Of a DNA stretch of 64,000 bases, positions 1 to 64,000 are shown in pieces. Location: contig NZ_CP072600.1 of assembly GCF_019891175.1 (NCBI RefSeq), positions 2,232,001-2,296,000 on the forward strand, in the 5' to 3' direction. The translations under genes and the position numbers were made by a program. The stretch's first letter is position 1. Each line of letters opens with the position of its first letter. The notes under the pieces were generated by a model that was not told the DNA's origin, did not search any database, and was given only the letters and a program-made list of their open reading frames with translations. This DNA comes from Leptothermofonsia sichuanensis E412 (GTDB lineage: Bacteria > Cyanobacteriota > Cyanobacteriia > Leptolyngbyales > Leptolyngbyaceae).

Positions 1-4
1 GTAA

Positions 5-1162
5 ATGTTTGCAATTCCCCTTGCCTGGCTTCAACTTAAACGTGAACGAATTCGTCTGCTGGTTGCCCTTGCTGGAATTGGGTTTGCCGTTATTCTGATG
101 TTTGTTCAAATGGGTTTTCAGGATGCCCTGTTTGACAGCTCAGTTCGACTGCACCAGAACCTGGAAGGCGAGGTGTTTTTAATCAGCCCTCAATCGACGG
201 CATTGATTGCGATGCGGTCATTTTCTCAGCGGCGGCTGTATCAGGCGTTAGCTTACGAGGGGGTTGAATCTGTCAGCCCGATTTATCTGGGGTTTGCCTT
301 CTGGAAGAATCCAGTCGATCGCAGTACTCGCAGCATTCTTGCCATTGGGTTTGATCCCGCCAATCCAGTCTTTAGTCCAGAAGTGGTCCCTAATTTGGAG
401 CCGATTCGTCTTCCCAATGTGGTGTTGTTTGATGACAAGTCCAGGGAAGAGTTCGGACCCATTGCTCAGCTATACAATCAGGGCAATCCAGTGATCACCG
501 AAATTGATGGTCGGCGAGTAGCGGTTGGAGGTCTGTTTAGTCTGGGAGCTTCTTTTGGAGCAGATGGGAACTTTATTACCAGCGATCTCAATTTTCTGAG
601 AATCTTTACTCGGCGCAAAATGGGGTTGATTGACGTAGGCTTGATCAAGTTGAAGCCGGGAGCGGATAGCCAGAAAATCGTCAGTCAGCTAAAACGGGAT
701 ATTCAGGAGGTTACGAAGGATGTCGTTGTTTTGACCAAATCAGAATTGATTGAATTTGAACAGAACTACTGGAAAAGCAGCACCGCGATTGGATTTATCT
801 TTACGCTGGGAGCCGCGATCGGGTTTGTAGTGGGCACCGTCATCGTTTACCAGATTCTGTACACCGATGTCTCAGACCACCTGGCAGAATATGCCACACT
901 GAAAGCAATGGGCTATAAGAACCTGTACCTGCTGTCGGTCGTGTTTCAAGAAGCCTTGATTCTCTCTGTCCTGGGTTATATTCCCGGTTTCTTCCTCTCC
1001 ATCGGACTTTATAATCTGACCCATAATGCCACCGCGCTACCCATCGGAATGACCCCAGCAAGAGCCATCCTGGTCTTCTGTCTGACCGTCATCATGTGCA
1101 TAATTTCTGGCGCGATCGCCGTCCGCAAAGTCCAGGATGCTGACCCGGCAGATATTTTTTAA
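5..1162 (+). CDS. devC: DevC-type ABC exporter permease
   Basis: Inner-membrane permease of a DevBCA-type ABC exporter, 385 aa. It has one N-terminal membrane segment (about residues 18-40), a long periplasmic region, and three C-terminal hydrophobic segments (about 258-285, 305-332, 352-376), the FtsX/MacB-like topology. The stretch LAWLQLKRERIRLLVALAG is typical of DevC. In the family, DevC pairs with the ATPase DevA, encoded next here, and with a DevB membrane-fusion protein, which would lie upstream of the window. In heterocyst formers DevBCA exports envelope glycolipids, but many non-heterocystous species carry paralogues, so the substrate cannot be read from sequence. The start at position 5 is the first ATG; its ribosome binding site lies outside the window. 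Confidence 0.9.
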   Translation: MFAIPLAWLQLKRERIRLLVALAGIGFAVILMFVQMGFQDALFDSSVRLHQNLEGEVFLISPQSTALIAMRSFSQRRLYQALAYEGVESVSPIYLGFAFWKNPVDRSTRSILAIGFDPANPVFSPEVVPNLEPIRLPNVVLFDDKSREEFGPIAQLYNQGNPVITEIDGRRVAVGGLFSLGASFGADGNFITSDLNFLRIFTRRKMGLIDVGLIKLKPGADSQKIVSQLKRDIQEVTKDVVVLTKSELIEFEQNYWKSSTAIGFIFTLGAAIGFVVGTVIVYQILYTDVSDHLAEYATLKAMGYKNLYLLSVVFQEALILSVLGYIPGFFLSIGLYNLTHNATALPIGMTPARAILVFCLTVIMCIISGAIAVRKVQDADPADIF

Positions 1163-1244
1163 CGCCTGGCTGCCAGCTTTCTTTCCATCCTCTCCTATTG
1201 CTTCTATTTTCTCCAGTCTCTTTTCTCTCCAGCCTCTTTACCCA

Positions 1245-1943
1245 ATGCTTCAAGAACCCATCATTGCGATTGATCAGGTCAGTCACTACTACGGAACCGG
1301 GCGCTTGCGGAAACAAGTCCTGTTTGAAGTAACCGCCAGTATTCAGCCAGGGGAAATTGTCATCATGACGGGACCCTCTGGTTCTGGCAAAACAACGCTC
1401 CTGACGTTGATTGGGGCACTGCGTTCGACTCAGGAAGGCAGTATGAAAGTATTAGGAGAAGAGCTGAACGGTGCTCCTCCGGGCAAGCTGGTTGAGTTGC
1501 GACGCAATATTGGCTACATTTTTCAGGCCCACAATCTTCTGAACTCCCTGACAGCCCGCCAAAATGTGCAAATGTCAACCGAATTGCACGAGCATCTGAC
1601 TGATCGGGAGCGTCGCGACAAAGCGGAAGCGATGTTGGCAGCCGTTGGACTGGGGGACTGGATCAATTACTATCCCCATGAGCTTTCCGGTGGACAGAAA
1701 CAGCGAGTGGCGATCGCCCGTGCCCTGGTCAGTCAACCCAAAATCGTGCTGGCTGATGAACCGACGGCAGCCCTGGATAAAAAATCAGGTCGCGATGTGG
1801 TTGAAATTATGCAAAAACTGGCAAAGCAACAGGGTTCTGCCATCCTGCTGGTGACGCACGACAACCGCATTCTGGATGTCGCTGACCGTATCCTCAACAT
1901 GGAAGATGGGCGTCTTTCCTCCGTGGAGTTGTCTGTCATGTAA
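1245..1943 (+). CDS. devA: DevA-type ABC exporter ATPase
   Basis: ATP-binding subunit partnering DevC, 232 aa from the chosen start. Walker A GPSGSGKTT is at about residues 43-51, the signature LSGGQKQRVAIAR follows, then Walker B with LADEPTAALD and the switch histidine in THDNRI. The open frame extends upstream to 1137 and overlaps devC, but those extra 36 residues are unlike the family; homologues begin close to the methionine at 1245 (MLQEPIIAIDQV). The gap from the devC stop is 82 bp, consistent with one operon. It should energise export by the DevC dimer. Substrate unknown. Confidence 0.9.
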   Translation: MLQEPIIAIDQVSHYYGTGRLRKQVLFEVTASIQPGEIVIMTGPSGSGKTTLLTLIGALRSTQEGSMKVLGEELNGAPPGKLVELRRNIGYIFQAHNLLNSLTARQNVQMSTELHEHLTDRERRDKAEAMLAAVGLGDWINYYPHELSGGQKQRVAIARALVSQPKIVLADEPTAALDKKSGRDVVEIMQKLAKQQGSAILLVTHDNRILDVADRILNMEDGRLSSVELSVM

Positions 1944-2006
1944 GTTATGCCGCTTAGTCCCTGGTAGGGGCATAACTGCAAACTTAGTTAGTGGACTTTG
2001 AGCTAG

Positions 2007-2176
2007 TGGAGGTTGCCGAAAATAACTCGCCAGTTTCAGGTTGAACCACAAAGACACAAAGCGCACTAAGAGCCTATCCGAAAAGCCCCAATGGACAAAG
2101 CTCAAACCCAGACTGAGGAAGTTTTCGGATAGACCTTAAGAAACGTTGTGTCCCTTCGTGCCTTTGTGGTGAAAAA
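2007..2176. repeat. Dispersed palindromic repeat (family R2) interrupted by a 66-bp element
   Basis: About 100 bp of repeat, including TTGCCGAAAATAACTCGCC and CCACAAAGACACAAAG, closing with CCTTCGTGCCTTTGTGGTG. It matches the inverse complement of 21695-21796 along its whole length, except that here 66 bp plus a duplicated TAAG is inserted after CACTAAG. Related but shorter hairpins built from CCACAGAG-type arms lie at about 11427-11485, 20972-21032, 48550-48610 and 61343-61388. Confidence 0.8.
2071..2136. mobile_element. 66-bp MITE-like element, family R8, copy A
   Basis: Begins AGCCTATCCGAAAAGCC and ends AAGTTTTCGGATAGACCT, giving imperfect terminal inverted repeats of about 14 bp. It is flanked on both sides by TAAG (2067-2070 and 2137-2140), and the homologous R2 copy at 21.7 kb lacks the insert, so this is a filled site with a visible empty counterpart. 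Other copies are at 22622-22689 and 54259-54327. It has no coding capacity, so mobility would need a transposase supplied in trans. Confidence 0.8.
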
Positions 2177-2218
2177 GAGGTCGTTTATCTGTGAACAGGC
2201 GGGACGTTCTGACAGGAA

Positions 2219-2725
2219 TTAGTTGTTAGAAAGCTGCTGTCTCAGTGCTTCCAGAGATGCCCAACGGCGATCAACAACGGGTTGCTCATCTAATTGAGGG
2301 AGTTGAATTCCCTCACAACGCTGGTCACATAGCTGGTGCTGAGGTATTTCAAGCGACAACTGTTCATACAGCCAGGTTTCTGGGTCAAAAAAACCTCTGG
2401 GTGAGAGGGTTTCAACCAGATCTTCTGGTAAAATTTCCCGGTCAAAAAAGTCAATTTCGTCTGGTCTGGCAGATTCATCCAGCCAGATTAACTCAGTTGG
2501 AGCAATGACCAGTCGATAGTTATATTGCTGTAAACAGCGATGGCAGGTCAGGGTGACAATCGCTTCTGCGTTTGCAGAAACCTCCAGATAGTTTCCCTTA
2601 TGCGTCACTTGCAGCCGCCCCTGTACAGGTGTCAGGGTTTCCAGTTCTCTAATCATTTGGTTGAACTCAATTACCTCAGTCTGCTGAGGTGCTCTGGTCA
2701 ACTGCGGTATGTAAATCGGTTCCAT
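2219..2725 (-). CDS. YceD/DUF177 family protein
   Basis: A 168-residue protein of the YceD (DUF177) family, linked in bacteria and plastids to 23S rRNA accumulation and ribosomal protein expression. Visible features are a CHRC pair near the middle, an acidic stretch before EDLVETLSPRGFFD, and a second cysteine pair (LCDQRCEG), the usual pattern of the family. The frame allows a GTG start four codons upstream (2737), but MEPIYIPQL is the more typical beginning. It is the last gene of the rpmH-rnpA-PH-yidC-jag run, separated from jag by about 140 bp. RNA binding is inferred from the family only. Confidence 0.8.
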   Translation of the reverse strand: MEPIYIPQLTRAPQQTEVIEFNQMIRELETLTPVQGRLQVTHKGNYLEVSANAEAIVTLTCHRCLQQYNYRLVIAPTELIWLDESARPDEIDFFDREILPEDLVETLSPRGFFDPETWLYEQLSLEIPQHQLCDQRCEGIQLPQLDEQPVVDRRWASLEALRQQLSNN

Positions 2726-2867
2726 ACGCTCACGCACTCCCTTGAATCAACAGGAGCAACTACTGTTGACAATCTTCTCCGGATCGCCTGTCAATCCGGG
2801 ATTGACAGAGTACAGATGATCCCAGGATTATTTTTCGAGGTTTGTCAGCTCTCAAACAACCCCTGAC

Positions 2868-3368
2868 CTACTCAGGCTCGCCCTGGAGCAGACGCACCAC
2901 CAGACGGCGGTCAGGCTCCTGCCCTCGACTATAGGTTTCCAGATCCTCGTATGCTTTCAGCATAGTATGCATTTGCCGCCGTTCTGCTGAAGATAAAGCC
3001 TTAATTTCAAACTCCTCCCCTGTTTCTCGAACCTTTTCCGCTGCATACTCGGCAAGTTTTTTCAGCTCGGAATATCGACGTAACCGATAACCTGCCAGTT
3101 CTACGGTGAAAGCCCCCTGTTTGTCAGCACTTTGACCCAGGTTCAGAATAGAGTTCATCAAATACTGAATTGAGTCCAGGACATGGCCCTCCGGACCAAC
3201 CAGACATTCAATTTGTTCAGGCGTTAAATTGGCTTCGTCGATTGTGATCCAGCAGCTATCTTCGGAAAAGGGAGGATCCGGTTCAACCTTAACCGATGAT
3301 GGCATCCCTGCCAGGTTTAGCAATTCCGTTAACCATTTCTGACCACGTTCTGACGAGCTTGCATCCAT
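2868..3368 (-). CDS. jag: KhpB/Jag-like KH-R3H RNA-binding protein
   Basis: A 166-aa protein with a KH domain (about residues 35-80, containing VGPEGHVLDSIQYL in place of the common GKRGQTL loop) and a C-terminal R3H domain where ERRQMHTML supplies the Arg-x3-His signature. It lacks the Jag-N domain seen in Firmicutes. KhpB proteins bind RNA and work with KhpA, and the location directly behind yidC is conserved in many bacteria. Its start lies 8 bp after the yidC stop, with TGAGGT a few bases upstream, so translation is likely coupled. Confidence 0.88.
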   Translation of the reverse strand: MDASSSERGQKWLTELLNLAGMPSSVKVEPDPPFSEDSCWITIDEANLTPEQIECLVGPEGHVLDSIQYLMNSILNLGQSADKQGAFTVELAGYRLRRYSELKKLAEYAAEKVRETGEEFEIKALSSAERRQMHTMLKAYEDLETYSRGQEPDRRLVVRLLQGEPE

Positions 3369-3376
3369 AGCTGACC

Positions 3377-4702
3377 TCAGGTTTTTTTCTTAGAACGTCC
3401 AGATTCAGAAGATGGTGTACTCTTGCCTCCCTTGGTACCTCTGGCCTTTGGATCAACCTTACTGGTACTCGTTGTTTTGGGAACCACCTTGTCCGCTTTT
3501 TGGGGTGTTGCTTTTTGGGGAGTCGTTTTTTGAGGAGTCGCTGGTTTGGTTTCAGCCTTTGTTTCAGGTTCCTTTTTGGGACGACCTGGCTCAAACGGAA
3601 TCGTTTCCTTCTCTCTGTTGGCAGCTTTTTCTTCGACTTCAACGAGCTTTTGAATGTCTTCTGGTAGAGGCTCTCGTGACAGAATAAATGTCTGAAGGGT
3701 CTGAAAAATATTGGCAATTACCATGTACATCAACACCCCAGCCGGCAGTGGGAAAAACAGAAACATCCCAGAGAAAAGGACAGGGGTAAGCTTATTGACC
3801 GTATCCTGATTGGGATTTGAACTGGGTCCCTGACCAGAGAGAAGCTGGTTGATATAGATGCTGACTCCAAAGAAAATTATCATCCCCAGGATGTCCCAAT
3901 GGATCGTCCCCTCAGAATCGATCGCACCGACCCGTCCCAGAGCCTCGATGAACAAAAAGCCCTTATCTGCTGCCAGTCCCGGAATGACGCCCTTGATTGA
4001 AACATCCCCGGGCTGAAGGGCCTCAATGGTGCCGTCATCATTGATTTTGACGCGCTCAGCACCTTTGGTCACCTCAAAGTGGGGAATCAACTTGGCTCCG
4101 GTTTCAGGGTACTCACTTAAAAGTTCAGTCAGTGGCTTGCCTTCAGTCGTTTGAAACTCAACTCGAGTTTTCTCGCCAACTGCGAGTTTGGTGCCCCCGG
4201 GAATAATCGCTGAAACTGGCGCATGAACTCCGTCAGCAAAGTAAATGTTTTGCGGAGATGTGGAGAATGCCTGGGGTTGAATCTGCTCAATTTGTTCAGT
4301 GGGCAGAATTTGCAGATTGAAGGTGTATGGAACGTCTGAGAACGGAGATCCCCTCAGCGTGGCGAACAAAGCGAAGAGAATCGGCATCTGCAACAAGAGC
4401 GGCAGGCAACCAGCCAGTGGATTACCCAACTCCTGCATGACTTTCGCCATTTCCTCTTGCTGCTTGGCAGGATCGTTCTTGTAACGCTCTTTAATCTCTT
4501 GCTGCCGCTTTTGCATGATGGGTTGAACAACCTTCATGCGACGCATATTGCGGATAGACCCTGCACTTAGAGGATAAAGTGCGAACCGGATTACCAGGGT
4601 CAGAGCCACAATGGCAAGTCCATAGCTAGGCACAATCCCGTAGAAAAAATCCAGGATTGGCAACATTATGTTGTTGGAGAGAAACCCAATTCCAAAGTCC
4701 AT
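3377..4702 (-). CDS. yidC: Membrane protein insertase YidC/Oxa1
   Basis: Inserts and folds proteins in the plasma and thylakoid membranes, 441 aa. The N-terminal part has the first Oxa1 segment and cytoplasmic hairpin ([20 protein letters not shown]), then [21 protein letters not shown] large non-membrane insertion (about residues 125-265) follows, then the later membrane segments ([19 protein letters not shown]). The C-terminal tail is basic and repetitive ([14 protein letters not shown]), probably ribosome-facing. The insertion between membrane segments is common in cyanobacterial YidC. It precedes jag by 8 bp. Confidence 0.95.
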
Positions 4703-5320
4703 TCGATGAACGTCGCCCCTTGTAGTCTGAACTGATATTTACTGATATTTGCAGTCTGAACTGATCCAGTCTCGAACCTGCCCGTATCTAAGTCTATCCA
4801 AATATAACCTGCCTATACGCAAGAAATAGGTTGCAGGCAGGTAGGGTTATTACACCACAATTGTCAGCTTATCTTAAATTTGGTTTCAGCCAGATTTGGT
4901 TTCAGCCAAAAATCTACGCTTTAACCCTGTATAGTGCCAGAACCTGCTGACGCTATGTACAGCCTGAAAGCCAGGATCCCCGGTGTCTTGTTGATTCCAG
5001 TCAAATTGACTGAAACATCCTCCCAGACACTGGGGATCCGGGTATCTCACATCCTGCCACTGGCCTGTCAAATTAAATTTGATGGGCAACCGAATGGGAG
5101 AAAGTGGATCAGGGCCATTTTTGAGGATTTGCGACCTATCAAAAATTTTCCTGCCGGAACGCTACGGCTGAAACCCTTGTAAAGTCTGGTATAGATCCAG
5201 CACTGATCACTGGCTGCTGAACTCTGAATTCTGACTGCCCCAGAAAAGTTTCTGCCCTTATACCGCAGAGTACGAGAAGTCCAGTTCTACAAAGGATATG
5301 GAAAGGAGTTGGGAGTCTAT
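4703..5320. other. 618-bp gap between yidC and the PH-domain gene, repeat-rich
   Basis: No convincing gene. The gap holds the direct repeat TTGGTTTCAGCCAGA/TTGGTTTCAGCCAAA at about 4880-4912, a short duplication of ACTGATATTT near 4734-4750, and the R1 palindrome at 4974-5039. These genes are usually close together, so repeat accretion has probably lengthened the gap. The yidC promoter should lie near 4703-4850. Confidence 0.6.
4974..5039. repeat. Palindromic repeat family R1, copy 1
   Basis: Starts GGATCCCCGGTGTCT and ends AGACACTGGGGATCC, a 15-bp inverted repeat with one mismatch. The loop contains a second palindrome, AGTCAAATTGACT. Related copies are at 9213-9278 and, degenerate, at 26512-26580. 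Likely a hairpin-forming, MITE- or REP-like element. Confidence 0.75.
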
Positions 5321-5713
5321 TTAACTGCCCAGGGCACCACTGGCTGACCGGGCTTTAGGAGAAATTTTATCGTTGATATAGTCGTAAATGTCTCGAAACT
5401 TGGGAATGGCGCGTAGTTCCAGACGACTGCCATCCTTCAAGGTAATTACCATATCACCCCAGCTACCAATACCACGGGGAACCGTAACTACTTTCGCAAT
5501 CTCAGAATAGATAATATCCGAGCGATCGCGCCCCATCCAGCCGCCCGTGACCGAAATACGGCGATTGGTAATGCGATAACGCAACCAGAGGGCGCGAACA
5601 ATTGCCCCAACGGTGAGTGGCAGGCAAATCACTGTAAACCCGAGTAACACGTTTATAATCAGATCTCCAATGTGGGGACCACCTTCATAGTAAACGTCTT
5701 CACGAATACCCAT
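5321..5713 (-). CDS. Small membrane PH-domain protein
   Basis: A 130-aa protein with a hydrophobic region (about residues 15-45, one or two segments) followed by a bacterial PH-like domain (about 48-118) with the pattern YRITNRRISVTGGW and DIIYSEIAKVVTVPRG. In cyanobacteria this gene is regularly found between rnpA and yidC. Its start overlaps the last 14 bases of rnpA, which argues for coupled translation. Function unknown; a membrane-bound scaffold role is only a guess. Confidence 0.8.
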   Translation of the reverse strand: MGIREDVYYEGGPHIGDLIINVLLGFTVICLPLTVGAIVRALWLRYRITNRRISVTGGWMGRDRSDIIYSEIAKVVTVPRGIGSWGDMVITLKDGSRLELRAIPKFRDIYDYINDKISPKARSASGALGS

Positions 5714-6143
5714 TGAATACCTCTGCGTCCATCAACAACTGCTCTAATTCTCGCAGAAATTGCAGGTAATCGCACTCCGCAGCCTGTGGGTGAACCACAA
5801 TCACGAGATTCCAGCCATAGGGGAAGGAGGGAAGTAAGTGACGCATTGCCGCCCGAAGCTGACGTTTAATTCGATTGCGGATGACCGCTCGCTTACTAAC
5901 TTTCTGGCTAATTGAAATGCCAACACGAGTCACAGACCAATCATGGGCAGCGGGCAAAGGTTCGTTTACTAGGTTGTCGGCTTGAACCTGGCTACTGCCT
6001 TCTTGCCTTAGGATTTCTTGTCTCAGGGTTTCTTGCCGCAGGGCAACCAGCGTAAGATGGCGGGACCTCTTGCGAAAGCCTTTCTGGTAAACGCGATCAA
6101 AATCTTTTCGTCGTCTCAGGCGATTTGCCCTGGGCAACGCCAC
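5700..6143 (-). CDS. rnpA: Ribonuclease P protein component
   Basis: Protein subunit of RNase P, which matures tRNA 5' ends, 147 aa. The conserved core is visible: RRKDFDRVYQKG at the N terminus and the RNR helix in KRAVIRNRIKRQLRAAM. Family members are usually 110-130 residues; the extra length is an insertion near residues 33-50 that repeats LRQE three times (LRQETLRQEILRQEG). The gene begins 9 bp after rpmH and overlaps the PH-domain gene, as expected for the rpmH-rnpA operon. Confidence 0.95.
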   Translation of the reverse strand: MALPRANRLRRRKDFDRVYQKGFRKRSRHLTLVALRQETLRQEILRQEGSSQVQADNLVNEPLPAAHDWSVTRVGISISQKVSKRAVIRNRIKRQLRAAMRHLLPSFPYGWNLVIVVHPQAAECDYLQFLRELEQLLMDAEVFNGYS

Positions 6144-6152
6144 AGTAAACCT

Positions 6153-6293
6153 CTAAGCCACTGCCAGACGGGCACGTCCTTTAGATCTTCGTGCCTTAAG
6201 CACCCGCTGGCCATTTTTAGTTCTCATGCGGGCACGAAAACCGGAAGTTCTTTTACGTTTGCGGCTGGTTCCGCCTAAAGTTCGCTGTGTCAT
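6153..6293 (-). CDS. rpmH: 50S ribosomal protein L34
   Basis: A 46-residue protein starting [15 protein letters not shown] and ending [11 protein letters not shown], the full L34 sequence with the [14 protein letters not shown] core. It is a component of the large ribosomal subunit. It was found by reading the reverse strand directly, is short, and lies 9 bp upstream of rnpA, the near-universal gene order. Its promoter should lie in 6294-6400. Confidence 0.95.
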
Positions 6294-6594
6294 GGTTTGT
6301 TTCCCCTGCTTCCGATTTAGCTAAAGTCACAATTGTTGATTTTAACACTACTGTCAGGGTGATATCAAATGAAAGATCGAGCGGTCAATATAGCCATCCT
6401 ATCTGGATTATGAGAAGGGATTCCTGGGGAATCCTTGCTCACAAAGCCTCTCACTCTCACAACTGATTCAGGACTGCTCTATCTGGTAATCGCTGGTAAT
6501 CGGTTGTGCTGAATCGGGCATGATTAACAAGATTCTTAATCTTGCCTAACATGGGAAAGAAGTTTAAGGGTGACCTTTTCGGCATTGGGAAACT
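6294..6594. other. Intergenic region between divergent rpmH and MFS gene, with an R4 repeat
   Basis: No gene seen. About 6411-6480 carries repeat family R4: GGATTCCTGGGGAATCC, followed by CTCACAAAGCCTCTCAC and CTCACAACTGATTCAGGACT. The same block occurs at 33483-33550 and partly at 56341-56395. Promoters for rpmH (minus) and the MFS gene (plus) must lie here. Confidence 0.6.
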
Positions 6595-8124
6595 GTGAAC
6601 GCTGAAATCCCTGAATCTGAAGCATCTTGCGGACGGGTAGAAACTGGGCTACCTGTTTCAGACTCGTTGGCTGTTGCTCCATTACCGTCTCCTGTGGACT
6701 CTAAAAACGCAATTCGTAGGAGTTTGCGGGCATCTACATTTGACGGCATGTTTGCGACGATCTTTTCAAATGTGACGGGGGGTGTACTGCTCAGTAATTT
6801 TTTAGTGGAACTGGATGCGACACCGACTCAAATCGGATTGCTGGCGTCGATTCCAATGCTGGCAAATTTCATGCAGCCACTGGGGGCGTTTCTGGGCGAT
6901 CGCACCACCAGTCGCCACTTCTATTGTCTCTGGATTTATGGACCTTCTCGCCTGCTCTGGCTGATCCTGGCAGCCGGGATTGCGCTTGCCCAGTGGCATA
7001 GGGCAGCTCCCGAACGATTGGTAATCTGGACACTGGCGATTGTCTCCATGACCCATTTCTTCGGTGCCTTAGGCAGTGCATCCTGGTTAAGCTGGCTGGC
7101 GGTTCTGGTACCCCGTCGCCTGCGTGGGCGCTACTTTGGGATCCGCAACAGTGCCGCCAGCCTGACGAATCTACTCAGTGTCCCAGTACTAGGCTGGTTA
7201 GTTGCCACCTATCCTGGGGGGTCCATTCAGGGCTATGGTCTGCTGGTGGTGGTGGGTGTGATCGCCGGGCTGATTAGCCTGGGCTTTCAGTACCGGATGG
7301 TAGATGTCAACCCCCAGTTCCAGGAGGAGGGAACCAGCGAGCGGGGGGCAGCTATGGAAGCGGGATCAGCCTCCCGATCCCCCGGTCCCGACTATTCTTT
7401 CCTGCAAGACACGAATTTTCTTTCGTTTCTGCTCTACTTCAGCCTCTGGATGTTTGCTGTAAACCTGAGTGCCCCATTTTTTAATCTCTATATGCTGGAC
7501 AATCTGGCGATCGATGTGCGCTGGGTAACCATTTACAACAGCGTACAATCAGGTGCCAATATGATCATGCTGGTATTTTGGGGGAAGCTGGCAGACCGGG
7601 TCGGCAACCGGATTATCCTGATTACGGTTGGCATTTTAGTAGCAGCAACGCCCCTGTTCTGGCTGGCAACTGGGAGCAACTCTATTTCTCTCTGGTTCTG
7701 GTTACCATTGCTGCATGTGCTGGCAGGGGTAACGTGGGCGGCGATCGACCTGTGCAATAACAACCTGCAATTGGGAGTTGCTCCGGTGCGGCATCAGGCA
7801 ACTTATTTTGCCGTGGCGGCGGCTGTTGCAGGGGTGAGTGGGGCTTTGGGCACAACGGCAGGAGGTTTTCTGGCAGAGTTCGCTGACTATGGGGGGATTC
7901 CAGGCTTGTTTGCGCTGTCGGCGGCTGTGCGGCTGGTGGCGTTGCTGCCGCTGGTATTTGTCCATGAACAACGGGGGCAGTCGCTCAGACAGATGATGCG
8001 GCTTCTGTTTCCTGCCAGGGCAGTTCCGGTTCTGGTTGAAGCCCCATCCCCTGTGCGGATTGATTCTGAGCTGGCAGATCCGTCACAATATGAGCATGAA
8101 TCAGGTCGATTACCTCCGCATTAG
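6595..8124 (+). CDS. MFS transporter
   Basis: A 509-aa major facilitator superfamily protein with about 12 hydrophobic segments in two halves separated by a charged loop (about residues 240-265). The family loop motif is present as [11 protein letters not shown] after the second segment, with [12 protein letters not shown] in the second half. The frame opens with GTG at 6595; a later ATG at [12 protein letters not shown] (about residue 50) would remove a polar leader and is an alternative start. The 3' end overlaps moaA by 35 bases, suggesting co-transcription. Substrate unknown. Confidence 0.8.
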
Positions 8125-9085
8125 CCTTGTTGATCGCTGTAATTTCCGTTGTCAATACTGCATGCCGGAGGGCGCAGAAATTGACTACATTTTGCACCAG
8201 AATTTGATGACCCAGGACGAGTTGCTCACGCTGCTGCGTCAGGTGTTTATTCCAGCAGGGTTTACCCAGTTTCGCCTGACTGGGGGTGAGCCGCTGATTC
8301 ACCCGGATGTAGTCGATATTGTCCGGGCGATCGCCGCCTTCCCCGAAACCCGCGACTTGTCGATGACGACCAACGGCTTTTTGCTGAAATCGCTGGCACG
8401 GGATCTTTACGAAGCTGGACTGCGCCGGATCAATATAAGTCTGGACTCTTTAAACTCCGAGGTCTTTGACCAGATTGTGGGCAGTCGGGGACGCTCGCGC
8501 TGGCAACAGGTATGGGATGGGATCCAGACAGCTTATCAGGTTGGCTTTAATCCCTTAAAGCTGAATGTGGTAGTCATCCCTGGCGTTAATGAGGCGGAAG
8601 TGCTGGATCTGGCAGCCTTGAGTATTGACCGGGAATGGCACGTTCGGTTTATCGAATTCATGCCAATTGGTAATCATGATTTGTTTCGCGATCGGGGCTG
8701 GGTGAGTTCAGAAGATCTGCGCCAGCGCATCCGGGCGAAATGGGGCTTAACAGAAGGGCAGGTGCGTGGCAATGGCCCCGCAGATGTGTTCCAAATTCCG
8801 GGTGCCAGAGGAACATTGGGCTTTATCAGCCAGATGTCGGAATGTTTTTGCGATCGCTGTAACCGGATGCGTCTTTCGGCGGATGGCTGGCTCCGACCCT
8901 GCTTGCTCAACGAAACAGGGCAGATTGACTTGAAGACGGGCCTGCGATCGGGCGTTCCAGTTCATGAACTGCGCCAGCAGGTATTGGACTTGCTGGCACT
9001 CAAGCCTGAAATCAATTTCAAGCTACGCGAGTCAGGCAGCATAAGTGGAAGCTACAGTCGCACCATGTCTCAAATTGGTGGTTAG
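8090..9085 (+). CDS. moaA: GTP 3',8-cyclase MoaA (molybdenum cofactor)
   Basis: Radical SAM enzyme converting GTP to 3',8-cyclo-GTP, the first step of molybdopterin synthesis, 331 aa. The N-terminal cluster motif CNFRCQYC, the SAM-binding RLTGGEPL, the C-terminal second-cluster cysteines ([11 protein letters not shown] and LRPCLL) and the conserved terminal Gly-Gly are all present. The frame is open upstream to 8036, but homology begins at [17 protein letters not shown], so 8090 (or 8096) is preferred. The start lies inside the end of the MFS gene. No other moa gene is in the window. Confidence 0.95.
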
Positions 9086-9089
9086 AACG

Positions 9090-9170
9090 CCGGTAGAGAA
9101 ATCGGATTTCTTCTACCGGATACCCAATTTCGCTGAATTTCTCACAAGAAATCGGATTTCTTGGAATTCT
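9090..9170. repeat. Dispersed repeat family R3, copy 1
   Basis: Built on AGAAATCGGATTTCTTCTACC, the middle CCCAATTTCGCTGAATTTC and a second AGAAATCGGATTTCTTGG. Similar blocks are at 30490-30578, 33405-33477 and 39204-39298; a looser relative with AGAAACCGGGTTTCT arms is at 11530-11602. The arms can pair to form a hairpin. Confidence 0.7.
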
Positions 9171-9212
9171 GGACTGATGCTCTAGTGACGCCATGTGCAA
9201 CTTTGGAAGCCC

Positions 9213-9278
9213 AGATCCCTGATATCTTGTTGATTCCAGTCAAATTGACTAAATCATCCTCGTAGACACCGGGGATCT
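9213..9278. repeat. Palindromic repeat family R1, copy 2
   Basis: Same organisation as 4974-5039: AGATCCCTGATATCT on the left, AGACACCGGGGATCT on the right, and the internal AGTCAAATTGACT. The arms are more diverged here. It sits about 20 bp beyond the dnaK stop and could also act as a 3' hairpin for that transcript. Confidence 0.7.
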
Positions 9279-9298
9279 GAGGATTGTCGCCCATCCCG

Positions 9299-11203
9299 TT
9301 ATTTAGATTCAACGAAGTCAGCATCAATCACATCATCGCCGGAGCGATCGCCTGCACCAGTAGACCCGCCAGAGTAACTGCTGGTCGTTGTACCACCCGC
9401 ATTTGCATTGGCGTAGATTGCCTGACCTACCTGCATCAACGCCTGTTGCAGATCATGGCTGAGGGACTTCATGCGATCGTAGTTTTCCTGGTTCACCGCT
9501 TCGCGCAGATCCTTCACCAGAGCTTCCACACGTTCCTTCTCGGCAGCAGGCACCTGTCCATTGAGATCCTGTAACTGCTTCTCTGCCTGGTATGCCAGAG
9601 AATCGGCAGTATTCTTCACATCTACCTGCTCACGGCGCTGGCGATCGGCTTCAGCATTGCGCTCTGCATCTTTCACCATCCGTTCAACTTCATTTTTATC
9701 CAAGGTTGAAGCCCCCGTAATGGTAATTGATTGAACTTTGCCAGTGCCTTTGTCCTTTGCAGAAACTGACAGGATACCATTGGCGTCAAGGTCGAAAGTT
9801 ACCTCAATTTGAGGCACACCCCGGGGAGCAGGAGGAATCCCATCCAGATGGAAGGTGCCCAGGCTCTTGTTGTCGTTCGCCATTTGGCGCTCTCCCTGCA
9901 AAACGTGGATTTCCACATCGCTCTGACCATCAGCAGCCGTGGAGAAAACCTCGGACTTCTTGGTAGGAATTGTCGTATTTCGAGGAATGATGGTTGTCAT
10001 TACACCCCCTAGGGTTTCCACACCCAGAGACAGGGGAGTCACATCCAGCAGCAGCACATCCGTCACTTCGCCAGCCAGTACACCCGCCTGAACCGCCGCC
10101 CCAACTGCAACCACTTCATCCGGGTTGACGGTCAGGTTCGGTTCTTTGCCAGTTAGCTTGCGAACCAGGTCCTGTACCGCCGGGATGCGGGTGGAACCAC
10201 CCACCAGCACAACTTCATCAATATCAGCCGCGGAGAGTCTGGCATCCCGCAGGGCTTGCTCAACCGGTTTGCGGCAACGATCCAGTAGATCGGCGCACAG
10301 TTTCTCAAACTCTGACCGGGTCAGAGTTAAATCAATATGTTTGGGACCTTCAGGGGTTGCCGTGATGAAGGGCAAATTAATTGTGGTTTGAGTGGCACTG
10401 GAAAGCTCAATCTTGGCTTTTTCGGCAGCTTCTGTGAGCCGCTGGAGCGCCTGCTTATCCTGGCGCAGGTCTACTCCTTCGTTCCGCTGGAACTGGGTGG
10501 CGATCCAGTCCACGATTTTTTTGTCGAAGTCATCTCCACCCAGGTGAGTATCTCCACTGGTTGCTTTTACCTCTACGACGCCGTCGCCCACTTCCAAAAG
10601 AGACACATCAAAGGTACCACCCCCCAGGTCAAACACCAGGATTGTTTCATTGGTCTTTTTGTCCAAACCATAGGCAAGGGCAGCGGCGGTTGGTTCATTC
10701 ACAATGCGCAACACTTCAATCCCGGCGATCTTGCCGGCATCCTTAGTTGCCTGCCGTTGAGAGTCGTTAAAGTAGGCAGGAACAGTGATCACTGCCTGGG
10801 TTACCTTTTCACCCAGATATTTGCTGGCATCATCCACTAACTTGCGCAGCACCTGAGCTGAGATTTCTTCAGGCGCATACTTTTTGTGCGCAGCAGGGCA
10901 ATCCAGCTTGACATTACTACCATCCCGTTCAACCTTGTAGGAAACCTGTTTGGCTTCCTCGGTCACTTCGTCATACTTCCGTCCAATGAAGCGCTTGACG
11001 GAATAAAACGTATTGGTGGGGTTCATGACTGCCTGACGTTTGGCAATTTGCCCAACCAGGCGATCGCCATTCTTGGTAAATGCCACCACAGAAGGAGTTG
11101 TCCGCCCTCCTTCAGCATTGGCAATCACGATGGGTTGTCCCCCTTCCATGACAGCGACACAGGAATTTGTGGTTCCCAGGTCAATTCCAACAACTTTAGC
11201 CAT
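9299..11203 (-). CDS. dnaK: Molecular chaperone DnaK (DnaK2-like)
   Basis: Hsp70 chaperone of 634 aa. The ATPase domain (1-385) carries [14 protein letters not shown], the second phosphate motif [12 protein letters not shown] and [14 protein letters not shown]. The substrate-binding domain and helical lid follow, with a Gly/Ser/Thr-rich tail ending [12 protein letters not shown], the ending of cyanobacterial DnaK2 proteins. No grpE or dnaJ adjoins it, as is common for cyanobacterial dnaK2. It is transcribed alone on the minus strand; the 440-bp upstream gap should contain its promoter. Confidence 0.96.
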
Positions 11204-11645
11204 TACCTCAAAACCTCTCTCAGTTAGGGATTTTCTCTATTTCTGCCCCTAGCTTAATCAAGATACCTGTGGGGACGGGTTCGGTAGGGACTCCCAAAAG
11301 ACGGGAGATTTCCGTACCTGGCGGACCACTGGAGATTCCACCCGCAGGAATTTTCAACTGGGGCAGCGGCAAGTTTGGGTATCGGGTATTGGGTATCAGA
11401 TATCGGGTGTGGCAAAGCCCATTGAAATTGCACCACAGAGATATAGAGAGCAATTCCTCTGTGCCCTCCGTGTCTCTGTGGTTAAATACTAAGTTTTTTG
11501 AGTCGTTTAACTCAAATCTTGCAGCAGTATCAGAAACCGGGTTTCTTGCCATTCACTTAACCTGAAAGCCTTGATTCTTCGTTCAGAAACCCGGTTTCTC
11601 AAGGCTTGTTGAGAATGGTGCAAAATCTAAGTTAATCTACAATCC
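11204..11645. other. 442-bp gap upstream of dnaK, repeat-rich
   Basis: No gene. It contains a run of near-tandem GGGTATC units (about 11375-11408), an R2-type hairpin with CACCACAGAGATA and TCTCTGTGGTTAAA arms (about 11427-11485), and an R3-like hairpin with AGAAACCGGGTTTCTTG and AGAAACCCGGTTTCTC (about 11530-11602). The dnaK promoter should lie in 11204-11350. Confidence 0.6.
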
Positions 11646-12194
11646 TTAAACGGTCGTAATGTCCTTCTCTTTTTCAGCCAGTAACTCATCCACTTTGGCA
11701 GTGTACTTGTCTGTCAGCTTTTGAATTTTCTCCTGGGCGTCCCGTGCTTCATCTTCAGAAATGTCGCCGTTCTTTTCCTGTTTACGGACCGACTCAACAG
11801 CATCCCGACGAATATTGCGGATGGAAACCTTGCCTTCTTCAGCAAACTTGGCAGCCAGCTTCACCAGTTCTTTCCGGCGATCGCTGGTCAATGGCGGAAT
11901 ATTTAACCGAATGATGGATCCGTCATTGTTTGGAGTCAACCCCAGGTCAGACATTTGAATCGCTTTTTCGATCAGGCTCAGGCTACTGCGGTCAAAGGGT
12001 TGAATGGTAATGGTCGAAGCGTCGGGCGTATTAATACTGGCCAGAGCCTTAAGAGGAGTCGGCGCACCGTAATACTCCACAGTTACCCGATCCAGCAGGG
12101 ATGCATTTGCCCGTCCAGTGCGAATGGTATTGAAAGACCGTTGAGTAGCCTCAACCGACTTGTGCATGTGGTCTTCAACGTCAGCTAACTTCAC
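11646..12194 (-). CDS. frr: Ribosome recycling factor
   Basis: Splits post-termination ribosomes with EF-G, 182 aa. It begins [19 protein letters not shown] with a GTG start; GGAGG lies five bases upstream, which decides this start over the upstream ATG at 12218. The [13 protein letters not shown] stretch and the C-terminal acidic helix are typical. The start overlaps the last 14 bases of pyrH, so the two genes are translationally coupled, the order found in most bacteria. Confidence 0.95.
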
Positions 12195-12909
12195 AAAAAC
12201 CTCCGACAAGCGTTCCAATCTGTTCTCCCATCACGGCTCGACGCACGTTCCCTTTAACTGAGAGGTCAAACACGATAATAGGAATATTATTGTCCTTACA
12301 TAAGGATATGGCAGTACTGTCCATAACTCGCAGATCCTGGGTCAAAATATGTCCATAGGTAAGTGTTTGGAACCGACGAGCCTGGGGATTTGTCCGTGGG
12401 TCAGAATCGTAAACACCGTCTACTTTGGTTGCTTTAAACAGGACATCAGCGCCAATTTCAGCCGCCCGCAGAGCAGCCGTCGTATCTGTAGTAAAAAAGG
12501 GATTACCGGAGCCTGCCCCAAAAATAACTACGCGCCCCTTCTCCAGATGGCGGATGGCTCGTCGCCGGATATAAGGCTCTGCCACTTCTTGCATGGAAAT
12601 CGCAGTCTGAACCCGGGTTGGGACTCCCATTCGTTCCAGGGCATCCTGGAGAGTCATGGCATTCATGACGGTGGCAATCATACCAATGTAGTCAGCGGTT
12701 GCCCGATCCATCCCAGAAGCCGCACCTTTCACCCCCCGAAAGATGTTACCACCACCCACCACAATCGCAACTTGAACACCGCTGGCAGCAACATCGGCTA
12801 CTTCTTGAGCAATATCTTGAACGATAGTTGGGTCGATGCCATAGGAGAGATCGCCCATCAGGGCTTCACCGCTTAGCTTTAGCAGAACCCGCTGGTAAGT
12901 TAATCCCAT
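12181..12909 (-). CDS. pyrH: Uridylate kinase (UMP kinase)
   Basis: Phosphorylates UMP to UDP in pyrimidine synthesis, 242 aa, of the amino-acid-kinase fold. Visible are the N-terminal [10 protein letters not shown] loop, [10 protein letters not shown], the UMP-binding region [13 protein letters not shown], and [15 protein letters not shown] with the [13 protein letters not shown] segment. It precedes and overlaps frr. Confidence 0.96.
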
Positions 12910-13015
12910 CTGGTGATTATTGTCTCAACTCCAGTCTGTACCTCAACCTTAAGATAGCACTAAGCTGCAAGTCGTCAGGAACACGAATCCGTGAATAATG
13001 TTAAATTCTACACCC

Positions 13016-13552
13016 TTACATCCGCCACTTTACGGAGCAGCCGACCGGGTCTGTACTGGTGGGAGTAATCGATTCTCCGTTCAGGATTTTGGCGATCGCC
13101 TCCCGTAAGTAATTAACCTGTACCATGCCTGCATCATTTGGGCTGTCATCAATGCACCCGCTATAGCAAAGCACTCCCTCCCGGTTTAAAAGAAAGACAT
13201 GGGGTGTTTTTTTAGCGCCAAAGGTCTGGGCAACATCCTGAGTCTCGTCTCGCAGGTAAGGAAAGTTCAACTGATTATCCGATGCAAAACGCTTCATGTT
13301 TTCATAACTATCGTCAGGAAATTGCGTCGCATCATTGGAGTTAATTCCGATCAGGGTAAACCCCTGGTCTTGAAACTCTGCCTGGATCTGCTTCAGGCGA
13401 TCGAGATAGAGCCGCACATAGGGGCAGTGATTGCACATAAACACAACGCCCACCGCTCGAAACCGTTCCAGATAGCGGGCGAGGTGATGGACCGAACCAT
13501 CAATTCCTGGTATTTCAAAGTCTGGAGCGTATCCGCCAATCAAAGTACCCAT
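13016..13552 (-). CDS. Thioredoxin-fold (AhpC/TSA-like) protein
   Basis: A 178-residue soluble protein of the redoxin fold. APDFEIPGIDG opens the domain, VVFMCNHCPYV carries the redox cysteines in a CxxC arrangement, and the cis-proline motif KKTPHVFLL follows. An additional cysteine lies in YSGCIDD. This family of thioredoxin-like proteins is widespread in cyanobacteria; its reductant and target are unknown. Its ATG lies 3 bases after the speB stop, so the two genes are probably one unit. Confidence 0.85.
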   Translation of the reverse strand: MGTLIGGYAPDFEIPGIDGSVHHLARYLERFRAVGVVFMCNHCPYVRLYLDRLKQIQAEFQDQGFTLIGINSNDATQFPDDSYENMKRFASDNQLNFPYLRDETQDVAQTFGAKKTPHVFLLNREGVLCYSGCIDDSPNDAGMVQVNYLREAIAKILNGESITPTSTDPVGCSVKWRM

Positions 13553-13555
13553 TCA

Positions 13556-14464
13556 CTACCATCCCTTTGCCATTGCCTGATATCCAATAAGTTTATAGAC
13601 CAATTTAGCGGCGGTGAACTCTGAGACTACGGAATCTGTGATGGGGGCAAGTTCCATCACATCACACCCAAGCACCTGATGACGTTCAAAGATCTGTTGC
13701 AAGAAAGTGAGCAGTGCATACCAGTTCAAACCACCGGGTTCGGGGGTGCCCACTCCAGGGATCAGGGTGGGGTCAATCCCATCCAGGTCAATCGTGATAA
13801 ACACTTTTGGCGTCTGAATGGAGGCTAAAGCACGCTCCATCCAGTCTGGTTGGGTGGCAATTTCCCGTGCCCGGATGACTGCCAGTTGTTTCTCCTTAAT
13901 CAGATCTGCCTCTTCCTTACAAATGCTGCGAATCCCGATTTGCAGAGTGGGCAAACCCATATCGACCACACGCCGCATAATGCAGGCATGATTGTGGATA
14001 GACCCTTCATATTCGTATCTCAAATCACCGTGGGCATCGACCTGGACAACAGTAAACGCTTCACCAGGGTAAGCCTGCCGATAGCCTTCGACGACGCCCG
14101 TGGTAATACTGTGCTCTCCCCCCAGGGCAATGACGAACTTGCCGTCGTTGACCAGCTTGTAGACAGTTTCCTGGGTCACTTTCAGCATTTCTTCCGCAGG
14201 AACTTGATGACCATGACGGGTGTCCGCGATCGCCCCATGGGTCCAGATCCCCACTTCCCACATCTCCCGCTCAAGCTCTTCGTCATAAACCTCGACCTGT
14301 TGGGAGGCATCCAGAATCGCCGCGGGACCATTCTCACACCCTCGCCGGTAGGTAGTCGTGGCTTCATAGGGGATGGGCAGAATGACCGCACGGGCGCAGT
14401 CGTAATCCACGGCAAAGTCACTACCAAGAAATGGCAAATCAGAAACAGGCGTTTGCACCAGCAT
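13556..14464 (-). CDS. speB: Agmatinase / arginase-family ureohydrolase
   Basis: Manganese ureohydrolase, 302 aa, predicted to cleave agmatine to putrescine and urea. The metal-ligand motifs are all present: GGEHS, DAHGDL and DLDGIDPT. The frame extends to a GTG at 14500, but homologues begin near MLVQTPVSDLPF, hence the chosen ATG at 14464. Agmatinase versus another guanidino-ureohydrolase (some cyanobacterial members act on other guanidines) cannot be settled by eye. Confidence 0.85.
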   Translation of the reverse strand: MLVQTPVSDLPFLGSDFAVDYDCARAVILPIPYEATTTYRRGCENGPAAILDASQQVEVYDEELEREMWEVGIWTHGAIADTRHGHQVPAEEMLKVTQETVYKLVNDGKFVIALGGEHSITTGVVEGYRQAYPGEAFTVVQVDAHGDLRYEYEGSIHNHACIMRRVVDMGLPTLQIGIRSICKEEADLIKEKQLAVIRAREIATQPDWMERALASIQTPKVFITIDLDGIDPTLIPGVGTPEPGGLNWYALLTFLQQIFERHQVLGCDVMELAPITDSVVSEFTAAKLVYKLIGYQAMAKGW

Positions 14465-14751
14465 GGCAACAGAAAAAGAAGCAACACTCAATCCTGACAC
14501 AGACTAGATTGAATCGGCTACTGGGGAAAGTGAGAAAGGAGGAAGGAAAAAGGAGGAAGGAGAATGGGAATGGATTGCTGTTCGTCCTTTGTCACTTGCT
14601 TATCTGTAAATACCACGGACTCCTCACTTCTCACTTCTCACTTCTCACTTCTCACCCCTCACTCCTCACCCCTCACCTTCAAGTTTTGTTAAGAAAAGTC
14701 TGGCAGAATAGAAGGAGAACGGTTGCCTGTTGGATTTATGACGATGCTTCC
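14465..14751. other. Intergenic region with CTCACTTCTCA tandem repeats
   Basis: No gene. About 14625-14680 is a run of CTCACTTCTCA/CTCACCCCTCA units, a low-complexity tract also seen at 31945-32070. A purine-rich AGGAAGGAAAAAGGAGG stretch precedes it (about 14536-14565). Divergent promoters for speB and the hydrolase gene should lie around it. Confidence 0.55.
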
Positions 14752-15666
14752 ATGGCTGTAACAACTTCGACTGAGAGCACTGCGATCGCCACCCAAACCT
14801 GGATCTGGCAGGGGTTTCCAATTACTTACCAGACTCAGGGAAGTGAGGGACCTGCCGTAGTCATGGTGCATGGTTTTGGGGCTTCCCTCTACCACTGGCG
14901 CAAAAATCTGCCAGTGCTGGCATCCACCTGCCGAGTGTATGCTCTGGATCTGATTGGGTTTGGAGGGGCGGCAAAACCGGCTCCGGGTCCGCTGAAACCG
15001 GGTGAACAGGTGGAATACACCTTTGAAACCTGGGGACAGCAAATCGTTGACTTCTGCCGGGAAGTAGTGAGGGAGCCTGCCTTTCTGGTTGCCAATTCCA
15101 TTGGCTGCATTGCCATCATGCAGGCGGCGGTGGATAACCCGGATATTGCCCGTGGAGTTGCTCTGCTCAACTGCACCCTGCGGCTATTGCACGATCGCCG
15201 CCGCGCCACCCAGCCCTGGTTTAAACGCCTGGGTGCCCCCTTACTCCAGCGGATTCTGAGGCAGAAGCGAATTGGTAAAGCCTTCTTTAACCAGATTGCC
15301 CGGGCTGAAACCGTTCGCAAGATTTTGCTGAAGGCATACGCCTGCAAAGATGCCGTCACCGACGAACTGGTTGACCTGTTGCTGGCACCAGCAAGGGATG
15401 CTGGCGCGGCGGAAGTGTTTCTGGCATTTACGGGCTACTCCCAGGGACCTTTACCAGAGGATTTGTTGGAAGCGTTGCCCTGTCCAGCTCTAATTTTGTG
15501 GGGAGAGGATGATCCCTGGGAACCGATCGCCCTGGGGCGGGAGTTTATTAAATTTCCTCAAGTGAAAGAATTTATTCCCCTGGCGGGCGTGGGGCACTGC
15601 CCCCAGGATGAAGCGCCAGAGCAAGTCAATCCCATCTTGCAGGAATGGATTTTGGGACAGGGGTAG
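14752..15666 (+). CDS. Alpha/beta-fold hydrolase
   Basis: A 304-residue hydrolase of the alpha/beta fold. MVHGFGASLYHWRKN is the oxyanion-hole region, LVANSIGCIA carries the nucleophile serine (Ala replacing the first Gly of GxSxG), LWGEDDPW the acid and GVGHCPQDE the histidine, so the triad is complete. The frame is open upstream to 14431, but that part translates low-complexity repeat; homology begins at MAVTTSTE or shortly after. Substrate unknown. Confidence 0.82.
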   Translation: MAVTTSTESTAIATQTWIWQGFPITYQTQGSEGPAVVMVHGFGASLYHWRKNLPVLASTCRVYALDLIGFGGAAKPAPGPLKPGEQVEYTFETWGQQIVDFCREVVREPAFLVANSIGCIAIMQAAVDNPDIARGVALLNCTLRLLHDRRRATQPWFKRLGAPLLQRILRQKRIGKAFFNQIARAETVRKILLKAYACKDAVTDELVDLLLAPARDAGAAEVFLAFTGYSQGPLPEDLLEALPCPALILWGEDDPWEPIALGREFIKFPQVKEFIPLAGVGHCPQDEAPEQVNPILQEWILGQG

Positions 15667-15799
15667 CAGGAGGGCGACAATAGCCGAAGCACCTGTAGTC
15701 CCCCAGGCGATAATTTTTTGAGTATTTCATTAAGCTAGGGCGTGCTTTAAAACCCGTTGAGGTCCTTTGGTAGTCCGGAGTTAGTGCATTTAGAGTCTG

Positions 15800-16143
15800 A
15801 CTATCATTTTTCCCTCCTATCGTCGCGGCGACTTAACCAATGCTCAATGGGAGAAATTGAAACCACTGTTACCACCGCAAAAGCCCCTGGTCGGACGTCC
15901 TGAGCAGGACCATCGAACCACGACCAATGGCATCTTGTGGATTGATCACACTGGAGCACCGCGGCGAGAGTTACCCGAACGCTATGGACCGTGGCCAACC
16001 GCCGGACGCTTTTACCGTTGGCGTCAAACGGGAGTAGGGTCACGGATTGCAACAACCAGCGGATCACGAAGGCAAGCTCAACTGGGACATCCATTTTGTC
16101 GATGGTGGTGTCATCCATGCGCATCACCTGCTGCTGGGGGCTA
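15800..16143 (+). pseudogene. IS5-family transposase, N-terminal part (broken)
   Basis: Reads RRGDLTNAQWEKLKPLLPPQ and later ERYGPW and GRFYRW in one frame, then switches to a +1 frame near position 16045 to continue EGKLNWDIHFVDGGVIHAH, the first Asp of the DDE centre. The change of frame and absence of a clear start indicate decay before, or independent of, the IS630 insertion at 16142. The C-terminal part resumes at 17097. Confidence 0.75.
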
Positions 16144-17096
16144 TAGCCCTACGCAGTCACGTTAGGGCATTCTCTAAAAGCAGCATCAACACAATCGCGC
16201 AAGTTATCAAACTCATCCCAGCGTTGCCGCATCCAATTTTTGAGCACAAACCACCAATGCTCAATCGGATTCAAGTCTGGGGAATAAGGGGGTAAATACC
16301 AAATCTCACACCCTGCTTGAGTCCCGATCTCTTCAATGGTTTGAGAATGATGGAAACTGGCATTGTCAATCACAATCACATCTCCCGGTCGCAGTTGGGG
16401 GACTAAGCACTCCTCCAACCACATCTCCACTAAATCCCGGTTGCACGAGCCAGCAAAGGTCATTGGCGCAAAGAGGCTGTTCTCTCGTAAGGCAGCAATC
16501 CAACTGACTCGTTCGGTGCGTTTTCCTGATTTAAGCCCATAGAAGCGTTCTCCAACCTCGCAGTAGCCGTAGGGATACACGTCTCGATTATCAATGCCTG
16601 CTTCATCGACATAGACAACCTGATGCGGCAGCTTACTCCTCAAGCGCTCTTGAAACTCCTGTCGCTTCAGGTCGTCTCGTTCCCGATAGCCATAGGTCTT
16701 TTTTTTCGACTAAACCCAATCTTTCGCAAGGCTCGACTGATGTCCTGCTGTGTCACATTATCCCCCCACAGGGTTGCCAGTCTCGCTTGGGTCTGATCCC
16801 CATGCTGCTTGACAAACTCACGAAAGCGCGGCCAGTCGGTAATCTTATGCCGATTTCCGCGCTGAAACCCAGTCATCGCTCGGCAATCTCCCGTTTCTGC
16901 TTCCCGTTTCAACCACAGGTCTAAGGTATGGCGACTGATGTTGAACATTCGACAGACATCAACTTTGCGGTGGCCTTGTTTCACGGCTTCAATCGCTTTG
17001 CAACGCAAGTCGTAGCTGTAGGGGGCGGGCATAGGTGTTCCTAAACTCTCCTGATGGCTCTATAATAACGTCCTAACCCAAATGCGTAGTACTATA
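16142..17096 (-). mobile_element. IS630-family insertion sequence, copy 1
   Basis: 955 bp including flanking TA dinucleotides. Its ends read TATAGCCCTACGCAGTCACG and, inverted, TATAGTACTACGCATTTGGG, imperfect inverted repeats. The TA at each edge fits the TA target preference of IS630/Tc1-type elements. It is inserted within the IS5 transposase gene. A second copy of identical length is at 55332-56286 in the opposite orientation and differs by only a few bases. Confidence 0.9.
16149..17032 (-). CDS. IS630-family transposase (two frames, -1 frameshift)
   Basis: The first frame (17032-16667, 121 aa) holds the helix-turn-helix region RHTLDLWLKREAETGDC. The second (ending 16149) holds the DDE catalytic part: VYVDEAGIDNR, VIVIDNASFHHS and LPPYSPDLNPIEHWW. 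They are joined through a run of eight A residues on the coding strand (16699-16706), where a -1 slip on A AAA AAA would give a 294-aa protein. It differs from copy 2 at only three residues that I can see (P/S, T/A, L/F). Confidence 0.88.
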
Positions 17097-17630
17097 AAAG
17101 GGGGATCTAGCCCCAGAGAAGCTGTTCTCTGCTCTCGACACGTTCAGCGACCAGCGGCATCAGGACGCTCTCAAGCTGGATTCAGTACCAAAATTCATCT
17201 GCGGTGGGATGGCAATGGACTCTCAATTACCTGCCTGCTGAGTGTGGGTGAATGCCATGAAGTCGTCGTGTTGGAACAACTCATGGAACACGGGGCTGTC
17301 AAGCGGGGTGGGGCAGGGCGACCTCGTCTGCGTCCCAAGCGAGTGAGTGGAGACCAAGGGTACAGTAGCGGCAAGATTCGACGCTATCTACGCCGACGAG
17401 GCATTCGCATCACCATTTCTCGTAAGGATAACCAGCGACACCGAGGTAGGTTTGACAAGGCTCTATACCGCCAGAGGAAACAGATTGAACGGTCTTTCAA
17501 TCCTCTGAAGCAATTCCGTCCCATTGCCATCCGCTATGAGAAGCAAGCTGAAAACTACCTTGCCATGCTGACTATAGCCTCTATCATCCTGTGCCTTATA
17601 GTTTTAAAGCAGACCCTGGCCATTTTGTAG
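17097..17630 (+). pseudogene. IS5-family transposase, C-terminal part (broken)
   Basis: Continues the interrupted transposase: GFSTKIHLRWDGNG, VSGDQGYSSGKIRRYLRRRG (second Asp) and RKQIERSFNPLKQF (the Glu region YREE-like helix). It is separated from its N-terminal part by the IS630 copy. The frame runs past the candidate IS end at 17617 to a stop at 17628-17630 in flanking DNA. Confidence 0.8.
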
Positions 17631-17735
17631 AACGAACTATCAGTGCGTTTTGCGATGATTCCACCAGATCCTTGTATACATCACAGATTATGAGCCTATG
17701 TTGGTGATTCCTTCAAAGCAGCGCCCTGTTCTCTA

Positions 17736-18608
17736 CTACTGATAAAGCGGTGTAGGCTTTTGATGAAGCCGGGCTTCAATCGGTTTCACCTTTTCAATGA
17801 AGGTAATCAAGGTCTTGTAATCGGGAGGCTGAGCATTGGGAATGTAGCCAACTTCCTGAGCGATCGCAGGAACAACGTCGTTCATCGCCTGCTGAATAGC
17901 ACGCTGCTGATTACGTTCTATTTGTGGGCTGATGAGCACAGAGCCAGCCGGAATGCGGCGGCTGGTGAACAGAATGCGAAACTCAGCAGGTTTGAACTCA
18001 GCCCGGAAGCGCTCGTACTCTTCCTTTGCCAGAGCACCTACAGCAACTTCTCCCTTGGCCACCCACTCTAAAACGGTACTGGGAGTGGGGGCAATTCTCA
18101 CTTCTGAGGGAGTAGTGCCATACAGCTCATAGAGGGGAACATAATAGCCTGTTGCAGAACCAGGCTGCCCCAGGGCAACTGGCTGACCTGTGACATCTGG
18201 AAGTTTTTGAATGGGACTTTCTTTCCGTACCACCAGGACAGAAGCCAGGTTATTCAAACCCTGAAGAGGATACAGGGGAAGATAGCTGGCTCTGGCGATG
18301 GCGATCGCAGCCAGTCCAGGCGGTGCAAACACCAGTGACCACACCTGGCGTTGGATTTGCTCCATTGCCTTCACTTCGTTATAGGCAGGCTCCACTTCGA
18401 TTAAAGTTTTTAGTTTGGTTTCCAGAAATTGGACAAAACGCTGGTATTTATCTAGTGAACCTGCCTCCTCTCCATAGGCAACCACCCCGATGACTAACCG
18501 TCCCAGTTTTTCAGAAGTGTTGGATTGAGAAGCAGCGCAGCCTGCCACCAAAAGCAGGCTGTTGATCAGTAAAGAGCGACGAGAGATCATCGGTGGCATG
18601 GCAGGCAA
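17736..18608 (-). CDS. PhnD-like substrate-binding lipoprotein
   Basis: A 290-aa periplasmic binding protein related to the phosphate/phosphite/phosphonate PhnD group. It has a lipobox (LLLVAGC, cysteine at about residue 24), then VIGVVAYGEEAGSLDKYQRF, a characteristic VFAPPGLAAIAI segment and GQPGSATGYYVPLYEL at the ligand cleft. No permease or ATPase genes are adjacent, so it is probably an orphan binding protein or a sensor partner rather than a transporter component. It is divergent from the HAMP gene, 91 bp away. Confidence 0.82.
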   Translation of the reverse strand: MPAMPPMISRRSLLINSLLLVAGCAASQSNTSEKLGRLVIGVVAYGEEAGSLDKYQRFVQFLETKLKTLIEVEPAYNEVKAMEQIQRQVWSLVFAPPGLAAIAIARASYLPLYPLQGLNNLASVLVVRKESPIQKLPDVTGQPVALGQPGSATGYYVPLYELYGTTPSEVRIAPTPSTVLEWVAKGEVAVGALAKEEYERFRAEFKPAEFRILFTSRRIPAGSVLISPQIERNQQRAIQQAMNDVVPAIAQEVGYIPNAQPPDYKTLITFIEKVKPIEARLHQKPTPLYQ

Positions 18609-18699
18609 GGGGATTCAGTCGAATTCTTGGGATTCAGATTCTGACTCAGAAGTCAGACTATAGAGCGTATTATCTACGAAGAGGTTTCTGGAAACGGCA

Positions 18700-19605
18700 A
18701 TGCTCAAAAAGCTTAAACTCAGTCGAAAGTTCAACGTGTTGTTGCTGGCAGTGTTTTTCGGTGCCGTCATCTTGAGTGGCATTGCCTTTTCAGCAATCCT
18801 GAACTACAACGCAGAACGCGAGGTGACTGCAAAAGCTAATTTGCTGCTGCAAACCATGCTCTCTGTGCGGGACTATACGCTGACCCAGGTCAACCCAGAA
18901 CTTGCTCCCAGGCTGGAAACGGAGAAACAATTCTTGCCCCAGACGGTACCTGGCTATTCTGCCCGGGAAGTGATGGAAGGGCTGCGTAAAAACCAGTTGT
19001 ATTCCGACTTTTTCTATAAGGAAGCCGCCCTGAACCCAACCAATCTGCGAGACAAGGCAGACAGCTTTGAAACCGCATTAGTTGAACAGTTCCGCCAGAA
19101 TCCGAATCTGAAGGAACTGACGGGTTATCGTTCCTCACCTGCTGGCGATCTGTTTTACATTGCCCGACCGATTCAAATTACAAAAGATAAAGAAAGCTGT
19201 TTGCGTTGCCACAGCACTCCTGAGGCGGCACCCAGGAGTCAGATCGAAACCTATGGCCGCACCAATGGGTTTGGCTGGAAATTAAACGAAATTGTGGGTG
19301 CTCAGATTATTTCGGTCCCGGCCAGCGGCATTATCAACAGTGCGCGTCAGTCAATTTTCGTGTTTGTGGGGATTCTGGCAACCGCGTTCGCCGTTACGAT
19401 GCTGGTGATCAACTGGCTGTTGAGAAAGACGGTCATCCGCCCGCTGAATAAAATGGCGAGAGCCGCAAACGAAGTCAGTATGGGTAATATGGATGCCAGT
19501 TTTGAACAGGACTCAGAAGACGAGATTGGCAATCTTTCTGAGGCGTTCAATCGGATGAAGACCAGCCTGATCATGGCAATGAAAATGCTGGGGCGAGGCG
19601 AGTAG
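18700..19605 (+). CDS. DUF3365 (Tll0287-like) heme-site / HAMP membrane protein
   Basis: A 301-residue membrane protein: first membrane segment about residues 12-34; periplasmic DUF3365 (Tll0287-like) domain about 38-212 with a c-type heme motif CLRCH at 167-171; second membrane segment about 218-240; HAMP domain about 241-293. It stops just after HAMP, with no kinase, cyclase or methyl-accepting domain, so it would have to signal through a partner. A redox, NO or ligand sensing role is inferred from the architecture. It faces the PhnD-like gene across a 91-bp shared promoter region and converges on the cyclase gene. Confidence 0.85.
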   Translation: MLKKLKLSRKFNVLLLAVFFGAVILSGIAFSAILNYNAEREVTAKANLLLQTMLSVRDYTLTQVNPELAPRLETEKQFLPQTVPGYSAREVMEGLRKNQLYSDFFYKEAALNPTNLRDKADSFETALVEQFRQNPNLKELTGYRSSPAGDLFYIARPIQITKDKESCLRCHSTPEAAPRSQIETYGRTNGFGWKLNEIVGAQIISVPASGIINSARQSIFVFVGILATAFAVTMLVINWLLRKTVIRPLNKMARAANEVSMGNMDASFEQDSEDEIGNLSEAFNRMKTSLIMAMKMLGRGE

Positions 19606-19690
19606 TGGTCTGTCAGGAATTATTTTTGGGGCTGAAAACCCCCAAATAATAGCTTTTTTTTGATCCCAGACGTACAAATTTAAGGCTACC
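19604..19690. repeat. Terminal-inverted-repeat element family R5, diverged copy
   Basis: Starts AGTGGTCTGTCAGGAATTA inside the stop codon region of the preceding gene and continues with GGGGCTGAAAACCCCC. Its far end is degenerate. Better copies are at 30387-30482 and 61246-61339. It fills the gap between two convergent genes and could form a bidirectional terminator hairpin. Confidence 0.65.
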
Positions 19691-20816
19691 AAGCCTGTAG
19701 TTTGCGACGGAAAGATTCCCCCGCTTCGGGATCTGGCACATGAGCGACCAGTGTATCCATTAACTGGTTAGGAGATAAATCTTTCTGCTGGGACAATATT
19801 CGCTGAACGATGAGAGGGGCGATCGGTCCAATGACTTTTGTCAGTTCCAGTTCACACTGCCTGACAAATTCGGGAGCGATCGCACTCGTTGTTGCAGGAA
19901 CCACTACTGTGTCCTGGGGCACTGGCTGAGAAGGTTGGATAATCGGGCGATCGCTCTCTACCTGAGCCAGTCGTTCAGCCCGTTCTCGAAAGGGTTTCCG
20001 CAGATGATCCGGGAGTCGATTCACCAACTGTTCTATCAACCCCTGGTAGCTCTCTACCTGTTCCAGTGTCTGCTGCAATACCACAGGAGCGATCGGACCA
20101 ATGGCTTCCATTAACAAACGCTCCAGAGATTTCCCGATCTCATCTGCCAGCGTAAACCCCGTAACACTCTTCTCCCCTGCCTCAGGCGGCACATTCTCTA
20201 TCTCTACCCCAGCCGATTCGTTCAGGGTTCTTTCTAACTCACTGTTTAACGTTGTTGTAGTCTTTTTTTGCGCTGCCAGAACAATCTGGTAAATTGGAAC
20301 CGCTTCCTGGATATGCTTGAGTTCCCGTGGTCCCAGATAGGTTGCCTGCAATGCCAGCCGCTTTTTGACCACGTCATACACAATTTGGGAGAGGCAAACC
20401 CCTCCCGGTTCTGCCTCAGATTGCAGCCGGGCAGCAATATTCACCCCATCGCCCATAACATCCGTGGGACTGACAAACACATCTCCCAGGTGAATCCCAA
20501 TCCGGTGTTGTAAAACGTCTTCTTCCGGTAAATCGGCGGCTCTGGCTGCGATCGTCTTCTGTACTTCCAGGGCACAGGCAACTGCCTGGACTGCACTCGT
20601 AAAATACATCAGCAGACCATCTCCCGTAAACTTCAACACCCGCCCCTCATACTGTTCACAAAAGCGGGTCATGAGTTCCAGGTCACGCTGAACTAATCTG
20701 AGCGTGTGCTCTTCATTCTGAGACATCCTGCCACTGTAATTGACCACGTCAGAAAAGACGATCGCGGCAAGCGTTCGGTGTCCCTGGAGAGATTGCTGAT
20801 CGTGCTCTGTACCCAT
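19686..20816 (-). CDS. Class III adenylate cyclase with C-terminal DUF8082-like repeats
   Basis: A 376-aa soluble protein. Residues about 13-185 form a class III nucleotide cyclase domain: metal aspartates in FSDVVNYSG (D23) and KFTGDGLL (D66). The base-specifying lysine (LKFTGDG) and aspartate (DVMGDGVN) match the adenylate type, and VNIAARL supplies the catalytic Asn and Arg. The C-terminal half has two copies of a module containing IGPIAPVVLQQ and IGPIAPLIVQR (about 245-300 and 325-376), resembling DUF8082. There is no membrane or N-terminal sensor domain, so input probably comes from other proteins. Confidence 0.85.
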   Translation of the reverse strand: MGTEHDQQSLQGHRTLAAIVFSDVVNYSGRMSQNEEHTLRLVQRDLELMTRFCEQYEGRVLKFTGDGLLMYFTSAVQAVACALEVQKTIAARAADLPEEDVLQHRIGIHLGDVFVSPTDVMGDGVNIAARLQSEAEPGGVCLSQIVYDVVKKRLALQATYLGPRELKHIQEAVPIYQIVLAAQKKTTTTLNSELERTLNESAGVEIENVPPEAGEKSVTGFTLADEIGKSLERLLMEAIGPIAPVVLQQTLEQVESYQGLIEQLVNRLPDHLRKPFRERAERLAQVESDRPIIQPSQPVPQDTVVVPATTSAIAPEFVRQCELELTKVIGPIAPLIVQRILSQQKDLSPNQLMDTLVAHVPDPEAGESFRRKLQAW

Positions 20817-20971
20817 GAGTGTAATTTAGCTCCCATGAGATATATCCAGAGCCTATCGCATCCTTCCCGGAAACACAGTCTATTTTCTTAAGAAATTCGT
20901 GTTCCCTTCACATCACCCATCTCCCCTCCTTTTCTGACTGAGCAAAGAAATGGGGGGTATGGTCTGAAACT

Positions 20972-21032
20972 TCACCACAGAGGCGTGGAGAACACAGAGG
21001 AATTGCTCTGTGTCTCTGGGGTAAAATATCAG
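20972..21032. repeat. R2-type hairpin repeat
   Basis: CACCACAGAGGCGTGGAG on one arm and GCTCTGTGTCTCTGGGGT on the other, the common CCACAGAG/CTCTGTGG hairpin, between the cyclase and TPR genes. Confidence 0.6.
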
Positions 21033-21047
21033 CCTTTCCGGTCTATT

Positions 21048-21614
21048 TCATCCACGCGCCTGAGCAGAAGGGATCAGCCGCTTTCTAAGCGAATCTGCCC
21101 GACGTTTAGCCGTAGCGTTTTTGGGTTCAATGGCCAGTACCTGGTCGTATGCCTCCAGAGCCTGGGCGGTCAGTTGCTTGCGCTCATAGGCATGACCGAT
21201 ATTATTGAGTGCCGTAATGTAGTTGGGTTGAACTTTCAGCGCCTCTTTGTACTGGCGAATTGCCAGGTCGTACTGCTCCTGAGCAAAATAGGCAAATCCC
21301 AGGGCATTGTAAACCAGCGCGCTATCTGGCTCTGTTAAGTCCTCTGCCTTCAGTGATTTCTGAAAGAGGGAAATCGCCTGAGCATAAATTTTCTTGTCTA
21401 GATAAATACTACCTAGTTCGTAATACTCTTGAGCTGTTCCTTTCTCCTTCGTCAACTTTGATTGCAACCGATTGAGCGCACTTTCCACTCGCCGGGTCTT
21501 AATAATTTGCCGAAAAACCACCCAGGCTGCCACGGACAACAGCACCAGCAATAAAGAGACATAAACTACTGGAAATGAATCTTGCATATCTACCGTTAGC
21601 TTTTCCAAACACAA
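21048..21614 (-). CDS. Membrane-anchored TPR protein
   Basis: A 188-aa protein with an N-terminal membrane segment (VVYVSLLLVLLSVAAWVVF, about residues 15-35) and about three to four tetratricopeptide repeats after residue 60 (ALVYNALGFAYFAQEQYDLA, NYITALNNIGHAYERKQLTA). TPRs bind other proteins; such small anchored TPR proteins are common in cyanobacteria, often in complex assembly. No specific partner can be named. Confidence 0.8.
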   Translation of the reverse strand: MCLEKLTVDMQDSFPVVYVSLLLVLLSVAAWVVFRQIIKTRRVESALNRLQSKLTKEKGTAQEYYELGSIYLDKKIYAQAISLFQKSLKAEDLTEPDSALVYNALGFAYFAQEQYDLAIRQYKEALKVQPNYITALNNIGHAYERKQLTAQALEAYDQVLAIEPKNATAKRRADSLRKRLIPSAQARG

Positions 21615-21694
21615 TGTAAAACCGGGCTACCCATCAACCTACAACAATTTGAGTAGCTTGGGGAGAAATCTTTCTAGTGTATTGCGGCAGAAGT

Positions 21695-21796
21695 TTTTCA
21701 CCACAAAGGCACGAAGGGACACAAAGTTTCTTCGTGTGCTTTGTGTCTTTGTGGCTCAAGCTAAAACTGGCGAGTTATTTTCGGCAACCTGCACTA
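21695..21796. repeat. Dispersed palindromic repeat family R2, uninterrupted copy
   Basis: The inverse complement of 2007-2176 but without the 66-bp insert. It carries CACCACAAAGGCACGAAGG, then CTTTGTGTCTTTGTGG and GGCGAGTTATTTTCGGCAAC. It serves as the empty-site comparison for the R8 element. Confidence 0.8.
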
Positions 21797-22582
21797 GGGC
21801 AGTCCCCAATGAACTGCCCGTTCCTTCAACCAACCTTCTGCCTGCCAGCGAGTCAGGATCTGATTGATTCGCTGTCGCAGTTCGTCATACTGGAGTCCTT
21901 TAGGTAGAACAATGCAGAGGGGTTCTACGGACAGGGTGGGGGTGAGCAGCCGGTATTGAGGATGTTTCTGTACCCAACCGCTTAAAACACTGGCATCGGC
22001 AGCAAACGCGATCGCATCCCCCCTTTCCAACAGGGAGCGGGCAGCCTCGTAGGAAGGAACCCCAATCAACCGTGCCTGAGGTAAACGGTTACGAATCAGA
22101 GGAATCGTACTGGAGTTGTCTAATACCGCGATCGCCTGATTGGTGATATCCAGCGAGGTTTGTATAGCTGGATTTTGAGTAATCAGCGCTGTACCGTCCC
22201 GGTAGTAGGGGATGCTGAACGCAACAACCCGCGATCTCACTGGGGTCATGGTGACTCTGGCAATGGCAATGTCTACCCGACCATCCAGAACGGCTCCAAT
22301 TCGCTCCTGATTTAGAACAGGCACCAGTATTAATCCATCGGGTCGCCCCAGCAATTCCTGAGATAACCGTTGGGCAATCTCAATTTCCAGTCCCTGCAAT
22401 TGCCCATCCGATCCCCGGAAGCCTAAGGGGATCAAATTATCCTTGACCGCTACCCGCAGTTGTCCCTGCGCCTGAATCGTTTTCAAGTCTCTGGACAGCG
22501 CAAAAGGGGATGTCAACAAAGACATCCCCACCAGGCAAATGGCAAAACTCTGACTTGCCAACGATAGAAAAAGACTGGACAT
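21794..22582 (-). CDS. Amino-acid-type periplasmic substrate-binding protein
   Basis: A 262-aa protein with an N-terminal signal sequence (hydrophobic core about residues 10-28) and an SBP_bac_3 domain: LRVAVKDNLIPLGFRG, LQGLEIEIAQRLSQEL, GRVDIAIARVTMTPVR and IAVLDNSSTIPLI. It is of the family that binds polar amino acids or related small ligands. No transporter membrane genes are nearby. The C terminus ends at a conserved-looking WLKERAVHWGLP. Confidence 0.82.
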   Translation of the reverse strand: MSSLFLSLASQSFAICLVGMSLLTSPFALSRDLKTIQAQGQLRVAVKDNLIPLGFRGSDGQLQGLEIEIAQRLSQELLGRPDGLILVPVLNQERIGAVLDGRVDIAIARVTMTPVRSRVVAFSIPYYRDGTALITQNPAIQTSLDITNQAIAVLDNSSTIPLIRNRLPQARLIGVPSYEAARSLLERGDAIAFAADASVLSGWVQKHPQYRLLTPTLSVEPLCIVLPKGLQYDELRQRINQILTRWQAEGWLKERAVHWGLP

Positions 22583-22621
22583 GTCAGATGGTACTAACTA
22601 ATTTTAGAAGGCCCGTACTCA

Positions 22622-22689
22622 AAGCCTATCCGAAAAGCCCCAACTGGTAGAACCTCGACCTGAACCAGGGAAGTTTTCGGATAGATCTT
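22622..22689. mobile_element. MITE-like element family R8, copy B
   Basis: AAGCCTATCCGAAAAGCCCC on the left and AAGTTTTCGGATAGATCTTT on the right. The internal sequence is more diverged than in copies A and C. It abuts the rplT stop codon and so may serve as the 3' end of that transcript. Confidence 0.7.
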
Positions 22690-23066
22690 TAAGCGGCTGA
22701 TTTTGCACCTGATTTTGCACCTTGACTGACAACCTGCAAGACCTGGTCAAACCCTGCCGGGTCAAGAACCGCCATCTGTGCCAGCATCTTACGGTTGAGC
22801 TGAATGTTTGCCTTCTTCAAACCACCCATCAGTTGACTGTAACTCATGCCGTGCTGACGAGCGGCGGCATTGATGCGAGTAATCCAAAGTCGGCGAAAGT
22901 CACGCTTGCGCTTGCGGCGATCGGCATAGGCATAGCGCAGTGCTTTCATCACCTGCTGATTGGCTGTCCGAAACAGGCGATGATGAGAACCCCTGAACCC
23001 CTTTGCCAGCTTCAAAATTTTCTTGCGGCGTTTACGAGCCACATTGCCGCGCTTTACCCTTGCCAT
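22689..23066 (-). CDS. rplT: 50S ribosomal protein L20
   Basis: Large-subunit protein of 125 aa, starting [20 protein letters not shown] with the typical [20 protein letters not shown] region and [17 protein letters not shown]. It follows rpmI by 133 bp, the usual order. The infC gene that often precedes them is not here. Confidence 0.97.
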
Positions 23067-23199
23067 GATTCCTGGTTCCTCTGCATTCCAACATTTAAGT
23101 TCAAAGCAATCAATTCTGGGTGCCGGGTTTCAAGTTAGCAGGTTTACTCAACTCCAATGCCTGACTCAAAACCTGACCTCCCACCGATGTCCCAAAATT

Positions 23200-23397
23200 C
23201 TAAAGGTAAGGGAGCATCAAACGGACGTTGTCCACGTCCCGCTCATCTACAACGGCCATCCCTGCAAGCCGACGCTTCCGAGAAGCGCTCTTATGCTCCA
23301 GCAGGTGACTTCTAAAAGTCTTACGACGCATTACTTTTCCGGTACCGCTTGCTCTGAAGCGTTTAGCAGCAGATTTGCGGCTTTTTAGCTTAGGCAT
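23200..23397 (-). CDS. rpmI: 50S ribosomal protein L35
   Basis: A 65-residue protein with the L35 pattern [20 protein letters not shown] and [13 protein letters not shown]. First gene of the rpmI-rplT pair, divergent from rimP. Confidence 0.96.
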
Positions 23398-23649
23398 AAT
23401 CTTTTCAATTAAACACAGTCTTCTATCTTACAATGCTGCTCCCTGAGAATGCAAGACCCGATCAAATTCTCTAAAAGTCAGGCAGAGTTATTCGGTTGAT
23501 TAAGTCTATAATCCTACCGAATTTTCAGTTCAGCCCGATTACAACAACAACCTTCGTCACTTCTGAATAAGTTGAGCTACACTAAATGGCGTAGCCCTGG
23601 GGACTCCCTGAGGCACTTCCTGGTTTCATGAAAGTTTTTGTTTCATGGG

Positions 23650-23674
23650 AAGTGGGTGTTAGCCCACTTTTTTT
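23650..23674 (+). promoter_or_regulatory. Hairpin with U-tract in the rimP leader
   Basis: AAGTGGG and CCCACTT (23650-23656 and 23663-23669) form a 7-bp stem with a 6-base loop, followed by a run of seven T. This looks like an intrinsic terminator but lies only about 18 bp before the rimP start, with no gene upstream on that strand. Such hairpins are known in front of rimP in several bacterial groups, so attenuation of the rimP-nusA-infB operon is likely. Confidence 0.75.
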
Positions 23675-23691
23675 ATTTCATATTCACCTTC

Positions 23692-24153
23692 ATGACTCAT
23701 CCATTGATTCCACAAATCATCGATCTGGCTAACCCAGTCGCAGATGCTCTGGGGTTGGAGGTGGTTGGGGCTGTTTTTCAAACAAACCAGCGTCCTCCAA
23801 TTCTACGGGTGGATATTCGCAACCCTGATCAGGACACCAGTTTGGACGATTGTGAACGGATGAGCCATGCCCTGGAAGAAGTTTTAGACCAGACCAGCAT
23901 TATTCCTGATGCTTATGTGCTTGAAGTATCCAGTCCTGGTATCTCCCGAACCCTGACAACGGATCGAGAATTTCAATCCTTTAAGGGATTTACTGTCATC
24001 GTCAACACCTCAGAACCCTATGCAGGGCATCAGGAGTGGGTTGGGCAGCTAATCCGTCGGGATGAAGCCTCTGTCCACCTGAACCAGAAGGGCCGGGCGA
24101 TCGCAATTCCTGTGAACCTTGTTACCAGAGTCCAACTATTCGAGCCAGATTGA
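23692..24153 (+). CDS. rimP: Ribosome maturation factor RimP
   Basis: Needed for 30S subunit maturation, 153 aa. Features are the N-terminal [34 protein letters not shown] and [13 protein letters not shown] motifs of the family, with a C-terminal SH3-like part. The open frame runs upstream to 23638, but that would translate the leader hairpin; MTHPLIPQI is the proper start. First gene of the conserved rimP-nusA-rnpM-infB set. Confidence 0.93.
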
Positions 24154-24438
24154 AAGGTGAGAGGAAATGACGATTAGGGGTTATTGCTGGTTGTTGGCTT
24201 CGACGGTGAGCATTCAGCCGAACCATGCTCGCCGAACGTCTCAGCCGAACGATTGTTAGAAATAAAGCAGAAGGCAAAAGGCAAGAGGCAGTGGATAAGA
24301 TCCGGTTTCTGAACTCCCAACTCAAAACCCCCAACTTTCAACATGCAATTCCTGACGCCCAACGCTTAACTCTCAACTTTTTCTAATTTTTAATTTTTAA
24401 CGCTTCCCCTTCACACAGAACGAAATGGAGTTTCCCCT
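24154..24438. other. rimP-nusA gap with repeat material
   Basis: No gene. TTGTTGGCTTCGACGGTGAG with TCAGCCGAA (about 24190-24225) matches DNA found in frame inside the U32 peptidase gene near 40256-40295. The CCCAACTTTCAAC/CTCTCAACTTTT tract (about 24310-24385) resembles 50085-50140 near murF. Confidence 0.6.
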
Positions 24439-25800
24439 ATGTCCATGGTCACTCTCCCCGGACTCCGAGACATGATTGACAACATCAGCCGCGAGCGAAA
24501 CCTTCCCAAGCTGGCAGTTCAGGCTGCCCTTAGAGAAGCCCTGCTCAAGGGATATGAGCGTTACCGCCGGACTCAACGTATGGAAAACCCTGCGTTTGAT
24601 GACGAATACTTTGCCAACTTTGAGGTGGAGTTGGACGTTGAAGAAGAGGGATTTCGTGTTCTGGCGACCAAAACTATTGTGGAAGAGGTATCGGATCCCG
24701 ATCACGAAATTTCGCTTCAGGAAGTGCGCGAAGTGGCAGAAGAGGCGCTCCCAGGTCAGGAAGTTGTTCTGGATGTCACTCCAGACCAGGGTGAATTTGG
24801 TCGGATGGCAGCGATTCAAACAAAGCAGGTTCTAGCGCAGAAATTGCGTGATCAGCAGCGCAAGCTTGTACAGGAAGAGTTTCAAGATCTGGAAGGAACA
24901 GTGCTTCAGGCACGGGTACTGCGGTTTGAGCGGCAATCTGTGATCATGGCAGTCAGCAGCGGTTTTGGGCAGCCAGAGGTTGAGGCGGAACTGCTGAAGC
25001 GCGACCAGCTCCCCAATGACAACTATCGGGCAAATGCCACGTTCAAGGTGCTTCTGAAACGAGTTTCTGAAGGATCCCATCGCGGTCCACAACTGCTGGT
25101 GTCCAGGGCAGATGCCGGACTAGTTGTATACTTGTTTGCCAATGAAGTCCCCGAAATTGAAGACGAAATCGTCCGTATCGTGGCAGTAGCGCGTGAAGCG
25201 AACCCACCCTCTCGCTTTGTTGGACCCCGTACAAAAATTGCTGTTGACACCCTGGAACGAGATGTTGATCCCGTGGGAGCCTGCATTGGTGCCAGAGGTT
25301 CGCGAATCCAGGTTGTTGTTAATGAATTGCGCGGCGAGAAGATTGACGTTATCCGCTGGTCGCCTGACCCTGCCACTTACATAGCCAATGCCCTCAGTCC
25401 AGCCAGGGTTGATGAAGTCCGTCTGGTTGATCCGGAGGGTCGGCAGGCGCATGTCCTGGTGGCAGAAGATCAACTCAGTCTGGCGATTGGGAAGGAAGGA
25501 CAAAATGTTCGTCTGGCGGCTCGATTAACGGGCTGGAAAATCGACATCAAAGACTCAGCCAAGTATGATTACGAAGCAGAGAACAGTAAGATTGCAGCAG
25601 CTCTGGAGGAACGTCGTCAGGCACAGGCAGCTGCCGCTGAGCCAGTGGATGAGGATGAAATGGAAGCAGAGGCCATTGAGGTGGATGCCATTGATCTGGA
25701 AAGTGGAGAGGAATCCCCTATAGAGGAAGAAATGCAGTCTGCTGGTGCAACTGCCGATGGTTCTGGTTTTGAGTCTGATGCAGCACTGGAACGTCCTTAG
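24439..25800 (+). CDS. nusA: Transcription termination/antitermination protein NusA
   Basis: RNA polymerase elongation factor, 453 aa: N-terminal RNAP-binding domain (about 1-125), S1 domain (about 130-200), then two KH domains with FVGPRTKIAVD, VGACIGARGSRIQVVVNEL and AIGKEGQNVRLAARLTGWKI. The C-terminal acidic tail (about 390-453) replaces the extra repeats of enterobacterial NusA, as in other cyanobacteria. Confidence 0.96.
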   Translation: MSMVTLPGLRDMIDNISRERNLPKLAVQAALREALLKGYERYRRTQRMENPAFDDEYFANFEVELDVEEEGFRVLATKTIVEEVSDPDHEISLQEVREVAEEALPGQEVVLDVTPDQGEFGRMAAIQTKQVLAQKLRDQQRKLVQEEFQDLEGTVLQARVLRFERQSVIMAVSSGFGQPEVEAELLKRDQLPNDNYRANATFKVLLKRVSEGSHRGPQLLVSRADAGLVVYLFANEVPEIEDEIVRIVAVAREANPPSRFVGPRTKIAVDTLERDVDPVGACIGARGSRIQVVVNELRGEKIDVIRWSPDPATYIANALSPARVDEVRLVDPEGRQAHVLVAEDQLSLAIGKEGQNVRLAARLTGWKIDIKDSAKYDYEAENSKIAAALEERRQAQAAAAEPVDEDEMEAEAIEVDAIDLESGEESPIEEEMQSAGATADGSGFESDAALERP

Positions 25801-26151
25801 TGCAAGAAGGCAGAAGGCAGAAGGCGGAGGGTAGAAGGCAGAAGGCAGAGGGCAAAACCCTGATAAATTCTGCCTGCTCGCTTCAATGAACTGAGGGGTT
25901 ATTTACGACAATTACTGGTGCGATGGGCAACTTTTTCAGGAACAAACCCCTCTCGTTTCCAGGCTCGGCCTGAAAATGCCCCTGGTGAGGTTCTGCCTCA
26001 TGCTAAACCTGGAAGCAGCGTCCTCCTGTCGTTCGTTATGAGGTAGAGCCTTGTAACGAGGGAAAGCCCCAAATTCAAGCTTCCCTGAACGAGAACTCAG
26101 GGGTTTCAGCCAATAAGTTGCACATTGCGTTACTAATCTATTTCTATTTCA
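25801..26151. other. 351-bp nusA-rnpM gap with repeats
   Basis: No gene. A purine-rich run of AGAAGGC units (25805-25855) is followed by R7-type palindromic material with TCTCGTTTCCAGGCTC and TTGTAACGAGGGAAAG (about 25945-26070). Confidence 0.55.
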
Positions 26152-26490
26152 ATGGAACCGAACTATCGACGTTGTTTAAGTTGTCGTAAGGTGGCTCATC
26201 GGAGTGAATTTTGGCGGATTGTCAGAGTTTATCCGTCTCAGACCATTGAGTTAGATCAGGGCATGGGGCGATCGGCCTACCTCTGTCCCCAGGCAAGCTG
26301 CTTACAGGCTGCACAACGTAAGGACCGGCTAGGGCGGGTACTGAAAGTGCCGGTCCCAGAATCGATTTACAATGCCTTGTGGAGTCGTCTAGCTCAAGGA
26401 CAAGAAGGTGTAAAATTTGACACAGAAAATCATAAGCAGGCGTTTAAGGGAACTCGCCGCCAGGGGGCTGACCTGACCCCAGCCAATTAA
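26152..26490 (+). CDS. rnpM: YlxR/RnpM family RNA-binding protein
   Basis: A 112-aa YlxR (DUF448) protein with RRCLSCRKVAHRSEFWRIVR, GRSAYLCPQASCLQAAQ and a basic patch. In Bacillus, RnpM/YlxR binds RNase P RNA and modulates its activity. The position between nusA and infB is conserved, though here it is separated from infB by 600 bp. The C-terminal region after residue 85 is not conserved. Confidence 0.88.
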   Translation: MEPNYRRCLSCRKVAHRSEFWRIVRVYPSQTIELDQGMGRSAYLCPQASCLQAAQRKDRLGRVLKVPVPESIYNALWSRLAQGQEGVKFDTENHKQAFKGTRRQGADLTPAN

Positions 26491-27090
26491 CGGAATGTAC
26501 AATCTGGTAGCCAGAGCACCCGATGTCTGGTTGAAACAATTGAGCAGATTGGAGTGTCCTTCCAGACACTGAAAATCCGGAGATTGTCGCACACCGCGTA
26601 ATTAGGTAGACTATAGGTCAGATAGATTGTTAGCAGATTCCAGTATTGAGAGGGCAACTATTCATTTTGATTGTTCAAGTATCGACCGCACTGATTCAGC
26701 AGGGTTCGATGCCGCCAGGCATGTTCGCTCCTTTCTCATTTTCCCTGGATCTCAAGCCAGGTTACTTTGTTTTGATGGGGGCTGAGTCACTGTGAAAATG
26801 AAGGTAGTTTGTCTGGCGACACAGTCTCAATGGAGCTAATAACTGCAACAAATCTCAGTATTGAGAAATTTTGTGCAAAATTAGAAGAGAGAAACTCTTC
26901 AGAAAATAGGAGCAGTCATTTACTATTAAGACTGCTCCAGGTGGGGAAATGACCTGAATCTTCACCCTGGGAGAGGCAAGAGTTCGCCCCTCTAGATTAT
27001 TCGGAGCGGATTTAAGTCGAGTCCAATGTCGTTTAGTCAAGACAGCAGGCAACTATGTGAAAACTGGAATAGGTAGCGAGGGAACGGTGG
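26491..27090. other. 600-bp rnpM-infB gap with hairpins
   Basis: No gene seen. A degenerate R1 copy lies at about 26512-26580. GGAGCAGTC (26909-26917) pairs perfectly with GACTGCTCC (26930-26938). CTGGATCTCAAGCCAGGTT gives a weak hairpin near 26745. A separate infB promoter and structured leader are plausible here, because these genes are usually adjacent. Confidence 0.55.
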
Positions 27091-30000
27091 ATGAACAGCG
27101 GCAAAGTGAGAATTTACGAACTATCAAGGGAATTGAATTTGGATAACAAGGATTTATTAGCAGTTTGTGAGCAATTAAATATCTCAGTGAAGAGTCACAG
27201 CAGTACTATTACAGACTCGGAGGCTGAGCGGATTCGTGCGGCTGCTCAAAAGCAGTCTGCCGGGCGCTCTGCTTCTCCAAAACCTGTTCCACGTCATTCA
27301 TCCCACACCCAACCATCGGAGCCAAAACCGAAACCAGCCGCTCCAGTTCAAAAGAAGCAACAAATTTTAGAAATTCGTAAGCCCATCACCCGTTCCACCC
27401 CCAGCCCTGAAGCTCCGACTCCGCCGAACTATCCTGCCCCATCTGCTCCAACCCAGGTGATTCCCCCGTCGGTGAAACCTGCCGCACCTAGCCGACCAGT
27501 CGAACCCACGGCTGATGTTCCCCCAGTAGAGCCTGTTGAACCATCAACTGCCCCAGTTGAATTGATGGAATCTGTTGAAATTGAAGTGCAGGAGCCTGTT
27601 GAATCAGTAGAGATTTCTCCTGGGGTAGAGAATTCGGGAACCCCTCAGGAAACAGCACCCCAGCCAGAACTGGCAGGTCCACCTGTGAGGCCCAGTGCGC
27701 CTGCTCCCGGCAAAACCAGTCTGCCTAATCGTCCTGTCTTAAAACGCACTCAGCCTGCACAACCAGCTCAAGCGTCTGGACGGGAAACACCATCGGTAAC
27801 TTCTGAGCGAGCAGAGCGGGCACCCCGACCGACAGCAAAATCTCCTGGAAATCAGCCATCAGGGGCCAGGCCTACAGTGGATCGCCCTACGCCTCGCCCC
27901 CAAACGATTGTAGAGTTAAAGCGCCCCCGTCCTGTCCGTCCCAATGCGGATGACGGCGGGGCAACCACGGGTCGAGCTGGTGATTTGGGAACAATTGCTG
28001 AACCCGTATTGAAAGCAAACCGTCCCAGTTCAGCAGCAGAAATCCCTGTCGCGGCACCTGGCACAGAAGAAATCCAGTTGCTCAGACCAACGTTGCCTCG
28101 TTCAGCGAAGAAGGGTAAGAACTGGCAGGAGGAAGAGGAAGACGGGCGAGACTTCCCGGAGAAAGCCAAATCTCCAACTAAGGGTAAGCGACGGATTCAA
28201 CCAGAACTTGATGATGAGGATGATGAGGAACTCGAAACCATCCTGGATAAGAATCAAGATTCGCCCATGCAGGTAAGCCTTTCCCTGGTTCGTCCGGCTA
28301 AACCAAAATCCCAGCGATCGCCTCAGGCAAAACCAGCAGCGGCAGCACCAAAAGCCAAGAAGCCATCAACAGTTCGCGATCGCCGTGAGCGTCGTGAAGA
28401 AGCCAAAGTTGAAAAACCCAGCAAAATAGTCCTGATCGGCAGTCTGACAGTGCAGGAACTGGCTGCCCTGATGGCAGTACCTGAAACCGACATTATTCGT
28501 ACCCTATTCTTGAAGGGAATTGCGGCTACGGTCACCCAAACTTTAGATGTTCCGACCGCCACGATGGTGGCTGAGGAATTAGGGGTGGAAGTTGAAACCG
28601 GGGAGAAAGAAGCCGAAGCCCGCAAGGTCACCGAAATGCTGGATGCAGAAGACCTGGAGAAACTTCAGCGGCGTCCGCCAGTGGTGACCATCATGGGGCA
28701 CGTTGACCACGGTAAGACAACTCTGCTGGACTCGATCCGCAAAACTAAAGTGGCTCAGGGTGAGGCAGGCGGCATCACTCAGCATATTGGTGCCTACCAT
28801 GTGGATGTTGAGCATGATGGGCAGGTGCAACAGGTCGTCTTTTTAGACACACCCGGGCACGAAGCATTTACAGCGATGCGGGCACGGGGTGCACGGGTCA
28901 CAGACATCGCGGTTCTGGTGGTGGCGGCTGACGATGGTGCCAGACCTCAAACCATTGAAGCCATCAGTCATGCTAAAGCAGCGCAAGTTCCCATTGTTGT
29001 TGCGATCAACAAGATCGATAAAGAAGAGGCACAGCCTGATCGGGTTAAACAGGAGTTAACTGAGTATGGTCTGGTGCCTGAAGAGTGGGGAGGGGACACC
29101 ATCATGGTGCCCGTCAGTGCTCTGACCGGGGAAAATCTGGATACCTTGCTAGAAATGTTGCTGCTGGTGTCTGAGGTTGAAGACCTGTATGCCAATCCAG
29201 ATCGTCCTGCAAGAGGAACAGTCATTGAAGCGCATCTGGATAAGGCGAAGGGTCCGGTGGCGACCCTGCTGATTCAAAATGGCACCCTGAAAGTCGGCGA
29301 CATTTTAGTGGCTGGATCTTCCCTCGGTAAGGTACGGGCCATGGTGGATGACCGGGGTGTTCGGGTCAAAGAAGGAAGTCCTTCTTTTGCCGTTGAGGTC
29401 TTAGGGTTGAGTGACGTTCCCGCAGCAGGGGATGAATTCGAAGTTTTCCAGGACGAAAAGGAAGCCCGTGCTGTGGCAACGGCCAAATTAGAGGAACAAC
29501 GTCAGTCTCGCTTGATGCGGGCAATGGCATCCCGCCCGGTCAGTCTGACCACCCTCTCTGCCCGCGCTCAGGAAGGCGAATTGAAAGAACTCAATCTGGT
29601 CCTGAAAGCCGATGTCCAGGGTTCTGTTGAGGCAATTTTGGGTGCGCTTAAGCAACTGCCCCAGAAAGAAGTTCAGGTGCGGGTGTTACACGCGGCACCA
29701 GGCGAGATCAGCGAGACAGATGTTGACCTGGCGGCGGCCAGTAGTGCAGTCATCATTGGCTTTAATACGACACTGGCAACGGGTGCCCGTCAGGCGGCCG
29801 ATCGCGCCGGGGTAGATGTGCGCGAGTACAACATTATCTACACCTTGCTAGACGATATTCAGGCGGCAATGGAAGGTCTGCTGGAGCCTGAACTGGTTGA
29901 AGAAGCGTTGGGTCAGGCAGAAGTTCGGGCTGTCTTCCCGGTTGGGCGCGGTACGGTTGCGGGTTGTTATGTTCAATCTGGCAAGGTTGTCCGTAACTCC

Positions 30001-30198
30001 AAGGTGCGGGTTCACCGGGGTGGCTCTGTTATCTACAGTGGCAATCTGGATTCCCTGAAGCGGATGAAGGAAGATGCACGGGAAGTCAATACTGGCTACG
30101 AATGTGGCATTGGGATTGACAACTTCAATGACTGGGCAGAAGGTGACATCATCGAATCCTACCGGATGATCAGTAAGCGGCGAACCTTATCGAAATAG
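27091..30198 (+). CDS. infB: Translation initiation factor IF-2
   Basis: GTPase that brings initiator tRNA to the 30S subunit, 1035 aa. An N-terminal IF2_N segment ([19 protein letters not shown]) is followed by about 380 residues rich in Pro, Ala, Lys and Glu, then a second IF2_N, and the G domain from about residue 530: [24 protein letters not shown] and AINKIDK. Domains II-IV complete the protein. The long disordered linker is typical of cyanobacterial IF-2. Confidence 0.97.
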
Positions 30199-30298
30199 CC
30201 GGGTTAAACCCGGCTCCGGGGCATGGGTAGCGGTGCTTGATGCTGCAGATTTGTTGCCGGGTGCTTCCTGTTTCGTCATAACAGACGGCAAAAACCTG

Positions 30299-30329
30299 AA
30301 GGGCGCTCCCCATAAGCGGAGCGCCCTTT
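30299..30329 (+). terminator. Intrinsic terminator after infB
   Basis: AAGGGCGCTCC pairs with GGAGCGCCCTT across an eight-base loop, followed by TTGTTC. Strong 11-bp stem about 100 bp after the infB stop, with a short T-tract. Confidence 0.8.
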
Positions 30330-30386
30330 GTTCAATTACAGAACAATTACTTACAGAAATGTTCAGGTAAAAAATATTCAATCGCT

Positions 30387-30482
30387 AGTGGCCTGTCAGC
30401 TTTGAATTTGTGAGCCTGGGAACGGGAGAGGGTTATGATTTCGTGGGCTGAAAACCCACAAAATAATTCTTGACAGACCACT
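30387..30482. mobile_element. Terminal-inverted-repeat element family R5, good copy
   Basis: 96 bp: AGTGGCCTGTCAGCTTTGAA at one end and AATTCTTGACAGACCACT at the other, so the outer 12 bp are inverted repeats; the inside has TGGGCTGAAAACCCACAAA. It matches 61246-61339 in inverse orientation. Non-coding; MITE-like. Confidence 0.75.
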
Positions 30483-30489
30483 GGAGCAT

Positions 30490-30578
30490 CGGTTCAGATT
30501 TCCAGGAAATCGGATTTCTGGTGAGAAATCCAGTAAAACCCGGGTATCCGGTAGAAGAAATCCGATTTCTGTACCGGC
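30490..30578. repeat. Dispersed repeat family R3, copy 2
   Basis: AGGAAATCGGATTTCTGG, then GGTATCCGGTAGAAG and AAATCCGATTTCTGTACCGG, an inverse-oriented copy of the block at 9090-9170. Confidence 0.7.
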
Positions 30579-30596
30579 ATACAGCAGAAATATGGA

Positions 30597-30797
30597 TTAG
30601 CTCAATCCTACGCTTGTGCGATCGTAGTTCGCCGCATGGGTCGGGTGAGGCTTACCCTGGATGTGATTCCAAAAATGAGCCGTTTCAGCAGGCATTCCGA
30701 TCTCAGAGGCTGCACGACTTAACATGCACTGCTCACGGTTTTTGATCAGGTGGTGATGACGAATCATCAGTGCTCGAATTTGTTCATCTGTAGACAT
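30597..30797 (-). CDS. Small protein sharing a module with a DUF4278 protein
   Basis: A 66-aa protein. RHHHLIKNREQCMLSRAA, EIGM and HFWNHIQGKPHP match in order the C-terminal module of the protein at 38215-38670 (NRHQQVKKREQSMLARMD, EVGL and HFRNHIQG), and both end in YxRSxxxxS. This shows an independent version of that module, without the DUF4278 part. The conserved histidines, Cys/Ser-Met-Leu and HIQG are probably functional. Function unknown. Confidence 0.7.
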   Translation of the reverse strand: MSTDEQIRALMIRHHHLIKNREQCMLSRAASEIGMPAETAHFWNHIQGKPHPTHAANYDRTSVGLS

Positions 30798-30920
30798 GGT
30801 GGGTTCTCCCTGTGTTGATTGTTCGCCTTCTTGGAATAATATAACAGGAAAATTCTGTATTCAATATTACAAAACAGTCTATTTTTACAAAACTTAATAT
30901 ATTTTTTAGAAATCTCCCAT

Positions 30921-30981
30921 CTATAGCGTTTCTCAATTAAGTGAGGTGCAGGAGTGTCCCGCACCTTTGAAAAGGGTATGG
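30921..30981. repeat. Repeat family R6, short copy
   Basis: CTATAGCGTTTCTCAATTAA, then GTGAGGTGC and GCACCTTTGAAAAGGGTATG; the ends are imperfectly inverted. Fuller copy at 39115-39199, others at about 46468-46543 and, degenerate, 51664-51735. Confidence 0.65.
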
Positions 30982-31073
30982 GACAGATCGTCCAACCTCT
31001 GCTTGCCCATTGATCCCCAGGGGCGGTAAGCTCAAGAGACTGTCAGTTAGCTGAGAATGCGTTAGCTAAGAAA

Positions 31074-31925
31074 ATGTCATCGACAACCGAAAACTGGGTT
31101 GAAGCAAAGTCGCTACGCTGGTTCTACCGGGAAGCCGCCCCGATCGGCATTACAGATCGTTTACCTGTCCTGCTATTGCATGGCATTCCTTCACAGAGCT
31201 ATGGTTGGCGGGAAGTTTTGCCTGCGCTGGCAAAACATGGATTTCGGGCGATCGCCCCTGACTGGATTGGTTCTGGCTTCTCTGCTAAACCAGATCGGCG
31301 GGACTTTCCCTATACTCCGGAATCATTGATTGAAGCCCTGGAAGCCTTTCTCGAGACTCTGGAGATTCAGCAATTTTCGATGGTTGTTCAGGGCTTTCTT
31401 GGCTCGGTTGGATTGCAGTATGCATTGCGTCATCCTGAGCAAATTGAACGGATTGCCATTCTAAATGCTCCAATCACAACCCGCTCAAAGTTACCCTGGA
31501 AGATCAAACAGCTTGGCTTGCCTCTGGTTGGTGACATGATGACTCAAGATCCGCTCCTGGTGGATCGAACCCTGGAAGGCGGCGGTGGTTACCGGGTAGA
31601 CGATCAGGATCTGGATGTATACCGGCGACCTTTTCTAAAAAGCTCCGATGCCGGACGGGCGCTATTAGCAACGATTCGAAGCCTGAATCTGGAGCAAAGC
31701 ACCGCAGAAATTGAATCCGGCTTACGGCAATGGCGTCGCCCTGTCCTGATTGCCTGGGGCGATCGCGACCCCTGGCTTCCCCTCAACATCGCCCAGGAGT
31801 TTGCCCAATCCTTACCTGAAGCAGAGTTCATCAAACTTGAAGAAGTGGGACATTACCCCCAGGAAGACTGGCACGAAAAGGTGAGCGATGCCCTGCTGAG
31901 CTTTCTGCGCCGCCAATTGAGATGA
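31074..31925 (+). CDS. Alpha/beta-fold hydrolase lacking a canonical nucleophile
   Basis: A 283-residue alpha/beta-hydrolase-fold protein. LLLHGIPSQSYGW gives the oxyanion loop, IAWGDRDPW the acid and EVGHYPQED the histidine. At the nucleophile elbow it has MVVQGFLGS (residues 103-111) where GxSxG or a dehalogenase-like Asp is expected, so Ser, Cys and Asp are absent there. Cyanobacterial and plastid relatives with a VQGY/VQGF elbow exist as far as I recall. It may act non-catalytically or use another residue. Confidence 0.8.
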   Translation: MSSTTENWVEAKSLRWFYREAAPIGITDRLPVLLLHGIPSQSYGWREVLPALAKHGFRAIAPDWIGSGFSAKPDRRDFPYTPESLIEALEAFLETLEIQQFSMVVQGFLGSVGLQYALRHPEQIERIAILNAPITTRSKLPWKIKQLGLPLVGDMMTQDPLLVDRTLEGGGGYRVDDQDLDVYRRPFLKSSDAGRALLATIRSLNLEQSTAEIESGLRQWRRPVLIAWGDRDPWLPLNIAQEFAQSLPEAEFIKLEEVGHYPQEDWHEKVSDALLSFLRRQLR

Positions 31926-31944
31926 GTACAGAAGAGGGAGTAAT

Positions 31945-32075
31945 CCTCCTGACTCCTGACTCCTGACTCCTCACTTCTCACTCCTGACTCCTCACTCCTG
32001 ACTCCTCACTTCTCACTCCTCACTTCTCACTCCTCACCCCTCCTCACTTCTCACTCCTCACCCCTCATCCCTCTG
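31945..32075. repeat. CTCCTGACTC/CTCACTTCTCA low-complexity tract
   Basis: Irregular tandem units of CTCCTGACTCCTCACTTCT type. Not CRISPR: no constant repeat/spacer alternation. Similar to 14625-14680. Confidence 0.75.
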
Positions 32076-32139
32076 ACCACTTGCTGTTCTGGGATAACCA
32101 GGGTTATAAAACCTGTATGTATTCAGCAGGAACAAGCCA

Positions 32140-33321
32140 ATGTCGGGTCAAATACTGGGCGATCGCTATGAAGTGGAGCGTCAGCTTGGCAAGCAAACTG
32201 GGCGCTGGACTCTGCTTGCCCGCGATCGGAGCACGCAGCAACGGGTGGTCATCAAGCTTTTGTTTCTGGATGAACAGTTAGAGTGGGACGACCTGAAGCT
32301 ATTTGAGCGGGAAGTGGAGATCCTGAAATCCCTGTCTCACCCTTCAATTCCGCGCTATCTGGGCTACTTTGAGCACCAGCTACCCAACGACAAAGCGCTG
32401 GCACTGATTCAGACCTATGTGGAAGGAAAATCCCTGGAGCAATGTATGCAACAGGGGCGAATCTTTACCGAAACAGAGACAAAGCAACTGGCAAAAGCGC
32501 TGTTAAATATCCTGGTTTACCTCCACGGTCGTCAGCCGCCTATCATCCATCGAGATATCAAGCCCAGCAATATTCTGCTGGCAAATCGTCAGGCGTACCT
32601 GGTTGACTTTGGCTCGGTGAAAGCCCTTAAAGGGACGGGAGAAACGAGTGCTTTTACAGTGGTAGGCACTTACGGCTACATGCCCCCCGAACAATTTAGT
32701 GGACGGGCTGTTCCTGCTTCAGATCTCTATAGCCTGGGTGCCACGCTGATTGCCCTGCTAACAGGAACCCACCCCTCCAGTCTGCCACGCAAGGGGGTCA
32801 AAATTGACTTTGGACAAACCACCACGGTCAGTTCTGAATTTGCTGAGTGGCTGGAATGGATGACTGAACCCAATCTGGATCAACGCAGTAAATCTGCCCA
32901 GGAGGCTCTAAAAGCCCTGAACCAGGGGAGAACAGATTTAAATCTGAATCCATCTACTCCGGTCGCCAAGCCATCTGACACCAAAATCTCTTTGACTAAA
33001 GATGCCCGTAGCCTGGAAATTCTAATTCCCTCGTTGCTGGGGCAGACTCAACTACAAATTGACTCCCAGCAAATTTCACTCAGCAGCAAACGACTGGGAT
33101 TTCAGACTGGGCGTCCCCAATCTGCCCCCAGACACCGTATCAGTAAGCTGGAGTATAGTAAGGCAGTCGATGGGCATCCCGATATTACGGAACCTCAGCT
33201 TGTCATCTGGGCAGGGACGGAAAAGTATGAATTAAGCAGCAACACGTCGCTGACGATTCCTGAGTTGGATTGGCTGGCCTATGAGTTATCTACCTGGCTG
33301 AAGCTACCCATCAGTCATTAG
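32140..33321 (+). CDS. Serine/threonine protein kinase
   Basis: A 393-aa Hanks-type kinase. Residues about 1-270 are the kinase domain: VVIKLL (ATP lysine), HRDIKPSNIL, VDFGSVK and GTYGYMPPEQF are present, so it should be active. A linker follows, then a C-terminal part (about 285-393) reading LEILIPSLLG and LDWLAYELSTWL, a module found in other cyanobacterial kinases. No membrane segment. It lies 214 bp after the hydrolase gene, with a low-complexity tract between. Targets unknown. Confidence 0.88.
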   Translation: MSGQILGDRYEVERQLGKQTGRWTLLARDRSTQQRVVIKLLFLDEQLEWDDLKLFEREVEILKSLSHPSIPRYLGYFEHQLPNDKALALIQTYVEGKSLEQCMQQGRIFTETETKQLAKALLNILVYLHGRQPPIIHRDIKPSNILLANRQAYLVDFGSVKALKGTGETSAFTVVGTYGYMPPEQFSGRAVPASDLYSLGATLIALLTGTHPSSLPRKGVKIDFGQTTTVSSEFAEWLEWMTEPNLDQRSKSAQEALKALNQGRTDLNLNPSTPVAKPSDTKISLTKDARSLEILIPSLLGQTQLQIDSQQISLSSKRLGFQTGRPQSAPRHRISKLEYSKAVDGHPDITEPQLVIWAGTEKYELSSNTSLTIPELDWLAYELSTWLKLPISH

Positions 33322-33670
33322 CCAGATGGTTACTGCAAACCGGGTGTTTTGTCTGTAGAGACGTTCCAGCGGAATGTTTCTACAGGATTCCATCTATACA
33401 TCTGGAACGCCGGTATAGAAATCGGATCTCTTCTACCGAATACTCAGGTTTCATTGAATTTCTCACCAGAAATCCGATGCTATGGGATTCCCCAGGAATC
33501 CTTTCTCACAACGCCTCTTACTCTCACAACTGATTTAGGACTGCTATATATAGGGAATTGTAGATAAAAACCAAAGGATTTGGGATTCCGTTCCGTGCCA
33601 GGGAACACTTATTATTTGAAGTGTTTTATTGTTCTCCTTTCCTGTTATCCCTGCTAGAGAACCAGGTTGT
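33322..33670. other. Gap with R3 and R4 repeats before the kinase pair
   Basis: R3 copy at about 33405-33477 (AGAAATCGGATCTCTTCTACC, AGAAATCCGATGC) joined directly to an R4 copy at 33483-33550 (GGATTCCCCAGGAATCC, CTCACAACTGATTTAGGACT). A promoter for the two histidine kinases likely lies in 33560-33660. Confidence 0.6.
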
Positions 33671-34516
33671 ATGGCAAAAATTCTGGTGATTGAGGATGAA
33701 AAACCAGTCCGAATGAATTTAGTGGCAATGCTGAAGGCGGAGGGATTTCAGGCGATCGCACCAGAAGATGGTCAGTTGGGGGTGCAGATTGATGCTTTTG
33801 TTAACACAATTATTCATGAACTCCGCAGCCCCCTGGCAACCATGAAAATGTCGATTGAACTATTACAAACAACCCAGAACAGTCAGCGACATCTGTTTTA
33901 CCTGGAGGCTTTGCAGGCTGCCTGCAATCATGAAGTGGAACTGATTGATAACCTGCTGAATCTCCAGCGACTGGAAACGCAAACATTCCCCATAGAGACG
34001 GAAACCCTGCATCTGCAAGATTGGATCCCGGCGATCGCTGAACCGTTTGCAATCCGTGCCCAGCAGCGCCAGCAAATTTTGCAGGTGAGAGTTTGTGCCG
34101 AATTGCCACCCGTTACCTTAAGCCGGTTTAGCCTGGAGCGGGTGGTGTCTGAACTGCTTAACAATGCCTGCAAATATACGCCGCCCCACGGCAAGATTAT
34201 CCTGGAAGTATTTCAGAAACAGGATAAGGCTTTAAGGACAAACGAAGCCAGCGATGGCGCCTGTATCGACCAGGGGGCATCATTTTGGATCGCCGTCAGG
34301 AATGAGGCTGAGATCCCTGCCAGTTTCCTGCCCCATTTGTTTGATCGGTTTTATCGTGTTCCCAACGGCGATCGCTGGCAGCAGGGAGGTACAGGTTTGG
34401 GGTTGAGCCTGGTCAAAAAGTTTGTAGAGCAAATGCAGGGAACCATTCAGGTTCATAGTGCTGAAGGATGGACCTCTTTTGTGATTCAGTTGCCGATCTC
34501 ATTGAGCCTGCCGTAA
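33671..34516 (+). CDS. Histidine kinase with truncated receiver domain
   Basis: A 281-aa protein. It begins like a response-regulator receiver (MAKILVIEDEKPVRMNL) but only about 38 residues remain; it then joins directly to a HisKA domain with IIHELRSPLATMK (His49). The ATPase part has LLNNACKYTPPHGK, HLFDRFYR and GGTGLGLSLVKKF. The phospho-acceptor Asp and the rest of the receiver are missing, which suggests an internal in-frame deletion of a REC-HisKA protein. It stops 9 bp before the large hybrid kinase, so they are almost certainly co-transcribed. Confidence 0.85.
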   Translation: MAKILVIEDEKPVRMNLVAMLKAEGFQAIAPEDGQLGVQIDAFVNTIIHELRSPLATMKMSIELLQTTQNSQRHLFYLEALQAACNHEVELIDNLLNLQRLETQTFPIETETLHLQDWIPAIAEPFAIRAQQRQQILQVRVCAELPPVTLSRFSLERVVSELLNNACKYTPPHGKIILEVFQKQDKALRTNEASDGACIDQGASFWIAVRNEAEIPASFLPHLFDRFYRVPNGDRWQQGGTGLGLSLVKKFVEQMQGTIQVHSAEGWTSFVIQLPISLSLP

Positions 34517-34525
34517 ATCGACGAT

Positions 34526-37500
34526 ATGGACGATCGCCGCACTATCTTAATTCTTGACGATGCTGATGATGATAGAGCGATCTATCGTCGGTTTCTACAA
34601 TCGGATGTTCGCTATACATACCACATTCTGGAAACGGATCAGATAGAAGAAGCCCTGACGCTTTGCCAGCAGGCGATGCCAGATGCCATTCTGGTGGACT
34701 TCATGCTGCCCAATGCTGACGGACTGGAATTTCTTAACCAGTTAAAGTTGCAAAGTGGTCGAACCCTGCTTCCGGTTGTGTTTTTAACGGGGCAGGGCAG
34801 CGAAATGATTGCGGTCCAGGTGATGAAAAGCGGTGCCCAGGACTATTTACGGAAGGACCGCTTGACGGCTGAGGTCCTCTGCCGTGCCATTAACAGTGTG
34901 ATTGAGCGGCTGGCATTGCTCCAGCAACTGGAACACAGTCAGGCACAGCAGCGACTGATTGGGGAAATTGCGTTAAGGATCCGGCAATCGTTAAAGCTAG
35001 AAGAAATTTTAGAAGCTGTGGTCACGGAAGTACGGGCATTTCTCAAAACAGACCGGGTGCTCGTTTACCAGTTTGAGACGCCAACCAGCGGCAGGATTGT
35101 AGCCGAATCGGTACAGGCAGAATGGTCAACCATTCGCCATCTGCACATTGAAGAACCGTGCTTTGCAGGTTCCCTCTTGCAGGCTTACCGTCAGGGAAAA
35201 AGACGGGCGATCGCAGATATTCACGCTGCCAACCTGGATGCCTGCCATGTTCAGCTTTTGGAACGGTTTCAGGTGCAAGCCAATCTGGTTGTTCCCATCC
35301 TGCTGAACAGGCAACGGGCAACAGCCGAACAGGGGGAACCCTCCGCCTGCTCACTGCCTGACCTCTGGGGTTTGCTAATTGCCCATCAATGCTCCAGTCC
35401 CCGGCACTGGCAACCATTTGAGTTGAATCTGTTAGATCAGCTTGCAGACCAGGTGGCGATCGCAATTCAACAGGCAACAGCACTGTACCAGGCGCAGACA
35501 ACCCTGGCGGATCTGCAATCGACCCAGGCTACCCTCAAGAAGAGCGAAGCCCTCTACCGGGCAATTGTTGAAGACCAGACTGAACTGATTCATCGGTTTC
35601 TGCCCGACACCACTTTAACTTTTGTCAATCAAGCCTACTGCCGCTATTTTGGCCGCTTACCAGAGGATCTTTTAGGCACTTCTTGCCTGTCCCAGGTACC
35701 TGAAGCAGAACATCCTTCCATCATCCAGCAACTGACCTCCCTCTCCTGGCAAACCCCCCAGACCACCTACGAACATCAGGTCATCTTATCGACCGGGGAA
35801 GTTCGCTGGCAGCAGTGGACGAGCCGGGCAATCTTTGACGAGCAGGGCAAGATTGTTGAATACCAGGCTGTGGGGCAAGACATTACCGGACGCAAACAGA
35901 CTGAAACAAAACTTAAACAACATCAGGAATTCCTGCAAACTGTAATTGATACAGCCCCGAACCTGATCTTTGTCAAAGATTGGGAAGGGCGCTATCTTCT
36001 TGCCAATAAGGCGATGGCTCACTATTACGGTAAAACCGTTGAAGAATTAAAGGAACTGCGGGATGCAGATCTGCATTTCGATCCGGAGGCTGCCAGCCAA
36101 TTCCTGGCCCAAAATCAACAGGTGATTCGGACTCAGCAACCCCTGTTCATTCCTCAAGAGCGCCAGATCCACCCATCCCGTGGAGAAAGGTGGCTGCAAT
36201 GGCACAAACAAGCCATTTACCTGCCAGAAAGCCAGGATTTTGGGGTTCTGGGGATTGGGGTCGATATTACGGCACGCATCCAGGCTGAAATTGCCTTGCA
36301 AAACCTGGCAGAAGGCACTGCTTCCAAAACGGGGAATGATTTCTTCCCGGCACTGGTTCGCTGTATTGCTGAGGTATTTGGGGTTCGCCATGCGATCGTC
36401 ACCGAACGGCTGGACCAGCAACTCCATACCCTGGCATTCTGGTCTGACCAGCAACTTCAACCCAATCTGAGCTATAGCCTGACCCAGACTCCCTGCGAAA
36501 TGACGTTGCAGCAGGGAGTGTATCATTGCCCGGATCCCACTCAGGATTTGTTTCCCAGGGTTCCAGCCCTGGCAGCCCTGGGAGCCATCAGCTATCTGGG
36601 TGTGGCGTTGTTTGATGCGGCTGGGAATCCTCTGGGCAACCTCTATATCCTCGATCGCCAGGCAATAGGCGATCGCCAGCCGTTTGAAGGGATTTTGCGG
36701 GTGTTTGCGGCCCGTGCCTCGGCGGAACTGGAGCGCAAGCGGGCGATTGAAGTCCTGCAACAACTCAATTGTGAACTGGAACACCGGGTGGCAGAACGAA
36801 CAACGGAACTGGTGGGTACTGTTGAACTCCTGAATCAGGAAATTCAAGAGCGGCAACAGGCTGAAGCGGCTCTGCGTGAAAGCGAAGCCCGGTTTCGCAC
36901 CATGGCAGACAGTGCTCCGATGCTGCTGTGGATGGCGGGGGCTGACGGAGGATGCAATTTCTTCAACCAGAGCTGGTTAGATTTTACAGGACGCACCCAT
37001 GAGCAGGAATGCAACCACGGCTGGCTGACTGGCGTACATCCAGAGGATGTGCAGTCCTGCCTGTCCACTTACCAGGCGGCATTTGCGGCCCGCCAGGAAT
37101 TTCAGATGGAATATCGCCTCAGACGCGCAGATGGGGAGTACCGCTGGTTGCTGGATAGGGGCAAACCTCGATTTACGCCAGAAGGTGTGTTTGCTGGCTA
37201 CATTGGTTCATGCATTGATATCACCGAACGCAAACAAATCGAAGATGAACGCCAACAGACCGCGGAAGAAATCCGTAAAGCTTTCAACCGCGAGCGCGAA
37301 CTGAATGAACTCAAGTCTCGCTTTGTGTCAATGATTTCTCACGAATTCCGTACACCACTTACAACGATTCAATCCGCAGCAGACCTGTTGCAGCACTATG
37401 AGTGGTCACTGGAGGAGAAGCAAGAACGGTTTCAGCAGATTCACAGTGCCGTTCAGCACATGACCCAACTGCTGGAAGAGGTACTTGTGATCGGCAAAGC

Positions 37501-38020
37501 CGAAGCAGGCAAGCTGGACTTTAAACCTCAACGGATCGATCTGACGGCTTTTTGCCAGAAGTTGACAGCAGATCTTCAACTGGCGGCAGGCAGTCACCAC
37601 ACGCTGTCTTTCACCAGTCAGGGACCTGTTCAGGATGTGTGGATTGATCAGAAACTCCTGCGCCAGATCCTGACAAATTTGGTTTCAAATGCGATTAAAT
37701 ATTCACCTGGCGGTGGCATCGTTCAACTCCGACTGATCTATAATGTAAACTCTGTTCACCTGGAAGTCGAAGATGAAGGGATTGGCATTCCTGCTGAAGA
37801 TAGGGAACGACTGTTTGATGCCTTCTTCCGAGCCTCTAATGTAGGAGTTGTCCAGGGAACTGGTTTGGGATTAGCCACGGTTCAGCGGTGTGTTGATTTG
37901 CATGGAGGGAGTGTTGCGATCGCCAGTGAATTGGGTAAAGGAACAACCTTTACTGTAACCCTACCCCTCTATCCACCCAACCGACCAGCCGAACCAGAGG
38001 TCTTTTTCATTGAAGAATAG
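34526..38020 (+). CDS. Hybrid sensor kinase with cyanobacteriochrome-type GAF
   Basis: A 1164-aa soluble multi-domain kinase. Order: receiver (about 5-125, phospho-acceptor D58 in ILVDFMLP), GAF (about 140-315), PAS (about 345-460), PAS (465-590), GAF (595-750), coiled coil, PAS (about 805-925), HisKA (H939 in SMISHEFRTPL) and HATPase (LVSNAIKYSPGGG, GTGLGLATVQ). The first GAF has VLVYQFETPTSGRIVAES and LDACHVQLLERFQVQANL; Cys240-His241 is the bilin attachment dyad of phytochromes/cyanobacteriochromes, so it probably binds a bilin and senses light. No HWE or other output domain: it would phosphorylate its own receiver or another regulator. Confidence 0.88.
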   Translation: MDDRRTILILDDADDDRAIYRRFLQSDVRYTYHILETDQIEEALTLCQQAMPDAILVDFMLPNADGLEFLNQLKLQSGRTLLPVVFLTGQGSEMIAVQVMKSGAQDYLRKDRLTAEVLCRAINSVIERLALLQQLEHSQAQQRLIGEIALRIRQSLKLEEILEAVVTEVRAFLKTDRVLVYQFETPTSGRIVAESVQAEWSTIRHLHIEEPCFAGSLLQAYRQGKRRAIADIHAANLDACHVQLLERFQVQANLVVPILLNRQRATAEQGEPSACSLPDLWGLLIAHQCSSPRHWQPFELNLLDQLADQVAIAIQQATALYQAQTTLADLQSTQATLKKSEALYRAIVEDQTELIHRFLPDTTLTFVNQAYCRYFGRLPEDLLGTSCLSQVPEAEHPSIIQQLTSLSWQTPQTTYEHQVILSTGEVRWQQWTSRAIFDEQGKIVEYQAVGQDITGRKQTETKLKQHQEFLQTVIDTAPNLIFVKDWEGRYLLANKAMAHYYGKTVEELKELRDADLHFDPEAASQFLAQNQQVIRTQQPLFIPQERQIHPSRGERWLQWHKQAIYLPESQDFGVLGIGVDITARIQAEIALQNLAEGTASKTGNDFFPALVRCIAEVFGVRHAIVTERLDQQLHTLAFWSDQQLQPNLSYSLTQTPCEMTLQQGVYHCPDPTQDLFPRVPALAALGAISYLGVALFDAAGNPLGNLYILDRQAIGDRQPFEGILRVFAARASAELERKRAIEVLQQLNCELEHRVAERTTELVGTVELLNQEIQERQQAEAALRESEARFRTMADSAPMLLWMAGADGGCNFFNQSWLDFTGRTHEQECNHGWLTGVHPEDVQSCLSTYQAAFAARQEFQMEYRLRRADGEYRWLLDRGKPRFTPEGVFAGYIGSCIDITERKQIEDERQQTAEEIRKAFNRERELNELKSRFVSMISHEFRTPLTTIQSAADLLQHYEWSLEEKQERFQQIHSAVQHMTQLLEEVLVIGKAEAGKLDFKPQRIDLTAFCQKLTADLQLAAGSHHTLSFTSQGPVQDVWIDQKLLRQILTNLVSNAIKYSPGGGIVQLRLIYNVNSVHLEVEDEGIGIPAEDRERLFDAFFRASNVGVVQGTGLGLATVQRCVDLHGGSVAIASELGKGTTFTVTLPLYPPNRPAEPEVFFIEE

Positions 38021-38080
38021 TGGAAAGAAAGGAATATGATTTTGGAGCTTTCAACTCACAAAATCATTCTTGACAGATGA
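38020..38080. repeat. Partial R5 repeat
   Basis: AGTGGAAAGAAAGG and ACAAAATCATTCTTGACAG resemble one half of the R5 element seen at 30387-30482. Confidence 0.45.
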
Positions 38081-38110
38081 ATAAAACACCAATTCAAGTT
38101 CACAAGAAAT

Positions 38111-38132
38111 GGCTCAACACGAGTGTTGAGCC
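38111..38132. terminator. Perfect hairpin between convergent genes
   Basis: GGCTCAACAC and GTGTTGAGCC with a two-base centre; 10-bp perfect stem between the hybrid kinase (plus) and the DUF4278 gene (minus), a likely shared terminator, though without a T-tract. Confidence 0.6.
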
Positions 38133-38214
38133 ACTTATCGCGGGTATCAATTTCAACCACTCCTCACCCTGAATGAATAGATTGACATAGCCACGTTTCA
38201 TGACAGGATTTTTT

Positions 38215-38670
38215 CTAACTCATGGCTATATGGCTGCGTTCATAGTCAATCCATTCGTTGTATGGAGTATAGCCCTGGATGTGGTTGCGAAAGTGGACAG
38301 CCTCTTCCACTGTAAGACCCACTTCAGCGTCCATCCGAGCTAACATTGATTGTTCACGCTTCTTGACTTGCTGATGGCGATTCATCACCAGACGACGGAC
38401 AAGCTCATCCAATGCTGGCAGTTTTGCTGAAGGTTCTTGAGTAGCGGGAATTGAAACATCCGCTGGAACAGGTGAAATTGGCTGCTCCGGACGCCCGGTT
38501 TTGTAGGGAACCCCACGATAGGTCAACTCAACTTCAGGCCATGAACCATCTGTGACGAAGGCTGAATATTTTGCAGGCACACCTCGATACTTCCCTTCTC
38601 CCCGGTATCCACTGAACCTGATCGGGGTGGGCACTGGCTCATAGGTAATACCGCGATATTTGAGTTTCAT
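38215..38670 (-). CDS. DUF4278 protein with C-terminal HIQG module
   Basis: A 151-aa protein. Two DUF4278 units, each with a YRGxxY core (KYRGITYEP and TYRGVPYKTG), plus KYRGVPAKY between them. A Pro-rich linker follows, then a C-terminal module (about residues 88-151: NRHQQVKKREQSMLARMD, HFRNHIQG) shared with the small protein at 30597-30797. DUF4278 is a cyanobacterial family of unknown function, often stress-linked. Confidence 0.8.
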   Translation of the reverse strand: MKLKYRGITYEPVPTPIRFSGYRGEGKYRGVPAKYSAFVTDGSWPEVELTYRGVPYKTGRPEQPISPVPADVSIPATQEPSAKLPALDELVRRLVMNRHQQVKKREQSMLARMDAEVGLTVEEAVHFRNHIQGYTPYNEWIDYERSHIAMS

Positions 38671-39297
38671 AAAGTCACCTCCTGATTCAAGAGGCTGAGG
38701 CTTCAGGTAAGCTCACACCACCAGCAAACTTCACAAGTGTGAATGTTATATCTACCCAATTAAAATCACCCAATCAAAGTCACCTAATCAAAATAGTGCT
38801 CAAGACCACTGAGAGGGAGGGTAAGGATCTCCGGATTTCCTCTCAGTGGTAACTGACTATTTGATTCAGGACTGCCTCCTCTGTCAGCGTATGAGTTTTG
38901 GTTTCGGTGCTCTATCTCCCCCGGATATAGCTGCCTCTTCTTCAGATCCTGGTTCAGTTTTACTTTTTACCTATACGCGCTACAGGTTGAGAGTGTTACT
39001 GCTTCCTCTACATCCCGGTAAGTTCCGATTCCATCTATATATTAACATAATCCTGGTTCAGACCATGATTTCAATCCTAAAGCAATTTCAACTACAACTG
39101 TTTTATATAGCGTTTTTCAATTGAGTGAAGAACGAAAGTGTGAGGTACAGTGAAGTGTTTTGCACTCGACTATACCTCACACCCTTGAAAAGAGCTATAG
39201 AGAATTGATTCAGAATTCCAAGAAATCAGATCTCTGGTGAGACATTCAACGAAACCTGGGTATCTAGTAGGAGAAATCTGATTTCTGTACCGGCGTT
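38671..39297. other. 627-bp region without a supported gene, several hairpins
   Basis: Near tandem AATCACCCAATCAAAGTCACC units at about 38761-38795. A long hairpin has ACCACTGAGAGG and CCTCTCAGTGGT arms (38805-38850). An R6 copy is at 39115-39199 and an R3 copy at 39204-39298. A 92-codon open frame on the plus strand (38846-39124) has no recognisable features and is not called. Confidence 0.55.
39115..39199. repeat. Repeat family R6, full copy
   Basis: TATAGCGTTTTTCAATTGAG at the left and CCTTGAAAAGAGCTATA at the right; the outer 15 bp are inverted with two mismatches, and the inside holds GTGAGGTACAG and CTATACCTCACA, a second inverted pair. MITE-like. Confidence 0.7.
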
Positions 39298-39492
39298 CTA
39301 GCCTGAAACTTTGACCTGAATCGATTTTTGATGCGTAATCGAGTTTGATTGTAGATCTCGAAAACCAATCCGAAGTTGTCCATGCCCTGGCGCGATCGCC
39401 CTTAAAGTGTAAATGCAACTATGGATACCATCCTCCTCTAAAACATCTTGACGGATAGATTCTATAAAAGCAGGCAATTCAATAAAGGGCAT
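39298..39492 (-). CDS. Possible small ORF downstream of the U32 gene
   Basis: A 64-codon frame starting MPFIELPAFIESIRQ, 12 bp beyond the U32 stop, with AAGGGTG just upstream. The second half (YTLRAIAPGHGQLRIGFRD, then SIQVKVSG) has alternating strand-like character and could be the C-terminal remnant of a beta-rich domain such as a chagasin-like inhibitor. I cannot identify it, and it may be a pseudogene fragment. Confidence 0.35.
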   Translation of the reverse strand: MPFIELPAFIESIRQDVLEEDGIHSCIYTLRAIAPGHGQLRIGFRDLQSNSITHQKSIQVKVSG

Positions 39493-39503
39493 CACCCTTG
39501 GAC

Positions 39504-42248
39504 TCACCAGACATCCGCCTGGTGGTACAAGGGATGTTGTGAGTGCCCAGCCTGTCGGAACGGACCACGGGTGACTCCAAGCTGGTTCTGCAACTTGAGT
39601 TCTCGCCAGAGTTGGGAGCCTGTGATCTGCCCCTGGAGCAATTGCCGATAGCACTGGATGGTCTGTATTACCTGCGCTGGAGGTTCATTCAGAAATTCAA
39701 GCCGAAAGTACCGTAAACCCAGTTTCAAGAGATGCTGGATGTATTCTGCCCCTGTTTGCGCTGTGCCATTAAACACGGTATTGCGGCATCCGGCATCTGC
39801 CCGCAAAATATGCTCAGTCCCAACCCGATCGCGCAGTTTGACTTCCTGGGTTTCACAGGGACGACCACAATTGGTGTAATCGGTTCCGGTTGAGAGAAAC
39901 GCACAGAATACACAATGTTCCATGTGAAACATTGGCATGTGCTGATGAATCGTGACCTCAAACCATTCCGGGGGAGCCATCAGCAACAAATCTTCAAGCT
40001 GGTTAATAGCCAGGTCATAGGATGCCGTCAGGCGCTCTAACCCAAATTTCTGTTTGAAATAGTCAGCCGTTAGGGGATTAGCAACATTGAGCGAAAAGTC
40101 TCCAATGCAGCGCTCTCCGGCAAAAAATGATAAATGGTCATAGTTCCGCACCAGATAACCGTCTGCCCCCGGCGATCGCACCTGTTGCAAAATCCACTGT
40201 TCGCCCGGTTTAGTGATTCGTGGTGGAGCAAGCCAGAGGGAAGGAGGAGGGAAGAATTGTTGGCTTCGAGGGGAGCACTCAGCCGAATAGTTGTGAGTTG
40301 TTCCTAAGCCTGCATGACTCTCACCATGCTTTACCCAGTTCCCGGTCCCCTGCCTCACCTGTTGCACCGCTTTCCGATACAGGCGGGGGTCTTCAAACTC
40401 GCAGTACAGCGTTTCAACACCTGTTGTCAGGGCCGCTTCAAGCTGAGCTAAGTTTCGCACTAATACAATCAAGTGGGGCTGTGATGGATCGGTGCCGTTG
40501 GATTGCCCCCGCTCTGGCAGCAAGTCGCTCAATGACGTGTGCGATCGCAACTCCCAGTGCCGGGGCTGTGATCGCAATTCCTCTAGTTGGGTAACCAGTT
40601 CTCGCCGCAGACGGTTCAGTTCACTCACAGGCAGCATCACAGAGCCACGGAGATGGTTCGTCAGCTTTTCCAGACGAAAAGGTGTGTGACCCAGACGGCT
40701 GAATTGCTCCTGTAACCGTTGCTGGCTGAGGGGTTTCGTATGCGCCTCAACTAGAGCAATGGCAGAGTCAGCCTGGGCAATATAGCCCAGTTCGTCACGG
40801 GCGATCACGGTCAACGGCAACCCCACCTGACCATAAACCTCAACTTTAATTGGACGTTGAAACTGTGGGGTATCCCCAGTAAAGGTCTGGCGCAACTGCC
40901 GATCCAGTTCCGGGTCGCTGGTCTTCCAGAGGCGATCGCCCGGATGCAGCCGTTTCAGGTTCAAATCGTGCCGACCAAACGTCAGGATGGTTTCCTCGCC
41001 GCGGTGCTCCACAGCATAGATTCGCCCACCCTGCTCTTTTGCCTCAGGATGCCCATTATCAAATACCACCCCATCTCCCGGCTTCACTGGAGCCTGAAGC
41101 CGGACCATAACTTGATCCTTTTGAATGCGCGTCACCTCACCCAGATAAACTCCCCGTTTCTTCCCGAACCGGGCATGGACCAGTTCCTGATTGTTAATTC
41201 CACGGAACCAGCCAGTGTAAAGACCGCGAGAGAATGCCATTTCCAGATGGTACCGATCAGAAGCCGGATACCGGGTATCAGGTATCGGGTATCGGGAGTC
41301 AGAAGAAGAAAGGGAAGTCTCAGATTTTGAAATCCGATACCCTGTCCCCTGGTCCCTACTCCCTGTTCCATCCCCTGCCGCCAGCGTTGCCATCACCCGA
41401 TCCAGAGCCTGCCGATATACACGAGTTACATTCGCTACATATTCTGGGCTTTTCAGACGCCCCTCAATTTTCAAACAACTGACCCCTGCATGCACCAGTT
41501 CTGGCAGCACTTCTAACCCTGCCAGGTCTTGGGGACTGAGGAGGTATTTGCGATCGCCCAGTTCCACAGGTTGTCCATCGGCAATCAATTCATAGGGCAT
41601 CCGGCAAGCCTGGGCACATTCTCCCCGATTGGCAGAACGCCCCCCCAGAGACTCACTCGTCAGGCACTGCCCCGAATAGGCAACACACAGCGCTCCATGC
41701 ACAAACACTTCCAACGGCAGCGAAAGCTCTTGCTCACTTGCCTGTTTCTGAATCGTGTGGATTTCCTTCAGGGAACATTCACGGGCAAGCACCACCAGTT
41801 GACAGCCCAGCGATCGGGCAAACTCCACCCCTGCCACACTGGTAATCGTCATTTGGGTAGAAGCATGGATTGGAAAATCGGGTGATAGATGGCGGATTAA
41901 ACGGCAAACTCCCACATCCTGCACAATCACGGCATCCACACCAGCAGTGATGATGGCGCGAAGGTACTGCTCCGCTTCTGGCAATTCTCCGGAGAAAACT
42001 AGCGTGTTCAGTGTGACATATCCTTTTACCCCCCGACGGTGCAAAAACTCCATCAGGCGGGGTAAATCTGCTTCCGTAAAGTTCTGCGCCCGCATCCGCG
42101 CATTAAATCGCTCTAACCCAAAATAAATCGCATCCGCTCCATTCTCAACCGCGGCTCTGGCACACGCCCAGTGACCCGCCGGAGCCAGCAGTTCTGGGCA
42201 TCGGTGCGTAATCATCAATTCTGAAATTTCCTCTGGAGTAGGCTGCAT
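39504..42248 (-). CDS. U32 family peptidase / RlhA-like protein
   Basis: A large U32 (YhbU/RlhA) family protein, 914 aa from MQPTPEEI. The N-terminal barrel has CPELLAPAGHWACARAAVENG and AIYFGLERFNARMR. Cysteine-rich motifs CVAYSGQCL, GECAQACRMPY, EHCVFCAF and TNCGRPC probably ligate an Fe-S cluster. RlhA makes 5-hydroxycytidine in 23S rRNA and related proteins hydroxylate tRNA; which applies here is inferred only. Two insertions look foreign: about residues 292-332 (SRYPIPDTRYPAS) and 634-669 (HNYSAECSPRSQQFF), both coded by DNA resembling intergenic repeats. They keep the frame open. Confidence 0.87.
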   Translation of the reverse strand: MQPTPEEISELMITHRCPELLAPAGHWACARAAVENGADAIYFGLERFNARMRAQNFTEADLPRLMEFLHRRGVKGYVTLNTLVFSGELPEAEQYLRAIITAGVDAVIVQDVGVCRLIRHLSPDFPIHASTQMTITSVAGVEFARSLGCQLVVLARECSLKEIHTIQKQASEQELSLPLEVFVHGALCVAYSGQCLTSESLGGRSANRGECAQACRMPYELIADGQPVELGDRKYLLSPQDLAGLEVLPELVHAGVSCLKIEGRLKSPEYVANVTRVYRQALDRVMATLAAGDGTGSRDQGTGYRISKSETSLSSSDSRYPIPDTRYPASDRYHLEMAFSRGLYTGWFRGINNQELVHARFGKKRGVYLGEVTRIQKDQVMVRLQAPVKPGDGVVFDNGHPEAKEQGGRIYAVEHRGEETILTFGRHDLNLKRLHPGDRLWKTSDPELDRQLRQTFTGDTPQFQRPIKVEVYGQVGLPLTVIARDELGYIAQADSAIALVEAHTKPLSQQRLQEQFSRLGHTPFRLEKLTNHLRGSVMLPVSELNRLRRELVTQLEELRSQPRHWELRSHTSLSDLLPERGQSNGTDPSQPHLIVLVRNLAQLEAALTTGVETLYCEFEDPRLYRKAVQQVRQGTGNWVKHGESHAGLGTTHNYSAECSPRSQQFFPPPSLWLAPPRITKPGEQWILQQVRSPGADGYLVRNYDHLSFFAGERCIGDFSLNVANPLTADYFKQKFGLERLTASYDLAINQLEDLLLMAPPEWFEVTIHQHMPMFHMEHCVFCAFLSTGTDYTNCGRPCETQEVKLRDRVGTEHILRADAGCRNTVFNGTAQTGAEYIQHLLKLGLRYFRLEFLNEPPAQVIQTIQCYRQLLQGQITGSQLWRELKLQNQLGVTRGPFRQAGHSQHPLYHQADVW

Positions 42249-42263
42249 TGGGCTTGCCATCAC

Positions 42264-42546
42264 GAAGGCATGAGAATTTTATAACCTGAAACGTCACCGC
42301 AAAGACTCCCATTCATTATCGTGACGATACTTTTACCCCTGTAAAAAATTTTCCTTTTAGATACTATTTGTCAATGACAGAAATCACACAACAAATGTAA
42401 AAAATACTGTAAACAAAAGCAATAAAAATTAAATTGGATTTTCCCTCAGAAAATCATTGTTCCAGTATTTTTTGCAGCCTATTCTGCGATTTGCCTGTGC
42501 TAAATTGGGCGTAATCTTCCGCAGTTTCTCCTTCGGCTTAAGAATT
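42264..42546. other. AT-rich region upstream of the processing protease
   Basis: Strongly AT-rich (for example AAAAATTTTCCTTTTAG and AAGCAATAAAAATTAAATTGG), with the divergent promoters for the U32 gene and the protease. No gene or clear hairpin seen. Confidence 0.5.
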
Positions 42547-43860
42547 ATGGCAATCACAAAACGTGGGCTTGTTTTAGGCGCAACCGCTGCTGCTGTCAGT
42601 GCTGTAACGATTACCGGAGCCGGACTCCATCTATCCGCAGGACAAGCCTTCTTCACTGAAAGCCCGAAGGAACTCGTCGATGAAGTCTGGCAGATTATTG
42701 ACCAGCAATACGTGGATGGCACTTTCAATCAGGCAGATTGGAAAGCTGTCCGAAAAGAATATTTGAATCGTTCCTACTCCAATAAGGAAGAAGCCTACAA
42801 AGCCATCCGAGAAATGCTGAAGAAGCTGGATGATCCCTACACGCGCTTCATGGATCCGGACGAGTTCAAGAATATGCAGATTGATACCTCTGGTGAGTTA
42901 ACGGGAGTAGGAATTCAACTGGCAGCCGACGAGAAAACCAAAAAGTTGACGGTCATTGCTCCCATTGAAGACTCTCCGGCTGCCGCCGCTGGAATTCTGG
43001 CAAAAGATATCATTGCCTATATTGACGGTAAGTCTACCGAAGGAATGCCTGTTGATCAGGCAGTCAAGCTGATTCGTGGAAAACCTGGAACACCGATCAG
43101 GCTGACGATTTTGCGCGGCACTCAGCAGATTGACTTTAATCTCAAACGCGCCCGAATCGAAATCCATCCTGTGCGGGCCAGCTATCAGAAAACGCCCACA
43201 GGCGGCATCGGTTATATTCGGCTGGTCCAGTTCAGCGCGAATGCTCCCCAGGAAATGCGCAGCGCAATTCAAAAGCTGGAAAAACAGCAGGTCAATGGCT
43301 ACATCCTTGATTTACGCTCTAACCCGGGGGGGCTGTTGTATACCAGCATCGATATCGCCCGTATGTGGCTGAAGGAAGGGGCGATCGTGTCTACAGTCGA
43401 TCGCAAGGGTGAGCAAGAGCGAGAGCGGGCAAACAATCGATCACTGACGGATAAACCGTTGGTTGTGCTGGTGGATGGTGGTTCTGCCAGCGCCAGCGAA
43501 ATTCTCTCTGGTGCTTTACAGGACAATAAACGGGCTGTTCTGGTCGGCACCAAGACTTTTGGTAAAGGATTGGTGCAATCGGTTCGCAGTGTAGACTGCC
43601 CCACCCCCAGTTCCAGAGATTGTGCAGGTCTGGCCGTGACGATCGCCAAGTATCTTACCCCCAGTGGGCGAGACATCAACAAGCATGGTATTGAACCTGA
43701 TGTGGAAGTTAAATTGAGCGACGAGCAGCGTAAAGATCTCAGTACCAACCGGGAAAAAATTGGCACCGCAGAAGATCCTCAGTACGCCAAAGCACTGGAT
43801 GTCCTGACCCAGCAGATCAAAGCGCAGCAGCAGACTCCGCGATCGCGTGGACAGAGCTAA
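42547..43860 (+). CDS. C-terminal processing protease (S41 family)
   Basis: Periplasmic/lumenal serine protease, 437 aa. An N-terminal signal-like hydrophobic stretch (about residues 6-28) is followed by a PDZ domain (about 95-185) and the S41 catalytic domain: the serine lies in GGSASASEILSGAL and the lysine in GTKTFGKGLVQ. Cyanobacteria have three such enzymes (CtpA, CtpB, CtpC); CtpA matures the D1 protein of photosystem II. Which paralogue this is cannot be decided here. The frame is open upstream to 42457, but MAITKRGLVLG starts a normal signal peptide. Confidence 0.92.
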   Translation: MAITKRGLVLGATAAAVSAVTITGAGLHLSAGQAFFTESPKELVDEVWQIIDQQYVDGTFNQADWKAVRKEYLNRSYSNKEEAYKAIREMLKKLDDPYTRFMDPDEFKNMQIDTSGELTGVGIQLAADEKTKKLTVIAPIEDSPAAAAGILAKDIIAYIDGKSTEGMPVDQAVKLIRGKPGTPIRLTILRGTQQIDFNLKRARIEIHPVRASYQKTPTGGIGYIRLVQFSANAPQEMRSAIQKLEKQQVNGYILDLRSNPGGLLYTSIDIARMWLKEGAIVSTVDRKGEQERERANNRSLTDKPLVVLVDGGSASASEILSGALQDNKRAVLVGTKTFGKGLVQSVRSVDCPTPSSRDCAGLAVTIAKYLTPSGRDINKHGIEPDVEVKLSDEQRKDLSTNREKIGTAEDPQYAKALDVLTQQIKAQQQTPRSRGQS

Positions 43861-43877
43861 GTAATCCCCCAGAGTTA

Positions 43878-43909
43878 GACCCCGGAGGTTTTTCAAAACT
43901 TCCAGGGTC
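43878..43909. terminator. Hairpin between convergent genes
   Basis: GACCCCGGAGGTTTT and AAAACTTCCAGGGTC form a near-perfect stem 17 bp after the protease stop and just before the convergent kinase stop, serving either strand. Confidence 0.75.
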
Positions 43910-43928
43910 TTGTGATTTAGATTTAATC

Positions 43929-45749
43929 TCAGGGTGAGATCATCAGGGGTTCCTGATACAGGGGAACGGTGAAGGTAACAGTCGATCCCAGACCTTCACC
44001 CATACTGTAGAAATTGACAACTCCACCCATCGTCTCAACTAACTTTTGGGAAATTGCCAGCCCCAATCCGGTGCCTCCATACTGGCGGGTGCGGGAACCA
44101 TCCACCTGGCTGAAGGATTGGAACAATTTGTCCTGTTTGTCCAGGGAAACACCAATGCCAGTATCAGCAACCCGTACCTTTGCCATTCCAGGAAGTTCCT
44201 GATTCTGGACGATGGTCTTCTTTTTGATGATCTCAACGCTAACGGTAATCCCTCCCTCATGGGTAAATTTGATGGCATTACCCACCAGGTTGAGCAGCAC
44301 CTGCAACAGCCGTTGATAGTTCCCGTAAAGAATAATCTCATCTTCTGTGGGCGGTTTTTCAATTTTGAAGCTGAGGTTTTTCTGACGGATCTGACTATCG
44401 GTTAAATCTTTGACATCCTGCAGGAGTTCACTCAGTTTGACCGCATCCATCTCAATTTCGAGCTTGCCAGCTTCAATTTTGGCAATATCCAGGACATCCG
44501 TGATGATATCTAACAGGTGAAGTGCAGCACGGTATGCCTCTTTGATAAATTCGTTTTGCTCCTCCGGGTCGTCTGCCATGCCATCCATAATTAGCTTCAG
44601 GAAGCCAATCATGCCATTGAGGGGGGTTCGCAGTTCGTGGGAGGTGTTTGCCAGGAATTCACTTTTCAGCCTGGAAGCTTCTTCTGCCTGATTGCGGGCT
44701 TCTTCTGCCTGACTGCGGGCAATTTCCAGTTCTCGATGCTTTTGCAGAAGTTTAAAGTTTGCCTCTCGTAATTCAGTGGCAAGGGCCTGACTGTCAGTAA
44801 ACAGCGTGGCATGGGCGATCGCCGTCCCCACCTGATCCGCTAAATCCTGCATCAGATCCAGTTCCGCTTCACTCCAGATCCGGGGGCGATCGCACTGGTG
44901 CAGGATAATTAAACCATTCGGCTGATCCTGATAACAGGTTGCCACAACCAGCATGGAGCACCAGGCTGGAGATTCTCTCTCCGATCCCTGACTGGCCTGA
45001 TCCCGTTGAGAAATAACGGGTTTCAATTTATGGATGGCATCCTGGAGACAGGGATCTTCAGAGATCCAGAATTCCTGTCCCATTAACGAGGGAAGCTGGT
45101 TGTCGCAGTACTCAGCAACTACCTCAACCTTTTGACTGAATGGCTTGTAAGGACAAATGACACAACGGTTAACACTGAGCGCCTTTCCCAGTCCTTTCAC
45201 AGTCTGATGCCAGATTGTAGATAGATCAAGCGTGCGACGGATATTCCAGGAAATTTGGGTCAGCAGTTTTTGATAGCGGTCTGATGTAAGAGAGTAAGCA
45301 ACCTCAAGGTCTGAGCCTGAAACTATTTTATCGTCAATAGTTGAAGCCAGGGGGCGTCCTGCTACAACTACCATAGTTGGCAGACAGTCGGGCACCGGCA
45401 CCGGACTCATCACCAGATCCAACAAAATGGTTTGATTGGCACAGTGGAAATAACACCGAAAGCGCTCTGGTGAGAGAGAATTGAGTACGCGCTGAATCCG
45501 CTCACGGTAAGAGATCGGGTCAACCGGATAGAACACTTCCCCCGTGTTGCTCAGAACCTGCTCTGGAGTGATACCGTATTCAGCCGCTGCCGGCCAGCGG
45601 AACGACAAAAAATTCCCCCTGGCATCTTGAGAAAACACCAGATCATTTCTCATTCCCTGAGAATCATTTCCGGTGGAATGAAGTTCATCATCTGAATGAA
45701 GTTCGTGATCTTCAGATAAGGAATTTTGCAGGTTGGTGGAGGGAATCAT
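43929..45749 (-). CDS. PAS-GAF sensor histidine kinase
   Basis: A soluble sensor kinase of 606 aa. A PAS domain (about residues 35-130: FSQDARGNFLSFRWPAAAEY) is followed by GAF (about 165-320), a coiled coil with repeated EEARNQAEEAS, HisKA (FLANTSHELRTPLNGMIGF) and HATPase (LLNLVGNAIKFTHEGG, VADTGIGVS, GGTGLGLAI). The GAF has VNRCVICPYK but no Cys-His dyad of the phytochrome kind, so bilin binding is not supported. No receiver domain or regulator gene adjoins. Confidence 0.9.
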   Translation of the reverse strand: MIPSTNLQNSLSEDHELHSDDELHSTGNDSQGMRNDLVFSQDARGNFLSFRWPAAAEYGITPEQVLSNTGEVFYPVDPISYRERIQRVLNSLSPERFRCYFHCANQTILLDLVMSPVPVPDCLPTMVVVAGRPLASTIDDKIVSGSDLEVAYSLTSDRYQKLLTQISWNIRRTLDLSTIWHQTVKGLGKALSVNRCVICPYKPFSQKVEVVAEYCDNQLPSLMGQEFWISEDPCLQDAIHKLKPVISQRDQASQGSERESPAWCSMLVVATCYQDQPNGLIILHQCDRPRIWSEAELDLMQDLADQVGTAIAHATLFTDSQALATELREANFKLLQKHRELEIARSQAEEARNQAEEASRLKSEFLANTSHELRTPLNGMIGFLKLIMDGMADDPEEQNEFIKEAYRAALHLLDIITDVLDIAKIEAGKLEIEMDAVKLSELLQDVKDLTDSQIRQKNLSFKIEKPPTEDEIILYGNYQRLLQVLLNLVGNAIKFTHEGGITVSVEIIKKKTIVQNQELPGMAKVRVADTGIGVSLDKQDKLFQSFSQVDGSRTRQYGGTGLGLAISQKLVETMGGVVNFYSMGEGLGSTVTFTVPLYQEPLMISP

Positions 45750-46032
45750 TAGGCGTTTGAGCTAGGAGCAGGTAAGTGCGACGATAAACGCAGACCATTG
45801 AAAAGCTAACCTGGCCAGATACACTCAATATTAGATTGGATAGCCTACAGTAAATCCACAGAAGTACGGGGGTAATGCAACCACTATTTGGAACAGAATT
45901 CAGCAACCATACAGAGAGCTGACGGTAAAAAACCAGAGGTCAGGACAAGCGGAAGAACAGGAATATATATGAAATATATATATTGTTTGTTGTCACGGCT
46001 GATTGTCACGTCATTGTTGCAACAAACCGTCA
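45750..46032. other. Intergenic region upstream of the PAS-GAF kinase
   Basis: Contains the kinase promoter region and an ATATATATGAAATATATATA near-palindrome at about 45963-45983. No gene seen. Confidence 0.5.
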
Positions 46033-46263
46033 CTAATCGTTCCATTCACCTCGTGGAGGCACGGGAGGATTGCGTTGAAGATTGCGCGAGAGGTCATCGT
46101 CTCGAGTCACTTCATTTCTGAGCCACTGCCGGATAGCCACTTCAATCACCTTGCTGGGATCGTTGGTTAAATGCTTGATCTGGTCTAACAGGTCAGAGTC
46201 GAGATGAACAGAGATCTCAACTTTTTCGGGAGATGGATGGGAATGTATCACTGAATCGCTCAT
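46033..46263 (-). CDS. Ribbon-helix-helix (CopG/CcdA-like) small protein
   Basis: A 76-aa protein with VEISVHLDSDLLDQIKHL as a ribbon-helix-helix core (about residues 14-55), then a charged tail ending RNPPVPPRGEWND, a conserved ending in cyanobacterial homologues. RHH proteins of this kind are usually antitoxins or small DNA-binding repressors. No toxin gene is adjacent: the next gene is lepA, divergent, and on the other side lies the kinase. It may be a solitary regulator. DNA binding is inferred. Confidence 0.75.
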   Translation of the reverse strand: MSDSVIHSHPSPEKVEISVHLDSDLLDQIKHLTNDPSKVIEVAIRQWLRNEVTRDDDLSRNLQRNPPVPPRGEWND

Positions 46264-46701
46264 AGACTATAAAGTTAAGGTTCGGTAGCAAATTGAAGCA
46301 CAGAGGACAGGACATCACCCTATTTAGACCAGATTTTCAGTAGAAGCAGGGGATAACCAGGATAGCTGCTATAACAATGTATGGCATAAAACAACGCCTC
46401 TCCCCTATAAATTTTACATACTGATTCCGGTGGATCCATCAAAGAGTCCATCAAAATAGACAATGTTAGTGTTTTTCCATTGAGTGAGGTAGGGAGTAGG
46501 GGTACAACACCCCACTTACTCCTGCCCTTGAGAAGGGCTATAGAACGCTTTTTTAAGGCTTTCCTGCGCCGGCATAAAAGGTTGAACGAAAGGCTAAACG
46601 AACCGTTGGCGGTTTCAACCTGGAGTTTAGGGCTGGGGGCATTCCAGATACGCCTTAAGAAAGAATTACAATACATTAAGAAACTATGTTTAAGAATCTG
46701 T
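46264..46701. other. 438-bp gap upstream of lepA with an R6 repeat
   Basis: R6 copy at about 46468-46543 (TTTTTCCATTGAGTGAGG and CCCTTGAGAAGGGCTATAG). The open frame upstream of lepA reads through this repeat and is not taken as coding. The lepA promoter is probably in 46600-46690. Confidence 0.55.
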
Positions 46702-48510
46702 ATGACTGACGCGCCTGTATCCCGTATCCGTAATTTTTCCATCATTGCCCATATCGACCATGGCAAGTCAACTCTGGCTGACCGACTGTTGCAGGCAACC
46801 GGAACAGTTGCCGCACGGGAGATGAAGGAACAATTTCTTGACAACATGGAACTGGAGCGGGAGCGTGGAATCACGATTAAACTTCAGGCGGCCCGGATGA
46901 ACTACACAGCCCGAGATGGGCAGTTATATGTCTTAAATCTGATTGATACACCGGGACATGTGGACTTTTCCTATGAAGTTTCGCGATCGTTGGCAGCCTG
47001 TGAGGGTGCTCTTCTGGTAGTGGATGCTTCCCAGGGGGTGGAAGCTCAAACCTTAGCCAATGTTTACCTGGCACTGGAGCATGATTTAGAAATTATCCCG
47101 GTCCTGAACAAAATTGACCTGCCGGGAGCTGAACCTGAGCGTGTGAAGCAGGAAATTGAAGACATCATTGGGTTAGATTGCAGTGGTGCCATTATGGCAT
47201 CGGCTAAAGAAGGGATTGGGATTGATGAAATCCTGGAATCGATCGTGCATCTGGTGCCGCCCCCCAAAGACACCGTGGATCAACCCCTGCGAGCATTAAT
47301 TTTCGATAGCTACTATGACCCTTACCGGGGAGTAATTGTCTACTTCCGGGTTATGGATGGGACCGTGAAAAAGGGCGATCGCATCCGTCTGATGGCATCC
47401 CGCAAAGAGTATGAAATTGATGAACTGGGGGTTCTGTCGCCCAACCAGATCCAGGTGGGCGAACTTCATGCCGGGGAAGTGGGCTATCTGGCAGCAGCAA
47501 TCAAAGCCGTAGAGGATGCCCGTGTCGGGGACACCATCACCCTGGCCAGTACCCCTGCTAAGGAACCCCTACCAGGTTATGTGGAAGCCAAGCCCATGGT
47601 CTTTTGCGGCATGTTTCCCACCGACGCCGATCAGTTTGAAGACCTGCGGGACGCCCTGGAAAAGCTGAAGCTGAGTGATGCAGCTCTGAACTATGAGCCA
47701 GAAACCTCCAGTGCCATGGGCTTTGGTTTCCGCTGTGGGTTCCTGGGCCTACTGCATATGGAAATTGTCCAGGAACGGCTGGAGCGGGAATATAACCTGG
47801 ATTTGATTACCACCGCCCCGTCTGTGGTTTATCGGGTCACTACCGTTAAAGGGGAGGTTGTCCTGATTGACAATCCCTGTCGATTGCCGGATCCCCAGTA
47901 TCGAGAAAAAATTGAAGAACCCTATGTCCAGGTCGATATTTTTACCCCAGAAGAGTATGTTGGTACACTGATGGAACTGAGCCAGAGTCGTCGCGGTATC
48001 TTTAAGGATATGAAGTATCTCACTCCGGGACGCACGACGCTGATCTACGAGTTACCGCTGGCGGAAGTGGCAACGGATTTCTTTGACCAGCTCAAGTCCC
48101 GATCGCGGGGGTATGCCAGTATGGAATATCAACTCATTGGTTACCGGGAAAATCCCCTGGTTCGCCTCGATATTATGATTAATGGCGACCCGGTAGACCC
48201 TCTAGCCACGATTGTCCACCGCGATAAAGCCTACAACGTGGGGCGTGCCCTGACCGAGAAGCTGAAAGAATTGATCCCCCGTCACCAGTTCAAGATCCCG
48301 ATTCAAGCGGCGATCGGCAGCAAAATAATTGCCAGTGAACATATCCCGGCTTTACGGAAGGATGTGCTCGCCAAGTGCTATGGTGGCGACATTTCACGGA
48401 AGAAAAAGCTGTTGCAGAAACAGGCCAAGGGGAAAAAGCGCATGAAGGCAATTGGAACGGTGGATGTGCCCCAGGAAGCCTTTATGGCAGTCCTGAAGCT
48501 GGAGCAATGA
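46702..48510 (+). CDS. lepA: Elongation factor 4 (LepA)
   Basis: Ribosome-associated GTPase, 602 aa. [18 protein letters not shown] (G1), [16 protein letters not shown] (G3), [13 protein letters not shown] (G4) and the C-terminal domain with [16 protein letters not shown] are typical. An in-frame extension to 46480 exists but [15 protein letters not shown] is the normal beginning. Confidence 0.96.
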
Positions 48511-48612
48511 TGGAGAAAACTCATTCAATATGGAGAAAACTCATTCAATAGAGACACAGAGGGCACAGAGCAATTTCTCTGTGTTCTATGTGCCTCTGTG
48601 GTGAAATTTCAG
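48511..48612. repeat. 20-bp tandem duplication plus R2-type hairpin after lepA
   Basis: ATGGAGAAAACTCATTCAAT occurs twice in tandem directly after the lepA stop (48510-48549). It is followed by a CACAGAGGGCACAGAG / CTCTGTGTTCTATGTG hairpin of the R2 type. The first copy begins at the lepA stop codon. Confidence 0.7.
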
Positions 48613-48641
48613 GTTATAGAATCCTCATTTCTTAGCAGAGG

Positions 48642-50084
48642 TCAGGGATCCAGTTTTGAGGTGAGGGGGGTTGAACTGGGCGAGTAACTCCATGCCGCCC
48701 GAAATTGGGCAACCACCTGATCTAGCCCAACAGCACGGGAAGCCTTGAAGAGGAGACAATCTCCCGGCTGAACAATTTCCTTCAGTCTTGCTACCACGTC
48801 TTCACGATGATGAAACCGTTCAGAGGATAGTGGCAACGCCCCTGTTGCCAGAGCTTCTGCCTCTGCCGCTTCTGCCAGAATCAGCAGATGGTCAAGGCGA
48901 TGCTGTCTCACCGCAGTTCCTACCTGTCGGTGAAATTCAGGCGATCGCCCCCCCAGTTCCTTCATCGTTCCCAGAATAGCAATCCGTCGTCTAGCTGGAG
49001 TCTGTGCCAGCATCTCAAGCGATGCCAGCATGGACTCCAGCCCGGCGTTATAGGTTTCGTCCAGGATGACGACATCTCCTGGTAGCTCATGGCGCTGTGC
49101 CCGTCCAGAAGGTAGCTCGACGGCTAACCCCTTTGCCAGAGAGGACCAATCCATTCCCACCACTCTGGCCACTGCCAGAGCCGCCAGATAGTTCAAAGCG
49201 TTGTGGCGACCAGGCAGTGGCAATGGCAAATCCAGCCCTTCCACCCGTAACGTTTCCGGGTTAATCAGTTCCCCACGGATGTCTCCCCCTTCTAACCCAT
49301 AAGTGATGGTTTCTCCCGACCAGACGGTCGCGGCGGTCTTCAGTAATCGTGGATTGTCATGGTTAAGAATTGCAATTCCGGTTGGATTTAATTCTGCCAG
49401 CAATTCGCACTTCGCCTGGGCGATCGCCTCCTCCGATCCCAACCGCCCAATATGAGCCGTTCCCACGTTAGTAATGACAGCGATATCGGGATAGGCGATC
49501 TGGGTTAAAAGGGCAATTTCTCCCGGTCCCCGCATCCCCATTTCAATCACGGCATAATTATGCTCCCGGCGCAGTTCCAGGAGGGTTTTGGGAACGCCGA
49601 TTTCGTTGTTGTAATTAGCTTTGCTTTTAAGAATGGGGGGGATGGGGGATGGAGGATGGGAGTTGGGGGGGGACAGGACCGCAGCGATTAATTCTTTGGT
49701 TGTTGTTTTGCCCACGGATCCTGTCACGGCAATGACCGGGATGGTGAACTGATCTCGCCACCAGCGAGCGAGCCTCTGGTAAGCGGCTAAGGTGTCCACC
49801 ACGGTTAACAGAGGAACTGAGGGTAGAGAGTTGGATCGCAGGGCACTGAAGGCAGAATCAACATTCACAATCGCTGCGATCGCCCCTTGCCTGACGGCCT
49901 CTTCCACAAAATCATGCCCATCAAAATTTTCCCCTTTGAGAGCCAGAAATATCTCCCCAGGGCTAATTGTCCGTGTATCTGTTGCAATCCCGACTGTCTG
50001 CATCGCCAGCTTGTCGCCCGAAATACCGATCGGGGTGGCATTTAGAATTGCGGTCAGTTGAGCCAGCGTTGCAGAAAACGTCAC
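48642..50084 (-). CDS. murF: UDP-MurNAc-tripeptide D-Ala-D-Ala ligase
   Basis: Last cytoplasmic peptide-adding step of peptidoglycan synthesis, 480 aa. ATP loop TGSVGKTTTKELI, the central YNNEIGVPKTLLELR, EMGMRGPGEI and the C-terminal ILDETYNAGLESM are family hallmarks. The GTG at 50084 is preferred because GGGAG lies five bases upstream and the further upstream part translates repeat-like DNA. An insert SPPNSHPPSPIPP (about residues 147-160) lies between the P-loop helix and YNNEIG, coded by GGGGGATGGGGGATGGAGG-like DNA (on the plus strand). Confidence 0.93.
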   Translation of the reverse strand: MTFSATLAQLTAILNATPIGISGDKLAMQTVGIATDTRTISPGEIFLALKGENFDGHDFVEEAVRQGAIAAIVNVDSAFSALRSNSLPSVPLLTVVDTLAAYQRLARWWRDQFTIPVIAVTGSVGKTTTKELIAAVLSPPNSHPPSPIPPILKSKANYNNEIGVPKTLLELRREHNYAVIEMGMRGPGEIALLTQIAYPDIAVITNVGTAHIGRLGSEEAIAQAKCELLAELNPTGIAILNHDNPRLLKTAATVWSGETITYGLEGGDIRGELINPETLRVEGLDLPLPLPGRHNALNYLAALAVARVVGMDWSSLAKGLAVELPSGRAQRHELPGDVVILDETYNAGLESMLASLEMLAQTPARRRIAILGTMKELGGRSPEFHRQVGTAVRQHRLDHLLILAEAAEAEALATGALPLSSERFHHREDVVARLKEIVQPGDCLLFKASRAVGLDQVVAQFRAAWSYSPSSTPLTSKLDP

Positions 50085-50100
50085 ATCAACTCCCAACTTT

Positions 50101-50790
50101 CTACTTTTTACCTTCAACTCTCAACTTTGAATTCTCAACTTCCCCTGTCTGATCCCCCACAGGTTGGCTCTCAGCAACAACTTCCTGCGCCTTACGAGAT
50201 TCTAGCCAGACAGGTACTACAATCCAGGCAACGACAATCAGTAACGTTAACAGCGCAAAGCGACTTGCCCATTCAACCAGCTTTTCCAAGGGAACAATCT
50301 GTCCGGCAAAAAAGGAAAGCGTCACCATCACGGATGCCCAGGCGAAGGCTCCCAGGGTATTGAAAAGCATAAACCGGGGATAGGGCATTTGGGCAATCCC
50401 GGCCAGGGGACTGGCAAAAATGCGCAGCAGGGCAACGAAACGACCCAGAAAAACCGCCTTTGCGGCATTCTCACTGAATTGATTTTTGAGCGCCACCAAC
50501 TTGGACTCTTGCACTCGGAACAGACGCCCGATCGCCAGCAGTAAGGACCAGCCACCGTATCTCCCAACCCAGTAGCCAATGGTTCCGCCTAATGTGGCAC
50601 CCAGCACGGCATCAGTCAGTACAATCCAATAGTTCAACTGGTGGCTGCCAGCCAGAAACCCACCTGCCAGTGTGACGGTCTCACCTGGGATGGGAAGCCC
50701 TACGTTTTCCAGCAAAATCCCTAAAAAGACTGCCCAGTAGCCATACTGCTGGGCAATCTCTTCAATCCTCTCTAGCGAAACTAGTTCTGA
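50101..50790 (-). CDS. DedA family membrane protein
   Basis: A 229-aa inner-membrane protein of the DedA/SNARE-associated family: ENVGLPIPGETVTLAGGFLA, GRFVALLRIFASPLAGIAQM and about five hydrophobic segments. DedA proteins are thought to flip lipids and affect envelope homeostasis. It starts at MSELVSLERI (50790); an upstream ATG at 50811 is possible. The C-terminal tail after ESRKAQ (about residue 205 on) is polar and ends in DNA related to the CTCAACTTT repeat tract. It lies 16 bp before murF. Confidence 0.85.
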   Translation of the reverse strand, partial: SELVSLERIEEIAQQYGYWAVFLGILLENVGLPIPGETVTLAGGFLAGSHQLNYWIVLTDAVLGATLGGTIGYWVGRYGGWSLLLAIGRLFRVQESKLVALKNQFSENAAKAVFLGRFVALLRIFASPLAGIAQMPYPRFMLFNTLGAFAWASVMVTLSFFAGQIVPLEKLVEWASRFALLTLLIVVAWIVVPVWLESRKAQEVVAESQPVGDQTGEVENSKLRVEGKK

Positions 50791-51255
50791 CATGCAGACA
50801 GCTTTTAACAAATCGTTATTTTTCTATTTTGATCTTGACCTGCCTGTTCAAATTCTGTCAATTGAGCCAATTGTCTAGAATTCCTGGCAAATATCCTTTG
50901 ATTGTGAAATAAGTGTACGGGAATACGGTTTTCTTCCAAAAGTTAGAAGTTTATTAAAAACAGATAAATTACAGTCGAGTTTGACTAGAGGTTGAAGATT
51001 GCGTGAAGTTGCCGAAATAAATAGTGGTCCTGGCGTTGTAATGCCTGTATGTTGTTGGGATTACCGTAGTTCTACTTAGATCCTGAACGCTCCGCTCACT
51101 TTTTAAGTTTTTAAGTGGGTTTCCCTGTAAGTTTCAGTATTCTCAGACACAGGTGTATGGATGCAGTCCTACAGTGCAAAAGTTTTCTGCTCCCATAAAC
51201 TCTGAGATTCTGGTTTCCGTAAATGGCTGGTTGATAACTCTATCTGCTGGATTAT
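50791..51255. other. 465-bp gap between DedA and STAS genes
   Basis: No gene. AT-rich with the divergent promoters; weak repeats only. Contains TAGAGGTTGAAGATTGCG and GTTGCCGAAATAAATAG (about 50990-51025), the latter a fragment of R2. Confidence 0.5.
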
Positions 51256-51636
51256 ATGGATATGAAACTCGTACATGAGGATCGATTTTTACGGCTTCAG
51301 CCTCAGGGGAGGTTGGATTCTCACGCTGGAATCCGCATAAAGCAGCAAATATTGGATATTGAACCTGATCAGTTCGAGCTGTGCATTGTGGATCTGGCTG
51401 AGGTCGATTTTATTGACAGTTCAGGACTTCTGGCATTGGCCACCGGATTAAATGCAGCCAGGCGGAAAAAGTGTCGTCTGGTCATTTGTAATCCTCGCCC
51501 TTCAGTCAAACTGATCTTTGAGATCACACAGTTAGATTCAGTATTTGAATTTTTTAATACCTATTCAGAAGATAGAGGTGCTACTGCTGAAACTGAGCAA
51601 GCAACTCCTATGAAACCACAACCCATCGCAGCCTGA
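51256..51636 (+). CDS. STAS-domain anti-sigma-factor antagonist-like protein
   Basis: A 126-aa single STAS domain protein. IVDLAEVDFIDSSGLLALA carries the DSSG phospho-serine motif of SpoIIAA-like antagonists. The C-terminal 25 residues are polar and probably disordered. Such proteins act in partner-switching with an anti-sigma kinase and PP2C phosphatase; none is adjacent, so partners are unknown. Confidence 0.85.
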   Translation: MDMKLVHEDRFLRLQPQGRLDSHAGIRIKQQILDIEPDQFELCIVDLAEVDFIDSSGLLALATGLNAARRKKCRLVICNPRPSVKLIFEITQLDSVFEFFNTYSEDRGATAETEQATPMKPQPIAA

Positions 51637-52182
51637 CCATTTCAATCTGGCTGTACGTCTTCGAATTCAGTGAGGTACCTGGATAGCCATAGAAACCTTG
51701 AGCCAAACCGATAAGACATACCTCACCCAAGAAGGAAACGCTCCATTTCTCCTCTGTCACCTTTGCTGGAAAAAGCTCTAACTAATCCTCGTTCCAGGCT
51801 TCCAGCCTGGAATGGAGGTTTAGAAGCTCTACCTCAAGCAAACCTGAAAGGAGATATGGCCTCCCAGATGTCGTGGCCAATCGTTTGTCTACCTGTCCCT
51901 TGCCCAGGTGTTCTGAAAGCTCCAACTCCAAGCGCCCTGTTACCAGGCTCGAGCCTGGTAACGAGGTTATGAGCACACGTTAATCAAATACTCTAGCCTG
52001 GCAAGTTTCCCTGGGCGGCTGCCTCAGACACATCTGAAAAAAGAGGCAGCGACCTTCCAGATGTCATTTCCAGGCAGAGTCGTGGACATGAGGTATTCTC
52101 AGAATTTATTTTCTTCAAGAGTGATTAAAGCGGGATAGATCGACTCTCAGACGAGGACAGTACAAACTGACGCCAAAACCTC
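51637..52182. other. 546-bp region with R7 palindromes
   Basis: No gene seen. A degenerate R6 (51664-51735: GTGAGGTACCTGG, CATACCTCACCC), TTCCAGGCT/AGCCTGGAA (51792-51812), and a perfect 20-bp palindrome TACCAGGCTCGAGCCTGGTA at 51941-51960. The two palindromes bracket a 130-bp segment and are in the same style as those at about 25945-26070 and 56288-56335. Confidence 0.6.
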
Positions 52183-52731
52183 TCAAGCATTTCCAAAGCT
52201 TGGCAGGGTCGCTCCCGTAAACCGACCGAAACTTGGTAAGTCAAGATGGGTTTGACGGCGAGTCCTGACTGCCAGACGATAGCTAACACTTTGCAGTTCG
52301 GCATGAAGCTGACGGTTTTCACGCTGAATCTGAGCAACCTTCTCCCGGATCGGCACCATGCGCTCGGCAAACTTCTGACGATAGATCTTGGGGAGTTCCT
52401 GGACAACCTGCTCCAGCATCCGAGAGCGATCCGTTAACTCCTGAACAGTTTGCTTGAGCTGGTAAATTTCACGGTCGCGATCGCTGATCTGTTCCTGATA
52501 GAACGTAACTTGCTGCTCTACCCCTTGCAGTTGTTCACGCAAAGCTCGCATTTCAGTCATATGCCGCTCAGAAACTTCCGGATTCGGCATGAAGCCAGTA
52601 TTGCCCTTGACCAGCCGAAAAAGCTCCTGGGACAACTGCTGCACCAGGTTATCCCGCATTTTTAACTCTTCACTCAGACGGGCAACCTCGGCTTGTAGTT
52701 CGGTCGGGTTTTGACTCACAGAATAGGTCAC
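52183..52731 (-). CDS. Coiled-coil protein of unknown function
   Basis: A 182-aa protein that is almost wholly predicted coiled coil from about residue 8 to 150 (ELQAEVARLSEELKMRDNLV, REIYQLKQTVQELTDRSRML), with a conserved-looking tail TRRQTHLDLPSFGRF and LPSFGNA. I recognise the style of a cyanobacterial conserved protein but no domain. It precedes the flavoprotein gene convergently by neither overlap nor operon distance: both are on the minus strand, the flavoprotein first, with an 18-bp gap, so they are likely co-transcribed. Confidence 0.72.
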   Translation of the reverse strand: MTYSVSQNPTELQAEVARLSEELKMRDNLVQQLSQELFRLVKGNTGFMPNPEVSERHMTEMRALREQLQGVEQQVTFYQEQISDRDREIYQLKQTVQELTDRSRMLEQVVQELPKIYRQKFAERMVPIREKVAQIQRENRQLHAELQSVSYRLAVRTRRQTHLDLPSFGRFTGATLPSFGNA

Positions 52732-52749
52732 GTCTTTGTCACTCCGTTG

Positions 52750-53748
52750 TTATAGTTTCAGGTTGGTGAGATGCTCTTCCCAGCGCCGGGGAGGAGAAGA
52801 ACGACGGATCTCCCTCCAGATTGCAGTAGCCGCTAATGTACCATCTGCAACCGCAATTGAAACCTGGTTAATGCCTTCTTTAAGATCACCCAGGGCAAAA
52901 ATGCGGGGATGGGAGGTGCGACACATGGAGTCGGTGATCAAGTTATTGCCCTTCCACTCCAGATCGAGCGCTTTGAGATACTCGCTGTAGTAGTGGGAAC
53001 CCATTGCCACCAGACCCGTTTCTAGCTCTACGATAGAACCGTCGGTTAATTCTACCCCAGTCATCTCATGATCGTGACCTAAAAATTTTCGGATTGGTGT
53101 TTCAACCAGAGGATAGCCATGTTCACTCAACTTCTGTCGCATTTCAGGACCCACTTCACAGAGACCGTGGGTAAAAACTGTGATGTAAGGAGTGAACCAG
53201 TTGAGGACAAAAGCAGTGTTAATCGCCGATTCTGTATTGACAAATAGACCACACCGTTTGTCTGCCATCTCATAGCCATCACAGATCATACAGACGTGCA
53301 GATTGTATCCCGCATAGTCGTAGACGTTCTGCATGTTTTCTAGGGGAGGCAGGTTGTCGATAATACCACTGGCCGCAATCAGATACCGGCAATGGAAGAT
53401 GGGGTAGGTGCTTTCCTGCTTACCCACTTTTACTTTGACAGCAAAAGTATCCCCCTCATCCCAGACTTCTTCAACGAAGCCCATTAAATAGTCTCCATTG
53501 AGGGATAGATAGTGCTGCTGGCCCTGTTGCAGAATAGTACGTCCGGGAGTATCCGGCGGAAGTCCCAGATAATTTCGTAAATCCTGCATCCAAAAAGACC
53601 GCCCCCTTCCCTTTTCAACCACCAGGGACGAGAGGCGGTAACGTTGCAGGTAAATCCCCGCCGATAGCCCCCCTGCGCCCCCTCCCACCACAATGACATC
53701 ATAGATATGGTCAAGCCGCTGATCCAGATTCTTCTTAGACAGCTTCAT
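52750..53748 (-). CDS. Thioredoxin-reductase-like flavoprotein without NADPH motif
   Basis: A 332-aa FAD protein of the thioredoxin-reductase fold. The FAD motif VVGGGAGGLSAG is near residues 21-31, the redox dithiol CMICDGYE at C153/C156, and the C-terminal FAD part LGDLKEGINQVSIAVADGTL. Where the second dinucleotide motif GxGxxA should follow the dithiol, it reads CGLFVNTESAINTA, without the glycines. In cyanobacteria, TrxR relatives of this type (DTR/DDOR group) do not use NADPH; the electron donor might be ferredoxin or another flavin. Minus strand, before the coiled-coil gene. Confidence 0.82.
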   Translation of the reverse strand: MKLSKKNLDQRLDHIYDVIVVGGGAGGLSAGIYLQRYRLSSLVVEKGRGRSFWMQDLRNYLGLPPDTPGRTILQQGQQHYLSLNGDYLMGFVEEVWDEGDTFAVKVKVGKQESTYPIFHCRYLIAASGIIDNLPPLENMQNVYDYAGYNLHVCMICDGYEMADKRCGLFVNTESAINTAFVLNWFTPYITVFTHGLCEVGPEMRQKLSEHGYPLVETPIRKFLGHDHEMTGVELTDGSIVELETGLVAMGSHYYSEYLKALDLEWKGNNLITDSMCRTSHPRIFALGDLKEGINQVSIAVADGTLAATAIWREIRRSSPPRRWEEHLTNLKL

Positions 53749-53794
53749 AGTCTGTTTTGGAGAGATTGGGGTGGACTCTGATAGGCAAGCCTGT

Positions 53795-54121
53795 CTAAGC
53801 CTGGGCTGTAGCTTCTGCCTTAGCCGACTTTGGAGTTTCCTGACGAATGGTAAGGTAACGAATAACCTCGTCGCTCAGGCGCATTGCTCGCTCCATCACA
53901 GCAACCTGAGAGCCATCCGCTTCATAGTTCATTTGAATATAGATCCCTTCCCGGTATTTTTGAATCTCATACGCCAGACGACGCTTGTTGCGGTGAAGGG
54001 TTTCGGTAATCTGCGCTCCATTGTCACGTAGAATCGTCTGATATTTTTCAATGGCCTTATCGACTTCTTCTTCGCTGAGATCGGGACGCAAAATATACAT
54101 CGTTTCGTAGCGGTTCAACAT
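53795..54121 (-). CDS. rpsF: 30S ribosomal protein S6
   Basis: A 108-aa protein with [20 protein letters not shown] and [19 protein letters not shown], the S6 fold, and a C-terminal [14 protein letters not shown] followed by an Ala/Glu tail. It lies 46 bp upstream of the flavoprotein gene on the same strand. Confidence 0.95.
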
Positions 54122-54423
54122 GGTTAAGCAGTCTCCTTATGGACAGATGGCTTTTGGTAAGGAGGGGACACACTGGACCTGTCCTGATTGGACCGATGGC
54201 GTGTTACCCTGTACCCCAAAAAGCAAGGACTTATTATTCTACCCTAGTTTTGGGACTTAAAGCCTATCCGAAAAGCCGCAATGGACAAAGCCCAAATCCA
54301 GACTGAGGAAGTTTTCGGATAGGCTTTTAGGGAAATTGCTAAAAACTTCAAAATGGCAGGCTCCTAATCAGGACGCTCTGCATCGATAATCATCATTAAC
54401 CCATAAGACATATTTGTAACCCT
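54122..54423. other. Divergent promoter region with R8 element
   Basis: Between rpsF and the FAH gene. It holds the R8 MITE copy C (54259-54327); the remainder has no gene. rpsF promoter probably in 54122-54240, FAH promoter in 54330-54420. Confidence 0.6.
54259..54327. mobile_element. MITE-like element family R8, copy C
   Basis: AAAGCCTATCCGAAAA and TTTTCGGATAGGCTTT are 16-bp perfect inverted repeats; the inside (CAATGGACAAAGCCCAAATC, CAGACTGAGGAAG) matches copy A almost base for base. The best preserved of the three copies. Confidence 0.85.
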
Positions 54424-55209
54424 ATGGCACAGCGCTATGTCCGCGTTCAGACAGTAGACGGGCAAATTTACTATGGATTGCTGCAGTTGGGGCGAGAGGT
54501 GCAGGTGTTAGATGCACCACCCTGGCTGAAGGGACAGCCTACCGATTTAGAACTGGCACCTGACAGTTACCGGATTTTAGCGCCCTGCGCACCCTCTAAA
54601 ATTGTCGCGGTTGGGAAAAATTATGCAGATCATGCAGCGGAAATGGGAACCCCGGTACCGGAAGAACCCCTTTTATTCTTGAAGCCACCTTCAGCCGTGA
54701 TTGCAGCCGAAACAGAAATCTGCTACCCTCCTCAATCCCAGCGGGTAGACTTCGAAGGAGAACTGGCACTGGTGATTGGCGATCGCTGTATAGACTGCAC
54801 CCCAGAAGAGGCTCAGGGAAAAATCTGGGGGTACACCATTGCAAATGATGTGACCGCCCGTGATTTGCAGAAAAAAGATGGCCAGTGGTCACGGGCAAAG
54901 GGATTTGACACTTTCTGTCCTCTGGGTCCCTGGGTGGTGAGAGAAATCGGCCCGGCAGCCCAGATCAAAACATTTCTCAATGATGAAACCAAACCAGCTC
55001 AGTCTGCCCTGATCAACCAGATGGTGTTTCCACCAGATTATCTGGTGGCCTATATCAGTCAGGTAATGACTCTGATGCCGGGAGATGTGGTATTGACCGG
55101 AACGCCAGAGGGAGTTGGCCCTATGCAGGTGGGCGATCGCGTTCGAGTGGAGATTGAAGGAATTGGTTACCTGAACAACACCGTGGTTGCCAGGGAAACA
55201 GGCTTTTAG
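54424..55209 (+). CDS. Fumarylacetoacetate hydrolase family protein
   Basis: A 261-aa FAH-family enzyme. IVAVGKNYADHAAEMG, VDFEGELALVIG (metal-binding Glu), ANDVTARDLQ and GFDTFCPLGPW mark the family; PGDVVLTGTPEGVG ends the active-site region. Members cleave or decarboxylate acylpyruvates and oxaloacetate. An acylpyruvase/oxaloacetate decarboxylase-like role is likely, but the substrate cannot be read off. Confidence 0.9.
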   Translation: MAQRYVRVQTVDGQIYYGLLQLGREVQVLDAPPWLKGQPTDLELAPDSYRILAPCAPSKIVAVGKNYADHAAEMGTPVPEEPLLFLKPPSAVIAAETEICYPPQSQRVDFEGELALVIGDRCIDCTPEEAQGKIWGYTIANDVTARDLQKKDGQWSRAKGFDTFCPLGPWVVREIGPAAQIKTFLNDETKPAQSALINQMVFPPDYLVAYISQVMTLMPGDVVLTGTPEGVGPMQVGDRVRVEIEGIGYLNNTVVARETGF

Positions 55210-55331
55210 TTGTTAGGTGTCAGGAATTTGCAACTAAATAAGGTTCCTGCTCATAGTGATGCATTGAAGTTAGAAAAGCTAGTCTGAATAATTCATCAGA
55301 AGGATAGCCCCGGTGTCCAGGCTCTGCTACT

Positions 55332-56286
55332 TATAGCACTACGCATTTGGGTTAGGACGTTATTATAGAGCCATCAGGAGAGTTTAGGAACACCTATGCC
55401 CGCCCCCTACAGCTACGACTTGCGTTGCAAAGCGATTGAAGCCGTGAAACAAGGCCACCGCAAAGTTGATGTCTGTCGAATGTTCAACATCAGTCGCCAT
55501 ACCTTAGACCTGTGGTTGAAACGGGAAGCAGAAACGGGAGATTGCCGAGCGATGACTGGGTTTCAGCGCGGAAATCGGCATAAGATTACCGACTGGTCGC
55601 GCTTTCGTGAGTTTGTCAAGCAGCATGGGGATCAGACCCAAGCGAGACTGGCAACCCTGTGGGGGGATAATGTGACACAGCAGGACATCAGTCGAGCCTT
55701 GCGAAAGATTGGGTTTAGTCGAAAAAAAAGACCTATGGCTATCGGGAACGAGACGACCTGAAGCGACAGGAGTTTCAAGAGCGCTTGAGGAGTAAGCTGC
55801 CGCATCAGGTTGTCTATGTCGATGAAGCAGGCATTGATAATCGAGACGTGTATCCCTACGGCTACTGCGAGGTTGGAGAACGCTTCTATGGGCTTAAATC
55901 AGGAAAACGCACCGAACGAGTCAGTTGGATTGCTGCCTTACGAGAGAACAGCCTCTTTGCGCCAATGACCTTTGCTGGCTCGTGCAACCGGGATTTAGTG
56001 GAGATGTGGTTGGAGGAGTGCTTAGTCCCCCAACTGCGACCGGGAGATGTGATTGTGATTGACAATGCCAGTTTCCATCATTCTCAAACCATTGAAGAGA
56101 TCGGGGCTCAAGCAGGGTGTGAGATTTGGTATTTACCCCCTTATTCCCCAGACTTGAATCCGATTGAGCATTGGTGGTTTGTGCTCAAAAATTGGATGCG
56201 GCAACGCTGGGATGAGTTTGATAACTTTCGCGATTGTGTTGATGCTGCTTTTAGAGAATGCCCTAACGTGACTGCGTAGGGCTATA
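55332..56286 (+). mobile_element. IS630-family insertion sequence, copy 2
   Basis: 955 bp, same length as copy 1 at 16142-17096 but on the other strand. Left end TATAGCACTACGCATTTGGG, right end reading inward TATAGCCCTACGCAGTCACG; flanked by TA. Inserted in an intergenic region between the FAH and Tic20 genes. Confidence 0.9.
55396..56279 (+). CDS. IS630-family transposase (two frames, -1 frameshift)
   Basis: First frame 55396-55761 (121 aa, helix-turn-helix SRHTLDLWLKRE); second frame in -1 register to 56279 with the DDE residues VYVDEAGIDNR, VIDNASFHHS and DLNPIEHWW. The A8 run at 55722-55729 is the likely slip site; a -1 slip gives 294 aa. Probably the active form, as no stop or gap breaks it. 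Confidence 0.9.
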
Positions 56287-56527
56287 TACAGGAGGCGGAG
56301 CCTCCAGAACCCATTCTCACGCAGAGCATGGGAACGAGAACAGTGAGGGCTTTGTGAGAAAGGATTCCGCAGGAATCCTTTCTCACAACCCACACAGGAT
56401 TGCCATATTGAAGTTGCTGCCTGACATAAACTTTGAGCAGGATGAGGTCAATGCAGCAGGTGGGAGAAAGCCTCTGGTGTTGAGTTTGGAATTACTTACC
56501 GTCGATTTCCAGACCTTCAATACAGCT
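56287..56527. other. Intergenic region with R7 and R4 repeats
   Basis: GGAGGCGGAGCCTCC palindrome and CATTCTCACGCAGAGCATGG (R7 style, 56290-56335), followed by GAAAGGATTCCGCAGGAATCC, the R4 core (56356-56390). No gene seen. Confidence 0.55.
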
Positions 56528-57034
56528 TCAATAGCGTGTCTGAGAGTAAGCAGCTTCAGATAAAACGGGAATTTCTGCGTAGCGTCCTCTAATGCATTGA
56601 ATGATGGAGTAAATTACAATTCCCAGGACAGCTAGAAAGATAGTGCTGAAGATAATCGTCAAAGGCAGGAAACTGGCTCCAACAAGATTTTGAGAGACAC
56701 CTAAAAGCTGTAAAAGTGCGCCAATTAAGGAAACGGCAATTCCCGTAATCAGAGCCTGCATGGTATTGAAGCGGAGAAAGTGGCTGAGGCTGTCGTTGCG
56801 GACAATCAGAAGGTAGAGCGCGAAAAAGATAACAAACCCTCCAAATCCTCCTAACAGCGTGTTCAGGATGCTATAAATCATGGCAAACGGTGTTAGTGGT
56901 ATCAGGATCAGCCTGAGCACTGGGAACTGAAGCATCAAAACTGTCCCAAACGCCATAGACTCAATCATTGGAAATGCGTAGGGAAGACACGCAAAAAACC
57001 TGTCCTGAACTGATGTTGACCCGCGCCAAGCCAT
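56528..57034 (-). CDS. Tic20 family membrane protein
   Basis: A 168-aa protein with four hydrophobic segments (about residues 35-55, 58-80, 90-112, 120-142). DRFFACLPYAFPMIESMAFG and LRFNTMQALITGIAVSLIG are the family signatures. In plastids Tic20 is part of the inner-envelope protein import channel; cyanobacterial homologues have no settled function. Confidence 0.88.
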   Translation of the reverse strand: MAWRGSTSVQDRFFACLPYAFPMIESMAFGTVLMLQFPVLRLILIPLTPFAMIYSILNTLLGGFGGFVIFFALYLLIVRNDSLSHFLRFNTMQALITGIAVSLIGALLQLLGVSQNLVGASFLPLTIIFSTIFLAVLGIVIYSIIQCIRGRYAEIPVLSEAAYSQTRY

Positions 57035-57261
57035 GTTACCCTCTCCAGATTAAGTATTATAACCAGTCTGTTGTTAACTTGCATTATGCTCAGGATAGCG
57101 CAGTTAGCTGAGAATGCCCAAATTTGGAAGAGTGCCGGGGATTGGGTACCGGGTATCAGGTGAGTATGGTGAGGAGTATTTGCCTCTGGCATGTCCGCCG
57201 GATGAGGTGAAGAGGTAAGGAGTGAGAGATTCGCCTGTCCCCTGTCTCTCGTATTGGCCCA

Positions 57262-57870
57262 TCAGGAATGGGTCGGACCTAAATACCTGGTCAGATAAGG
57301 AGAAAAGACTTCGTAGATCAGGGTCAGGGGTTGACCGTGGTGCCAGAAGAGGTAATGGCGACCCCAGAAGGGTCCCGACTGTTCAAAGGCGCGTTCTAAA
57401 GCGGAGGAGTTGCCGTAGTAAATACCCTGGACATCCCGGTAAAGTTCTGTGCGTAAGCGGGCAAGGCTTGCCCAGATGGGGAGTGAGCGGTTTTGCAGGT
57501 ATTCATCCACATGGCTGGCTTCCCACCAGGAGGTGGCATAGGCAAGTCGTTGACCTGTTGAGGTTCTGAGCCATACCTGCCGCCGTAGTCGGGGTCCCGG
57601 TACAACCTCAATCTGGCGGGGCGCACTGTCAGTGTCCATGCCAATCGGGGACATATCAATGACATCAACTTCTGTTGGTTCTCCCGTGAGCAACTGCAAA
57701 TGGCGAGTGGGTGAACCATCCCCCAGGAGCAAAATCTGCCACGCGGGAGCAAGTTGACTGTGGGGTAGACCCTGTTGAACAATTTGCTCGTCTCCTTGCC
57801 AGATAGGGTCAAGGGCATACCAGGTGGCTGGCAGCGTGAAGCTATCTGGAGATCTAAACGTTGCTGTCAA
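57262..57870 (-). CDS. Chorismate lyase, cyanobacterial type (DUF98)
   Basis: Predicted to convert chorismate to 4-hydroxybenzoate plus pyruvate, the first step to plastoquinone, 202 aa. PAWQILLLGDGSPTRHLQLL, LRRQVWLRTSTGQRLAYATSWW and a C-terminal LTLIYEVFSPYL match the DUF98 group to which Synechocystis Sll1797 belongs. It is downstream of the FAD-oxidase gene on the same strand with a 41-bp gap. Confidence 0.85.
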   Translation of the reverse strand: MTATFRSPDSFTLPATWYALDPIWQGDEQIVQQGLPHSQLAPAWQILLLGDGSPTRHLQLLTGEPTEVDVIDMSPIGMDTDSAPRQIEVVPGPRLRRQVWLRTSTGQRLAYATSWWEASHVDEYLQNRSLPIWASLARLRTELYRDVQGIYYGNSSALERAFEQSGPFWGRHYLFWHHGQPLTLIYEVFSPYLTRYLGPTHS

Positions 57871-57911
57871 TTTTCTTCACACAACTTAACCTCACCATCA
57901 TCATAGCGTTC

Positions 57912-59282
57912 TCATGCCAAATACTGCGATCGCTCCTCCCATGCCCGCAGCTTGCCTGGATTCAACAGACCATAGGGATCGACCATCTGCTTAAACTGAA
58001 GTTGGGTAACATCAACGGTTTTCCTGCCACCATCCTCCAGGATGCAGGTATGGGGGTCAAAGATCATGGCTCCCTGTTCTTCGTGGTAGTCCATGATTGC
58101 CTGGAGTCGCTCAGGGGTGGTGTAACGGACAATTTGCAGGGCAGCAGGAATTGCCTGTCCGTTAAACCGCAGGTATTCCAGGTGCATCATCACTTCATCG
58201 CCAAAGTGGTGATACATATGTTCAACCAGCTTCAGGCTTTTGTCTGCTGGGAACAGGGTTTGCAGGTAGGTAAGGGTGGGGTCCACGCTGCGGGCATGGA
58301 GGGTGGTGTGGTTCCAGGAATATTCCACCAGAGTTGCCCCCTTGCTGGCTTCCTGGGCTGTTTTTTGATAGGTGACAGTGCCGCTAAATTCCTTGACCAG
58401 TTCAGCAAAGGGTTCCAGGCAGCACTCGGCTACCAGAATCAGAGCACAATGGCTCCCTGGGGGAATGCAGGTTTTCAACGCAGCGAAGTAACCGGGAATG
58501 GGATCGGCAAGGATGCAGACCAGTTTTTTGATCATGCCGTCACTGTCGCTAAGTGCCTGTCCGAAGTGGGCGGCGGTCATGAAGTCGGGAAAGGTGACGA
58601 TCGCCTCTGCCCAGGCATAGGCAGGACCCAGAGGAATCTCCAATTCTGTAATGATACCGTTGGTACCCCAGGCATGGGCAACTTTATAGACATCATCGCC
58701 GCGCAACTCAATCACACGGGGTTCATCTTCCATGGTGACCACGCGCAATGCCAGCAGATTGCCGCGATCGCGCAATTGCCCATAGGTGACGGAACCCACT
58801 CCGCCACTGCCGCCACCAATGAAACCGCCAATCGTAGCTTTACGGTAGGTGGAAGGAGCCATTCGCATTTCCCAGCCGCTTTCCCGTGCCTGTTTATCCA
58901 ATGCTGCCAGCTTTACCCCCGGTTCCACACAGGCAATGCCTGGCTTAATCCACTTGATTTTCTGCATGTTGGATAAATCCAGGATCAGTCCTCCCTGAAG
59001 GGGGACGCACTGCCCATAGTTGCCGGTACCTGCCCCCCGGACCGTTAGGGGAACCCGATGCTTAACGCAAATTTTGGCAATGTGCAGCACCGCCGCTTCC
59101 GTCGTGGGACGAACCACCAGATCCCCCCGTTTATCGCCCAGGATTTCTTGCAGGATGGGGCTGTAGGTGTAGTAGTCCTGGGAAAGTTTGGATACCTGAG
59201 AGGGGTCGGTAATGATTTCTATCCCAGGCAATTCAGCTATGAGCGTCCTGAGGTCAATAGATGGGGTGCCAGTCGATGTCAT
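57912..59282 (-). CDS. FAD-linked oxidase (GlcD/lactate dehydrogenase-like)
   Basis: A 456-aa FAD-binding oxidoreductase of the FAD_binding_4 / GlcD type. VVRPTTEAAVLHIAKICV, VRGAGTGNYGQCVPLQGG and GGFIGGGSGGVGSVTYG bind FAD; the C-terminal lobe ends DPYGLLNPGKL. It could oxidise glycolate, lactate or another 2-hydroxyacid. No GlcE/GlcF subunits are adjacent, so it probably acts alone. The start at MTSTGTPSID is preferred over the upstream methionines at 59315. Confidence 0.87.
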   Translation of the reverse strand: MTSTGTPSIDLRTLIAELPGIEIITDPSQVSKLSQDYYTYSPILQEILGDKRGDLVVRPTTEAAVLHIAKICVKHRVPLTVRGAGTGNYGQCVPLQGGLILDLSNMQKIKWIKPGIACVEPGVKLAALDKQARESGWEMRMAPSTYRKATIGGFIGGGSGGVGSVTYGQLRDRGNLLALRVVTMEDEPRVIELRGDDVYKVAHAWGTNGIITELEIPLGPAYAWAEAIVTFPDFMTAAHFGQALSDSDGMIKKLVCILADPIPGYFAALKTCIPPGSHCALILVAECCLEPFAELVKEFSGTVTYQKTAQEASKGATLVEYSWNHTTLHARSVDPTLTYLQTLFPADKSLKLVEHMYHHFGDEVMMHLEYLRFNGQAIPAALQIVRYTTPERLQAIMDYHEEQGAMIFDPHTCILEDGGRKTVDVTQLQFKQMVDPYGLLNPGKLRAWEERSQYLA

Positions 59283-59325
59283 CAGAATGAACTCCAAGCC
59301 TGAGGTCAGCATCAAACTTCTATTA

Positions 59326-60516
59326 TCAATGACATCCTGTACCTGAATTCATTGTGTCAGGCGTTACGAACAGTTGGCTATCAGGGGGGTGGTGGCCCAG
59401 GTGTTTCCAGGCAGAGGGTGTGGCAACTCGTCCGCGGGAGGTGCGGTTCAGGTAGCCGATTTGCAGCAGGTAGGGTTCATACACTTCTTCAATGGTCTGA
59501 GCATCTTCGCCTGTGGCGGCTGCCATTGTTTCCAGCCCCACAGGACCGCCATTGAAATGTTCAATCATGATGGTCAGGAGGCGGCGATCGGTCCAGTCCA
59601 ATCCACAGGGATCCACATTAAACAGTTGCAGTGCTTCAGCCGCAACGGTTTCAGAGATGGAGCCAGCAGCTTTCACCTCAACATAGTCCCGTACTCGCTT
59701 GAGCAGGCGATTGGCGATACGGGGGGTGCCCCGCGATCGCCGTGCCACTTCTACAGCCCCCTCAGGAGTGATTGGAGTATTCAATAGAGCGGCGGTTCGC
59801 AGTACGATCTGTGTTAATTCATCCAGTTCATAAAAGCGAAGTCGCTGGATCAACCCAAAGCGATCGCGCAATGGAGAAGTCAATGCTCCTGCTCTTGTGG
59901 TTGCCCCCACCAGCGTAAAACGATTGAGAGGGATAGAACGAGTCCGGCTGCTTGACCCCTTACCCAGCACCACATCAATCCGGAAATCTTCCATTGCCGG
60001 GTAAAGGATCTCTTCAGTCACTTTCGGTAAACGATGAATTTCATCGATAAAAAGTAAGTCGCCGGGTTTCAGATTCACCAGCAGACCCACAATGTCCCGC
60101 TGACGTTCCAGTGCCGGAGCACTGGTGATTTTACAATCAACCCCCATTTCATCTGCCAGGATCAGCGCCATGGTAGTTTTCCCCAGACCCGGCGGACCGT
60201 ATAGCAACAGATGATCTAGTGTCTCTTTGCGGGCTTTGGCGGCTTTAATCGCAATATCCAGAACTTCCTTCAGATCCTTTTGCCCGATATAGTCCGAAAG
60301 ACGACGGGGACGCAGCCCCTCTTCTGGCTTACCCTGTTCCTCAGGTTTTGCTCCCGGTTCCAGGAGCGATTCACTGGCGGTGCTTTTGGAGGAAGGCGGC
60401 AGGTTGCTTTTACCCTGATCTGATCGCGGCTTTGAAGCGACACTCTCCAGTGGAAGGCGGCTTTGCGATTGCTCCTCTGAATCGGGTGGCTGCTTTTTCG
60501 AGGAAATGATTGCCAT
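59326..60516 (-). CDS. ruvB: Holliday junction branch migration ATPase RuvB
   Basis: Motor of Holliday junction branch migration, 396 aa. Walker [11 protein letters not shown], Walker [10 protein letters not shown], sensor 1 LVGATTRAG and the arginine finger region RDRFG are present, with the winged-helix C-terminus [14 protein letters not shown]-like. The N-terminal extension of about 68 residues is polar and low-complexity, which is longer than the enterobacterial form but common in cyanobacteria. A tail of about 20 residues follows the usual end. Confidence 0.96.
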
Positions 60517-60615
60517 ACTGGAAGAGAGAAGGGACAGGGGTGGAAGTCAGGCGGCTAAAAGAACTAAGGTACTAATGGTAACGATGCTATTCATCATACT
60601 CAGAGATGGTTAAAG

Positions 60616-61233
60616 ATGGTTATTGAATCTGAATTGAATGATCCTGAATTAAATGGTTCTGAATTAAATAGTCCTGAATTTGATGTTCCTGATCCAGTCA
60701 GTTTTGAGGAGGCGATCGCCCTGACCCAGGCGCTTTTGGAGAATCTGGAACAGGGGAAAGTTTCAGAATTGACTCTGAAGCAAACGGTCAGGGACCTGGT
60801 GAACAGTGAGAATGGGGCACGGGGATTTTTTGTCACCTATCTCAGTGATGAGCGGGCATTGATTGATGAGTGCATCCCTGCGGTGGTGGAGGGGTTGACG
60901 GCTTCTCCTGAGGTTGCGTCCCCGTTGTTGGTCAAAAATCTGGCCATGTCTACGGCAATGGCAATAACCCATCGTCGAAATCAACAGGAGGCAATGGCAA
61001 AAGGATCGGATCGGGTGCGATCGCGCACTGCCCGCTTAATTCAGGCACTTTCCTTTCCCCAATTACAGGAACAGGCAAAACAGCTAACTGAGAGTATCGA
61101 CACCGGAACGGGCCACTATCAGTCATTCTTGGAACGCTGGGGCTATGATGACGAGCAAAAGCGTGCTATTTATGCTGCCCTGCAACAAATTGGGCTGGCT
61201 CAGGATCATGAATTCAATCAACCGCAAGACTGA
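60616..61233 (+). CDS. Conserved protein of unknown function with repeat N-terminus
   Basis: A 205-aa soluble, helical protein. The N terminus repeats a five-residue unit (ELNDP, ELNGS, ELNSP, EFDVP) coded by 15-bp tandem repeats (60633-60692). The body has FEEAIALTQALLENLEQGKV, ENGARGFFVTYLSDE and SYQSFL-like helices, and resembles a cyanobacterial family I cannot name. Divergent from ruvB with 99 bp between. Confidence 0.72.
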   Translation: MVIESELNDPELNGSELNSPEFDVPDPVSFEEAIALTQALLENLEQGKVSELTLKQTVRDLVNSENGARGFFVTYLSDERALIDECIPAVVEGLTASPEVASPLLVKNLAMSTAMAITHRRNQQEAMAKGSDRVRSRTARLIQALSFPQLQEQAKQLTESIDTGTGHYQSFLERWGYDDEQKRAIYAALQQIGLAQDHEFNQPQD

Positions 61234-61245
61234 AACTCCACCCTG

Positions 61246-61339
61246 GTGGTCTATCAAGAATTATGTTGTAGGTTGAAAACCCCAGAATAATAACCCTTTC
61301 TCTATCCCAGATTCACAACTACAAAGTTGATAGACCACT
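61246..61339. mobile_element. Terminal-inverted-repeat element family R5
   Basis: GTGGTCTATCAAGAATTATG and, at the other end, AGTTGATAGACCACT; the outer 12 bp are inverted, with AGGTTGAAAACCCC inside. The inverse of the copy at 30387-30482, just 13 bp beyond a stop codon. Confidence 0.75.
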
Positions 61340-61422
61340 GGAAGCCCAGAGAACAGAGAGCAATTCCTCTGTGCCCTCTGTGGTAGAGCCTTAATTCATA
61401 ATGCTTTCAGCCCCCCTGGACC

Positions 61423-62532
61423 TTAAACGCTAGTGTAAACCTGCTTGTAGTAAGCCTGGTACTCCGGTGACAGGAGGGGTTGCCACCAATCCTGATTCGA
61501 CAGATACCACTGCACCGTTTTACGCAACCCGCTTTCAACCGTCTCAGCCGGAGTCCAGCCAATTTCAGTTTTGAGCTTGGTGGCATTGATGGCGTAGCGG
61601 CGATCGTGACCGGGACGATCTTTAACAAAGGTAATCAATTGATGACAGGGTCGAACCGGCAGCTCAGGAGCCAGTTCTTCCATCAGGTCACAGAGCTTGT
61701 TTACCAGGTCAATATTTTTGACCTCATTGTTGCCGCCAATGTTGTACATCTCACCCGGTCGCCCGCGATGGATCACCGCATCTAAAGCACTACAGTGATC
61801 ACCAACGTAGAGCCAGTCCCGCACGTTTTGCCCATCACCATAAACTGGCAATGGCTTACCCATGAGGATATTGATGCACATTAACGGAATCAGCTTTTCT
61901 GGGAAATGGTAAGGACCATAGTTGTTGGAGCAGTTGGTCACCAGTGTTGGTAATCCATAGGTGTGGTGGTATGCCCGGACCAGGTGATCGCTCCCGGCTT
62001 TGGAGGCTGAATAGGGGCTATTGGGGGCGTAGGGAGTCGTCTCCGAAAAGGCAGGGTCATCGGCTCCCAGGCTGCCATATACTTCATCGGTTGAAACATG
62101 GTGGAAGCGATAGTGGGCAGGCTGGTCGCTGGCATTCCAATACTGGCGGAAAGCTTCTAGCAGCGTAAAGGTGCCAATCACATTGGTGCGAACAAAGGCA
62201 TCCGGTCCCAGAATCGACCGATCTACATGGGATTCGGCGGCAAAATGCGCCACGACATCGATCGCCTCTTCCTGGAGTAACGCATCGATCAGGGGACGGT
62301 CGCAAATGTCTCCCTGGACAAACCGTAGATTGGCTCTACCTTCCAGCCCTGCCAGGTTCTTACGATTACCGGCATAGGTTAAGGCATCCAGCACAACAAC
62401 GCGATCGCCTGGATAGCGATCGCACCAGTGATGCACAAAATTAGAACCAATAAACCCTGCCCCGCCAGTAATTAAAATCTTGCGGGGTTCCCTGGTCAAA
62501 CGCTGTTGTTCCACCACTGATATAGTCTCCAA
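61423..62532 (-). CDS. rfbB: dTDP-glucose 4,6-dehydratase
   Basis: Second step of dTDP-L-rhamnose synthesis, 369 aa. NAD-binding [15 protein letters not shown], the catalytic [20 protein letters not shown] (Tyr-x3-Lys), [11 protein letters not shown] and [14 protein letters not shown] are all typical. Last in the rfbC-rfbA-rfbB order on the minus strand, 129 bp after rfbA. Confidence 0.95.
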
Positions 62533-62661
62533 ACGATCAAGCAGGTTGAGAAATCTATTAGAGCTTTAGCCGAAGTCATCAAGATTCAATTGGGGCAGCG
62601 CATCTGGGTGAGGTTGCTACCAGCGACCAGCGCAGGTTTGGTTCAGATACGGTACCCCAAC

Positions 62662-63735
62662 TTACGCCAGTTCAACCTGGGAATCATCCCCAATCATAAA
62701 CCGCAGGGCTTTGGGGCGTTGGGGCGCGGCTTTAATCTGCGCCCGTTGTCCAACCACACTGTCTACAATCCGATGGTGAATCCCGGTAACTTTTGCCCCT
62801 TGCAAAATAACACTGTGCTCCAAATCAACGTCAATCAGTGACACCTGATTCGCAATACTGCTGTAGGGACCGATAAAACAATTCTCCAGGTAACAGTCCT
62901 GACCAATTGTGACAGGACCCCGCACAGTGCAGTTAATTAATCGGGAACCCGTTCCCACCTGAACCCGCCCAAAAATTTGACTCTGAGCGTCAATCTCACC
63001 AGCCACATCCGATTTCAAGCAGGTATCGAGGATGATTTGATTTGCTTCCAGCAGATCGTCCTTCTTCCCTGTATCCAGCCACCAACCCTCAATCTGGCGA
63101 GCTTCTACATGCTTCTGGACGTTGATCAAATCCTGAATCGCGTCTGTGATTTCCAGTTCACCCCTGGCAGATGGCTGAATTCGATCAATCGCTGCGTGAA
63201 TGGTGTTGGCAAAGAAGTAAATACCCACCAGTGCCAGGTTGGAAGGAGGGACCTTGGGTTTTTCCACGAGATGCATAACCCGTCCCTGAGCATCCACCTG
63301 AGCAACGCCAAATGCTGTAGGGTTCGCCACTGGACGTAACAGGATCAGTGCATCCATGTGCTGATCTTTGAAATCGTTCAAGAATGAATTCAGATCGCTC
63401 TGGATCAGGTTGTCACCCAGATACATTACAAACGGGTCATCTCCCAGGAAGGGGCGGGCAACCTTAACCGCGTGGGCCAGGCCAGCAGGCTGTTCCTGGA
63501 GGATATAGGTGATGTTGGCACCAAACTGCTCACCATCGCCAGTCTTTGCCTTTACCTCTTCCCCTGTTTCAGGACTGATGATAATACCAATATCGGTGAT
63601 ACCCGCCGCGACGATCGCCTCAATCCCGTACCAGAGAATTGGTTTATTGGCTACAGGAACCAGTTGCTTGGCACCTGTATAGGTGAGCGGACGCAGTCGT
63701 GTACCCTTACCACCGCTAAGAATAATTGCTTTCAT
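62662..63735 (-). CDS. rfbA: Glucose-1-phosphate thymidylyltransferase (long form)
   Basis: Makes dTDP-glucose from glucose-1-phosphate and dTTP, 357 aa. MKAIILSGGKGTRLRPLTYT is the nucleotide-binding start, with FVMYLGDNLIQ and GELEITDAIQDL. The C-terminal third is a left-handed beta-helix, as in the long RmlA/StrD group rather than the short 290-residue enterobacterial RmlA. 24 bp after rfbC. Confidence 0.93.
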   Translation of the reverse strand: MKAIILSGGKGTRLRPLTYTGAKQLVPVANKPILWYGIEAIVAAGITDIGIIISPETGEEVKAKTGDGEQFGANITYILQEQPAGLAHAVKVARPFLGDDPFVMYLGDNLIQSDLNSFLNDFKDQHMDALILLRPVANPTAFGVAQVDAQGRVMHLVEKPKVPPSNLALVGIYFFANTIHAAIDRIQPSARGELEITDAIQDLINVQKHVEARQIEGWWLDTGKKDDLLEANQIILDTCLKSDVAGEIDAQSQIFGRVQVGTGSRLINCTVRGPVTIGQDCYLENCFIGPYSSIANQVSLIDVDLEHSVILQGAKVTGIHHRIVDSVVGQRAQIKAAPQRPKALRFMIGDDSQVELA

Positions 63736-63759
63736 GGGAATGTCCGTGAGAAATGCAGG

Positions 63760-64000
63760 TCAGGAATAAATTTCAGCAGATTTGAACAGTTGCCCTCCCT
63801 CATCCTTAGCAGACAGGATCGGGGCTGCGGTCAGGGGCCAGTCAATTGCCAGGTCAGGATCGTTCCAGAGAATACATCGCTCATGTTGCGGTGCATAGTA
63901 GTCCGTTGTTTTATAAAGGACTTCGGCATAGTCTGAGAGTACCAGAAACCCGTGGGCAAACCCGGCGGGAACCCAGAGCATCCGCTTGTTCTCAGCACTG
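63760..64000 (-). CDS. rfbC: dTDP-4-dehydrorhamnose 3,5-epimerase (partial)
   Basis: C-terminal part only; the gene continues past the window end. Visible: [19 protein letters not shown], then [18 protein letters not shown], the active-site region of RmlC, and a terminal [14 protein letters not shown]. The 73-residue fragment after the internal methionine is not a separate gene. First of the rhamnose genes here. Confidence 0.93.

What the first reader, a model, noticed from the sequence alone, without database searches (positions are those of the whole stretch)
2007..2176. Filled and empty site of a 66-bp MITE-like element (R8)
The repeat at 2007-2176 matches the inverse complement of 21695-21796 end to end, except that the first has 66 bp plus a TAAG duplication inserted. 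The insert has its own inverted ends (AGCCTATCCGAAAA and TTTTCGGATAGACCT) and two relatives at 22.6 and 54.3 kb. Filled site, empty site, target duplication and inverted ends together are strong evidence that this tiny non-coding element moves. No transposase with matching ends is in the window.
Basis: seen in the sequence. Interest (0 to 1): 0.55.

Follow-up and report, generated by a model that had tools for sequence, protein, structure and literature searches.

The report
67-bp MITE of IS5 kin, ~200 copies
The insert is one of about 200 copies of a tiny passenger transposon in a cyanobacterial genome; its ends and 3-base target duplications match a known IS5-type jumping gene of which only a fragment was found here, so it is a good but ordinary example, with one twist: many copies sit at the same spot inside other repeats.

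Summary
The insert is 67 bp (2070-2136) with a 3-bp TAA duplication, not 66 bp + TAAG. It belongs to a family of about 200 copies in this 6.43-Mb genome (52 profile hits in a 1.64-Mb even sample). Of 69 full-length copies examined, 53 are flanked by identical TAA or TTA. The copy at 54,260 has an orthologous empty site in the only other genome held from the genus. The likely partner is an IS5-family element (NF033580, IS1031-like), intact in Drouetiella hepatica with matching 15-bp ends. In this genome I found only a truncated remnant, so the MITE is probably stranded.

The R2 "filled versus empty site" is weak evidence for a separate jump: 20 R2 copies carry the MITE at the same base, 18 in one orientation, against 17 empty ones, and within R2 only bases next to the insert distinguish filled from empty. 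Spread between R2 copies by gene conversion, or a hotspot, is likely. New member of a known kind; interest 0.3.

The parts
2070..2136 (+). 67-bp MITE copy, the insert named in the finding
   Evidence: nhmmer 75.3 bits against the family profile; sequence; flanks
2070..2084 (+). left terminal inverted repeat GAGCCTATCCGAAAA
   Evidence: identical to the 15-bp end of IS5-family copies in relatives
2122..2136 (-). right terminal inverted repeat (AGGTCTATCCGAAAA on the minus strand)
2067..2069 (.). left copy of the 3-bp target duplication, TAA
2137..2139 (.). right copy of the 3-bp target duplication, TAA
2001..2176 (+). host repeat R2, filled and cut short at its right end
   Evidence: r2 profile hit
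21674..21800 (-). host repeat R2, empty, with GAA at the target position
22622..22688 (+). diverged MITE copy (35 bits); its right flanking TTA (22689-22691) is the complement of the stop codon of the ORF 22689-23066 on the minus strand, which reads as rplT (name recalled); left flank TCA
54260..54326 (+). MITE copy with TTA duplication (54257-54259 and 54327-54329) at an intergenic site outside R2 and B; orthologous site empty in sister genome G001

Best explanation
A non-autonomous miniature transposon (MITE) of 67 bp, made of the 15-bp ends of an IS5-family element (NF033580, IS1031-like) around a ~37-bp core that does not look related. Inferred mechanism: a transposase of that IS type bound the ends in trans and inserted the element at C-TTA-R sites with a 3-bp duplication. 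Shown: ends, duplication, target preference, copy number, one orthologous empty site, and an IS in relatives with the same ends and TTA/TAA flanks. Inferred: that this transposase did the moving, and that movement has ceased because only a truncated remnant of the IS was found in this genome. The copies inside the R2 and B repeats, including the one in the finding, probably did not all arise as separate jumps; copying between repeats (gene conversion, or co-dispersal with later recombination) after an initial insertion at the R2 apex fits better.
For: Copy number: 52 hits at E<=1e-3 in 1.644 Mb from 80 evenly spaced places (79 stretches and the window); 171 exact 15-nt ends genome-wide. Duplications: 53 of 69 full-length copies; in the even sample alone 30 of 36. 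Outside R2 and B: 23 of 30, against a mean of 10.4 and at most 19 in 10,000 re-pairings of the same flanks; even sample 12 of 15. Target at these 23: C before TTA in 18, G/A after in 18. Partner: 272-aa open transposase (PF13340, PF01609, PF13586; NF033580 259 bits against a cut-off of 110) in an 887-bp element with perfect inverted 15-bp ends in a Drouetiella hepatica MAG; the ends equal the left end of the window copy and differ from the MITE consensus at the first base (G for A). 22 of the 31 loci hold at least one such end within 3 mismatches. Flanking triplets are TTA or TAA at both ends of 12 of 12 two-ended elements scored, equal in 8. PMC12016507 (passage seen): IS1031 subgroup, 5'-TNA-3' target, 3-bp repeat, 857-bp example. 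Own remnant: end, then 60% identity over 65 aa. Orthologous empty site.
Against: No transposition was observed, and no intact partner was found in this genome among the places scanned. The core has no similarity to the IS ends that I could see beyond the 15 bp (by eye only), so derivation by internal deletion is not shown. 4 of the 12 IS relatives, the intact Drouetiella copy among them, have unequal triplets (TTA against TAA); 4 of the 12 are longer (1,013-1,391 bp) and may not be simple elements. 9 of 31 loci showed no such end within 3 mismatches. The profile was seeded with 16 copies having perfect ends, which favours intact copies. At the orthologous site G001 reads TCA rather than TTA in the alignment, and the second relative, G010, aligns clearly only on the left.
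Confidence: 0.9

Rival explanations
1. All R2-resident copies are independent transpositions into a hotspot at the R2 apex, where CACTAAG offers the preferred CTTAG target.
For: The R2 target (CTTAGTG on the minus strand) fits the consensus from other sites. Identical MITE variants occur in R2, B and other sites. Filled R2 arms differ more from one another (mean 7.7 of 54 flank bases, compared without gaps and so inflated by indels) than their MITEs do (4.0 of 67), n = 19. Two R2 copies hold the MITE in the opposite orientation. Other elements also sit at the apex.
Against: Orientation 18 to 2 among 20 filled R2 copies, binomial p = 0.0004 (27 to 2 over all R2-flanked MITE copies), although it is 13:10 elsewhere. 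The sixth base beyond the site (G in 16 of 20 filled, 2 of 17 empty, p = 5e-5) is hard to explain without shared ancestry; a target preference could explain part of it, since at other sites the corresponding position has C 7, A 2, T 13, G 1.
Confidence: 0.3
2. The MITE hitch-hiked: R2+MITE and B+MITE moved as whole composite units.
For: Fixed position and mostly fixed orientation (R2 27:2, B 15:2); marker base linked to the insert; B copies are mostly filled (8 of 10 hits in the sample).
Against: Within R2 only two columns (printed as -3 and +5, the first base of the triplet and the sixth base after it) are associated with filling; five further columns below p = 0.05 among the 134 tested lie outside R2, in flank, as chance would give (two of the 37 rows, L034 and L237, lack a true R2 left arm). 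MITE and R2 distances are uncorrelated (r = 0.10, p = 0.30, n = 19). R2 shows no clear duplication of its own (7 of 21 equal, shuffled mean 4.3, maximum 10).
Confidence: 0.25
3. It is a functional hairpin (terminator or RNA element) retained by selection rather than a transposon.
For: Strong hairpin, -26.8 kcal/mol, z -4.8; one copy abuts a stop codon of an ORF that reads as rplT.
Against: Target duplications, both orientations, presence in other repeats, no Rfam match in the window, and absence from the sister genome at a syntenic site. The hairpin follows from the inverted ends.
Confidence: 0.04

Closest known systems
IS5 family, IS1031 subgroup (NCBIfam NF033580 transpos_IS5_3)
   Same: Same 15-bp ends (first base G or A), TTA/TAA flanks (a subset of TNA), 886-934 bp in 8 of the 12 relatives scored
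   Different: The element here is 67 bp, codes for nothing and has a core that does not look related
Bacterial MITEs in general (Correia, ERIC, Chunjie, QMITE; Nezha in cyanobacteria), from the review PMC10969869 (passages seen; Nezha seen there only as a cited title)
   Same: Short, non-coding, inverted ends, target duplication, tens to hundreds of copies
   Different: Shorter than the examples whose lengths I saw in those passages (178-400 bp); frequently at one fixed point inside other repeats
Nested insertion in a repeat: IS1111 in QMITE2 of Coxiella (PMC10969869, passage seen)
   Same: A mobile element that uses another repeat as its target
   Different: There a full IS in two copies; here a MITE in 20 of the R2 copies examined

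Membership tests
MITE | Short, no coding capacity | tested here: met
   67 bp
MITE | Terminal inverted repeats | tested here: met
   15-bp perfect in the consensus
MITE | Target-site duplication at most copies | tested here: met
   53 of 69 full-length; even sample 30 of 36
MITE | High copy number | tested here: met
   about 200, extrapolated from 52 hits in 1.644 Mb
MITE | Ends shared with an autonomous element | tested here: met
   in relatives and a remnant in the own genome
MITE | Orthologous empty site | tested here: met
   one copy tested with success, sister genome G001; the 2-kb copy gave no answer
MITE | Mobilised in trans by the partner transposase | not testable with these tools
   needs an experiment
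IS5 family, IS1031 subgroup (partner) | IS5-type DDE transposase | tested here: met
   NF033580 259 bits against cut-off 110; PF13340, PF01609, PF13586
IS5 family, IS1031 subgroup (partner) | TNA target, 3-bp duplication (feature as stated in PMC12016507) | tested here: met
   flanks TTA/TAA in 12 of 12 scored, equal in 8, unequal in 4
IS5 family, IS1031 subgroup (partner) | Placement in ISfinder subgroup by tree | not tested
   no ISfinder copy at hand; the subgroup is assigned by target rule and length only
REP/RAYT elements | No target duplication; Y1 transposase (features recalled) | tested here: not met
   duplications present; Y1 transposases were not searched for

The most novel reading that the evidence does not exclude
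A stranded MITE that went on spreading without its transposase, by ectopic gene conversion between copies of other dispersed repeats (R2, B): linkage to the host repeat covers only about ten bases around the insert, while the repeats themselves stay diverse.
Probability: 0.35. Interest if true: 0.5.

Novelty: new member of a known kind. Interest (0 to 1): 0.3.

Why it matters
It gives a well-defined MITE/IS pair in the Leptolyngbyales group, with ends, target rule and an empty site. The MITE also acts as a natural tag for how anonymous palindromic repeats (R2, B) exchange sequence, a process usually hard to see. Neither point changes general knowledge of MITEs.

Tried and rejected
Partner in the own genome: loci of 30 of 41 PF01609 places, 14 of 14 PF13340 places and 20 of 25 NF033580 places, which overlap, were scanned for the end core with up to 2 mismatches. 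Only the truncated remnant at C1:429,644 has the end beside a transposase start; the other matches were MITE copies or isolated weak matches. The 275-aa open IS5-type transposase at C1:2,492,447 has other inverted repeats around it. A ~1.17-kb IS (12 of 23 identically scoring PF01609 places compared) has CTCAGTACAGGACA-type ends and longer duplications. The 956-bp identical pair in the window (16,142-17,097 and 55,331-56,286) lacks these ends. A 154-aa piece of the G016 transposase matched 3 of 386 genomes of the phylum at E<=1e-20, the own genome not among them.

4-bp TAAG duplication: rejected on the family consensus. TA-only duplication (IS630/Tc1 type): rejected, since it would make the element asymmetric in a target-dependent way (inference). 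R2 as a MITE with a YTAR duplication: inconclusive. Orthologous test at the 2-kb copy: gene order is not conserved in G001, so uninformative. Stop-codon targeting: a stop of a frame of 100 codons or more lies at the site in 4 of 69 full-length copies, so no general rule (the 22.6-kb copy was not in that set). Plasmid collection: 5 records with 23-24-base matches only. Literature: no paper found for the end sequence, for MITE plus Leptolyngbya or for IS1031 + IS5 family + MITE; open-access library only. The lists were seen as listings; passages were seen of PMC10969869, PMC2246112, PMC12016507 and PMC7031236.

Rows dropped: hits above E 1e-3, under 25 bits or within 60 bases of a stretch end were left out of the copy tables, so 47 sample copies stand there against 52 hits; four R2 right halves not classifiable as filled or empty were left out of the marker test; IS relatives L145 and L159 lack one flank and were not scored. 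Of 31 loci, the end scan used 22 and that all 31.

Full report
What is there. The window lies in a 6,426,061-bp genome held as one contig (C1:2,232,001-2,296,000). A genome of the same family, G026, is very probably Myxacorys almedinensis, since a 117-aa transposase piece at the end of a 10.7-kb contig is identical in both collections; NCBI places that species in Leptolyngbyaceae, Leptolyngbyales. At 2007-2176 a ~125-bp dispersed repeat (R2) carries an insert that its relative at 21.7 kb lacks. The insert is 67 bp, 2070-2136, between TAA and TAA.

How many. BLAST lists 41 near-full-length places; the tool scored only 40 of 219 first-look candidates, so this is a lower bound. The exact pattern of both ends gives 97 matches against 0 for its reversed control (many copies are counted on both strands because the ends are inverted repeats). 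The 15-nt end alone occurs 171 times; its reversed control gives 82, which is not a clean control because the reversed word also reads in an end preceded by AA. An even sample of 79 stretches of 20 kb plus the window (1.644 Mb, 5 kb of it masked) has 52 profile hits at E<=1e-3, hence about 200 copies. Of 64 full-length 67-mers, 6 equal the consensus, 47 differ at 1-6 bases and 11 at 7-21. The ends are less changed than the core (3.5% against 8.4%), but the 16 profile seeds had perfect ends, so this is biased.

Evidence that it moves. Of 85 copies with flanks, 69 are full length and 53 of these have TAA/TAA or TTA/TTA at the same place; in the even sample 30 of 36. Outside the R2 and B repeats 23 of 30 match; re-pairing the same flanks gives a mean of 10.4 and a maximum of 19 in 10,000 trials. 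Turned to TTA, these 23 sites show C before in 18 and G or A after in 18, and the MITE lies in either direction (13:10). For the copy at 54,260, the flanks joined without the insert match the other genome of the genus, G001, over the whole 730 bases at 72% identity. The alignment runs through the site without the 67 bp, with conserved blocks about ten bases or less away on each side; the triplet there reads TCA. A second relative, G010, also matches across the joined flanks (67%), but its local alignment is clear only on the left.

The partner. Among 42 genomes of the order the exact end occurs in the own genome and once each in three others. In G016 it bounds an 886-bp decayed element coding for an IS5-type transposase. 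In G012 it is part of a 67-bp look-alike whose other end has 3 mismatches and whose flanks do not match. In G009 no second end or transposase was seen in the locus. A search of named genomes with a 117-aa open piece of this transposase type gave 31 loci, 22 of them with at least one such end within 3 mismatches. In a Drouetiella hepatica MAG an 887-bp element with perfect inverted 15-bp ends holds a 272-aa open frame that matches NF033580 at 259 bits and PF13340, PF01609 and PF13586. Copies in Oculatellaceae Prado106 and Nodosilinea have the same kind of ends with split frames, and others lie in distant phyla. Of the 12 two-ended elements scored (8 of 886-934 bp, 4 of 1,013-1,391 bp), flanking triplets are TTA or TAA at both ends in all 12, equal in 8 and TTA against TAA in 4, Drouetiella among the 4. 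This fits the TNA rule of the IS1031 subgroup as stated in PMC12016507 (passage seen). The own genome holds a remnant at C1:429,644: TTA, an end with 3 changes from the MITE consensus, and a start region 60% identical over 65 aa to the G016 element, then a break. None of the IS5-type places scanned in the own genome is an intact partner with these ends (20 of 25 NF033580 places had loci). Hence the view that the family is stranded, an inference.

The R2 question. R2 is a palindromic repeat with many copies. In the own DNA fetched, which is enriched in MITE loci, 20 R2 copies with a right arm are filled and 17 empty, always at the same point; 18 of the 20 are in one orientation. In the even sample alone 9 are filled and 15 empty. 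Empty copies have GAA (8), TAA (8) or CAA (1) at the site. The sixth base beyond the site is G in 16 of 20 filled and 2 of 17 empty copies (p = 5e-5; even sample 6 of 9 against 1 of 15, p = 0.004). Over the R2 alignment only this column and the first base of the triplet are associated with filling; five further columns below 0.05 lie outside R2 (134 tested). MITE distance and R2 distance do not correlate (r = 0.10, p = 0.30, n = 19). So filled copies share a short tract but not the whole repeat. I read this as secondary spread between R2 copies, with gene conversion somewhat ahead of co-dispersal or an orientation-biased hotspot; none is excluded. A second repeat, B, shows the same habit: 8 of 10 B hits in the sample are filled, and the MITE lies 15:2 in one orientation.

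Possible effects. The ends give a stable hairpin (-26.8 kcal/mol, z -4.8). One copy abuts the stop codon of an ORF that reads as rplT (name recalled), so it may change the 3' end of that transcript; not tested. No Rfam family matches in the window.

Novelty. Kind known (MITE of an IS5-family element). This family was not found in print in the searches named (open-access library only). The copying between repeats is the most interesting part and remains open.

Noticed in passing
15804-17630: An IS5-type transposase gene (DUF4096 part at 15,833, DDE part at 17,151) is split by a 956-bp IS630-like element (family recalled) that has a 100% identical second copy, inverted, at 55,331-56,286.
   Followed up: partly
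L231:17800-17940: Next to an R2-resident MITE a further insert of roughly 120 bp lies between TAA and TAA at the R2 apex; ACAGAG-type repeats also sit at the R2 apex in other copies.
   Followed up: partly
L034:1500-1640: Two MITE copies stand head to tail in one R2, sharing a TAA between them.
   Followed up: no
L110:1449-1515: In G012, of another genus, a single 67-bp look-alike has one perfect end, one end with 3 mismatches and a different core, without matching flank triplets.
   Followed up: no
20971-21055, 48548-48607, 11422-11490: A second palindromic repeat (CCACAGAG...CTCTGTGG) related in style to R2, many copies in the sample.
   Followed up: no
L111, L143, L150, L167 (IS relatives): 4 of 12 IS copies have TTA on one side and TAA on the other rather than equal triplets; not explained.
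   Followed up: no
L116:1501-1567: A decayed MITE copy lies where the joined flanks give an open frame of 933 codons, so it may interrupt a gene; seven other full-length copies also gave frames of 120 codons or more through the site.
   Followed up: no
L111:1168-2386: In G016 the decayed IS interrupts a gene that reads as a TIR-domain protein (recalled from its sequence).
   Followed up: no
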